The notes under the pieces are model-generated. The model was not told the origin of the DNA and did not search any database. It saw only the letters and a list, made by a program, of their open reading frames with translations. A stretch of DNA of 34,104 nucleotides from a virus: IMG/VR virus record IMGVR_UViG_3300034355_000432, positions 1 through 34,104 of that record; one strand, written 5' to 3'. The position numbers and the translations under genes are program-made. Below, one piece after another: positions 1-34,104 of the stretch. Within the stretch, counting starts at the first letter, position 1. Each line of letters opens with the position of its first letter.

Positions 1-128
1 TGAGACCGCCCCGCACTAGCCTGACGGTTAGCGAAGGCGGCAGGCCCGATGCGGCGGCCACTAGGGGGCGTTTAATTCGGCCACGCGTACGCGCGGCAAC
101 CGGGTGGTTTGTTACAGCGGGGTGCCGT
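1..128. other. Non-coding left end
   Basis: No gene was found in this stretch. It contains the perfect 10-bp palindrome CGCGTACGCG (84-93) and short GC repeats (GGCGG, GCGGC). It lies between the HNH gene and the window edge, where cos-type packaging sites often occur, but no cohesive-end feature is proven. Confidence 0.5.
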
Positions 129-470
129 TTATGATCCAAACCGCCCCACCCGCCCTATTTTCGCAGCGGTTTCGATCGCTGTCTTCCTGCTGTGGCACCG
201 CACGCATAGTGTTTGCCCGCTGCTTATGTCGTACCTCGATCGGCCGTCTTCGCAGCGGTCAGTGCCAGCCACGATTGGCGATACGTGATCGGCGTGAGCT
301 TCTCCCTTGCCACCACACACTCGCCCGCAAGCGCGGCACTGCCACGCATCACGCATGAGCACGGACATACGCCACTGCTTGTGTGACTTGTCGCAGTAAC
401 CACGGGCAGCCGCGTTCGGCCTGGCCGGTCCAACTCGTGGCGGCCTGTGGCTGGGCATCCGTGTAGGCAT
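129..470 (-). CDS. HNH endonuclease
   Basis: A 113-residue HNH-family nuclease. Zinc-binding pairs are visible (C45/C48 in WQCRACG, C89/C92 in TLCVRCHSRKT) with the catalytic HxDH at about residues 59-62. The Asn that usually precedes the QTLC motif is replaced (SSGQTLC), which is atypical. In HK97-like phages an HNH protein beside the terminase assists DNA cleavage at packaging. Here it is the last gene at the left end, and if the ends of the molecule are close together it lies just upstream of ligase and terminase. The start at 470 has only a weak ribosome site; an ATG four codons in is an alternative. The family call is firm, the packaging role is inferred from synteny. Confidence 0.88.
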   Translation of the reverse strand: MPTRMPSHRPPRVGPARPNAAARGYCDKSHKQWRMSVLMRDAWQCRACGRVCGGKGEAHADHVSPIVAGTDRCEDGRSRYDISSGQTLCVRCHSRKTAIETAAKIGRVGRFGS

Positions 471-474
471 GGGC

Positions 475-831
475 CTAGCTCTTGAACATGACGAAGCCGG
501 TCGTGCCCGTGCTGTTGGTCGTGGCGCTGACGATCTTCAGGTACTCGGTGCCGAAAACTTCATCGGGCAGAGCGTATGCCCGGCCTTCTGTGGTCGAGGC
601 AGCCAGGGTCAGGTCTGCCACGCTGCCGTCGCTCTTGTACAGGCGTCGGAACGCACCCGTAGGGGCAGAACCCACCCACATCTGTAGCGACGTGGCAGCG
701 GTGGACATGGTGCCAAACGAGACCACAGCCCCTGCAACGTCACGCATGTCGAGCGTGGTAGCCAGACTGGTGGCTGTGTGCAGGGTGATGTCGAAGTCCC
801 GGTACTTACGGCTGATCGTGGCGTCGGACAT
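475..831 (-). CDS. Hypothetical small beta-rich protein
   Basis: 118 residues, not recognised. It is rich in Thr, Ser, Ala and Val with short hydrophobic alternations, suggesting a beta-sandwich, and has no Cys, signal peptide or membrane segment. AGGAGA sits about 7 nt before the ATG at 831, so the start is well supported. It lies 4 nt upstream of the HNH gene and downstream of the appendage block. A small virion decoration or fibre-associated protein is possible, but nothing in the sequence proves it. Confidence 0.75.
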   Translation of the reverse strand: MSDATISRKYRDFDITLHTATSLATTLDMRDVAGAVVSFGTMSTAATSLQMWVGSAPTGAFRRLYKSDGSVADLTLAASTTEGRAYALPDEVFGTEYLKIVSATTNSTGTTGFVMFKS

Positions 832-914
832 GTGTGTTCTCCTGTGCCTCTAGGCTAGGCATGTGTGCCGTTCCCCTTGCAGTAGCGGGGTGGCCGTCTT
901 CTCAATGAAGAGCG

Positions 915-1121
915 TCAGATGTCCAGCATCTCGCCCGGAATCATCGCTCGTATTTCGTCCGCGAGCCGTCGCTCCTCCGCTGTCGGCTCGCCATGCTTGC
1001 ACAGGCTGCGGCAGGTCTGGTCGATCTGCCAGAGCGTTTGCCTCGCCTCCATGCCCAGCCGAGCGGCATCGTACTCGGCCTGCTCGTCGGGCAGCGTGTA
1101 GGTGAGCGTTGCGGTGGGCAT
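915..1121 (-). CDS. Small conserved-looking phage protein
   Basis: 68 residues, acidic and helical. It begins with a beta-like stretch (TATLTYTLPDEQAEY) and continues with LWQIDQTCRSLCKHG and EERRLADEIRAMI. This pattern (PDEQ-EY then LW-IDQ-R) resembles small phage proteins of unknown function seen near replication or tail genes. No clear Shine-Dalgarno lies before the ATG at 1121; translation may depend on coupling to the gene ending at 1133. An overlapping frame (850-1236) is longer but has a shadow-like composition, so this frame is preferred. Confidence 0.65.
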   Translation of the reverse strand: MPTATLTYTLPDEQAEYDAARLGMEARQTLWQIDQTCRSLCKHGEPTAEERRLADEIRAMIPGEMLDI

Positions 1122-1132
1122 TTATAGCGAAG

Positions 1133-1324
1133 TTAATACGGTTTATCGACGCTACACTCGCCCGGTGTACGGTGCGGCCGTAGTGTAGCGATTTCCAGTT
1201 TCCAGTTTGTGATAGGTCGTGGTCTATCGGAAACAAATCCTATGCACTTTTTCTTAAAGAACGAGGTTTCCGACGCCGGATACTGCTCGGTGATACTAGG
1301 CCGTATGCTGGTGCGATAGCGCAT
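1133..1324 (-). CDS. Small hypothetical protein, translationally coupled
   Basis: 63 residues starting at an ATG that overlaps the stop of the preceding gene (TGATG). It is basic (FFKKKC, many Arg) with no recognised domain. Codon use differs from the neighbours, with several ATA, AGT and AGA codons and a lower GC content, which could mean recent acquisition or a non-coding leader that happens to be open. The last codons include a perfect 9-bp inverted repeat (1150-1158 and 1182-1190, 23-nt loop), so part of the stretch may act as RNA structure. The coupled start supports a gene, the odd composition weakens it. Confidence 0.4.
   Translation of the reverse strand: MRYRTSIRPSITEQYPASETSFFKKKCIGFVSDRPRPITNWKLEIATLRPHRTPGECSVDKPY
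1150..1190 (-). repeat. 9-bp inverted repeat (RNA hairpin candidate)
   Basis: CGCTACACT at 1150-1158 is the exact reverse complement of AGTGTAGCG at 1182-1190, with a 23-nt spacer. It lies at the 3' end of the small gene 1133-1324 and just before the 915-1121 gene, whose start lacks a clear ribosome site. No T-run follows on the minus strand, so it is not a standard terminator. An RNA structure influencing the downstream gene is possible. Confidence 0.5.
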
Positions 1325-1587
1325 CAAGAATCAAGCGCACGCTTGTCTTCTTCCATCAACAACATGATTTGTGCCTTCCGTTGTTCTTCAGTCTGGCTAG
1401 CGTCTTCTGGTTGCCACTGGCCGCACCATTCGGCCCACGCCATTTCAATGACGGGCTGTGACCAACTTCTTCGTTCGCCGTCCGCGTCGGTGTACGTGCC
1501 AGCGTAAACCGGCGGATTCAGCTTGCAGAGGGAATCAAAATCGTCGTAGTAGCGGCAGTTGCAGCATCGGCAGAACGCGGCGTCCAT
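1324..1587 (-). CDS. Small cysteine-containing (zinc-knuckle-like) protein
   Basis: 87 residues. The start at 1587 is chosen because GGAAGGTG sits just before that ATG. The N-terminus has CRCCNCRYYDD, then a Cys in SLCKLNPPVY and a late WCGQW. The order CxxC, C-x-LNPP, WCG-W is seen in small phage proteins thought to bind one metal ion. The C-terminus is charged and helical. It is the first gene after a plausible promoter (1611-1638) and overlaps the next gene by TGATG. Function unknown; metal binding is inferred. Confidence 0.75.
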   Translation of the reverse strand: MDAAFCRCCNCRYYDDFDSLCKLNPPVYAGTYTDADGERRSWSQPVIEMAWAEWCGQWQPEDASQTEEQRKAQIMLLMEEDKRALDS

Positions 1588-1610
1588 TTTCACCTTCCTT
1601 TCGGGGTCTG

Positions 1611-1638
1611 ATTGTACCCGACAGGCAAGTCGGCGCAA
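1611..1638 (-). promoter_or_regulatory. Sigma70-like promoter with dyad in the spacer
   Basis: On the minus strand TTGCGC (1638-1633) is followed after 16 bp by TACAAT (1616-1611). The spacer contains CCGAC-N6-GTCGG (1618-1633), a dyad that could be an operator. It lies in a roughly 117-bp gap upstream of the gene starting at 1587, the largest non-coding gap at this end. The -10 box is good, the -35 is moderate. Confidence 0.45.
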
Positions 1639-1704
1639 TGCCGTTTCGCAGCCGTCTCTAAGGTGAAGAGCGGACACCGCTACATAGTTGGGATAGCGCA
1701 GCGC

Positions 1705-1986
1705 CTAGACCGGCATCGGCGGCAGGAGCGCCGTGTAGGTCGCCGCGTCCACCTCTTCGACGGCTCCGCTGGCAAGCAGTTGCGGCAGCATCTCGGACGG
1801 CAGGATGTAGTCGCAGTATTCCTGCGAGATCGCCAGATACACGCGGCCCTGTGCGTCGGTGGGCAGATCGGCCGCCAAGGGCAGCGCTCGCTCGGTCTTC
1901 GTCTCGGCGTTGGGGTAGCCGTAGGCCGCGTCCAACTGGTCACAGACCGAAGCGTATACGGCAGGCGTGGATCGAAAATATCTCAT
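1705..1986 (-). CDS. Hypothetical phage protein
   Basis: 93 residues starting at the ATG that overlaps the stop of the appendage gene (ATGA at 1986-1983). It has the pattern MRYFR-S-P-VY, QLDAAYGYPN, KTERALP-AADLP, GRVYLAIS-EYCDY, then a Leu-rich end. I recall similar proteins downstream of LamG-like or fibre genes in environmental phages, where their role is not known. No membrane segment or signal peptide. Tight coupling to the preceding gene suggests it works with it, perhaps as a chaperone or attachment cap. Confidence 0.75.
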   Translation of the reverse strand: MRYFRSTPAVYASVCDQLDAAYGYPNAETKTERALPLAADLPTDAQGRVYLAISQEYCDYILPSEMLPQLLASGAVEEVDAATYTALLPPMPV

Positions 1987-2684
1987 GCTATGGAGATTCC
2001 CCATTTCGCACTTATGTAGCGCTTAATTGCAGAGTAAGCCGAATCGTTCGCCTCCTCGCTCAGCATGATGATCTCATAAATCTTCCCTGCCCATCCTCGT
2101 GTCGCAGTGCTCGACCATCCGCCCACACCGAACTGGTTCGTAGTAGTCGTTGCCAGCGCAAAGGTCGTCCACGTTGCTCTGAGCAAAAAGGGGCTTTCGA
2201 TAATTGGCAACATGGTGAAACTCGTCGCTGCACCGTTGAAAGCATGGTTTTTAAAATAAGAAGCATTCAAAAACGCATTGGTATTTCCGCTGTTCCCAGA
2301 GATGACATTTGCGTTGTGCATGAGGCCAACAAAAGTCGGGAACGGATTGGCACCGTCATAGTCGGCCACAACAAATGTGTCTCTAGGCGCATACGCTGGC
2401 ATGGTGTTCCGCCGCAAAAATATTGCGGTCCCGGCTGTAGTGCCCCAGTTGATTCCATTTTTCCCATTTAGGGAGCCGGTGACATAGGACGGCTGGTTGG
2501 CAGCCGTTGCCTGCGATACGTGAAACCCGCTGTTTGACTTGTCGCGCCACTCGCTAACTGTCGAACCGTTTAGCGTGATCGTGGAGGAGTCGGCGGCATC
2601 CCACCATCCGATCAGGCTAGGCAGGCTCTTCGGGTTGAACCCGCCTGCGGCTCGCGGTCGTAGGAGTCGGGGGTTCATCGCCAT
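1983..2684 (-). CDS. LamG/concanavalin-like appendage protein
   Basis: 233 residues. After a short basic N-terminus comes FNPKSLPSLIGWWDAADSS, then TVSEWRDKSNSG and QATAANQPSYVTG, the typical opening of a concanavalin A-like (LamG) beta-sandwich as found in phage fibre or decoration proteins that bind glycans. The C-terminus (GWAGKIYEIIMLS, YISAKWGI) matches the closing strand and helix of this domain. No signal peptide. AGGAT lies about 12 nt before the ATG at 2684. Its position at the end of the late region fits an adsorption or virion-surface protein. Confidence 0.78.
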   Translation of the reverse strand: MAMNPRLLRPRAAGGFNPKSLPSLIGWWDAADSSTITLNGSTVSEWRDKSNSGFHVSQATAANQPSYVTGSLNGKNGINWGTTAGTAIFLRRNTMPAYAPRDTFVVADYDGANPFPTFVGLMHNANVISGNSGNTNAFLNASYFKNHAFNGAATSFTMLPIIESPFLLRATWTTFALATTTTNQFGVGGWSSTATRGWAGKIYEIIMLSEEANDSAYSAIKRYISAKWGISIA

Positions 2685-2736
2685 AATCGTGAAATCCTGC
2701 GGAGTTGCGCTGCGCTCTTGGAGGTGATATCGCGTC

Positions 2737-2997
2737 TTAGTTCTGCCGGTCGGTTTCCGGCATCACCGTGGCGGCAGACTTGGGTTGTAACGCATACAGC
2801 AAGCGGGTTTGCTCGCGGATCGCGCCGCTGATCTCCCGCTGAGTCTCGCCCAACTGGCTGACGAACTCTTGATGGGCCGACACCAGCGGTAGCAGCACGT
2901 CCTGGCGAAGCACCCAGCCGAACGCAATCGCCACTAGGGTAGGGAAGCCCCACCGCTCGATGATGGCAAACATTGTGGTCTTCGTTTCGTCTGTCAT
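2737..2997 (-). CDS. Small membrane protein (holin candidate)
   Basis: 86 residues. One hydrophobic segment at about residues 16-38 (WGFPTLVAIAFGWVL) follows a short charged N-terminus; the rest is a helical, coiled-coil-like region (HQEFVSQLGETQREI) with a polar tail. This matches small phage membrane proteins often encoded near lysis genes. The start overlaps the preceding stop by ATGA. A one-segment holin or spanin-like accessory is plausible but unproven. Confidence 0.7.
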   Translation of the reverse strand: MTDETKTTMFAIIERWGFPTLVAIAFGWVLRQDVLLPLVSAHQEFVSQLGETQREISGAIREQTRLLYALQPKSAATVMPETDRQN

Positions 2998-3338
2998 CGC
3001 TTACGCATCTCCGTTTGCCAGCCTAAGAGTTGGATTCGATTACTGGCAGATTCCAGCCACCACCGCAGCACTGCCTTAACGATCTCTTGGATGAGAACAC
3101 CCAGCACCAGCGTCAGAATGATGCCCATTTGGTAGTTCTGCCGCTCGCTCCGCTCGATGCTGCGGGCAATCTCGTCCGTGACTACGGCGTATTGCTCGGG
3201 CCTCGTCTGGCTCATGGCGACGTGCGGCCACTTGCGGACCACGCGGTGTGCCAGCCTCGACACAAGGGCTTTCCCGGCCATGTGCCGCCTGGCCGAGAGC
3301 TTCGACCACACGTAGGCGTCGAGGTCTTCGAGGCTCAT
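2994..3338 (-). CDS. Membrane-anchored hypothetical protein
   Basis: 114 residues starting at 3338, where GGGAGG precedes the ATG. The N-terminal half is basic and helical (LSARRHMAGKALVSRLAHRV). A central SIERSERQNYQMG leads into one hydrophobic helix (about residues 75-93, IILTLVLGVLIQEIVKAVL), followed by RWWLESASN. It has one membrane pass and sits between a secreted zinc-finger protein and the small membrane protein at 2737-2997, overlapping both by ATGA. It probably acts in the envelope with these neighbours. Confidence 0.68.
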   Translation of the reverse strand: MSLEDLDAYVWSKLSARRHMAGKALVSRLAHRVVRKWPHVAMSQTRPEQYAVVTDEIARSIERSERQNYQMGIILTLVLGVLIQEIVKAVLRWWLESASNRIQLLGWQTEMRKR

Positions 3339-3607
3339 AGCGGGCACCTCCCGTTGGCACAGGCGGTCTTGGGTTTCTTCCCGGTTCCTTTGCAGATGGG
3401 GCAAATCGTGGAAACGCGACCATCTCCGAGCCGTCCGAGGCCACTGCAATTTTCACAGGAATCGGATGTCGGCTTGATCGGCGTTGCCGCCTGGTAGACA
3501 AGCATGCGTGCCGTTTCGCAGGCGAGATCCGCAGACAGGGAAGGGTCGGATGGAACCGCAGCTGCGGCCATCATCATCACGCCAACGACTAGGGCAGCGG
3601 TCTTCAT
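3335..3607 (-). CDS. Exported small protein with DnaJ-like CxxC zinc finger
   Basis: 90 residues. The N-terminus (MKTAALVVGVMMMAAAAVPS) is a good signal peptide with likely cleavage after the Ala-rich stretch. The C-terminal half has CENCSGLGRLGDG and CPICKGTGKK, two CxxCxGxG-type motifs as in the DnaJ central zinc finger, and ends ACANGRCPL. It overlaps the cysteine peptidase stop by ATGA (start 3607). An exported zinc-binding mini-protein next to a protease and membrane proteins suggests a role at the cell envelope. No J-domain is present, so it is not a DnaJ. Confidence 0.72.
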   Translation of the reverse strand: MKTAALVVGVMMMAAAAVPSDPSLSADLACETARMLVYQAATPIKPTSDSCENCSGLGRLGDGRVSTICPICKGTGKKPKTACANGRCPL

Positions 3608-4602
3608 ATGATGTCCCCAAGTCCCCAGTTGGGCAGCTTCTGTGCAGGCCAGCCATTCACGCCGCTGAAGGCAATGGCATACCGGCCCTTGATGGCTGAC
3701 CACTTGGCCCAGAAACCGCCTTCTGGGATCTCCAGCGACGTGCCGAGCACCTTCCGGCTGCCGCTGTTCCACCGGCCCCAACTGTTCTGCACCATCACCA
3801 GCGGCTCGCCGTACTTCGCCTTCGTTTCCTCGCGGTCGTCAAACCCAAGGTAGGCAAGTGCGTGGTGCCACGTCGCGGCAGACCGTGGCGAAAACCCATT
3901 GGCATCACGTTCGTTGCTGAATGCTTCCGAACCGCAAGACGAGATGCAGTAGCCGTTGGCAAGCAGGTCACGCACCTCTTCGAGCGTCCTGGCCCGCGTG
4001 GCGGTTCGCACCAGGTGGTCGCTGCCGATCTTGCGAATGTCTTGGCCGGGCGACTTGGCCCCGTAGATGCCAGCGTTTCGCCCGCTGTACTTCGTCAGGT
4101 CCGCAATGCCGGGGTAGTTCTTCCGCAGCCACAGGCCCGAGTCCTTCAGCACCACCTCGGCAGCGTGATCGCACGACCAGCCATCGCCGCCGTGGGCGCG
4201 AAACCAATAGATCGACTCCGTGGACAGCACACCGTCCTTGCGTGCGTCGTCCGACAGTTCGGGCACGGATTCCAGAATGCCCGTCACCTCGTCCGCGTTC
4301 CCGGCCACGATCTCGCAGGCCAGCGTGCCAAGGCAGGCGTTTCGAGTTGAGTGGCTGACACAATCGCCACGCTCTTGAGCCTTTGCAGGCAGGGCACCGG
4401 GGAACGCCTGCTCAATCGCCATCCACGGTGCCGAGAGCTTCCCAGCACCGGAACCGAACAGCCCATATCGTCGGCATGTGGTGCCGCCGTCCGGTGCCTG
4501 GCCCTGCTGGAGCAGGAAGAGCGTCAGCCGCTCAGACGCGGCCGGGTCGGCGTAAACGCCACGCAAGCCCGACAGGTATTCGGCCTGGGGTTCCCACGGC
4601 AT
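3604..4602 (-). CDS. Papain-like (C1-type) cysteine peptidase
   Basis: 332 residues. The papain catalytic order is visible: RGDCVSHSTRNA (Cys81, with Asp80 where papain has Gln-x-x-x), ATWHHALAYLGF (His246 or His247) and VMVQNSWGRWN (Asn273). No signal peptide is seen, so it would act in the cytoplasm, be released on lysis or ride in the virion. GGGAGG precedes the ATG at 4602. It is the largest gene of a coupled block of membrane and exported proteins where a lysis cassette would be expected, and no peptidoglycan hydrolase was recognised in the window. Roles in wall or S-layer degradation, adsorption or anti-defence are all open. The fold call is strong, the role is inference. Confidence 0.85.
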   Translation of the reverse strand: MPWEPQAEYLSGLRGVYADPAASERLTLFLLQQGQAPDGGTTCRRYGLFGSGAGKLSAPWMAIEQAFPGALPAKAQERGDCVSHSTRNACLGTLACEIVAGNADEVTGILESVPELSDDARKDGVLSTESIYWFRAHGGDGWSCDHAAEVVLKDSGLWLRKNYPGIADLTKYSGRNAGIYGAKSPGQDIRKIGSDHLVRTATRARTLEEVRDLLANGYCISSCGSEAFSNERDANGFSPRSAATWHHALAYLGFDDREETKAKYGEPLVMVQNSWGRWNSGSRKVLGTSLEIPEGGFWAKWSAIKGRYAIAFSGVNGWPAQKLPNWGLGDII

Positions 4603-4605
4603 GCG

Positions 4606-5085
4606 TCAGCCCCTCCCAGCGCCGCACCACGCAAGAGCGTTGCACAGTTCGATGTACTGCTGGCGAACCTCGGGCGTCACCGGCTTCACGTCGAGGCCGA
4701 TCGTGTCGGCAAAGGCCCGCTCAACGGCTTCGCCCAGCCCGCTGTACTTGTCCTGCGGGTTCGCCCCGAGTCGCCGCCAGCCGATGCGAACAGCGATGAT
4801 TTGGAACCCACGCAGGGCTCTGGTGTCGGTGAACACCGGCTGAGTGTCGGTCGCATCGCCTCGCACCACAGCGGCAGACTTCGACCACAACTGTGCCCAC
4901 AGGATCCGGTCGATGGGGTTCGCCGTGGACATGATCCGGTGAACGTCGGAAACTTTTGTCTTCATCGCCGCGTCAGGCTCTTCAATGGTGATTTCAGTCG
5001 GTGCGGATTTCTTGCAACTCTCGACGCCGAATAGCGCGAAGCATCCAAGGCAAAACGCTACGAGTAGCCGAGTGGTCTGGTTCAT
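4606..5085 (-). CDS. Putative lipoprotein
   Basis: 159 residues starting at 5085 (ATGA overlap with the previous gene). The N-terminus MNQTTRLLVAFCLGCFALFG then VESCKK is a signal peptide ending in a weak lipobox with Cys24 as a candidate acylated residue. The mature part is mixed alpha/beta with no recognised domain (IDRILWAQLW, ALRGFQIIAVRIGWRR). Placed directly upstream of the cysteine peptidase, it could be a spanin-like outer-membrane component or an exclusion lipoprotein. It is longer than most o-spanins, so this stays open. Confidence 0.65.
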   Translation of the reverse strand: MNQTTRLLVAFCLGCFALFGVESCKKSAPTEITIEEPDAAMKTKVSDVHRIMSTANPIDRILWAQLWSKSAAVVRGDATDTQPVFTDTRALRGFQIIAVRIGWRRLGANPQDKYSGLGEAVERAFADTIGLDVKPVTPEVRQQYIELCNALAWCGAGRG

Positions 5086-5366
5086 TTCTTCGCCTTCGAG
5101 GTGCCGCCAAGCATCACGTCGATCAGCTGCTGGCACAGGGCCACGCCTTCGGTGCAGCCAGAAGCCTTGAGCCTCGCCGCAAGGTCGAGCACCGTGTGCA
5201 TGTCCTTCTCTGTCACTGAGGCTTTTTCAGTTGGGCTTTCCACTGCACGCGCTGACCACGCGGCTTTGGCTTTTTGGACCAGAGCGGCCACGGCCGGAGC
5301 AGCGATGAAAGCAGCCGCGCCAACGGCAGCGATGACACGAACCCATGCTGACACGTCATAGGTCAT
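5082..5366 (-). CDS. Small membrane protein (holin-like candidate)
   Basis: 94 residues. One strongly hydrophobic Ala-rich segment at about residues 8-31 (VRVIAAVGAAAFIAAPAVAALV) is followed by a basic stretch and an amphipathic helix with two Cys (SGCTEGVALCQQLID). It overlaps genes on both sides by ATGA. Size, single membrane pass and position before a lipoprotein and a peptidase make it a holin candidate. Confidence 0.65.
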   Translation of the reverse strand: MTYDVSAWVRVIAAVGAAAFIAAPAVAALVQKAKAAWSARAVESPTEKASVTEKDMHTVLDLAARLKASGCTEGVALCQQLIDVMLGGTSKAKK

Positions 5367-5662
5367 CGAACCTCCTCAACCTTCAGCAATGCCCACCGCA
5401 CAAGGGCTTCCCCCTCTTTGGTCTTCAGCAAGTTGCCGACGTGCTGAACCAGTTCGTCGTCGAGCGGGCTGGATGTCTTGGACGCCAGCCACTCGCAGGC
5501 GTCAGCAATCACCAATGAACGCTTGAACGTGTCGGGCTCGTTCACCAGGCGTTGACCGTAGCCGATCAGGGGAGCCCACTGCTGTAGCAACGCCAACTGG
5601 CGCCAAACCGAAAGTCCCTCGCCGTACTTCGTGGCTTCGTCGGGCGTCATCTCGTATGTCAT
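5363..5662 (-). CDS. Hypothetical helical protein
   Basis: 99 residues, predicted all-helical, acidic, no membrane segment and no recognised domain. Features include MTPDEATKYGEG, a Leu/Gln-rich stretch (WRQLALLQQWAPLIGYG) and DACEWLASKTSSPLDDELV. It is coupled by ATGA to genes on both sides within the possible lysis or envelope block. Confidence 0.68.
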   Translation of the reverse strand: MTYEMTPDEATKYGEGLSVWRQLALLQQWAPLIGYGQRLVNEPDTFKRSLVIADACEWLASKTSSPLDDELVQHVGNLLKTKEGEALVRWALLKVEEVR

Positions 5663-5937
5663 TTGGCATCTCCCGTGTGTTCCCCTGAGTCTGCCCCGCC
5701 TTCGTCACCCTCTTGCAGTTCGTCGCCGTTCACCGTCTCGTTGCAGTAGTCGTAGAAGAAATCGAAACAGTCGCGGGTTTCGTGGCGAACGTCCTTCACT
5801 TCCAGCCGAAAAGGGAACTTGAAGTGGTCGCTGTCCTTTACGGTCCCGTCGCCTTCGCAGAGGTAAATGCTCATGTACTTCTGGCTGAAGTCGATGACGA
5901 TCTTTCCGAGCGTCTGGCTGCCGTACTGGTCGCTCAT
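5659..5937 (-). CDS. Hypothetical acidic protein
   Basis: 92 residues. The N-terminal part looks like a beta-sheet (GKIVIDFSQKYMSIYLCEGDG), then KFPFRLEVKDV and an aromatic, acidic DCFDFFYDYCNE. The tail (DELQEGDEGGADSGEH) is very acidic and probably disordered. Not recognised. The start overlaps the stop of the helix-turn-helix gene (TAATG) and the end overlaps the next gene (ATGA). Confidence 0.68.
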   Translation of the reverse strand: MSDQYGSQTLGKIVIDFSQKYMSIYLCEGDGTVKDSDHFKFPFRLEVKDVRHETRDCFDFFYDYCNETVNGDELQEGDEGGADSGEHTGDAK

Positions 5938-6281
5938 TACTCGCCCTCCCCAAAGTTCCGCAGGTCGGGCGGTAGTTCAACTTCACGCACCTCGTAAGAC
6001 ACGGGCTTCGTTACCTGTCGCTCATGCCGAGTGTGTGCATCCCACCGGGCCTGAATCTCACGGCACGATTGGGCGATCTCGCGCGGCGTGGGGTCACGCT
6101 GACGAATCGGCTTGAACCGCAGGCGGCGATCGTGGCGGGGCGGCAGATCCGCTACCGCCTTTAGGCGAATCAGCTGGTCTTTCGTGATGGTCCAGTGCGT
6201 GCAGATAGCGAACATCGAGGAATGTGATGCCCACTGAACCCGCAGCGTCTGGAAATCAATCGTTGCTGTCTTGCCCGCCAT
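5937..6281 (-). CDS. Small helix-turn-helix-like protein (PTP-EIA family, copy 1)
   Basis: 114 residues starting at 6281, where GGAG precedes the ATG. A degenerate helix-turn-helix (ICTHWTITKDQLIRLKAVADL) is followed by RLRFKPIRQRDPTPREIAQS and a charged tail. The segment DPTPREIA then a helix is shared with the protein at 8475-8720 (DPTPDEIAERAAAIKA), so the two are paralogues. DNA binding is likely and target unknown. It overlaps the glycosyltransferase upstream by 26 nt. Confidence 0.72.
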   Translation of the reverse strand: MAGKTATIDFQTLRVQWASHSSMFAICTHWTITKDQLIRLKAVADLPPRHDRRLRFKPIRQRDPTPREIAQSCREIQARWDAHTRHERQVTKPVSYEVREVELPPDLRNFGEGE

Positions 6282-7260
6282 CACTTGTCTCCGGGCTCCA
6301 CTGCATAAGGGTCCGCTGCGCAGGGTTGAGGTAGATAGACCAGCCTTTGGCAATCATGTTTCGGTGCAGGCCAGCGTGCTCGATGTCGCCGTTGATCGAC
6401 TCGTACTTGCAGGCGAAGAACGGCTCCGCTTTGTAGATCGCAGCCGCGCCAAACGCAGACAAGACCTTGATGGGATGCGCACCAGGCGGCGGAAGCCAAA
6501 ACGTAAACCACGCTTCCATGCGTGCCTTCCACCCATGCCAACGGAATGCCCACTGGTCATAGTGGCACCACACCTGCTTGCCATCTACGAAGTTGCCAGG
6601 GTGCTGAAAGAGGGAAGTGCTTGCCATGCACGCGGCGTCTTTGATCCGCTCAAGCCAGCCGATCCCGTTGATTAAACCGTGCGAGCTCCACCCGCCCCAG
6701 GCGTCGAGGTCCACCACAATCACATAGTCGGCGTCACCGAAATGTTCTTGGGCAAGTTCCCTGCCACGGTTTCGGTACTCGGCGTACGCTTGCACTCGGT
6801 TTGGCTCAAATCCGCGCAGGTGTGGCCTGCCGTTGTCGCTGGAATCGACAACCACCGTCTTCGGGTTGTCGGCCGCAAACGCACTGAGCAGCTCTTTCGT
6901 TGAGTCTGTCGAATCGTTTTCGACAACCACTACGCAGGTTGTCTTGAAGTGTTTGCTGAGATCTGAAAGACGGGTGAGCGTCAGCGGCAAGATGCCTCCG
7001 AGTTGCCGGGCCATCCCGATGAATACAACCTTGGACCGGGCGGCTATCAACGCCCCCTCACAAATCACGTCTGCATATAGGGCTGCAAACTCATGATCCA
7101 CCGGCAGGACTTTATCCGGCGTGATTGATTGATCCAGTTCGATTTCCTTCTGGGTGCGTCCCTTTTCAAATCTTGCCAGAGATGCCGCCGTTTCTTTCGT
7201 CAGGTCGCAGATGTCTTTCCGCACAGAGATGCCTTCAAACTCACTGGCAATATCCACCAT
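6256..7260 (-). CDS. GT-A glycosyltransferase (CMT1/CAP59-like)
   Basis: 334 residues from the ATG at 7260. Motifs: VVFIGMARQLGGILP (about 78-92), VVVENDSTDSTKELL (111-125) and YVIVVDLDAWGG (179-190) with a DxD metal/sugar-nucleotide site, then HYDQWAFRWHGWK and ESINGDIEHAGLH. This order resembles the alpha-1,3-mannosyltransferase CMT1/CAP59 group. Substrate unknown. An upstream ATG at 7314 is possible but has no ribosome site; the ATG at 7260 has AGGAG brought close by a hairpin (7268-7283). It forms a pair with the GT34-like gene upstream, so both may act on one glycan, on the virion or the host surface. Confidence 0.8.
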   Translation of the reverse strand: MVDIASEFEGISVRKDICDLTKETAASLARFEKGRTQKEIELDQSITPDKVLPVDHEFAALYADVICEGALIAARSKVVFIGMARQLGGILPLTLTRLSDLSKHFKTTCVVVVENDSTDSTKELLSAFAADNPKTVVVDSSDNGRPHLRGFEPNRVQAYAEYRNRGRELAQEHFGDADYVIVVDLDAWGGWSSHGLINGIGWLERIKDAACMASTSLFQHPGNFVDGKQVWCHYDQWAFRWHGWKARMEAWFTFWLPPPGAHPIKVLSAFGAAAIYKAEPFFACKYESINGDIEHAGLHRNMIAKGWSIYLNPAQRTLMQWSPETSDGGQDSND

Positions 7261-7288
7261 GTCTAACGCACGGTTTTCCGTGCCTCCT
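7258..7288 (-). promoter_or_regulatory. Structured ribosome binding site with spacer hairpin
   Basis: On the minus strand AGGAG (7288-7284) is followed by GCACGG-AAAA-CCGTGC (7283-7268), a perfect 6-bp stem with a 4-nt loop, then GTTAGAC and the ATG (7260-7258). Linear spacing is 23 nt, far too long, but with the hairpin folded the spacing becomes 7 nt, which is optimal. This decides the start of the glycosyltransferase and suggests a structure-dependent initiation site. Confidence 0.6.
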
Positions 7289-7300
7289 GTTACTAAGACT

Positions 7301-7927
7301 TCACTGCCACACATCAGCAAGAGCGTTCGAGAGCCAGCGGAGCTTCTCCTCTCGCGGGAACACACCGCAGGGGTGGTAGACCAAATCACCAGGCTGCCAA
7401 TGCCCGCCGATTTCGTCGTGTGCGTTGCCGGGGCGATTCCACACGCACGAATTGAACGCACGAAGCGGGGCAACCGTCAGCACGTCGCCAAGTGCGTTAG
7501 CGTTGGTGCCAAGGAACGTCTGCCACTGGCACGGCAGCAATCGCCACTGCTCTTGCGTTTCTGAAAGGTGATTCGCCAGCCACCTCGATTGGGCTGTGTT
7601 CCTCCACACCATCGAGCCGCAGTTGATCCGGTTCCAGCTGACGGTTCCTTCCTCGCACGCCGTGACGTTTGGCCCGAGACACGCCAGAGACTCGATCGGC
7701 ACCGACATGTTCGTCAGGATCGCGTCGGCGTCGAGCGTCCAGATCAGATCGAAGCGGTCGAGGTAGTGGCACAGCAGATTGGTGCGGCTCACGGCTACTT
7801 CGTATGGCTGGTTGTCTGCTACCAGCGAATACCCATGACGTAGGCAATACTCCAACTTGTTCGGCATCGTCAGCGCGGCAACGTCGCGGACGTTCTCCGA
7901 CACGCTGGTGATGATGGCAACTTTCAC
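7301..7927 (-). CDS. GT-A glycosyltransferase (GT34, MNN10/GMA12-like)
   Basis: 208 residues from a GTG at 7927 (GTGA overlap with the resolvase stop). The N-terminus VAIITSVSENV is a nucleotide-sugar-binding strand; FDLIWTLDADAIL (59-71) holds the DxD (Asp66, Asp68); INCGSMVWRN corresponds to the acceptor-side N-x-G-x-F/W-RN of GT34 enzymes; PGDLVYHPCGV near the C-terminus matches the conserved late His. It is shorter than fungal GT34 proteins, with no membrane anchor, as in phage homologues. It probably transfers a hexose to a glycan or protein. Confidence 0.78.
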   Translation of the reverse strand: MKVAIITSVSENVRDVAALTMPNKLEYCLRHGYSLVADNQPYEVAVSRTNLLCHYLDRFDLIWTLDADAILTNMSVPIESLACLGPNVTACEEGTVSWNRINCGSMVWRNTAQSRWLANHLSETQEQWRLLPCQWQTFLGTNANALGDVLTVAPLRAFNSCVWNRPGNAHDEIGGHWQPGDLVYHPCGVFPREEKLRWLSNALADVWQ

Positions 7928-8322
7928 TGGATACGCACGGTCGTCCGCGCCTCCTGCCCGTATGTCTTTTCGATCACCAGCCGCCGGACGTGCGTGTCGT
8001 CGAAGAACTCGGCTAACGAATCGAGCACAGCCTTGGCGATGTTGTCGGCATCGGGGCGGGGCAGGGCCGGGGCGGCAGGCTTCACGCCGCTTTTGTTCAT
8101 GTGCGACTTCGGGCGAGCGAACACCGCGTCGATAATCACTTCGATGGGTTCAGCGGTTGGCAGCAACCCGGCCACTTGGGCAGCCATGGCGATACACTCC
8201 CGGTACTCGTGCACCGGGTGCTTGGCGGGAACGTAGGCACGCGCGAACCCGCCCACGGTCGAGACTCTGGCGCGGGGCTGGGGCACCGGGTCGCCCGGCA
8301 CGCTGAATGTGATCGGCTTCAT
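7924..8322 (-). CDS. rusA: RusA-like Holliday junction resolvase
   Basis: 132 residues, close to the usual 120-140 of RusA. It starts with TFSVPGDPVPQPRARV, typical of RusA, and has the acidic active-site cluster PRPDADNIAKAVLDSL (Asp91, Asp93, Lys97, Asp101) and a DD at 108-109 before HVRRLVIEK. RusA is a homodimeric endonuclease that resolves four-way junctions made during recombination and replication. It belongs to the recombination-replication operon headed by the RecT-like gene. Confidence 0.93.
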   Translation of the reverse strand: MKPITFSVPGDPVPQPRARVSTVGGFARAYVPAKHPVHEYRECIAMAAQVAGLLPTAEPIEVIIDAVFARPKSHMNKSGVKPAAPALPRPDADNIAKAVLDSLAEFFDDTHVRRLVIEKTYGQEARTTVRIQ

Positions 8323-8343
8323 GCGCCGATCATCGCCAGCCCG

Positions 8344-8490
8344 TCAAGTTTTCGCGGCGTAGTACAGCCCGATGTTGGCGAAGGCATACCCGAGATAGGC
8401 CACGCCAAGCGCGTAACGTCCGTGGTACGCCAAGTCGCCAGCGACGTAGAGGTAGATGAATCCGCACAACGCGATCAGCCAGGGTGCCAT
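8344..8490 (-). CDS. Small two-pass membrane protein
   Basis: 48 residues, ATG at 8490 with GAGGG about 8 nt upstream, stop at 8344. Two hydrophobic stretches are seen: APWLIALCGFIYLYVAG and YALGVAYLGYAFANIGLYY, separated by DLAYHGR. It overlaps the end of the helix-turn-helix gene by 16 nt and lies just before rusA. The Tyr/Gly-rich second segment ending in ANIGL resembles small phage inner-membrane proteins of unknown role. No function can be assigned. Confidence 0.62.
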   Translation of the reverse strand: MAPWLIALCGFIYLYVAGDLAYHGRYALGVAYLGYAFANIGLYYAAKT

Positions 8491-8720
8491 GGTGATGCCC
8501 TCAGTCGTTCGATGTTCTTGGCCTTGATCGCGGCAGCACGCTCGGCAATCTCGTCCGGCGTTGGGTCAACGAACCGCCGCGTGTACTTGTCGCAGCGGTC
8601 TTCAATGCCGCACCGCTCCCGAAACTCGTGGAGCGTCTTGCGGTTCACCCCGAAGCGCCGGGCAATCTCATGCACCGGCACTTCGGAGTGCCACCATTCA
8701 CGCAGTTTCTCTTCGTCCAC
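8475..8720 (-). CDS. Small helix-turn-helix protein (PTP-EIA family, copy 2)
   Basis: 81 residues from a GTG at 8720 with AAGGA about 7 nt upstream. A clear helix-turn-helix is visible (VPVHEIARRFGVNRKTLHEF, about 15-34), then FVDPTPDEIAERAAAIKAK, the segment shared with 5937-6281. It looks like a small DNA-binding regulator or DNA-targeting adaptor. It lies 1 nt after the clamp gene in the replication operon. Confidence 0.8.
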   Translation of the reverse strand: MDEEKLREWWHSEVPVHEIARRFGVNRKTLHEFRERCGIEDRCDKYTRRFVDPTPDEIAERAAAIKAKNIERLRASPWHPG

Positions 8721-8721
8721 G

Positions 8722-9843
8722 TCAGTCCTTCGCCAGCGGCATCACCACGCCCGTGTGGTCATCGCACCTGAACACTACCGCACTCGCAAAGTCGATTGCC
8801 TGCACGCTCACAGTCGGCTCGCCATCGGCAGGCAGTCCCGTCAGCCACTCGCGCACATAGATCGGGTCGAGCTTCACCGCACACTCGATCCCGAACTCAA
8901 CCAGCGGACACGTCACCGACGATTCCCCGGCCTCGGCACTTTGCCCGTGCAGCCAGATGCCCGTGGAAGCGAAGGCGAAATCGACACCCTTCGACGCCTC
9001 ACTGGTGCAGATCGCCGCCGCCCTAGTGGCGCTAAGGAGATCCGACGCCAGCACCGTAGTCGGCTGAACGTCCACCTTGGGGATCACGTCCCGCCACTTC
9101 GGGAACCTGCCCGAGACAAGCCGGGCCGTCACTGTCGCAGCCCCAACCGTCGCCACCAGTTCGTTGGCGGTGGCTTCGAGTTGGATCGACGCATCCCCGG
9201 CAACCGCTGCCAGCCTTGCCAAAATCGCCATCACGCGCGAAGGCACCAGCGTCTGGCTGTCATCCACCGCCAGGTCGTGCTCGCACTCGACGGCTGACAA
9301 CCTTCTCCCGTCCGTGGCAACAAACGTGACAACCTCGCCCACCACGTCCAAGAGCACGGCACCGAGAGCGAACCGGCTGGAGTCGTCATCGGTGGCGAAG
9401 TTCACACCACGAACCGCACGCGAGAACTGATCGCAGGGCAGCCGCGTGATGGGCTTCTCACCCTCAACCTCCCAAGTGGGGTACTCTAGTACACACTCCG
9501 TAGGAAGCGTCCACGTCCCCGCTCCAGCCGATACGGTGCAACTGGTGTCCCCAGCCGCCAACGTCACCAAGTCGCCCGTAGACGCAGCCAGGATCGCAGC
9601 CAGACGGGCATGGGGCAGAAGCAGTGCTTCTCCGGTCCACTCGGGCAGTTCGACTTGAATCTGCACCTCCCCGTCCGATGCCGTCAGGTGGCCGTCGCCC
9701 AGCCTGACGTTCATCAGGATCGGCTTCGGGCTGCGGCTCGGCACCGCCGGGGACACCGCGTGCAGCGCCGCCTTCAGATCAGCGGCGTTCAACGCTGTGC
9801 CAGTGGGCCGGGTCTTTTTTCGTTCCTTCGTTGCTGTTGTCAT
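8722..9843 (-). CDS. dnaN: DNA polymerase III beta subunit (sliding clamp)
   Basis: 373 residues, the full length of a bacterial clamp (366 in E. coli). Conserved elements: SSRFALGAVLLDV (155-167) followed by TFVATDGRRLSAVE (173-186), the central clamp signature; GRFPKWRDVIP (245-255); and the C-terminal VVMPLAKD, matching the VxMP-(M/L) end of beta clamps. As a homodimer it rings DNA and tethers polymerases, ligase and mismatch repair proteins. No phage replicative polymerase is seen in the window, so it would either load onto host Pol III or serve other partners. AAAGGA lies before the ATG at 9843. A complete phage-encoded clamp is unusual. Confidence 0.93.
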   Translation of the reverse strand: MTTATKERKKTRPTGTALNAADLKAALHAVSPAVPSRSPKPILMNVRLGDGHLTASDGEVQIQVELPEWTGEALLLPHARLAAILAASTGDLVTLAAGDTSCTVSAGAGTWTLPTECVLEYPTWEVEGEKPITRLPCDQFSRAVRGVNFATDDDSSRFALGAVLLDVVGEVVTFVATDGRRLSAVECEHDLAVDDSQTLVPSRVMAILARLAAVAGDASIQLEATANELVATVGAATVTARLVSGRFPKWRDVIPKVDVQPTTVLASDLLSATRAAAICTSEASKGVDFAFASTGIWLHGQSAEAGESSVTCPLVEFGIECAVKLDPIYVREWLTGLPADGEPTVSVQAIDFASAVVFRCDDHTGVVMPLAKD

Positions 9844-9955
9844 TTCTCAAATCCTTTCGAGTAGTGAGAGCCAAACCAACCATCACGCCAAGAACGAACG
9901 TCAAGGCGTTTACGGAAAAACCTGCACAGACAAGCACTATCTGCTCAACGGACAT
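9779..9955 (-). CDS. Small single-pass membrane protein
   Basis: 58 residues, ATG at 9955 with GGAG 8 nt upstream, stop at 9779. Residues about 5-30 (QIVLVCAGFSVNALTFVLGV, then MVGLAL) form one membrane helix, followed by a polar, basic tail (TTRKDLRND). The 3' part overlaps the clamp start by 65 nt in another frame. It fills the only gap between the neighbouring genes (9844-9944). Similar short anchored proteins are common in phage early operons. Function unknown. Confidence 0.58.
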   Translation of the reverse strand: MSVEQIVLVCAGFSVNALTFVLGVMVGLALTTRKDLRNDNSNEGTKKDPAHWHSVERR

Positions 9956-10145
9956 TGTTGGTCTCCATGCGTTCGATTACTTGGGCCAACTTCATGCACC
10001 GACGCATGAGGTTTCTGATCGTGTCGGCAGCCTGCTCGTGGAGTAGCCGCGAGTCGTCGTCGATGTGGTCCATCCACGCCTGCAAGGCACACATATCGGC
10101 CACCGTCATCGGTGCCGGGAGTTCGGGCAGCTGGTCGTCGCTCAT
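9945..10145 (-). CDS. Hypothetical helical protein
   Basis: 66 residues. The start at 10145 overlaps the preceding stop (ATGA). Predicted mostly helical and acidic: MTVADMCALQAWMDHIDDDS then LHEQAADTIRNLMRRCMKLAQVIERME, which may form a short coiled coil. Not recognised; part of the replication operon between a LexA-type DNA-binding protein and a small membrane protein. Confidence 0.7.
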   Translation of the reverse strand: MSDDQLPELPAPMTVADMCALQAWMDHIDDDSRLLHEQAADTIRNLMRRCMKLAQVIERMETNNVR

Positions 10146-10384
10146 GCGGCACCGCCTTCCATCGGGCGAAGGGTGCGGTTCTGGTTCTCTTCCCACGTCA
10201 GCCATCCCTTGCGGCGCAGGGGCCACAGATGACACCAGGCACCGTTGGGCGAGGTGAAGCCGAACTTGTCGCACACCTCGCGGATGCTGCAGCAGTAGCC
10301 GTGGTGCTCACGGAAGCCTTTGACGAACAGAAATATTTCCTGCTGGCGTTCCGTGGGCGGTCGTCGTTCTAGGGTCGTTGTCAT
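10142..10384 (-). CDS. LexA-type winged-helix DNA-binding-domain-only protein
   Basis: 80 residues. PTERQQEIFLFVKGF then HHGYCCSIREVCDKFGFTSP, NGAWCHLWPLRRKGWLTWEE and NRTLRP match the N-terminal winged helix of LexA (T-x-RQ-EI, S-REI--KFG, HL--L-KGW, R). The C-terminal serine autoprotease domain is absent, so it cannot self-cleave like LexA. It could compete at SOS operators, silence host repair genes, or regulate phage genes. A GAAC-N4-GTTC dyad at 13709-13724 upstream of the early operon is a possible target. ATGA couplings on both sides. Confidence 0.82.
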   Translation of the reverse strand: MTTTLERRPPTERQQEIFLFVKGFREHHGYCCSIREVCDKFGFTSPNGAWCHLWPLRRKGWLTWEENQNRTLRPMEGGAA

Positions 10385-11265
10385 TGGTCCTCGTCCTTGA
10401 GTTTGATTGCGATGGCAAGTTCGGCGGCCTCACGCGGTCGCCTGTACGGGGCGGGCTGGTACTCGTTGAGCCAGACCTTGGGCGGCGGTTTCTCCTCTGG
10501 GCGGTTGCCTGTCGTGCGGTTGGTGCCGCCGTGGTCTTGGCACCTCCCCAGCCAGCGGACGATGAACGCACGCCAGTTCCGCTTCCCAGCCTTGGACGGG
10601 TGTGCCTTCAGCCAGGCGGTTGCCTTGGCGAGTTCCTGGTCGAGCACGGCACCGGGAAACGCTTCCGCCCACTCCGAGCGGTCTGCGTCCGTGATCCGCT
10701 GCCATCCTGCGTCAGCATTCCAAGCAACGGCATCGGGGTGCTGCGAGCGTTTCCGCCGCTTCGGCGGTTCGCTCGTAGCAACAGGCGCAGCCTGTATATC
10801 TTCTCTCTTGTCTTGTCTTGTCTTATCTAGCGCAACAGTTACGCGTAACGGCTCCGTAACAGTTACGGTGTTACGCGCAACATCCTGTTTTGCCCGGTGT
10901 TTTCGCATTCTTTCGGCTGCGGTGATGTCCTTCGCTGGCGTGTTCCACTGGCCGAAGTTGGGGAAAGTGAGGGTCTGGGCTGCCTCGTCCACCTCAAGCC
11001 AGCCCGCCGAACGCATCGCGGAACCGAAACCCTCAATCCCGGCGATGTCGTCCATGTCTTCTGGGTAGGTGTTTGCCATCACCCCGTCTGCGGTGTGCTC
11101 GTTGACGGCGGCCCACACGGCGTGCAGGCCACCAACCACCAGCAGCCGCATCGAGTGGCGGGAAAGCCCGCTGAACTCGTCTGCCATGCCAATGGCGCGA
11201 GCCATTGCCGCCACCTTGGGGCAGGTCGTCAGGGCCGCACGCATCTTGATCCAGTCACCGGCCAT
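10381..11265 (-). CDS. Phage replication initiator/replisome organiser
   Basis: 294 residues, AGGA before the ATG at 11265. The N-terminal domain (WIKMRAALTTCPKVAAMARA, then GLSRHSMRLLVVGGLHAVWA) resembles the winged-helix DNA-binding domain of phage replication proteins. A polar linker at about 125-170 (RNTVTVTEPLRVTVALDKTR and QDKREDIQ) is followed by a C-terminal domain with ELAKATAWLKAHPSK and GKRNWRAFIVRWLGR, typical of primosome-type replication proteins that recruit the helicase. The linker-coding DNA (10806-10881) contains iteron-like repeats and a purine tract, as in lambda gene O, so it may hold the origin. No ATPase motif is present. Confidence 0.8.
   Translation of the reverse strand: MAGDWIKMRAALTTCPKVAAMARAIGMADEFSGLSRHSMRLLVVGGLHAVWAAVNEHTADGVMANTYPEDMDDIAGIEGFGSAMRSAGWLEVDEAAQTLTFPNFGQWNTPAKDITAAERMRKHRAKQDVARNTVTVTEPLRVTVALDKTRQDKREDIQAAPVATSEPPKRRKRSQHPDAVAWNADAGWQRITDADRSEWAEAFPGAVLDQELAKATAWLKAHPSKAGKRNWRAFIVRWLGRCQDHGGTNRTTGNRPEEKPPPKVWLNEYQPAPYRRPREAAELAIAIKLKDEDQ
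10806..10881. other. Candidate replication origin (iterons plus purine-rich tract)
   Basis: Inside the replication gene: a perfect 12-bp palindrome GTTACGCGTAAC (10838-10849), a 7-bp-arm palindrome CCGTAAC-A-GTTACGG (10854-10868), and GTTACGCGCAAC (10870-10881), a one-mismatch copy of the first. A further GCGCAAC half-site lies at 10830-10836. Directly beside them is (TCTTG)3 TCTTA (10806-10825), purine-rich on the minus strand. Clustered dyads next to an asymmetric tract, in the linker of the initiator gene, follow the lambda ori plan. Binding by the encoded protein is inferred. Confidence 0.55.
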
Positions 11266-11869
11266 GCTTCAGTTCCTCCATCCGGCGAATAGTGCTGCAC
11301 CTGGCTGACCACCCGCGCATCTGCGGGTAGTCTTCGCGCCCGTTGAGTTCGCTGCCCCAAAGCCAACCGGCCAGCAAGACAACCTTCGGGACTTGGTAGG
11401 AGTCCATGAGCCTCTTTGTGTGGCATTGCACGTATGCCACTTCTGGCATCGTCTTGGTGCGGCACTGGGTCAGGTGGTAGGAGAGCGCACCTTGGATGGT
11501 CATCACGCCGCGACATTCGCTGCTCTTCACGTCCACCTTCGTGCCGTCAGACAAGACGCAATCCCATCCGCCATCACCGGCGCGCTTGTTCTGATTGCGA
11601 AGGCACCGCTGCGAGAGCCACGCATCTATGCCGCCGCTGCCAAGAGGCTCCGCCCACTTGAAGAACGCGGCTTCGCAGCCAAGACCCACCAACTGGTTTT
11701 CACCGAGTTCGGCCCGGCGCTGGCCGGGATCGTCGAAGATGTCGGATCGCCCGCCGATCATCGCCTGCTGAACGTGCGGAAGGATCTCTGCCCGCTCGTA
11801 GTCAGACAGCACAACCTTTTCAACTCCGTGGCCGCCTTGCCACAAAGCGTTGGCATCTTCGTCGGTCAT
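11255..11869 (-). CDS. PD-(D/E)XK-like nuclease or holdase
   Basis: 204 residues from the ATG at 11869, which has GGAG 9 nt upstream; an ATG at 11884 is an alternative. The central segment GDGGWDCVLSDGTKVDVKSSE (about 99-119) has the D-(x)n-D/E-x-K pattern of PD-(D/E)XK nucleases (Asp and then VDVK), preceded by a helix with an acidic GCEAAFFKW. Phages often encode such an enzyme beside a RecT annealase, where it may act as a Holliday junction or exonuclease partner. The fold is inferred from one motif. Confidence 0.62.
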   Translation of the reverse strand: MTDEDANALWQGGHGVEKVVLSDYERAEILPHVQQAMIGGRSDIFDDPGQRRAELGENQLVGLGCEAAFFKWAEPLGSGGIDAWLSQRCLRNQNKRAGDGGWDCVLSDGTKVDVKSSECRGVMTIQGALSYHLTQCRTKTMPEVAYVQCHTKRLMDSYQVPKVVLLAGWLWGSELNGREDYPQMRGWSARCSTIRRMEELKHGR

Positions 11870-11918
11870 TCGTAAGGACTCCATGTCCAAGGTGCGATCC
11901 CTCTAAGGCCCGTGTATT

Positions 11919-11937
11919 TGCCCCGTCACGTGGGGCA
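11919..11937 (-). terminator. Hairpin after gene 11948-12424
   Basis: TGCCCC-N7-GGGGCA is a perfect 6-bp stem beginning about 10 nt after the stop at 11948 on the minus strand. No T-run follows, so it could be a weak or factor-dependent terminator, attenuator or RNA processing site between the recT part of the operon and the nuclease-replication part. Confidence 0.4.
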
Positions 11938-11947
11938 TTCGATTCAG

Positions 11948-12424
11948 TCAGCCTTCGGAGTCTGGCCCTGAACTGCGGTGGATTTCGTCGTCTCCCGCTT
12001 CGACGCCGATCCCGCCGATGACCTGCGGGTTTTGCCCTTCGGCTGGGCTTGTGCCTTCTTCTTCATTTGCGTCCACGTCGAGTGCCACGGCATCGGTTGG
12101 TTCCTGGTATTTCGCTGCGTCTTCAAGGGTGTTTCTGGCAAACGTGTGTGCGTGCATCAGCCGGTTCGTCCACCGTCCATCCCACGCTTCACGGTCAAGG
12201 GCATCCACCAACAGCATCACCGACGTGTACAGCCACTTCGCCTGGTGCTGAACCTGCTCTGGCGTCAGCATTGGCACGGGATCGGGAACGCCTTTGGCGG
12301 TTCCCGGCGCGACAGCTGAACGTCGCGCCGGGCCTGCCTGTTTGAGTTCCCATTCGTTCCACTCAGCAGTGGTCGGCGGGTGGCCCTCGTTGATCGAGCG
12401 GCAGGTGGGGTTGAACTTGTTCAT
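11948..12424 (-). CDS. Hypothetical protein downstream of recT
   Basis: 158 residues starting at the ATG that overlaps the RecT-like stop (ATGA). An N-terminal CRSINEGHPPTTAEWNEWEL, a Pro-rich linker, then a helical domain (AKWLYTSVMLLVDALDREAW, then RLMHAHTFARNTLEDAAKY), and an acidic disordered tail. Not recognised. Tight coupling to the annealing protein suggests a recombination accessory role. Another frame at 11944-12141 overlaps it but looks non-coding. Confidence 0.7.
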   Translation of the reverse strand: MNKFNPTCRSINEGHPPTTAEWNEWELKQAGPARRSAVAPGTAKGVPDPVPMLTPEQVQHQAKWLYTSVMLLVDALDREAWDGRWTNRLMHAHTFARNTLEDAAKYQEPTDAVALDVDANEEEGTSPAEGQNPQVIGGIGVEAGDDEIHRSSGPDSEG

Positions 12425-13242
12425 CGGGCCTGTGCCTCCGCTGCGACCTCTGCGGCGTCGAAGTGCTCGGTGCCGTTGTCCATCGTGCTGGCCTTGTCCA
12501 GCACCGCCTTCGCCAACTCGTCGTGTTCCCACTTGGTGAGGCTCTTGTCAGCCAGCCGTTCGGCCACCTTGCGCCGGATGTCGTCCAACCTGTCGAGCGT
12601 CTTGGCTCGAACGATGGACTGCATTGCCTTCTGGTACACGCTCGGCTCGACGGTCGCCGCTGGGGGCTCTGGCTGCGTCACAGTGACGGCTGGCGTCGGG
12701 GCAGCCTGCGGGTAGTCCTGTGCTTCTTCGGCAGTGATGAGGCCACGCAGAGCGTCAGCAAACGAGTTCCGCAGGGCGAAACCCCTTGCTCGAAGGGCCA
12801 ACATGCGGCTCGTGTAAAGACTCCACGGGCCAGACTTGCCCAGCAGGCCAGCCTTCTCAGCGTCGGCCATGCTGAACCTGACCACGGTGGGGGCAGGGTA
12901 GCCCCGACGTTTCACCTCGCAGACGGCAGCCATCTGCTTGCCCTCGCCTTCGATAAACTCCTTGACGTACTCGCAGGCGGGCGATGCCTGCACCAAGGCC
13001 AGGGCCGCGTCACCCCAGATCGTCGGCCTGCCGTTGATTACGGCAATGCTCTGGAGCGACTGCATGGGGGAGAGCCCCACTTCGCTGCCGTGCTGGATCG
13101 CCAGCAGGCAGGATTCCGGCTTGCCCTTGAAATCCTTGGGGGCGAAGTCCGAAGCGCTCACCATCTTGGCAAAGCGGAATGCGTCATCGAAGGTTTGCAG
13201 CGTCAGCCCGTGGGCCTGCTGCGTTGCGATTGCTGTGCTCAT
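12421..13242 (-). CDS. RecT-like single-strand annealing protein
   Basis: 273 residues from the ATG at 13242 (AAGGA 9 nt upstream). Typical family core: LLAIQHGSEVGLSPMQSLQ, then SIAVINGRPTIWGDAALALV, FSMADAEKAGLLGKSGPW and SLYTSRMLALRARGFALRNS, then ADALRGLITAEEAQD. RecT proteins anneal complementary strands during phage recombination and replication. A Pro-rich linker leads to a helical C-terminal domain (about 195-260, VYQKAMQSIVRAKTLDRLDD) that may bind partners. The reading frame is open upstream to about 13350, and a GTG at 13326 is an alternative start. Confidence 0.9.
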   Translation of the reverse strand: MSTAIATQQAHGLTLQTFDDAFRFAKMVSASDFAPKDFKGKPESCLLAIQHGSEVGLSPMQSLQSIAVINGRPTIWGDAALALVQASPACEYVKEFIEGEGKQMAAVCEVKRRGYPAPTVVRFSMADAEKAGLLGKSGPWSLYTSRMLALRARGFALRNSFADALRGLITAEEAQDYPQAAPTPAVTVTQPEPPAATVEPSVYQKAMQSIVRAKTLDRLDDIRRKVAERLADKSLTKWEHDELAKAVLDKASTMDNGTEHFDAAEVAAEAQAR

Positions 13243-13269
13243 CTTTCGTGTCCTTTCGTTGTCTTTCGT
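13243..13269 (-). repeat. Three ACGAAAG repeats at 10-bp period
   Basis: On the minus strand ACGAAAG occurs three times with an exact 10-bp period (13269-13263, 13259-13253, 13249-13243), ending immediately before the recT ATG. The middle copy supplies the AAGGA ribosome site. One helical turn spacing or equally spaced RNA motifs could bind a protein; chance in a purine-rich leader is also possible. Confidence 0.5.
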
Positions 13270-13348
13270 CCCTTTTGAAAGCCGCTCGCCGGTCCATCGG
13301 TTCGCGGCACGAATCGCCTCCTGCACCCGGTTCCACCGGGGAATCTCC

Positions 13349-13543
13349 TCAGTGCGTGATGTCCTTGACGGGTACGCGAACCCATGCGCCGTCCACGTTC
13401 ACGGAAAGCCATTCGCCTTCCTGCCACTCGACACGGCCGCTCCAGCACTTGCCGCTGGTTTGACCGCTGACGAAATCGCCAGTGCCGTAGGTGTCTTGCA
13501 TGCCTGAAACTGCTGCGGCGTATTCGTTGGCGTGTGCGTCCAT
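13349..13543 (-). CDS. Small SH3-like protein
   Basis: 64 residues, with AAGGAG 8 nt before the ATG at 13543. The pattern GTGDFVSGQTSGKCWSGRVE, then WQEGEWLSVNVDGAWVRVPV, is that of a short beta-barrel of the SH3/KOW type. It is the first clear gene of the leftward early operon, after the 320-bp control region. Possible nucleic-acid or protein binding; no specific function. Confidence 0.72.
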   Translation of the reverse strand: MDAHANEYAAAVSGMQDTYGTGDFVSGQTSGKCWSGRVEWQEGEWLSVNVDGAWVRVPVKDITH

Positions 13544-13598
13544 GTCGCTAACTCCTTGTGGTGATGTAAAAACGTTCAGCGGTGCGGGAATGTATTGA

Positions 13599-13613
13599 GG
13601 GGGGGGGGGGGGG
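13599..13613. repeat. Poly-G tract of 15
   Basis: An uninterrupted run of 15 G on the plus strand (C15 in the leftward transcript). It lies 3' of the weak ORF at 13617-13817 and 55 bp upstream of the 13349-13543 start. Runs of this length tend to slip in replication; they may vary in length between genomes or be a sequencing error. Confidence 0.95.
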
Positions 13614-13616
13614 CAA

Positions 13617-13817
13617 TTACTGTGCCGTTTGATTCGGGAAATTTGCTATTTCTTGAGCGTCGGGAAAACTTCTTTCCAGTGAAGGTTCCACACCAAGGTG
13701 GGGTTGCGCTGAACAGATGTTCAGTCGTGGGGGCGGCAATGTATTGAGCAAAATCCGTTCGTCAATCCCCCCTGCGAAAGAAATGAAACGGGGCTGGAAT
13801 CGTGGTTGGTTTTGCAT
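13617..13817 (-). CDS. Doubtful small ORF in the control region
   Basis: 66 residues from an ATG at 13817 with AAGGA 10 nt upstream. The composition (rich in Pro, Asn, Gln and Phe, no patterned hydrophobicity) does not look like a folded domain, and the frame runs through the CTGAAC dyad and one copy of the direct repeat. It may be a leader peptide or chance. Confidence 0.25.
   Translation of the reverse strand: MQNQPRFQPRFISFAGGIDERILLNTLPPPRLNICSAQPHLGVEPSLERSFPDAQEIANFPNQTAQ
13709..13724. promoter_or_regulatory. SOS-box-like dyad (GAAC-N4-GTTC)
   Basis: CTGAAC-AGAT-GTTCAG has perfect 6-bp arms. The core GAAC-N4-GTTC is the layout of the LexA operator in Bacillus and Actinobacteria. It lies in the control region of an operon that itself encodes a LexA-type DNA-binding domain (10142-10384). 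No matching second copy was found; only a half-site GTTCAG lies at 13574-13579. Confidence 0.45.
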
Positions 13818-13830
13818 GGCTTGTTTTCCT

Positions 13831-13861
13831 TAGCGTTAGATAGGCTATCGGCTAGCGTTAG
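13831..13861. promoter_or_regulatory. Operator-like repeats
   Basis: TAGCGTTAG occurs at 13831-13839 and 13853-13861, 22 bp apart (two helical turns), with the palindrome GATAG-G-CTATC (13839-13849) between. This layout suits a dimeric repressor. A TTGACG box overlaps its right end on the minus strand. Confidence 0.5.
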
Positions 13862-13865
13862 TTCG

Positions 13866-14009
13866 TCAAGAGAAGAATCTGGCGAGTGTGCCTAGAACGA
13901 AGTCGATCGAGTGCGCAACGGCCTGGGCGAGGTCTGAATCGGTGCCGAGCTCCTGGCCCATGCGGACTAGGACGAGCGATTGCAGTGCGTTGTTCCAGTA
14001 GCGTTTCAT
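13866..14009 (-). CDS. Small hypothetical protein
   Basis: 47 residues from the ATG at 14009, which has a strong AAGGAGG 8 nt upstream. Helical: MKRYWNNALQSLVLVRMGQE, then DLAQAVAHSIDFVLGTLARFF. The C-terminal amphipathic or hydrophobic helix could touch membranes. Located between the control region and 14110-14430. Not recognised. Confidence 0.6.
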   Translation of the reverse strand: MKRYWNNALQSLVLVRMGQELGTDSDLAQAVAHSIDFVLGTLARFFS

Positions 14010-14049
14010 GCGTGGCCCTCCTTGGCCGAAAGAATCCTGTGTGTGAAGT

Positions 14050-14085
14050 GCCACCCGTTTCGCAGCTGTCGGCAGGCCGGGTGGC
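14050..14085 (-). repeat. 7-bp inverted repeat between two small genes
   Basis: GCCACCC (14050-14056) pairs with GGGTGGC (14079-14085), 22-nt loop, downstream of the 14110 stop. A second small stem AGACT-GAAA-AGTCT lies right at that stop. No T-run; possible weak terminator or leader structure. Confidence 0.35.
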
Positions 14086-14109
14086 CCCACCTTGTTCTGC
14101 TTAGACTTT

Positions 14110-14430
14110 TCAGTCTGATAACGCAGCGTGACAGGCCGCAATAGCTCTCCGACAAGCATTCACTTCAGCCGGATCATTGTCGTCGCTGTTGGCGACAATC
14201 GCGGCCTCCATGTATTCAATCAGTGCTTCGACGCCATCCCTGCCGAAGATGTTTAGGGTGACGGTATAGCCAAAGCCGCGCTTGCGAGTGATTTTCTTGC
14301 CGTAGGCATCGGCTAGCGCGAGAGTCCCTGCAATGTCACGCGGGCAAAGCACTCCCTGCCCAAGACCAGTGCCGCGCATGAACTTGTCAGCCTTGCCGCT
14401 TATAGTGATCGTGTATGTCATCGCGTCCAT
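14110..14430 (-). CDS. Hypothetical early protein
   Basis: 106 residues. AGGAG 8 nt before the ATG at 14430 fixes the start. The N-terminus is beta-like (MTYTITISGKADKFMRG), the middle basic (GKKITRKRGFGYTVTLNIFG) and the C-terminus helical with two Cys (VNACRRAIAACHAALSD). No recognised domain. It follows a good promoter (14482-14510), so it is probably among the first genes expressed leftwards, where regulators or host-takeover proteins are usual. Confidence 0.68.
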   Translation of the reverse strand: MDAMTYTITISGKADKFMRGTGLGQGVLCPRDIAGTLALADAYGKKITRKRGFGYTVTLNIFGRDGVEALIEYMEAAIVANSDDNDPAEVNACRRAIAACHAALSD

Positions 14431-14481
14431 CGTTTCGTCTCCTAGTTCGAGGCTGCAAGTCTCATTCGCTCGCATGGGTGT

Positions 14482-14510
14482 ACTGTAGGGTATCGTCAGT
14501 TGGGCGTCAA
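14482..14510 (-). promoter_or_regulatory. Sigma70-type promoter flanked by a dyad
   Basis: TTGACG (14510-14505) and TACAGT (14487-14482) on the minus strand are separated by exactly 17 bp. TGTACT (14479-14484) and AGTACA (14510-14515) form a 6-bp inverted repeat bracketing the promoter, a possible operator. It would drive 14110-14430 and genes beyond. This is the best promoter in the window. Confidence 0.65.
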
Positions 14511-14557
14511 GTACATGAATCGGATTTTCTTTGGGTGCGTTTTCGCCGGGGAAAACG

Positions 14558-14821
14558 CTACTTCTTCCGCTTGGCGGGCTTCTTCCGCTTCGACACTGGC
14601 CGCTTCGCCAGGTGCTTTTTGGCGTTTGACCTAGTGGAAAGCCCGTCGCGGGCTTCTTTGGCCGCAGCCGCAGGAATCAGCCAAATACGCTGGCCGATCC
14701 GCCTGGCACCGGGGATAGCTTCGCGGCCCAGCAGGGCACGAATCCAGCCCTCGGTGCAGCCCATCACGTCCACAGCCTCGGAAACTGTGAGGTATTCCCC
14801 GCCGTCGATTGTGTGTGGCAT
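14558..14821 (-). CDS. MerR-like/excisionase-type DNA-binding protein
   Basis: 87 residues, ATG at 14821 with AGGGATGG upstream. GGEYLTVSEAVDVMGCTEGW is the N-terminal helix-turn-helix of excisionase/MerR-type proteins, then IRALLGREAIPGARRIGQRI and WLIPAAAAKEA form the wing and following helix. A very basic tail (KKHLAKRPVSKRKKPAKRKK) follows, suited to DNA bending. It is divergent from the integrase, as expected of a recombination directionality factor, although a general regulator is possible. Confidence 0.78.
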   Translation of the reverse strand: MPHTIDGGEYLTVSEAVDVMGCTEGWIRALLGREAIPGARRIGQRIWLIPAAAAKEARDGLSTRSNAKKHLAKRPVSKRKKPAKRKK

Positions 14822-14888
14822 TGCGACCATCCCTGAGATACTACCGATAACCAGCACTTAGTCAAATTGGGCAGTCGCCCGCTTCCCA

Positions 14889-14916
14889 TTTTCCACCCTG
14901 TCGGATAGGGTGAAAA
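14889..14916. repeat. Dyad with A/T flanks upstream of int
   Basis: TTTTCCACCCT (14889-14899) pairs with AGGGTGAAAA (14907-14916), one bulged C, 7-nt loop. It lies between the divergent excisionase and integrase genes. Symmetric T and A tracts could make a bidirectional terminator, but it is not followed by a T-run on either strand. An operator or integrase core/arm site fits the position. Confidence 0.45.
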
Positions 14917-14940
14917 CACAAAGTATGAGCGGAGGGCATG

Positions 14941-14963
14941 GGTGTATAGAACGTTTGTACACC
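14941..14963. repeat. Operator-like dyad 40 bp upstream of int
   Basis: GGTGTA (14941-14946) and TACACC (14958-14963) are 6-bp arms, with the palindrome AACGTT (14950-14955) at the centre. It is placed where an integrase promoter operator or attachment core would lie. No standard -10/-35 pair was found for int. Confidence 0.4.
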
Positions 14964-15005
14964 ACCTGATACATTCCGCCCTACTTCAAAAAGGAGGGCG
15001 ATGCG

Positions 15006-15929
15006 ATGAACTTGCGAGAGCTTTTGGTGGAGCGTTACGCGGTGCTTCACAACCTGAAACCGAAAAGCGTGATCCTGTTTGGCAACTCACTGGACAGGTT
15101 CCGCGACTTCCTTGGACGAGAGCCGGAACTGTCCGACCTCGAAGACCTGACGGTTAGCCGGTTCCTTCGCTGGCGTGCGGTGACGCCGCACCGGGGGCTG
15201 GTCTGTGCTCCCGCCACCGTCCGTAAGGATATGGCACACCTAGTTTCCTTGTGGAATCACGCGTGCAAGAAACGAATCGAAGTGAACGGCAAACAACTTG
15301 AGTTCCCAGACCTTCCCCGGAACATCGTCAGGGTGCCCCAGAAGCCGCCTAAGGGCTTCACGGTTGCCGAGGTGTCCGCACTCATTCGCCACGCCGAAGG
15401 CCGTAGGGGGAACGTCGGGCCTGTCCCAGCGAATTGGATGTTCCAGACAATGATCTTTGCCGCCTGGCTGACGGGCGAACGCCTTGGCGGTCTGCTGGGG
15501 CTGCGTTGGGATAATGTCGATTTGGACGGCTGCCTGATCACGTTCCTTGGAGGCACGCGAAAAGGGGGCATACAGACCATTACACGGGCAATCACTCCGC
15601 AACTGGCTGAGATGATGCGAAAGCACCGGAGGGCGGCAAACGAGCTTGTGTGGCCTTGGAACGAGCACCGTGCCCCCAACGCAATCTTTTGCAGCATGAA
15701 GCTTCTCTGCTACCGTGCCGACGTGACCCCAAGGGGATTTCATGCCATCCGCAAGGCAAGTTGTTCCTACGTAAAGCGGGGCGGGGGAGATCCAACAGAG
15801 CACGCAGCGCATTCCAACCAGAAGACGACAAAGGATCACTACCTAGATCCCAGCATCACAGGCCAACAGTCGGCAATCGACTTCCTGCCGCCGCTCGACC
15901 TGGGCGAACACGACAAGCCCGCAGCCTGA
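15006..15929 (+). CDS. int: Tyrosine recombinase (integrase)
   Basis: 307 residues, the only clear plus-strand gene. AAGGAGG lies 9 nt before the ATG at 15006; an ATG at 15001 hits a stop at once. The N-terminal half is a SAM-like core-binding domain (DRFRDFLGREPELSDLEDLT). Catalytic residues: Arg159 (TGERLGGLLGLRW), Lys186, His246 and Arg249 (GFHAIRKAS), His269 and the Tyr279 nucleophile (KTTKDHYLDP). All are present, so it should be active. It integrates the phage at an attachment site that cannot be identified here. It faces a GC-rich hairpin (15938-15974) shared with the leftward genes. Confidence 0.95.
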   Translation: MNLRELLVERYAVLHNLKPKSVILFGNSLDRFRDFLGREPELSDLEDLTVSRFLRWRAVTPHRGLVCAPATVRKDMAHLVSLWNHACKKRIEVNGKQLEFPDLPRNIVRVPQKPPKGFTVAEVSALIRHAEGRRGNVGPVPANWMFQTMIFAAWLTGERLGGLLGLRWDNVDLDGCLITFLGGTRKGGIQTITRAITPQLAEMMRKHRRAANELVWPWNEHRAPNAIFCSMKLLCYRADVTPRGFHAIRKASCSYVKRGGGDPTEHAAHSNQKTTKDHYLDPSITGQQSAIDFLPPLDLGEHDKPAA

Positions 15930-15937
15930 ACAGCGGG

Positions 15938-15974
15938 GGCGGCGCGGAGGGAAAGGAATAAGCCCCGCGCCGCC
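15938..15974. terminator. GC hairpin between convergent genes
   Basis: GGCGGCGCGG (15938-15947) and CCGCGCCGCC (15965-15974) form a perfect 10-bp stem with a 17-nt loop, 9 nt after the integrase stop and 17 nt from the end of the opposite gene. No T-run follows. It probably limits transcription from both directions. Confidence 0.6.
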
Positions 15975-15990
15975 ACGCCCGCCGTCCGGC

Positions 15991-16182
15991 TCATTGCGGT
16001 CGTGCGATGTTCTCACGGCTTGCAAGCATCACCAGGAGCCGTTCCCGTTCCTCTAGCAGCCGACCGATCATGCGTGCCGCCGTGCCGTTGCTCGCGGTCC
16101 ACGAGTTGCTCGGGCCGTGGCGGTTCACCCACAGCCAGGCTTCCTGTGCCTCGTCTTCGGAGTACGGCACGCGGGCTTCCAT
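15991..16182 (-). CDS. Small hypothetical protein
   Basis: 63 residues. Start at the ATG overlapping the preceding stop (TGATG); a GTG one codon up is equally close. Helical, acidic first half (YSEDEAQEAWLWVNRHG), then basic (ARMIGRLLEERERLLVMLAS). Not recognised. It is the last gene of the long leftward late operon before the convergent hairpin. Confidence 0.65.
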   Translation of the reverse strand: MEARVPYSEDEAQEAWLWVNRHGPSNSWTASNGTAARMIGRLLEERERLLVMLASRENIARPQ

Positions 16183-16643
16183 CACTCTTGGGCCTCGCGG
16201 TACAGCACCAGGGCTATTGCCGCGTAGGCCGCGAGATCCAGCAGCGTGTCTTCAACGCCGTCGAACTCGACTTCGCCACGCCGGAAGAATGAACGCAGCC
16301 GGTGCATCTTGTCGCTCATTCGCAGCACGCAGCCCGCGTAGGCAGGCACGTTGATGACATCAGCCGAGTTGCGGATGTTCGACAGGGCATCTTCGTCGCA
16401 CCCGTAGTCGAGCGTCTTGCGAAAGTGGAGATTTCTTATCTCGTCCAGCACGGAAACGAACGCTTCCGATCCCGGCCGCAGCCCTTCAGCCAAGAGCCCG
16501 TCGCCGTTCAGCCGTTCGGCGTACTTGGCGGCGCTGGCCTCGGTGGCCGCCTTCCATCCCGCCCTTGTCCCTTCGCAGCACCCAGCCAGACGTTCCTCAA
16601 CCGCGCTCCGCAGCGCGGCGTTTCCTTGTTCCAGTGTGTTCAT
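16182..16643 (-). CDS. Nucleotide modification-associated domain 1-like protein
   Basis: 153 residues, start at 16643 (ATGA overlap). The C-terminal half follows the Nmad1 (DUF1599) pattern: NLHFRKTLDYGCDEDAL (71-87), CVLRMSDKMHRLRSFF (105-120) and VEDTLLDLAAYAAIAL (130-145). This all-alpha family is found in phages and is thought to act in modified-base or nucleotide pathways, perhaps like MazG-type pyrophosphohydrolases. No base-modifying transferase was recognised in this window. The N-terminal 65 residues are unassigned. Confidence 0.75.
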   Translation of the reverse strand: MNTLEQGNAALRSAVEERLAGCCEGTRAGWKAATEASAAKYAERLNGDGLLAEGLRPGSEAFVSVLDEIRNLHFRKTLDYGCDEDALSNIRNSADVINVPAYAGCVLRMSDKMHRLRSFFRRGEVEFDGVEDTLLDLAAYAAIALVLYREAQE

Positions 16644-17815
16644 TGCTTTCCCTTTGGTGCAGCAACGTGCATGGCGGTGAGTCCTCCATCCGGCTGATAG
16701 AAGAATGTTTCGCATGCCTGTCTAGCGCCAATGAATCCGTTCACAGAATGCCAATCATCCGGCGGGCACAGAGCCGGTGCGGTTCGCACGATCACCCCGT
16801 CGAGCGTTTCGATCGGTCGCTGCCACTCCGCAGCCTGCGAATGGAAGTGGCCCGTGTGCCATTCACGATACGGGCATGCGCTCCATTGCTGCGATGCTTC
16901 GAGCGCCATGATCTGCGGGAGTTTGCGTTTCGCCTTGTGGCCGTGAGCGAAGCCCAGCAGGTTCTTTCCGTGGGCAAGGTACTGCCTGCCGGTGAAGTCG
17001 GCCTTCACGGTCACGCTCTTAGAGTTGCGGAACCGCTCCAGCAGGATGCGTTGAAACGTCCACGTCAGCACCTCATCGTGATTTCCGTTGACGATCACCA
17101 CGTCCGTGGGCACCGTCTCCGCTGATCGCTCGACAATCGCCAGCAACGAGTCGCAACCCACGGCGATCATCTTCTGGAGTCGCCCGTCCCGCTCTAGCGG
17201 CGTGCCGCTGGTCGTCGTCCCCGTTGGCGTGTCGTAGTGGAAGAGGTCGCCAAGGAAAGCAATCGTGCGGCGAGTGGGCTTGTGGGCTTCTCCCACCGCG
17301 AGCAGTTCGCGGCCCGCGTTTCCGACCAGCAGCTCGGCCTGGTCGAGATCGTAGTCGTCACCGCCGGTTGTCTTGCCCCATGCGTATTTTCCAAAGTGCG
17401 TGTCGGCCACGACGAGCACCTGCCACAGCCCATCCCGCTTGGGTGCCTTGACAGTCTTGGTCAAGGGCCGCCGTATCTCTTTCTTTGCCGCGTCGATCAT
17501 CGCCTCGACACACTGAATCGTCGTCGGCCCCCCGCGTGGCTTGAGCCTGACGAACACGCGGTGCAACTCAATGCTCCCGCCGTCGCCGTCGCCGCATTCC
17601 CACTTCGTTGCCTCGCTGGCGGCGATCTCGAAGCGTGTCATGTCCGCTTCGATGTGCCGCAGTAGATCTTCGACGGTCTTGATACGCCGCGAGGTGCTTC
17701 GGGCTTCGAGCGTGTCGCCGCTCTGCGATTGCGTCACCTGCTCCGCGTCGGCAGCGGGTTTCGGTGGCGGGAGTTTCGCGGCCACGCTCTGACTCAGCGT
17801 TGCTTTTTTAGCCAC
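16640..17815 (-). CDS. Calcineurin-like metallophosphoesterase
   Basis: 391 residues from a GTG at 17815. The metal-binding motifs are complete: VVADTHFGK (Asp138, His140), FLGDLFHY (Gly189-Asp190), VNGNHDEV (Asn245-His246-Asp247), FAHGHKAK (His291, His293) and HTGHFHSQ (323-326 region). About 125 N-terminal residues form an extra basic or helical region, perhaps for DNA or partner binding. Such phosphoesterases may be nucleases, nucleotide phosphatases or repair proteins of the SbcD/Mre11 type. Substrate unknown. It overlaps the upstream gene by 22 nt and the downstream gene by ATGA. Confidence 0.87.
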   Translation of the reverse strand: MAKKATLSQSVAAKLPPPKPAADAEQVTQSQSGDTLEARSTSRRIKTVEDLLRHIEADMTRFEIAASEATKWECGDGDGGSIELHRVFVRLKPRGGPTTIQCVEAMIDAAKKEIRRPLTKTVKAPKRDGLWQVLVVADTHFGKYAWGKTTGGDDYDLDQAELLVGNAGRELLAVGEAHKPTRRTIAFLGDLFHYDTPTGTTTSGTPLERDGRLQKMIAVGCDSLLAIVERSAETVPTDVVIVNGNHDEVLTWTFQRILLERFRNSKSVTVKADFTGRQYLAHGKNLLGFAHGHKAKRKLPQIMALEASQQWSACPYREWHTGHFHSQAAEWQRPIETLDGVIVRTAPALCPPDDWHSVNGFIGARQACETFFYQPDGGLTAMHVAAPKGKQ

Positions 17816-18045
17816 GCTATCACGGCCTGGATGCCGCCGGTCGCCCAGCCGCGTTCCTGCGCCGCCTCCATGATTGCCAAAGAGAACGCCCGCGTCTGAT
17901 GAACGCGGGGATCGAACGACTCACGCACCGCAGAAAGTTCGGATTGGGCATCAGCGGGCAACCGCTCGAACCATGTCTTGAATCCCGGCTTGCCGTTGGC
18001 CGCCTTGGCGAGCACGTCATCAAGCAGGCTTTTTGCCTTTGCCAC
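17794..18045 (-). CDS. Hypothetical small protein (possible DNA-binding)
   Basis: 83 residues from a GTG at 18045 with GGAAAG upstream. Helical: AKSLLDDVLAKAANGKPGFK, TWFERLPADAQSELSAVRES, then AFSLAIMEAAQERGWATGGI before QAVIAWLKKQR. The last part could be a helix-turn-helix-like unit similar to small phage proteins encoded before nucleases. It overlaps its neighbours on both sides. Not otherwise recognised. Confidence 0.68.
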   Translation of the reverse strand: MAKAKSLLDDVLAKAANGKPGFKTWFERLPADAQSELSAVRESFDPRVHQTRAFSLAIMEAAQERGWATGGIQAVIAWLKKQR

Positions 18046-18205
18046 GGGGCTTTCCTTTCGGCTTGGGCTTCGAGCGCCGCAGGTACACCATGCCGTCGTC
18101 GTCAGGGATGCCGCCGCCAGCGGGTGCGTCGTCTTCCTCGTCCAACGGGCTGGCGTCGAACTCAGGCTTCGTCGCGGCCTTCGGCTGTGGCGGCTTTCTC
18201 GGCAC
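18020..18205 (-). CDS. Small basic low-complexity protein
   Basis: 61 residues. GTG at 18205 with AAGGA 8 nt upstream is the best start, overlapping the previous gene by 44 nt. The protein is Pro/Lys-rich at both ends (PRKPPQPKAATKP, and RRSKPKPKGKPRGKGKK) with an acidic centre (DEEDDAPAGGGIPDDDG). It is probably disordered and binds nucleic acid or a partner through its basic tail. Confidence 0.55.
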   Translation of the reverse strand: MPRKPPQPKAATKPEFDASPLDEEDDAPAGGGIPDDDGMVYLRRSKPKPKGKPRGKGKKPA

Positions 18206-18662
18206 GGGCGAGTTCCTTACGGGCGTTGCTGATCGCACGGCGAACCAGCACCCTACCGGCCGCGTCAAGGAACGGCAGGCTGCGCTTCGTCGCTTCCTCG
18301 CGTAGCCAACCGACGATCTCGTCTAGGTGGGCGGAGCACCAGCCGGGTTCCTTGGCCTCCTCCTCGTCCATCTTGCGGGCACGGGCATTGCAGGAGCAGT
18401 TGGGCGTGGCCGTGATGCCGATGAGCTTGAGTAGTTTCTTGAGTTCAACGCCGGGGCCGTGGGTTGGTGCTGGCGGTTGCGGTGCGGCCTTTGCTTGTGG
18501 CGGCACGAATCCCGGCTTCGGATCGCGCGGGTACGCCGGGTGCGTCTCGTCAACCGTGATCTGGTCGCCGTCTTGGCTGACGATGCAGGGCCGAACCTCG
18601 TCAGGCGTGTAGCCACGTTGGCGGCAGCGGGCGGCGAGGTGATTGATGTGGCACGTAATCAT
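18162..18662 (-). CDS. Conserved-looking phage protein with Cys cluster
   Basis: 166 residues, start overlapping the preceding stop (ATGA). The N-terminus MITCHINHLAARCRQRGYTP, then EVRPCIVSQDGDQITVDETH and PAYP, a Pro-rich linker, LKKLLKLIGITATPNCSCNARARKMD split at about 75-100, then GWCSAHLDEIVGWLREEA. The C-x-C and WC pattern recurs in environmental phages of unknown function and suggests a metal site. Located just after the Cys-rich protein in the late operon, so possibly virion-associated. Confidence 0.72.
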   Translation of the reverse strand: MITCHINHLAARCRQRGYTPDEVRPCIVSQDGDQITVDETHPAYPRDPKPGFVPPQAKAAPQPPAPTHGPGVELKKLLKLIGITATPNCSCNARARKMDEEEAKEPGWCSAHLDEIVGWLREEATKRSLPFLDAAGRVLVRRAISNARKELARAEKAATAEGRDEA

Positions 18663-19249
18663 GGCAGCGGGTTGTTGCAGGGGAGGTATTCCGGATAGTC
18701 ATTCCCCCCAGCATCGACAAATGTTACCGTGCCGTCTGGGTTTTTGCGGTAGCAGAACCAGGCAAACGCGATGCCGTCATTACATTCATCGCAATCTGCG
18801 TCCGTGTCATACTCGCATAATGGCGGAGTCTCCTGTAGCCATACTCCGCCGAGTTCCGTTTCGCAGTAGTCCCGGCCAGCAGCCGATCCAAACTCATCAA
18901 ATTCACCACCAACGAGGCACACCCCCTTTTCGGTGTCGATGACTCCAGTTCCGTCCGGGCATGTTGCCACGCCGCACGCTTCGAAATACCACCTGTCGCA
19001 CAGGAACCCCCCAGACACGCACTCCCCGTCCACGCACTCGCAGCCTTCGCCGCACGGGTTCTCTCCGTCGCACGGGCCGCAGCACGTCTCTGCGACGCAC
19101 TCCCCGTCGCAACACGAGCACCCTTCGGGGCACGGGTTCTCGGCATCGCACGGGCCGGAGCACTTGTTGCAGCAACACGCCGCCCCCGTGCCGAGGGCAC
19201 CGCCCTGAAGAACAAGTTTCCCGTCTTGTACCGTTAGTGGTGCGGTCAT
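18659..19249 (-). CDS. Cysteine-rich repeat protein
   Basis: 196 residues from the ATG at 19249 (ATGA overlap). After a short N-terminus come CCC and two 26-residue repeats (about 30-55 and 56-81) of the form C-x-GPCD-x-ENPC-x-EGC-x-C-x-DGEC. Further Cys (FLCDRWYFEACGVATC, CDECND) follow. With more than 25 Cys it must form disulfides or bind metals; tandem motifs like this occur in secreted EGF-like or metallothionein-like modules. No signal peptide. It follows the distal tail genes, so a virion-surface tip protein is plausible. Not seen in standard siphophages. Confidence 0.75.
   Translation of the reverse strand: MTAPLTVQDGKLVLQGGALGTGAACCCNKCSGPCDAENPCPEGCSCCDGECVAETCCGPCDGENPCGEGCECVDGECVSGGFLCDRWYFEACGVATCPDGTGVIDTEKGVCLVGGEFDEFGSAAGRDYCETELGGVWLQETPPLCEYDTDADCDECNDGIAFAWFCYRKNPDGTVTFVDAGGNDYPEYLPCNNPLP
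19007..19162 (-). repeat. Two 78-bp tandem repeats coding for Cys modules
   Basis: The stretches 19162-19085 and 19084-19007 each code for a 26-residue Cys module and are clearly similar at DNA level, for example the GCACGGGTTCTC words on plus. This points to a recent duplication within the gene. Confidence 0.7.
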
Positions 19250-19887
19250 GGGGCAGGGCACTCTTCAAGTGCAATGATTGTTTCTACGGCTTCAACCTCG
19301 GTATGTAGCACCACAAACATCTTCTGCTTAACCACAACAAGTTCGCCATCCTCAATCCTCACATCCAAGACAACGTCTTTTTGTGTAAACCCCACCCACT
19401 TCGGGCACCCTTCGTCGTTTAGCAAGAGTTGCGGATTGTCGGCGGCGTCAACAATCTCATCGAGCGCAAAGTCGCACACTGCGCCGTCGCCTAAGTCGCG
19501 CGCAGACGGCTTGCCGTTGCATCCAAGTTTATGGTTCACGTAGTACCAAGCAGTCCCCTCCTTGGCGATCATGACTTCTGTAGTGCTTCCATCGCATTGC
19601 ACTGGGATTTCAGCGAGTAGGTTCATGGCGCTGGCAGTGTTCGGCGTGGTCGTCACGTTCTTGAACGTGACGGTCCTTTCCGAGCCAATCGACCACGCCC
19701 CGGTGAAGGTGCAGACGCGAAAGGTCTTGCCAGGGGCAGCACCAGGTGCCGAGCCAAAGTAAATGCCCGGCGTGTCTCGGTCGCCACCTTCAACGGCACG
19801 CACTACCTTGGCAATCCGTTCCGCAGCGGGCCGCGTAAACGTCACCCGCTCAGTGCGTGCTGCTTTGCCGTCTGGTTTTTGTGCCAC
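19246..19887 (-). CDS. Hypothetical tail-region structural protein
   Basis: 213 residues from a GTG at 19887 with GAGG 7 nt upstream (a TTG at 19893 is an alternative). TRPAAERIAKVVRAVEGG near the start is a helix I recall from structural proteins of aquatic phages; then RVCTFTGAWSIGSERTVTF (beta), EVMIAKEGTAWYYVNHKLG and DGELVVVKQKMFVVLHT. It seems to be a mostly beta virion protein. It lies between two tail-tip type genes. Confidence 0.7.
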   Translation of the reverse strand: MAQKPDGKAARTERVTFTRPAAERIAKVVRAVEGGDRDTPGIYFGSAPGAAPGKTFRVCTFTGAWSIGSERTVTFKNVTTTPNTASAMNLLAEIPVQCDGSTTEVMIAKEGTAWYYVNHKLGCNGKPSARDLGDGAVCDFALDEIVDAADNPQLLLNDEGCPKWVGFTQKDVVLDVRIEDGELVVVKQKMFVVLHTEVEAVETIIALEECPAP

Positions 19888-19889
19888 GG

Positions 19890-20258
19890 TCAATCCTCGT
19901 AGACAGTGAGCACGAGCCGAGTACCAGCAACGGCAGAGCTCGCCGCGTAGTCACCGGCTGCCAGCCGCAACACGGCAGCCTCGCCTGCCTTCAAGCGGAC
20001 TGTTTCGTACAGAGATCCGCCTGAGTACCGGCCAAAGCTCACGGTGTGCGTGGTCTCCGTTGCCAGCGATCTTGCGAACGCCAGGCCAACGCTGCCGAGC
20101 GTGGCCGTAGAGATCTGCGTAACCGCCGTTCCAAGGTTCAGCGTCACGCTGAGAACGCCAGCGGTGGCAATGTCCGCAGTGATGCCCGATGCGGCAAAGG
20201 ACTGCGACAACGCACCCTTTTGCACCTGGCCGGTGATCGTGTAGTTGATGTCTGCCAT
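19890..20258 (-). CDS. Small tail-region protein
   Basis: 122 residues, AGGAG before the ATG at 20258. Beta-rich with frequent Thr, Ser, Ala (INYTITGQVQKGALSQSF, VLSVTLNLGTAVTQIS) and YETVRLKAGEAAVLRLA near the end, typical of an immunoglobulin-like or jelly-roll virion domain. No Cys, signal or membrane segment. It sits between the tail tip gene and the Cys-rich group. Confidence 0.72.
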   Translation of the reverse strand: MADINYTITGQVQKGALSQSFAASGITADIATAGVLSVTLNLGTAVTQISTATLGSVGLAFARSLATETTHTVSFGRYSGGSLYETVRLKAGEAAVLRLAAGDYAASSAVAGTRLVLTVYED

Positions 20259-20269
20259 GCGAAAAACTC

Positions 20270-21157
20270 CTAGAAAGGTGGCGTGCCGAAGTAGGTAGCG
20301 AAAGCGACGGCAGGATTGAAGCGGCGTGCAAGGATCGTTGGCGCACCGCTGCCGGTGAAGTCGTTATTGAACCGAATGCTGCCATCGTCGTTCAACGCCA
20401 TCACAGACGCAGACGCAATCTTTTCGATGCCGCCTTCCTCAAACACATAACAGCGTTTCTTCGATCCGCTGCTGACGTAGTTCCAGCCGACGTTCGGCAG
20501 ATACAACTGGTAGCCGCTGGCCTTGAATGACAGTTCCGCAGTGACTTGCCAGAAGTTCACCTCCTGGCCGTTGACTACCTCGACGGCTGGCTGGCCGCTT
20601 ATGCCGTGGCACATCCACTGATACGCATCAGCACCAAGGAATGAATCGGAGTTCAGCGCCCCCGTCACGGCCACGGCGTTGGCGATCGGGAACGTGGCGC
20701 GGTTCCCGGCAATCGACAGTTTCAGTTCGCCTTCAATCGACTGTGCACCCGGAATGATGTCGCCAGCCGAGTTGATGAGCGGCTTGATGTCCGTGTTCCC
20801 TGTGCCGTTGTAGTAGCGGAACGTTGGCACGGCCACGCCACTCGTGGAAAACGACCAAATATCGGCACGAGACAGCGGGCTTGTTTGGAAACTCGGCGTG
20901 CCTTCCTGCGGCGACTCGTAGCTGTACGTGACTTCCGCGTGAAACGCATCGGTTTCGCTCACCGCCACGTTCAGGCAGAGCAGGTAGGAAAACTCTGGGT
21001 GTGCAGCACCGTGGAAGATGCCAACCGTGTTGATGATTTCCTGCGTGTTAGTAGCACCGTCCAGTGTGCAGACGTACTTCAGTTCAGCAGTGGGCGCTTC
21101 GCCAAACTTGTGCGACAGCGTGCGCGGCAGAACTTCGCGGTAGGAGAGAACGGCCAT
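20270..21157 (-). CDS. Distal tail/tip protein
   Basis: 295 residues directly after the tape measure gene (TAATG overlap), where distal tail or tail hub proteins are expected. It is beta-rich: ELKYVCTLDGATNTQEI, FHAEVTYSYESPQ, QVTAELSFKASGYQLYLP and KKRCYVFEEGGIEKIASASV. I do not recognise a named family. The position supports a tail-tip role. Confidence 0.68.
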   Translation of the reverse strand: MAVLSYREVLPRTLSHKFGEAPTAELKYVCTLDGATNTQEIINTVGIFHGAAHPEFSYLLCLNVAVSETDAFHAEVTYSYESPQEGTPSFQTSPLSRADIWSFSTSGVAVPTFRYYNGTGNTDIKPLINSAGDIIPGAQSIEGELKLSIAGNRATFPIANAVAVTGALNSDSFLGADAYQWMCHGISGQPAVEVVNGQEVNFWQVTAELSFKASGYQLYLPNVGWNYVSSGSKKRCYVFEEGGIEKIASASVMALNDDGSIRFNNDFTGSGAPTILARRFNPAVAFATYFGTPPF

Positions 21158-23370
21158 TAGGCACCAAGGATTTCTACGGGGTTGGCACCAGTGGCCTTAA
21201 TCGCCTGCTTGATCTCTTCGAGTTTCGCCAACTGGGCACGCCGCTGTTCGAGTGCAGGATCTTGGCGGCCGGTTGCCAACGCCAGGAACTGCGAAGCACC
21301 CTCTTGGGTGCGGATGTCGTTCACCTGCAATGCCTGCTGCGAAGGCCGCGCCAGTTCGGCGGCGATCTCCTTACGGATGCTGATGCCCTCGGCGGCAAGG
21401 TTCTGAAGTGCAGTGCGTGCTTCGCCACCGTTCACTAGCCCCTTGTCGAACGCCTGGCGAACCTTGATGAACTGATCCTTCACAGTCTCGACGGGCTTCA
21501 GCAGGGCTTTGTCGAGCCCCAGCGATGACAGTTCACGGTCCCGTGCCTGCTGCCTGGCAGCGTCAGTCGCAGCCGCCGCCGTCTCTTGAGTAAGCCGCAG
21601 CCGCTCCTGTGCCTGCTGGATCGCCACGGCATCGCCAGCTTTGCGGGCGTCAGCTAGGTTCTTCTCTGAGTCGCCGATCGTCTTGTTGATCGCCAAGAGA
21701 TCCTGTGAAAGCGTCAGGCGTGATTTCTCGGATTCCGGTACGCCAGACTGCACAAGTTCCTGAACACGCTTCCGTGCCTCTTCTGTTGCCTTGGCGGATG
21801 TGTCTGCTACACGCTTGGTGGCCTCTTCTTCAGCCTTGCGGGCGTCGGTGATCTTGTTGACTTCACGGACAACATTCTGGGCAGCTTCTGCAATCGCTTC
21901 TTGGCTGAAGCCAGACCCCTTAAACTCGTCCGTAAGACTACCGACGCGGGCCTTTAGCACTTCAAAAGCATCTGCAACTTCTCTCGGCACTGCACCAAGT
22001 TTGCCAGCCTCTTGGGCAATCTTTTTGAATCCGCTCGTGGCTTCCTCAATGGTGCCCTGGATCAGCGTTGCGTCGGTTATCTCGGCAGGCAGTTTGAATG
22101 CGGCTTCAGCCTCTGTTGCAAAAGCCCTAGCCGCTTCTTTGGCTTTGTTGAATCGCTCTTCAACATTCTTCGCCGTTGCCTCATTCTTTGCGAGAGCGGC
22201 GGTGACTTCATTCGCTCCAGACGTTCCTGCCACTGCGTAACTTGCGAATGCACCGCCGACCGTACCCAGCACCACGACGATAGCGCCAATTCCAGTACGG
22301 GAAAGAAGGGCAGTAATTGCTGAAGTGAGCAAGGCAGTGGCGGCGGTGGCCCCAATGCAAGACACGCTGTAGGCTCCGAAACCGGCAGCGGCGGCAATCG
22401 CACCTACGGCTGCGCCGGTCATGTTGCTGGCGATAAGGCCAAGCGTGTTGGCAATCACCGGGAAGATCGTAGATGCCAGCGGGGCAGTAGCCTTAAAAAG
22501 AATAAGGAACGCATCGGCGGCAGCCCTGGCAACCGCCACAACGCCACCAATCGCCGCTTCCGCAGACTTCGCCACCTCCTGAACGTCGAGTGATGCGATG
22601 AACGTGGCTGCGCTTTCAGCGGCAGCAATCAGCGACGGTGCCAGCTCTGCCGTCACGCGAGCCTGGAACGCCTTGAACGTGGCAGAGACTTTGCCTATTG
22701 AATCATCAAGCGTTGCCAGCCCTTGCACCTGGTCCTTGCTCAGCACCAGGCCCAGCCGCTCCGCTTCGGCACGCATCTCTGAAAGGTAGCCAGCACCTTC
22801 AGCAAACACCGGCACCAGTTCGGCACCGCTCTTGCCGAACAGGCTCACCGCAGCCGCCGCTTGCTGGGCCGGGCCGGGCAGTTGGGAGATCGCCGCCGCG
22901 ACAGCCTCAAAGGCAGCCTCGGGCGACAACCGCGAAAGTTCCTGCACCGACAGCCCGAGATCCGCGAAAGACTTGATGGCACCCTTGTTGCCGGTCTGGG
23001 CTTCGCCCAAGTTGATGCCGAGCTTCTGGACACCCTTGCCGAACGTCTCGACGCTCACGCCAGACTGTTCGGCTGCGAACTGGTACGCCTGAAGCGTCTG
23101 CGTGGAAACGCCTGTCCGCTTGCTGAGATCGTCCACCGATGCCACAGCAGAGGCAGAGCCAGCCACGAAGGAGTTGAACGCACCGGCGACGGTCTGAACG
23201 CTCGACAGGAACACCCGCGAAAGTTCGATCGTCTTCAGCGTCGAAACGTCAGCCTGAGTTTTCTTGGCGGCATATCCGAGCTTCTGAAGTTCAACGACAC
23301 CGGCATTGATGCCCGAGGACATGCCTTGAGCATTTGCCGACAGCGTGAATCCTAGCCCGATGCTTGCCAT
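21157..23370 (-). CDS. Tail tape measure protein
   Basis: 737 residues. It starts with a membrane-avoiding beta/alpha part (IGLGFTLSANAQGMSSGI) and RTGVSTQTLQAYQFAAEQSG, then AAAISQLPGPAQQAAAAVSL and FGKSGAELVPVFAEGAGYLS, which are typical of phage tape measure proteins. The middle has long hydrophobic Ala/Gly-rich segments, and the C-terminal half is a long coiled coil rich in Glu, Lys and Ala. At about 0.15 nm per residue it implies a tail of roughly 110 nm. It follows the two-part tail chaperone, as usual. Confidence 0.93.
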   Translation of the reverse strand: MASIGLGFTLSANAQGMSSGINAGVVELQKLGYAAKKTQADVSTLKTIELSRVFLSSVQTVAGAFNSFVAGSASAVASVDDLSKRTGVSTQTLQAYQFAAEQSGVSVETFGKGVQKLGINLGEAQTGNKGAIKSFADLGLSVQELSRLSPEAAFEAVAAAISQLPGPAQQAAAAVSLFGKSGAELVPVFAEGAGYLSEMRAEAERLGLVLSKDQVQGLATLDDSIGKVSATFKAFQARVTAELAPSLIAAAESAATFIASLDVQEVAKSAEAAIGGVVAVARAAADAFLILFKATAPLASTIFPVIANTLGLIASNMTGAAVGAIAAAAGFGAYSVSCIGATAATALLTSAITALLSRTGIGAIVVVLGTVGGAFASYAVAGTSGANEVTAALAKNEATAKNVEERFNKAKEAARAFATEAEAAFKLPAEITDATLIQGTIEEATSGFKKIAQEAGKLGAVPREVADAFEVLKARVGSLTDEFKGSGFSQEAIAEAAQNVVREVNKITDARKAEEEATKRVADTSAKATEEARKRVQELVQSGVPESEKSRLTLSQDLLAINKTIGDSEKNLADARKAGDAVAIQQAQERLRLTQETAAAATDAARQQARDRELSSLGLDKALLKPVETVKDQFIKVRQAFDKGLVNGGEARTALQNLAAEGISIRKEIAAELARPSQQALQVNDIRTQEGASQFLALATGRQDPALEQRRAQLAKLEEIKQAIKATGANPVEILGA

Positions 23371-23372
23371 GC

Positions 23373-23651
23373 CTAGCCTTCCAAGTCCTTCTTCATCTGC
23401 TCAAGCACTGCGTGAATCTGCGTCCAGTGCTTGGGTGCCTTGTCTTCGATCGGTATGAAATCGCCAGCGGTAGGAGTCTTACCCTTCGGGCAGTACGGGG
23501 CCAGCATCGCACTGGCAAGCATCCCGGTCTGCGTCCATGAATCTTCGAGCGGGCTGAACCACCTGGAGTACGCGATCCATCGACTGAACTCCCGTGAATC
23601 CATTGCGTCGATTTGTTCCAACGTCATCCGAAGGTGGCCCGCCAGGCGCAT
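23373..23651 (-). CDS. Tail assembly chaperone, downstream (T-like) part
   Basis: 92 residues if started at the ATG 23651. MRLAGHLRMTLEQIDAMDSR, then EFSRWIAYSRWFSPL, is the pattern of the second tail-chaperone frame of HK97/lambda-like phages. The ATG has no ribosome site. The same frame is open upstream (encoding ...TLHFK before the Met), back through the end of the previous gene, so this part is likely made by -1 frameshifting at 23681-23687 as an extension of 23678-24019. Confidence 0.8.
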   Translation of the reverse strand: MRLAGHLRMTLEQIDAMDSREFSRWIAYSRWFSPLEDSWTQTGMLASAMLAPYCPKGKTPTAGDFIPIEDKAPKHWTQIHAVLEQMKKDLEG

Positions 23652-23677
23652 CTTGAAATGCAGCGTCGGACGGGCGT

Positions 23678-23688
23678 TTATTCCCCCG
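23678..23688 (-). promoter_or_regulatory. Probable -1 programmed frameshift site
   Basis: At the end of the upstream chaperone gene the minus strand reads GCG GGG GAA TAA. The G5-A-A heptamer allows the Gly tRNA to slip -1 on GGG with perfect pairing, just before the stop at 23678. The -1 frame is open from about 23710 through the downstream chaperone gene. The A-site codon re-pairing (GAA to GGA) is not perfect, unlike the lambda GGGAAAG site. Confidence 0.55.
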
Positions 23689-24019
23689 CTAGTCTCTTGA
23701 TCTCCTCCTCAGTCAATGCGTTGTGCTTCATGGCCGCTTGCCACAGTTTGTGCATCTGGTCGCTGCTGCGAACCTTCAAGGCTTCAACACCTTCTTCGCC
23801 GGGGAAGATCAGGTTGCCCTTCTCGTCACAGAGCGTCCGCGACAGCAGTTCAGAGCGGAAGTCGGGGATGGCTTTGCCGCCCGCCTCGACTAGCTTCATC
23901 TCGTAGGAATCACGTTCGCCCACGCTCATCAGCCGAAGGCAGCACTCCCCGCCGAAGGCTTGCACCTTGATGATCTTGGCGTCGTCTGCTGCGTCGATTT
24001 GTTCTCTTGTCAGTGACAT
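23678..24019 (-). CDS. Tail assembly chaperone, upstream (G-like) part
   Basis: 113 residues from the ATG at 24019. SLTREQIDAADDAKIIKVQA, then CCLRLMSVGERDSYEMKLVE and LSRTLCDEKGNLIFPGEEGV, then ALTEEEIKRLAGE, is the usual pattern of siphophage tail chaperones (a regulatory-looking N-terminus, SxxERDxYE, LxDxxG). It sits between the tail tube genes and the tape measure gene. The GEG end is followed by the frameshift site described at 23678-23688. Confidence 0.82.
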   Translation of the reverse strand: MSLTREQIDAADDAKIIKVQAFGGECCLRLMSVGERDSYEMKLVEAGGKAIPDFRSELLSRTLCDEKGNLIFPGEEGVEALKVRSSDQMHKLWQAAMKHNALTEEEIKRLAGE

Positions 24020-24027
24020 TGGTTGCC

Positions 24028-24339
24028 TTATTGGATGATTTGGAACTCGACGGTGTAGCGCGTCACTCCGTTGAGTTCTGCCGCCGCACTCACGGAAGTA
24101 CAGCATGCAGTGCACGTCAAGTTCATGCCGCCACCCGCAATCGTCAGCGTGCCGCGAGTTCCATAGGGGGCGGTGCTTACGACGCCAATCGTCTGAACGC
24201 TGACAGAGCCAGCGTCGTCAGTCCAGACAACGCTGCGGCCCTTGGGCAATCCGCCGCCCCACGTCCACGACAGGCCGGTAACTTCCGTGGCGGCCGCGCC
24301 GTTGAACGTGACCGTGATGCCTGTGCTGTAACTTGCCAC
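24028..24339 (-). CDS. Tail-tube-like protein 2
   Basis: 103 residues from a GTG at 24339 with GGAGG upstream. ITVTFNGAAATEVTGLSWTW then GSVSVQTIGVVSTAPYGTRG and GVTRYTVEFQIIQ resemble the beta-sandwich of phage tail tube or tube-associated proteins. It sits between the larger tube-like gene (24358-24732) and the tail chaperone. It may be a second tube or a tail decoration protein. The GTG start is inside a hairpin. Confidence 0.65.
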   Translation of the reverse strand: MASYSTGITVTFNGAAATEVTGLSWTWGGGLPKGRSVVWTDDAGSVSVQTIGVVSTAPYGTRGTLTIAGGGMNLTCTACCTSVSAAAELNGVTRYTVEFQIIQ

Positions 24340-24355
24340 GGGAAAACCTCCCGTG
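24337..24355 (-). promoter_or_regulatory. Hairpin covering the start codon of 24028-24339
   Basis: CACGGG-AGGTTTT-CCCGTG on the minus strand is a perfect 6-bp stem. The final GTG of the 3' arm is the start codon, and part of the GGAGG ribosome site is in the stem and loop. Folding would hide both, so translation may depend on ribosomes arriving from the upstream tube gene. Confidence 0.55.
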
Positions 24356-24357
24356 AA

Positions 24358-24732
24358 CTAGCGGGCAACGCGGAAGGTAGCACTGCCACGGATGACATCG
24401 TTCACTGCAAGCGTCACCGAGCAACTCGCAACGGTGGCAGCCTTTGACAGCGACAGGCCGCCCGTGATCGCCAGCGTGCCAGTAGCACCGTCGTCTATGC
24501 CGCCAGTGCCAACAAAGTCGATTGAAACTTCCCGCCCCGTGTCGGTTGCAGACCCAGCCAGCGGACGGTTCTGCGTCAAGACAGCAGCGCCGGTTGTCAG
24601 GCCAAGATGGCTAATGTCGATAGTGTCGGCGGCATTAACGTCGTTCTTGTTGTACGTCAGATTGGTAACGGTGCCGGTGAAGCCCGGAAAAGTTACCGTC
24701 GTGCCGCTTGAATCATGGGGCGTCGATGCCAT
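24358..24732 (-). CDS. Major tail (tube) protein
   Basis: 124 residues, AGGAG 9 nt before the ATG at 24732. GTTVTFPGFTGTVTNLTYNK, then DTIDISHLGLTTGAAVLTQN and RPLAGSATDTGREVSIDFVG, resemble small major tail proteins of siphophages, with D-IDISHLGL being the clearest piece. It is smaller than classical tubes (about 200 residues). The genomic position, after tail completion genes and before the chaperone pair, supports the call. Confidence 0.78.
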   Translation of the reverse strand: MASTPHDSSGTTVTFPGFTGTVTNLTYNKNDVNAADTIDISHLGLTTGAAVLTQNRPLAGSATDTGREVSIDFVGTGGIDDGATGTLAITGGLSLSKAATVASCSVTLAVNDVIRGSATFRVAR

Positions 24733-24735
24733 TGC

Positions 24736-25146
24736 TTAAGTCTCCTGCCACCAACAATCGAACGATAGTTTGACGCTATAAACCGGCGGCATTTCAGCAC
24801 CCGCCAGCTGTACGAAGTCGTCCTGCTCGTTTTCGAGCGAGACCTGCTTGACCTCTGCATTGTCGAACGTCCCCCCGTACCCATCCAGACGCTGCCGCAC
24901 TTTGTCGGCCAAGTCTCTGGCACCTTCGTAGGTAGCGGCGTACACGTCGAAATCCACGCTCACCTGCGGAACACCCATCGGGCCGCTAAGCGTCTGCTGC
25001 CTGCGGATGCCGCTTCGCCGGTAGGTGATGAACGGCAGGGCCGCCGACTGCGGCGCAAGCAACGGGAAGATCCGAGATGAAACGATGGACGAAACCACAG
25101 TCGTGGTGACGAGGGCGTTTCGCATGACGGCTTCGGGGGATTTCAT
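24736..25146 (-). CDS. Tail completion protein (DUF3168/gp17-like)
   Basis: 136 residues, ATGA overlap with the previous gene. RIFPLLAPQSAALPFITYRR, then VSVDFDVYAATYEGARDLAD and KVRQRLDGYGG match DUF3168 tail-terminator/completion proteins (LPFI-Y, D-YA-TY--AR-LA--VR--LDG). These cap the tail tube for joining to the head. Confidence 0.88.
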   Translation of the reverse strand: MKSPEAVMRNALVTTTVVSSIVSSRIFPLLAPQSAALPFITYRRSGIRRQQTLSGPMGVPQVSVDFDVYAATYEGARDLADKVRQRLDGYGGTFDNAEVKQVSLENEQDDFVQLAGAEMPPVYSVKLSFDCWWQET

Positions 25147-25943
25147 TTGCCATCCGCCTTGTTGCGGCGCTCCTGGGCACGTAGGGCATTCGTCAACGCC
25201 TTCCGCATTTCCACGTCAAGGATGCTTTTCATCGCAGGCAGCGACTGCCGGAAAGCCTTCTCCAGCGGACGAAGTGCAGGCATGGGGGCCACCGATCCCG
25301 TGGCGATGAAGTCGATGGGGTACTTGCCGCGTCCTTTGAATTGCCGTCGTTTCCCTTTTTTTTGTTCTGGCGAGGAATTGTCATTAAAGCCAGACGACAT
25401 TACGCCGCGTGCGTTGCTGGGCTTTTCCTTTAGTCGATCCTTCAGCGTGATGATCCGCCCGTCGAGAATCACACGGCGGCGTTTCACTACCTTGCTCTTG
25501 CCGGGGCTGCGCCGCCCCTTGGTGCCGAACTCCACCAGGTGGGAGTGGTACGCCCGGTTCGGACCCTTCTGGACAGAACCGCCGAAGGCCGATTCAGCCA
25601 TTCGCTGCTTGCCGCTAGCGACCGGCCTACGGAATCCGATCACCACCACCGACACGGGCGTGTTCGTTTTGTTGTTGGTGTACTTCTTCGTGCGATCTGT
25701 CACGCTCGCCAGCAGGTTGCCTGTCACCTGCCCGATGCTTCGCACCTGTGCCAGCAGGGCTTCCTTGCCGGGCTTCGACGCCTTCTTCAAGGCACGGGCC
25801 TGGTAGCGGTTGCTGATGTCCTTATCGAGCTTCTTCAATTCGGAAATCACGTCATCCAGCGGCGCAAGGGAAAACAAAGACTTTGCAGCCTTGCCACGCC
25901 CAAGGGCCAACTTGATCAGCGGCTCGCCGTTGAACATCGCCAT
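25143..25943 (-). CDS. HK97 gp10-like head-tail joining protein
   Basis: 266 residues from the ATG that overlaps the stop of the adaptor gene (TAATG). HK97 gp10 proteins are usually about 140-180 residues; here a long basic insertion is seen (SPGKSKVVKRRRVILDGR, LKEKPSNARGVM, SPEQKKGKRRQFKGRGKYP), probably an extra domain or loop. Recognisable parts are ARALKKASKPGKEALLAQVR, HSHLVEFGTKGRRSPGK and PMPALRPLEKAFRQS. The family call rests on the VEFGT and PALRPA-like motifs. Confidence 0.8.
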   Translation of the reverse strand: MAMFNGEPLIKLALGRGKAAKSLFSLAPLDDVISELKKLDKDISNRYQARALKKASKPGKEALLAQVRSIGQVTGNLLASVTDRTKKYTNNKTNTPVSVVVIGFRRPVASGKQRMAESAFGGSVQKGPNRAYHSHLVEFGTKGRRSPGKSKVVKRRRVILDGRIITLKDRLKEKPSNARGVMSSGFNDNSSPEQKKGKRRQFKGRGKYPIDFIATGSVAPMPALRPLEKAFRQSLPAMKSILDVEMRKALTNALRAQERRNKADGK

Positions 25944-26263
25944 TAGGGAATCTGCTCCTGGCAAATCGCCTCATGTTCGCTGCGGTTGCCGTGCTCAAGC
26001 AGGCTCACGATATCCAGCGTGCGGGAACGCCAGGAGAACCGCATGTTCTGGCTCAGCCCCGGCAGGTAACGCAGCCGCACCTTGTGGCTGATAGTGGTTT
26101 CCTGCTGCCCGGCAGCCAAGGCTTCGCGTGCGCTCACGCCTTCAACGCTGGCCCACACGGCAGACGAGTCCGCCCACGCCAGCACGGTCTCGCCCAAAGC
26201 GTTTGTGGTGCCGCTGGCGATCTGCACCGTGATACGCTCGCGGAGTTTGCCGGGGTCGATCAT
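25943..26263 (-). CDS. Head-tail adaptor (SPP1 gp16/HK97 gp7-like)
   Basis: 106 residues, ATGA overlap with the connector gene (start 26263). MIDPGKLRERITVQIASGTT then ETVLAWADSSAVWASVEGVS and REALAAGQQETTISHKVRLR match the phage head-tail joining (head closure) family, including the GD-LRERITV opening and the late YL-GLS-N-R. Confidence 0.88.
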   Translation of the reverse strand: MIDPGKLRERITVQIASGTTNALGETVLAWADSSAVWASVEGVSAREALAAGQQETTISHKVRLRYLPGLSQNMRFSWRSRTLDIVSLLEHGNRSEHEAICQEQIP

Positions 26264-26868
26264 CGGTAGGAACCCCACCGCTGCGAGTCTAGGAGCGACT
26301 TCACGCCGAACGGGATTTCATCGCCGCTCATTGAGTCTGCCGCCATGCGCCGCTCGAACCACATCCCCACCAGCATCAGCATCGCGTGGCGAATCGCCGT
26401 TGGCACATCGCTGCCGCTGGCACCGTAACCGCCCCACCAGGTCACGCTGATCGCATTGTCGTCTTGCAAGTGCGGGGGCCACGTCTGGCCGTAGAGCGTC
26501 TTCACGCTGCCCGGCGTGGCATTGCGGTCCACGCGGTAGCTGGTGCTGCCGTAGGTGGCCGTTGTGCCGTTCTCGTAGGTAAACGTCAGGGCCACCGCTG
26601 TGGCTGTGCCAGCCGCTGCCATCGGCGGGCGGGGTAGTTCGATGTCCATGGTGCCGTCAGGCGGGAACTTGTCGAACCGCATGACCCACTGGGTGTGTAC
26701 CAGCGTCCGGTCGAGGTACTGCTCGCACCACTCGCGGGCTGCCGTGATGAGCGACGAAACGTAGGCATCATCTGTGCTGGTGTCGATCCGGCAGTGGGCC
26801 TTCGCTTCGGCAAGCGTCACAGGCTCGACCACGGGGGCGGTCGCTCTAGCAAGGCTGCGGTACATCAT
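26260..26868 (-). CDS. Head-tail connector protein (phiE125 gp8-like)
   Basis: 202 residues. EPVTLAEAKAHCRIDTSTDD then AYVSSLITAAREWCEQYLDR and TLVHTQWVMRFDKFP fit the phiE125 gp8/gp6-like connector opening (EPVTLAEAK-H-R-D---D). It ends with a helical AIRHAMLMLVGMWFERR and VKSLLDSQRWGSY. It forms the ring below the portal. ATGA overlap with the gene above. Confidence 0.9.
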   Translation of the reverse strand: MMYRSLARATAPVVEPVTLAEAKAHCRIDTSTDDAYVSSLITAAREWCEQYLDRTLVHTQWVMRFDKFPPDGTMDIELPRPPMAAAGTATAVALTFTYENGTTATYGSTSYRVDRNATPGSVKTLYGQTWPPHLQDDNAISVTWWGGYGASGSDVPTAIRHAMLMLVGMWFERRMAADSMSGDEIPFGVKSLLDSQRWGSYR

Positions 26869-27065
26869 TTCCTGCGTCTCCGCTTAGGCGTGGCGTCGGC
26901 CGTTTCTGTGGCAGGATCAAGGGCCGCCGTCTCTAGCAAATCCTGCTGCTGCTCGATTGCAGCGAACCGCTTGGCGACCAACTCCGCTGCCAGACCGCCG
27001 GGGATCTCCACCACCTGGCCGGTGCGGTAGGAACGGAAAGGCCGCAGTATTCGTAGTTTGGTCAT
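26865..27065 (-). CDS. Small basic protein beside the connector
   Basis: 66 residues from the ATG at 27065, which has GGAG 8 nt upstream and overlaps the glycosyltransferase stop (ATGA). TKLRILRPFRSYRTGQVVEI then PGGLAAELVAKRFAAIEQQ suggests a small beta-barrel then helix, with a basic tail KRRRRK. Short proteins of this type (with a TG-VVEIP-G loop) precede connector genes in many siphophages and may be head-decoration or stabilising factors. Confidence 0.7.
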   Translation of the reverse strand: MTKLRILRPFRSYRTGQVVEIPGGLAAELVAKRFAAIEQQQDLLETAALDPATETADATPKRRRRK

Positions 27066-27796
27066 TGGGGGACGCTCCATGCAGTTTCGGGCCGCTTGCT
27101 GGTGTTCGTGAAATCCGTAGTCCACTGGAAAACAGGGCTGCCAAGGTTCTGCCCCGGCCACGTCACCACGTATTCGCCGTGGCCCAAAACCACGCGGGGC
27201 GTGACGTACACGCGGTTGCCGCTCTCGCGCCAGTTGCGCCAGAAGTGAATGTCGGGATCGACGCGGCCTTCGTTCCAAGAACCGTCAGGGCCGGGCGTCG
27301 AAAGGAACCAGGGTTTCTTCGCACGCTTCAGGGCCGCCGTAGAGATCACCGTAAGGCCGAAGTGTGCCGTATCGACTTCCTGCACAGGCTCGGCAAACCA
27401 CGAAGCAGGCAGGCTTGTGGTGCCGTCCTTGGGTGGATTGTCCAGCGTGCCCTTCAGCGTCAGCATCGGGCGGCCGTCTTCCCGCTTGGTTTGTAGCCCG
27501 GTAATGGCATCGCACTGGAACGTCATCGCCATAGCGAACAGGTGCTCCACGTCTTCCTTGGTGAAGAACGTGTCATAGTCGATCGTCAGCAGGTATTCGC
27601 ACTTGTCGATGAACTGTTCCATGACGCGGGTGTTCACCTGGTCCCAGAACGCACCAGTTCCCATCGTAGGGCGAATCCCCAGCGGCATGAGTGCCTGTGC
27701 CCACGCGAAGTGGTTTGCCGTAAACGAGAGCCTGGGCATCGAGAGCACGGCTTCCACCCGGATGTCGGCTTCCGTGTTACCGACTTTGACGATCAT
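27062..27796 (-). CDS. GT-A glycosyltransferase within the head module
   Basis: 244 residues from the ATG at 27796, GAGG 7 nt upstream. ADIRVEAVLSMPRLSFTANH opens it; EYLLTIDYDTFFTKEDVEHL (67-86) contains the DYD metal motif, followed by DTAHFGLTVISTAALKR and VDPDIHFWRNWRESGNRVYV, with late VLGHGEY. This is the GT-A fold order (nucleotide strand, DxD, acceptor loop, D--FW). Its place between the capsid and the connector genes is unusual and hints that it modifies a virion protein, perhaps the capsid, but that is inference. Confidence 0.8.
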   Translation of the reverse strand: MIVKVGNTEADIRVEAVLSMPRLSFTANHFAWAQALMPLGIRPTMGTGAFWDQVNTRVMEQFIDKCEYLLTIDYDTFFTKEDVEHLFAMAMTFQCDAITGLQTKREDGRPMLTLKGTLDNPPKDGTTSLPASWFAEPVQEVDTAHFGLTVISTAALKRAKKPWFLSTPGPDGSWNEGRVDPDIHFWRNWRESGNRVYVTPRVVLGHGEYVVTWPGQNLGSPVFQWTTDFTNTSKRPETAWSVPQ

Positions 27797-27815
27797 GCGT
27801 GCCTCTTAGAAATAG

Positions 27816-27844
27816 AGCGGGCCGCCCCGAGTTGGAGCGGCCCG
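27816..27844 (-). terminator. Rho-independent terminator after capsid
   Basis: GCGGGCCGC and GCGGCCCGC form a perfect 9-bp stem with an 11-nt loop, about 33 nt after the capsid stop; TCTATTTCT follows on the minus strand. A small AAGCC-GTCA-GGCTT stem lies at 27864-27877. The tail is U-poor for a strong terminator, so read-through into the glycosyltransferase and connector genes is expected, lowering their expression relative to capsid. Confidence 0.7.
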
Positions 27845-27876
27845 CCTAGTTTGCACATCACGTCAAGCCGTCAGGC

Positions 27877-29193
27877 TTACGCACCCACCAGGCCGATCAT
27901 CGGGCCAGCCACCGTGGACGAGCCAAGGTTGGCGTGGTTGATCGCCACGCGGGCAACGGCACGAATCACCGTCTGGTCGCTGAGGAAGTTCACCTGATCG
28001 CTCGAAGCAATCTCGATGCCCTGCCGCACGCCGTAGTAGGAGCTGTTGGCCATGTTGCCGTACAGCGCCATGATGACACCACTGGAATCCGCACCGCTCG
28101 GGAGCCGGTCGGTGAGAACCACCGGGCTGCCAAGGAAGGTCAGGCCCATGCCCTGGCTCATGCCAACCGAACCGCCCTGGGCGAGATCGAGCGACTGCAT
28201 GCAGCTGGCGAAAAAGAAGGGACTACAGAACCACTTGGCACCCTGACGCGAGTGCTGCGGAACCTTCGCCATCATCGCCAACAGGTTCGCCTTCGTCACT
28301 TCGTCGGGCGTGTCACCGGTAGCCGCCACCAGCGAGGCGGCATAGGTGGCACCAGCACCAGCCAGAAGGCCGCCCGTGTAAGTGGTCACAAGACCAGCGA
28401 CAGCCGGGGCGTTACTGGGGTTGCCTTCCCACGCGGCAGCCTCAACGGCGTTGCCAAGCGTCAAAGCCAGTTCAGCAGCGATCCAGTCAGCGATCGACAC
28501 GATCGAGTCCTGAAGCAGTTCCGAAGCAATCGTGACTGCGCCCGTGACCTTCTTCGCAGTTAGCGTCACCTGGTTGCTGGTGGGATCGCTGGGGGTGATT
28601 GCCACGTTTTCATCGATCCAGTACGCGGTGGCACCGGCAGTCCGACGCGGGAACAGGAGAACGTCGCTCGGCATCTGCACGTTGGTGGCGTTCTGAGCGA
28701 AGGCAGAATACTCGTCAACGAGCCGGATCACGGTGCTCGACAGGATGTCGGGCACGAAGGCTGCCCCGGTCGTGCTGCCGGTCGAACCCTGGGCACGAGC
28801 CTCGATGCCGTGGTCCTGGCACCACCGGCGGGCTTCAGCGTCACCGCTCTTGGCCTTGAACCACATGCCGACCGAGTAGGCGTCCTTGGCGTTCTCAAAC
28901 GCACGCAGGCGGCCAGAGAAAGGAACCGCCTCGATGCGGTCGGCCTTACGCTCTTCGGCAGCTTCCGGTGCCGGGCTGCAACGCTCGACCACCGATCGCA
29001 GGTTCTTGGCCGAGTCGGAGATCGTCTTCTCAAAGTCGATCTTCTTCGACAGGTCGCCAGCACGCTTGTTCAGCGTTTCCAGTTCGAGGTCGCGCTCCGC
29101 GATCTTGTCGTCATCGCCTTCGATGGCACGAACTGCGTCGATCCGGTTGGCAAGCAAAACCGCTTCGTCCTGAAGCTTCTTCAGATTGTCCAT
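27877..29193 (-). CDS. Major capsid protein (HK97 fold)
   Basis: 438 residues, GGAG before the ATG at 29193. The first about 110 residues are a coiled coil (LKKLQDEAVLLANRIDAVRA, LELETLNKRAGDLSKKIDFE), the delta/scaffold domain removed by the prohead protease. GAAFVPDILSSTVIRLVDEY then AGATAYWIDENVAITPSDPT and TLTAKKVTGAVTIASELLQD are typical of HK97-like capsids, and RQGIEIASSDQVNFLSDQTV then RAVARVAINHANL close it. It is the only recognised capsid gene. Confidence 0.95.
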   Translation of the reverse strand: MDNLKKLQDEAVLLANRIDAVRAIEGDDDKIAERDLELETLNKRAGDLSKKIDFEKTISDSAKNLRSVVERCSPAPEAAEERKADRIEAVPFSGRLRAFENAKDAYSVGMWFKAKSGDAEARRWCQDHGIEARAQGSTGSTTGAAFVPDILSSTVIRLVDEYSAFAQNATNVQMPSDVLLFPRRTAGATAYWIDENVAITPSDPTSNQVTLTAKKVTGAVTIASELLQDSIVSIADWIAAELALTLGNAVEAAAWEGNPSNAPAVAGLVTTYTGGLLAGAGATYAASLVAATGDTPDEVTKANLLAMMAKVPQHSRQGAKWFCSPFFFASCMQSLDLAQGGSVGMSQGMGLTFLGSPVVLTDRLPSGADSSGVIMALYGNMANSSYYGVRQGIEIASSDQVNFLSDQTVIRAVARVAINHANLGSSTVAGPMIGLVGA

Positions 29194-29235
29194 GTGTGCG
29201 TAATCTCCAGCGGCGGTATTGCCGTGGAGTTCACG

Positions 29236-29412
29236 CTATTGCCGGTCGGTGCGTGTCTTGCAGTACCGCACTTCGGAATGTGTTGTGTGGACAAAACAAG
29301 TTCCGCGTGCCCCGCACTTCGGGCACCGCATGTACCGCTGCCGCTCGTTGCCAACCGGGCGGCTGGAACGAGTTCGCAGGCGCTCACCGCACTGGCACCT
29401 CACTTCAGACAT
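29236..29412 (-). CDS. Com/Ogr-like small zinc-ribbon protein
   Basis: 58 residues, ATG at 29412 with GAGG 8 nt upstream, stop at 29236. VRCQCGERLRTR then YMRCPKCGARGTCFVHTTHS form a zinc ribbon (CxC, CxxC plus further Cys/His), close in layout to Mu Com and P2 Ogr/Delta-type zinc proteins, which bind RNA or activate late transcription. It overlaps the prohead protease stop by 8 nt and is followed by the capsid gene. As an RNA-binding factor in front of the capsid it could control capsid translation, but only the ribbon is shown by the sequence. Confidence 0.68.
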   Translation of the reverse strand: MSEVRCQCGERLRTRSSRPVGNERQRYMRCPKCGARGTCFVHTTHSEVRYCKTRTDRQ

Positions 29413-30049
29413 TTCGCAGCCTCAGAGTCCATGCCGCAGCGGCATCACGCACCAGCGAACGTTTCGCAATCTCCGCAACCACCTCGGGGGCGGCAGGCGT
29501 TTCCTGCGTTGCCAACCATGCTTCGTAGGAACGCAGGGCAACAGATGCGGACGTGGAAGGGTAGGCCGGGTTCAGCACCGGCCCCACGTCGTAGAGTCCC
29601 GATACCTCGCGGATTTGGCGGATGGCCTTGCCGTCCTCGCCAGTGCGGAAGGATTCATTCTTCGGGTCCACCGTGAAGGCGAACGAACTGCCCCGCACGT
29701 CGCGCCGCTGAATCAGTTCGAGCACGTCGGCCCGGCTGACGGGTGGCGTCACCACGTACTTCAGCCCCTTGTCATCGCTGGAGAGTTCAAGCGTGCCAGA
29801 AGATGAACGGCCCAGCACGATATTGGAATCGTGGTTGAACAGTGCCACCACGTCGCCCTTGCCCCTCTGGCGGCTCAGTATCTTGTCGAAGGCTCCCGGC
29901 AGGATCTCTTCCCTGAAGCCACCCAGATCGAGCGACAGGCGGTTGTAGACGGCAGCGTAGCCGATGATGGCAGCCCGGCCATCGGCGCGGCTTTCAATCA
30001 TCAGTTCGTTATCGTCCTCAAAGGCGAAATCGCGGCGTTCAATTTCCAT
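29405..30049 (-). CDS. Prohead protease (HK97 U35 family)
   Basis: 214 residues from the ATG at 30049 (AGGAGG upstream). IIGYAAVYNRLSLDLGGFRE and EILPGAFDKILSRQ are typical of the family; VVALFNHDSNIVLGRSSSGT contains the catalytic His73, and RDVRGSSFAFTVD the catalytic Ser (121/122). A serine protease that matures the prohead by removing the capsid delta domain and itself. It overlaps the portal gene by 11 nt. Confidence 0.92.
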   Translation of the reverse strand: MEIERRDFAFEDDNELMIESRADGRAAIIGYAAVYNRLSLDLGGFREEILPGAFDKILSRQRGKGDVVALFNHDSNIVLGRSSSGTLELSSDDKGLKYVVTPPVSRADVLELIQRRDVRGSSFAFTVDPKNESFRTGEDGKAIRQIREVSGLYDVGPVLNPAYPSTSASVALRSYEAWLATQETPAAPEVVAEIAKRSLVRDAAAAWTLRLRNV

Positions 30050-31304
30050 CTGGGGTGTCCTCCTGTTCGGCCTGGTCTTGTTCCTCTGCGGGCGGCGCGG
30101 GCATCGGCTCAGTTGCCGGTGCTTGCTGCCCAACCTTGTCCAGCGTGGTCATGTTGAGTTGCACGAAGTGCTTGTCGCCTTCTGGCCCGATCGGGTTGAG
30201 GTTTTCAAGTTCGCGGATCTCGTTCACTGTCATCCAGCCGTTTTGCAACGCTGACACGTAGTAGGCCGATCGGCTGGCGTGGTCGCCACGAAGCAACCCG
30301 CTAACGCTGTGCTCGGCAAAATACGTTTCGTCGTCCACGATCAGGTCGCGAGAGATAGCCGCTTCCCACCGCTTCAGGTGCGGCAGCAGGCAGTGCTGCA
30401 CGAACTCCGTGCCCTGCACCTCGATGTTCGAGTACGTCGATCGGGTGAGATCCTGAATCATGTGGGGCGGCACGCGGAACGCCCGGCATATTTCGATGAC
30501 TTGATACTGCCGCGTCTCAAGGAACTGGGCCGCCTCATTGCTGCCGCTGAGTTCGTGGGCCTTCACGCCGTTGGGCAGGACAGCCGTTCGGAAGGCACGA
30601 TCAGCGCCCCGGTGCATCCGCTCCCACTGCTCACGCAGACGTTCGGCCGCTTCCACAGGAATCGGGTTCTCCGACTCGAGCACGATGCCGGGCCGGGCAC
30701 CGTTCCCGAAGTACGTGCTGCCGTGGGCCTCGAGAGCCTGCGAAAGCCCGATGGCATTCTGGAAGATCTTGTACGTGGGGATCGCCTTGATGCCGTCCTC
30801 TGTGGTGAACCGCAGGGCGAATATCTGGCTCTGGCTGTAGATCGTCTGCTTGCCGCTCGGCTCCCGGTATCGGTAGCGGAGGGTGCCATCCTCAAGCCGC
30901 TCGGCTTCCATACGGCTGGGGTGAAGCGGCCACAACTCCGAGATGGCACCGCGAGCACCTGGGCGAATCTCGGCGTAGGAAGCCCCGTAGTGCAGGTACA
31001 TCCCCGTCATCCAATCGCGGAACTCCTGCGCCGTCTGCCACGGATTTGGCTGCGTGTGCAGCAGTCGGTACACAGGGTGCGTGGACGCCTTCGCCTTGCC
31101 ACCGTTGGCAAGTCGTTCATAGACGTGCAGCGGCAGGGAAGATACGGCATCGGAGATCACCCGAATGCACGCCGTGTACGCAGAGCAGGCCATCGAGTTG
31201 TCAGCCGTCACGCGGATGCCGCTGGGTGTGCGGTTGCTGCCGCCATCGGTCCAGTCGATCCCGCGAAGCTCAAACATCTTGTAGTCTGGCACTGCTTCGT
31301 TCAT
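30039..31304 (-). CDS. Portal protein (HK97 family)
   Basis: 421 residues from the ATG at 31304 overlapping the terminase stop (ATGA). VTADNSMACSAYTACIRVIS then DAVSSLPLHVYERL and HPVYRLLHTQPNPWQTAQEF, plus FRDWMTGMYLHYGASYAEI, are the family hallmarks. EICRAFRVPPHMIQDLTRST then YSNIEVQGTEFVQHCLLPHL is the clip/wing region, and NGWMTVNEIRELENLNPIGP the C-terminal end. It forms the DNA-entry ring of the head. The Glu/Gln/Pro-rich tail may be disordered. Confidence 0.95.
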   Translation of the reverse strand: MNEAVPDYKMFELRGIDWTDGGSNRTPSGIRVTADNSMACSAYTACIRVISDAVSSLPLHVYERLANGGKAKASTHPVYRLLHTQPNPWQTAQEFRDWMTGMYLHYGASYAEIRPGARGAISELWPLHPSRMEAERLEDGTLRYRYREPSGKQTIYSQSQIFALRFTTEDGIKAIPTYKIFQNAIGLSQALEAHGSTYFGNGARPGIVLESENPIPVEAAERLREQWERMHRGADRAFRTAVLPNGVKAHELSGSNEAAQFLETRQYQVIEICRAFRVPPHMIQDLTRSTYSNIEVQGTEFVQHCLLPHLKRWEAAISRDLIVDDETYFAEHSVSGLLRGDHASRSAYYVSALQNGWMTVNEIRELENLNPIGPEGDKHFVQLNMTTLDKVGQQAPATEPMPAPPAEEQDQAEQEDTPDGN

Positions 31305-32863
31305 ATGCTCATGATGTCCCAGGATTGTTCGGGCGCTGGTGCCGTGGATGTCGCGTGGATGCCAAGGGCCATAGTCAGGGCCACGATGCCGTCGATTCGT
31401 TCGTTGGATTTCTGCTTGCTTGGCTTGATGTTTCCAGCGTGATCGCTCTGAATCGCCACATTCGACGCCTGCCACGCCAGCACCGGATGCCCGCCGTGCA
31501 GCAACTTGCCGCCAACCACCAGACCTTCTAACGCCTTGGCCGGGGCACTCATTGAGCCATAGCCCTGCCCAAAGCCTAAGACGTTTACGCCGTCGCCTTG
31601 CAGTTGCGTGGACAGCTGCGTGGCGTTCCAGCGGTCGATCGCCACCTGCCTGACGTTGTATTTCTTGGTGAGCGTCATGATGTCGGCCCGCACTTGATCG
31701 AAGTCCGTGACGTTCCCATGCGTCAGGTGGAGTTTCCCTTCCTTTGCCCACAGGTCATACGGCACACGATCCCGCTTCACCCGCTCCCGCATGTTCTCTT
31801 CGGGAATCCAAAAGTGCGGCTCCACCCAGAACCGGCCATCATCCAACTGGAACAGCAGGCAGAAGCAGGTGGTGTCGAACGTGCTGGCAAGATCGAGCCC
31901 CGCGAAACACTCACGGCCGTCGAGCATCACCGGGCAAGGCTCGTTGCCCTGCGCCCAGTGATCCATCCGCAGCCAGCGCGTATCCTGCTCCGTCCAACAA
32001 TTTAAGTGCAATCTTTTGAAGGTGTTCTCTTCGCTGGGCATGTCCTGTGCCCGCTTACACCGCACCCGCAGGTCGTCGAGCTTCACGCTTACGCCAAGGT
32101 TCGGATTCGCTTTCTTCCACGTCGCTGCCTTCGTCCAATCGTCTTCAGGATCGGCGGCATAGATCGCAGGCAGGAAGGTAGGGTCTTTGATCGCCCCGTC
32201 CTGCACAGCCAGGGCATATTTCCAAATCTCCCAGCAGATACTCTTGCGGTCGAAGCCTGCCGTGGTAATCGCAACGCAGAGCGGCTGCCGCCTGGCTCCC
32301 GTCGAGGTGGTCATAACATCCCAGAGTTCACGGTCGGACTGCGCGTGCAGTTCGTCGAAGATAATCCCGTGAGCGTTTAGCCCGTGCTTGGTGAACGCCT
32401 CGGCAGACAACGCCTTGTACGTGGAATGCGTGTCCTCGCGGACGATGGAGTTACGGAACACACGCAGGCGGCCCCGCAACTTGGGCGAGTTCTCCACGCA
32501 GACTTTCGCCATCTCGAACACCAGGCGGGCCTGGTCACGATCGGCGGCACACGAATAGATTTCCGCGCCGGGTTCGCCATCGAAGAGAAGCTTCAAGGCG
32601 ATGCCAGCACATAGCGTGCTCTTCCCGTTCTTTCTCGGAATCGCCAGCAGGCTTGTGCGGTACTGACGCACGTTGCCGTTCATCGTGCCGAACAGCGTGG
32701 AGATGTATTGCTTCTGCCACGGCTCCAGCAGGAACGGCTTGCCGCCGAGTTCACCCTTGCTGTGCGTCAGGTTCTCTTGGAAGAACCGCACCGCAATATC
32801 AGCAGCCTTCGCATCAAGCGAACATGCGGGCGTCGTCTTCGTCTGCTTGCGGGCCTTGGTCAA
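31301..32863 (-). CDS. terL: Terminase large subunit
   Basis: 520 residues from a TTG at 32863 with AAGGG about 9 nt upstream, overlapping terS by 50 nt. ATPase: SLLAIPRKNGKST (Walker A, about 71-83) and AHGIIFDELHAQ (Walker B, 164-175). Nuclease: ECFAGLDLASTFDTT (Asp324), VAIDRW (Asp410) and NERIDGIVALTMALG near the C-terminus. This is the HK97-like terminase_1 family that cuts and translocates DNA into the prohead, usually with cos-type cutting. Confidence 0.95.
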   Translation of the reverse strand: MTKARKQTKTTPACSLDAKAADIAVRFFQENLTHSKGELGGKPFLLEPWQKQYISTLFGTMNGNVRQYRTSLLAIPRKNGKSTLCAGIALKLLFDGEPGAEIYSCAADRDQARLVFEMAKVCVENSPKLRGRLRVFRNSIVREDTHSTYKALSAEAFTKHGLNAHGIIFDELHAQSDRELWDVMTTSTGARRQPLCVAITTAGFDRKSICWEIWKYALAVQDGAIKDPTFLPAIYAADPEDDWTKAATWKKANPNLGVSVKLDDLRVRCKRAQDMPSEENTFKRLHLNCWTEQDTRWLRMDHWAQGNEPCPVMLDGRECFAGLDLASTFDTTCFCLLFQLDDGRFWVEPHFWIPEENMRERVKRDRVPYDLWAKEGKLHLTHGNVTDFDQVRADIMTLTKKYNVRQVAIDRWNATQLSTQLQGDGVNVLGFGQGYGSMSAPAKALEGLVVGGKLLHGGHPVLAWQASNVAIQSDHAGNIKPSKQKSNERIDGIVALTMALGIHATSTAPAPEQSWDIMSI

Positions 32864-33272
32864 CGGCAGAAACCCTTGAAAGTGCAGATGCAGTCAGGCC
32901 GAACTGCTCCGCAAACCGGAGCATGTGCAACCGCGAATCCTTTTTGCGATACCACGCCGGGTGATTCATCACGCGGCCCTTATCGTCCATGAACGTGGCC
33001 CCGTGCTGCTTTAACTCGGCATCGGCTTTTACCATGTCCGCAAAGGCATCGCAGTAACAGGCAAGCGTCTGCTGGTGTCGCATGCTCATCACCTTGGACG
33101 CTTCAAGCATCGGCACGATACGTGCCCACTCGGTCTGCCCGATCTCGCACAGATATGACGGCGGGTCTGGAATCCCCGGCGGTGCGTCGATGCCTGTCTT
33201 GTGCGGCCCGCGAATGCGTGAACCTCGCAGGCTCAAGATCGCCTTGGCTACCGGCTTCCTGCCTTTGCCCAT
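32814..33272 (-). CDS. terS: Terminase small subunit (P27 family)
   Basis: 152 residues, TAATG overlap with the ligase stop. GKGRKPVAKAILSLRGSRIR at the N-terminus, then EWARIVPMLEASKVMSMRHQ and QTLACYCDAFADMVKADAEL, and HMLRFAEQFGLTASALSRVS match the P27 family (GRKP, LT--D---L--YC--, FGLTPS-R-RV). It recognises the packaging site and guides TerL. Confidence 0.9.
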   Translation of the reverse strand: MGKGRKPVAKAILSLRGSRIRGPHKTGIDAPPGIPDPPSYLCEIGQTEWARIVPMLEASKVMSMRHQQTLACYCDAFADMVKADAELKQHGATFMDDKGRVMNHPAWYRKKDSRLHMLRFAEQFGLTASALSRVSAVDQGPQADEDDARMFA

Positions 33273-34018
33273 TACGCCACCCTGAGAAATGACGGGAACC
33301 GTGGCACGCCGCCATCAGTCAACGACTGAAACTTAAACGTAACAAGCGTGCCAACCTTTGGCGGGCATCGCCTGGCTGCATCCGTCAGCCCTGACGATAG
33401 GCGGAACTCCGTGCCGTCTGCCAGACGCATCACCAGCACACCAACTGCGGAAGCGTTCCTGCCGGTGCCGCCTTCGTAGCCGATCACCGTGGCCTCGGCA
33501 TCCTGAAACGTCTTGACCTTGAGCAGCGTTGCGGATCGCTTTCGCTCGTAGGTACTGCCCGGCTGGCGAAGCATGAGCCCCTCACCTCCGAGGTGCTCGA
33601 CGCGGGCCAACTCCTCCAGCAGATCGCCGCTGCCGCTGCACTGCCGCTGTGGCAACGCAAAGGCCACGCTGCCGCTGATCGCCGCACGCATCGCCGCTTG
33701 CCGTTCCTCAAAACCGCCGGAAGCCAGCGGGGCATCAAACGCTGCGAACCGGATTGAACGCCACGCATCGCCGCCGTCATGCGACCGGACCAGGCCAACC
33801 GTCTGCTGGAACTGGCCGCGACCGATCCAGAGTTCACCATCGAGCGGCTCGCACTTTGGCAAAGCATCCACGAACCACTGCGGGGCGTGGATCGGCTGCC
33901 CGGTGCGAGTGGTCAATGTGCGGCAATCCCACACGGCCCGCACGCCGTCGAGCTTCTCCGAGATCCACCAGCCGGTCGGATCGGAACCGCTCCAGTTCTT
34001 TGCAAGCAGTACGGCCAT
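33272..34018 (-). CDS. ATP-dependent DNA ligase
   Basis: 248 residues from the ATG at 34018 (GGAGGTGGAG directly before it). Motif I SEKLDGVRAVWD places the adenylated Lys at about 22; then EPLDGELWIGRGQF (III), GGEGLMLRQPGSTYERKRS (IV) and TLLKVKTFQDAEATVIGYEG (V), followed by an OB-fold (VGTLVTFKFQSLTDGG). It is a minimal ligase with no extra N-terminal domain, similar in size to LigE and small phage ligases. It joins nicks during replication or in the packaged DNA. A ligase beside terminase is unusual; it may restore DNA at cohesive ends. Confidence 0.93.
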   Translation of the reverse strand: MAVLLAKNWSGSDPTGWWISEKLDGVRAVWDCRTLTTRTGQPIHAPQWFVDALPKCEPLDGELWIGRGQFQQTVGLVRSHDGGDAWRSIRFAAFDAPLASGGFEERQAAMRAAISGSVAFALPQRQCSGSGDLLEELARVEHLGGEGLMLRQPGSTYERKRSATLLKVKTFQDAEATVIGYEGGTGRNASAVGVLVMRLADGTEFRLSSGLTDAARRCPPKVGTLVTFKFQSLTDGGVPRFPSFLRVA

Positions 34019-34104
34019 CACTCCACCTCCAGCCAGAGTTGTGCCAGCGTGATCGGGGCAGGCTCGCATTCCTGCGGAGAGATCAGCCAACGGTAGAAGC
34101 CGCC
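34018..34104 (-). CDS. Partial gene running off the window
   Basis: The last 28 codons of an open frame enter from the right edge and end with a TGA at 34020-34018 that overlaps the ligase ATG (TGATG). The visible part is GGFYRWLISPQECEPAPITL then AQLWLEVE. Coupling supports a real gene. Function unknown. Reading through to base 1 gives a stop within six codons and no start, so the two window ends do not join directly. Confidence 0.6.
   Translation of the reverse strand, partial: GGFYRWLISPQECEPAPITLAQLWLEVE

Follow-up and report, generated by a model that had tools for sequence, protein, structure and literature searches.

Holin-endolysin cassettes of dsDNA phages, including those with SAR endolysins that are exported by an N-terminal signal anchor, rely on enzymes such as lysozymes, amidases and transglycosylases. 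Peptidases also take part in some lysis systems: mycobacteriophage Lysin A proteins carry the N-terminal cysteine-peptidase domains N4 and N5 (RipA-like, C39-like; PMC3314691), and methanogen viruses use pseudomurein endoisopeptidases (Pei, named in PMC12596118), which cut the peptide part of the wall. A recent census of viral lytic proteins does not mention papain or Planctomycetes in its main text (PMC12596118), and how phages break Planctomycetota cells appears undescribed in the papers we could search. Here we analyzed the whole 34,104-nt IMG/VR record IMGVR_UViG_3300034355_000432 (the window), a freshwater phage very probably infecting Planctomycetota, which carries a conserved set of small membrane and exported proteins around a predicted papain-family (C1) cysteine peptidase. 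The original prediction described this block as eight coupled genes encoding single-pass membrane proteins or candidates, a lipoprotein, a secreted CxxC zinc protein and a C1-type peptidase, without a recognizable muramidase, amidase or transglycosylase in the window, and suggested an unusual lysis system aimed at a protein-rich cell envelope.

The window is a siphovirus genome with small and large terminase, HK97-type portal, S78 prohead protease, capsid, tail and integrase genes. In the sister phages HNH, ligase, TerS and TerL follow in order across the join of the window's two ends, so the contig is probably an almost complete, circularly permuted genome. Other features include a sliding clamp (DNA pol III beta, 8722-9843) and an ATP-dependent DNA ligase (33272-34102), both in a temperate phage of ~35 kb, and a Cys-rich protein with two ~26-residue repeats (CDGENPC.EGC.C) in the tail region (18659-19261).

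The block itself is confirmed: eight ORFs lie on the minus strand at 2737-5937, separated by short overlaps or a 3-nt gap, although two starts needed correction (the second membrane protein starts at 3338 with MSLEDLDAY, not at 3449, and the gene ending at 4606 starts at 5085). In about 20 sister phages (99 to 59% identity in the peptidase) the order glycosyltransferase, 5937, 5659, 5363, 5082, 4606, peptidase, Cys-rich protein, 2994, 2737, virion protein, HNH, terminase is largely kept, and six of the eight genes form a conserved module. Two glycosyltransferase-like genes lie directly upstream of the block (6256-7927), of which the 6256 gene is conserved in the sister phages, and in one sister (L003) a gene that looks by eye like a QueE-like radical SAM gene of the 7-deazaguanine pathway lies downstream of the block (L003:7500-8081), a hint of DNA modification.

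The peptidase (3604-4602, 332 aa) has no signal peptide in the window. Residues Q76 (codon 4375-4377), C81 (4360-4362) and H247 (3862-3864) are invariant in 59 diverse homologues and N273 (3784-3786) is conserved in at least 90% of them, giving the catalytic Cys, His and Asn with the oxyanion-hole Gln in the order of family C1. One homologue (L251:1130-3193) holds a ~362-aa intein inserted exactly at the active-site Cys (QGQVGS/CFPAGT...GVHN/CVAFG), which is independent support that this Cys is the key residue. Single-sequence Pfam and PDB searches found nothing, and with Pfam PF00112 the window protein gave no hit while 3 of 59 homologues did (best 1.1e-6). A profile built from the 59 homologues hit PDB chains of the papain family (all 60 chains listed, best E 0.0013). 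An AlphaFold model with 16 close homologues reached a pLDDT of only 48, whereas the 59 diverse homologues gave a confident model (pLDDT 90.2, pTM 0.91), for which the 50 Foldseek PDB matches listed are all papain-type peptidases, the best being xylellain (E 3.6e-9), Lpg2622 and cathepsins. Viral matches in BFVD include papain-fold phage proteins named peptidoglycan-binding-like, N-acetylmuramidase and, weakly, two Lysin A proteins. No recognizable wall-binding domain was found in the peptidase.

Upstream of the peptidase lies its exported partner (4606-5085, the A8 family), consisting of a hydrophobic N-terminal export signal (signal anchor) plus a domain of ~120 aa. This partner is adjacent to the peptidase in sister phages and close upstream in jumbo phages. 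The lipobox Cys of this family is not conserved, so the label of lipoprotein is not supported, an o-spanin criterion fails, and a spanin reading was rejected. The next gene (5082-5366) encodes a single-pass membrane protein with a strong N-terminal TM (KD 2.33 at residue 12) and a C-terminal domain with two Cys; it is alignable with jumbo-phage proteins in the same slot and is a holin candidate. On the other side of the peptidase, 3335-3607 encodes a 90-aa Cys-rich protein (CxxCxGxG) with an N-terminal signal peptide, and similar proteins lie next to the peptidase in sister, jumbo and wider phages; its hits to DnaJ and anti-TRAP are probably due to Cys spacing only. It is followed by a 114-aa membrane protein with a strong C-terminal TM (2994-3338, KD 2.29 at residue 73), conserved in sister phages, and an 86-aa protein with a borderline N-terminal TM and a predicted coiled coil (2737-2997), which has a holin-like layout but no credible Pfam hit. 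In L003 a different TM plus coiled-coil protein (L003:5590-6189) occupies the same slot as 2737-2997 in a near-identical phage, suggesting modular swapping. The two remaining genes look soluble: 5363-5662 is conserved in sister phages, has a weak hit to phrog_402 and is probably not part of the envelope module, while 5659-5937 is acidic, has no convincing family hit and is not obviously part of the module.

To determine whether a standard endolysin exists just outside the window, a finding that would have refuted the original prediction, the stretch between HNH and ligase, mostly missing from the window, was inspected in the sisters L003, L004 and L005; it holds a primase-polymerase-like ORF, judged by eye, and not a lysin. 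Searches with Phage_lysozyme, Amidase_2, SLT, CHAP (PF05257) and NlpC/P60 (PF00877) gave no match in 17 records (the window, sisters, nine jumbo phages of 197-205 kb and others), while the control genomes were detected. M23 gave only hits below cut-off in jumbo cl16/RNAP-region proteins, which were discounted, and M15_4 gave none in 25 records. One of the records, the 35-kb sister L018, has an exact 127-bp terminal repeat and is taken as a complete circular genome. A Pfam scan of 60 window ORFs also found no muramidase, amidase or transglycosylase among the 25 families shown of 32 matched. It remains possible that lysis is done by an unrecognized peptidoglycan hydrolase elsewhere in the genome and that this block is only accessory (spanin-like or outer-envelope disruption), because many window ORFs have no family hit and profile searches can miss divergent lysins; absence of known families is not absence of a hydrolase. 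However, with seven lysin families lacking any hit over cut-off in the records searched and no conserved spanin-type lipobox, we consider this unlikely.

Relatives of the peptidase are widespread. At 52-60% identity it occurs in jumbo phages of ~200 kb, where the core of exported partner, peptidase and exported Cys-rich protein recurs and the usual order is a PG_binding_1-type prodomain plus matrixin, a TM protein, the A8 partner, a TM protein with an exported domain, the peptidase and the Cys-rich protein. The first of these is a matrix-metalloproteinase (MMP)-like zymogen with an RCGLPD cysteine switch and HExxHxxGxxH, found in 10 of 10 jumbo phages tested (L066:7902-8729 and nine other records). 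A two-TM protein (cl17) weakly like Phage_holin_10 also lies beside the jumbo module, the only Pfam holin hit obtained (3 of 18 members, weak). A first GTDB scan with the close family found no relatives, but a profile search found homologues in 12 of 392 Planctomycetota genomes and 0 of 398 Pseudomonadota genomes (one-sided chance about 2e-4). These loci look by eye like prophages (terminase, HNH, portal and tail genes) and mostly keep the A8 partner, a TM protein and an exported Cys-rich or thioredoxin protein. The order TM protein, A8 partner, peptidase, Cys-rich protein is thereby conserved from 35-kb siphoviruses to jumbo phages of ~200 kb and Planctomycetota prophage-like loci. Exported thioredoxin-like proteins lie near the peptidase in some of them (L154:8215-8775, L163:8622-9323), and in L163 the Cys-rich segment and a thioredoxin-like CxxC segment are in one protein. 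A GTDB scan with the portal gave weak hits in mixed hosts, although one hit lies in a Planctomycetota MAG that also holds a papain-like locus (L158) with homologues of window genes 5937, 1983 and HNH. Using the Planctomycetota sequences as query, at least 588 IMG/VR contigs were found to encode relatives, while none was found in 50,697 named phage records.

Among 86 wider viral loci scored, 69 peptidases have an N-terminal TM and 63 have the A8 partner directly upstream, both of which suggest action in the periplasm; the window form lacks the TM, and no jumbo protein inspected shows one. Anchored and soluble forms of one enzyme, beside exported partners and small TM proteins, is the pattern of SAR and holin-dependent lysins. 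The same anchoring and exported partners would also fit an envelope-located host-modification or superinfection system, in which the protease degrades surface or periplasmic proteins (receptors, defence factors, incoming phage proteins) without lysis. The temperate lifestyle with an integrase fits this alternative, and the very high conservation of the enzyme between unrelated phages (>50% identity) suits a conserved protein target, but the genes lie in the same direction as the virion genes and no other lysis enzyme is recognized in complete genomes, so we regard it as unlikely, though it is the strongest of the rivals. A virion-associated protease used in entry or particle maturation is also unlikely. 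The block is adjacent to virion genes (window gene 1983-2684 matches a virion structural PHROG), and in some wider relatives the cassette sits between the prohead protease and the major capsid gene rather than in a classic lysis position. However, the window has its own S78 prohead protease (29405-30133, Pfam 1.9e-38), for which reason a prohead-protease reading was rejected, relatives such as L213 and L186 appear by eye to have one just upstream of the cassette, and a membrane anchor on most homologues is unsuitable for a capsid protein.

In this way, the block is best read as a non-canonical lysis (envelope-degradation) cassette of a temperate siphovirus of Planctomycetota, with a probability of about 0.55. 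Late in infection the small membrane proteins (5082-5366, and perhaps 2994-3338 and 2737-2997) would permeabilize the inner membrane, the cytoplasmic peptidase would then reach the periplasm (in most relatives it would instead be exported by its N-terminal anchor), and there it would work with the A8 partner and the Cys-rich/redox protein, which may keep the active-site Cys reduced or help it fold. It would then cut an envelope substrate, either peptide cross-links of the thin peptidoglycan or structural envelope proteins, and the cell would burst. Our analysis establishes the gene order, the conserved catalytic residues, the anchor as a sequence feature and the lack of recognized lysins in the records searched, and an envelope target is well supported; proteolytic activity, membrane permeabilization, the mode of action of the anchor, the redox role and lysis as the outcome are all inferred from sequence and predicted structure. 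In the sisters the cassette lies between early genes and HNH/TerS/TerL, a common place for lysis cassettes, but the membrane proteins are not recognized holins. Planctomycetota were once thought to have a protein wall but have lysozyme-sensitive, DAP-containing peptidoglycan (PMC4432640), so a lysozyme would work there and the substrate could equally be peptidoglycan peptides, although the MMP-like neighbour in jumbo phages favours protein. One cultured planctomycete phage is reported to be released without lysis (PMC10945688), so lysis cannot be assumed for all. Thus the observation behind the original prediction holds, whereas its interpretation is only partly supported: a lysis or envelope block around a papain-like enzyme survived every computational test we could run, but neither the lipoprotein nor the inference of a protein-rich envelope as target is supported.

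A broader possibility, which we put forward tentatively, is that phages of Planctomycetota, from small siphoviruses to 200-kb jumbo phages, lyse their hosts with a dedicated protease machine (a membrane-anchored or holin-released papain-like enzyme, an exported partner, a redox/Cys-rich helper and, in jumbo phages, an MMP-like zymogen) in place of any peptidoglycan glycosidase or amidase, a strategy not described in the papers we could search. The module is abundant and almost unannotated by Pfam. If it is the lysis system, it shows lysis by a papain-family protease and gives a route to ask what holds these cells together; it also gives a host marker for uncultured viruses.

Compared with described systems, the MMP-like zymogen of the jumbo relatives resembles matrix metalloproteinases (M10A) in its prodomain, cysteine switch and matrixin domain, but is not present in the window or the small phages. 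Pei share the proposed lysis by peptidases that cut wall peptides, but act on pseudomurein of archaeal hosts. They belong to a different peptidase family. In Lysin A the cysteine peptidase, of a different subfamily, is one domain of a multi-domain lysin, usually with a second catalytic domain and a wall-binding domain. With C1A peptidases (papain, xylellain, Lpg2622, cathepsins) the phage-borne enzyme shares the predicted fold, the Gln-Cys-His-Asn active site, the NSW(G) motif and the GG..A segment at about 10-16% identity. Compared with SAR endolysins and holin-endolysin cassettes, the enzyme is papain-like instead of a lysozyme, amidase or transglycosylase, the window protein has no anchor and no spanin is conserved, while an N-terminal signal anchor in most relatives, neighbouring small TM proteins and a late-gene location, sometimes just before terminase, are shared.
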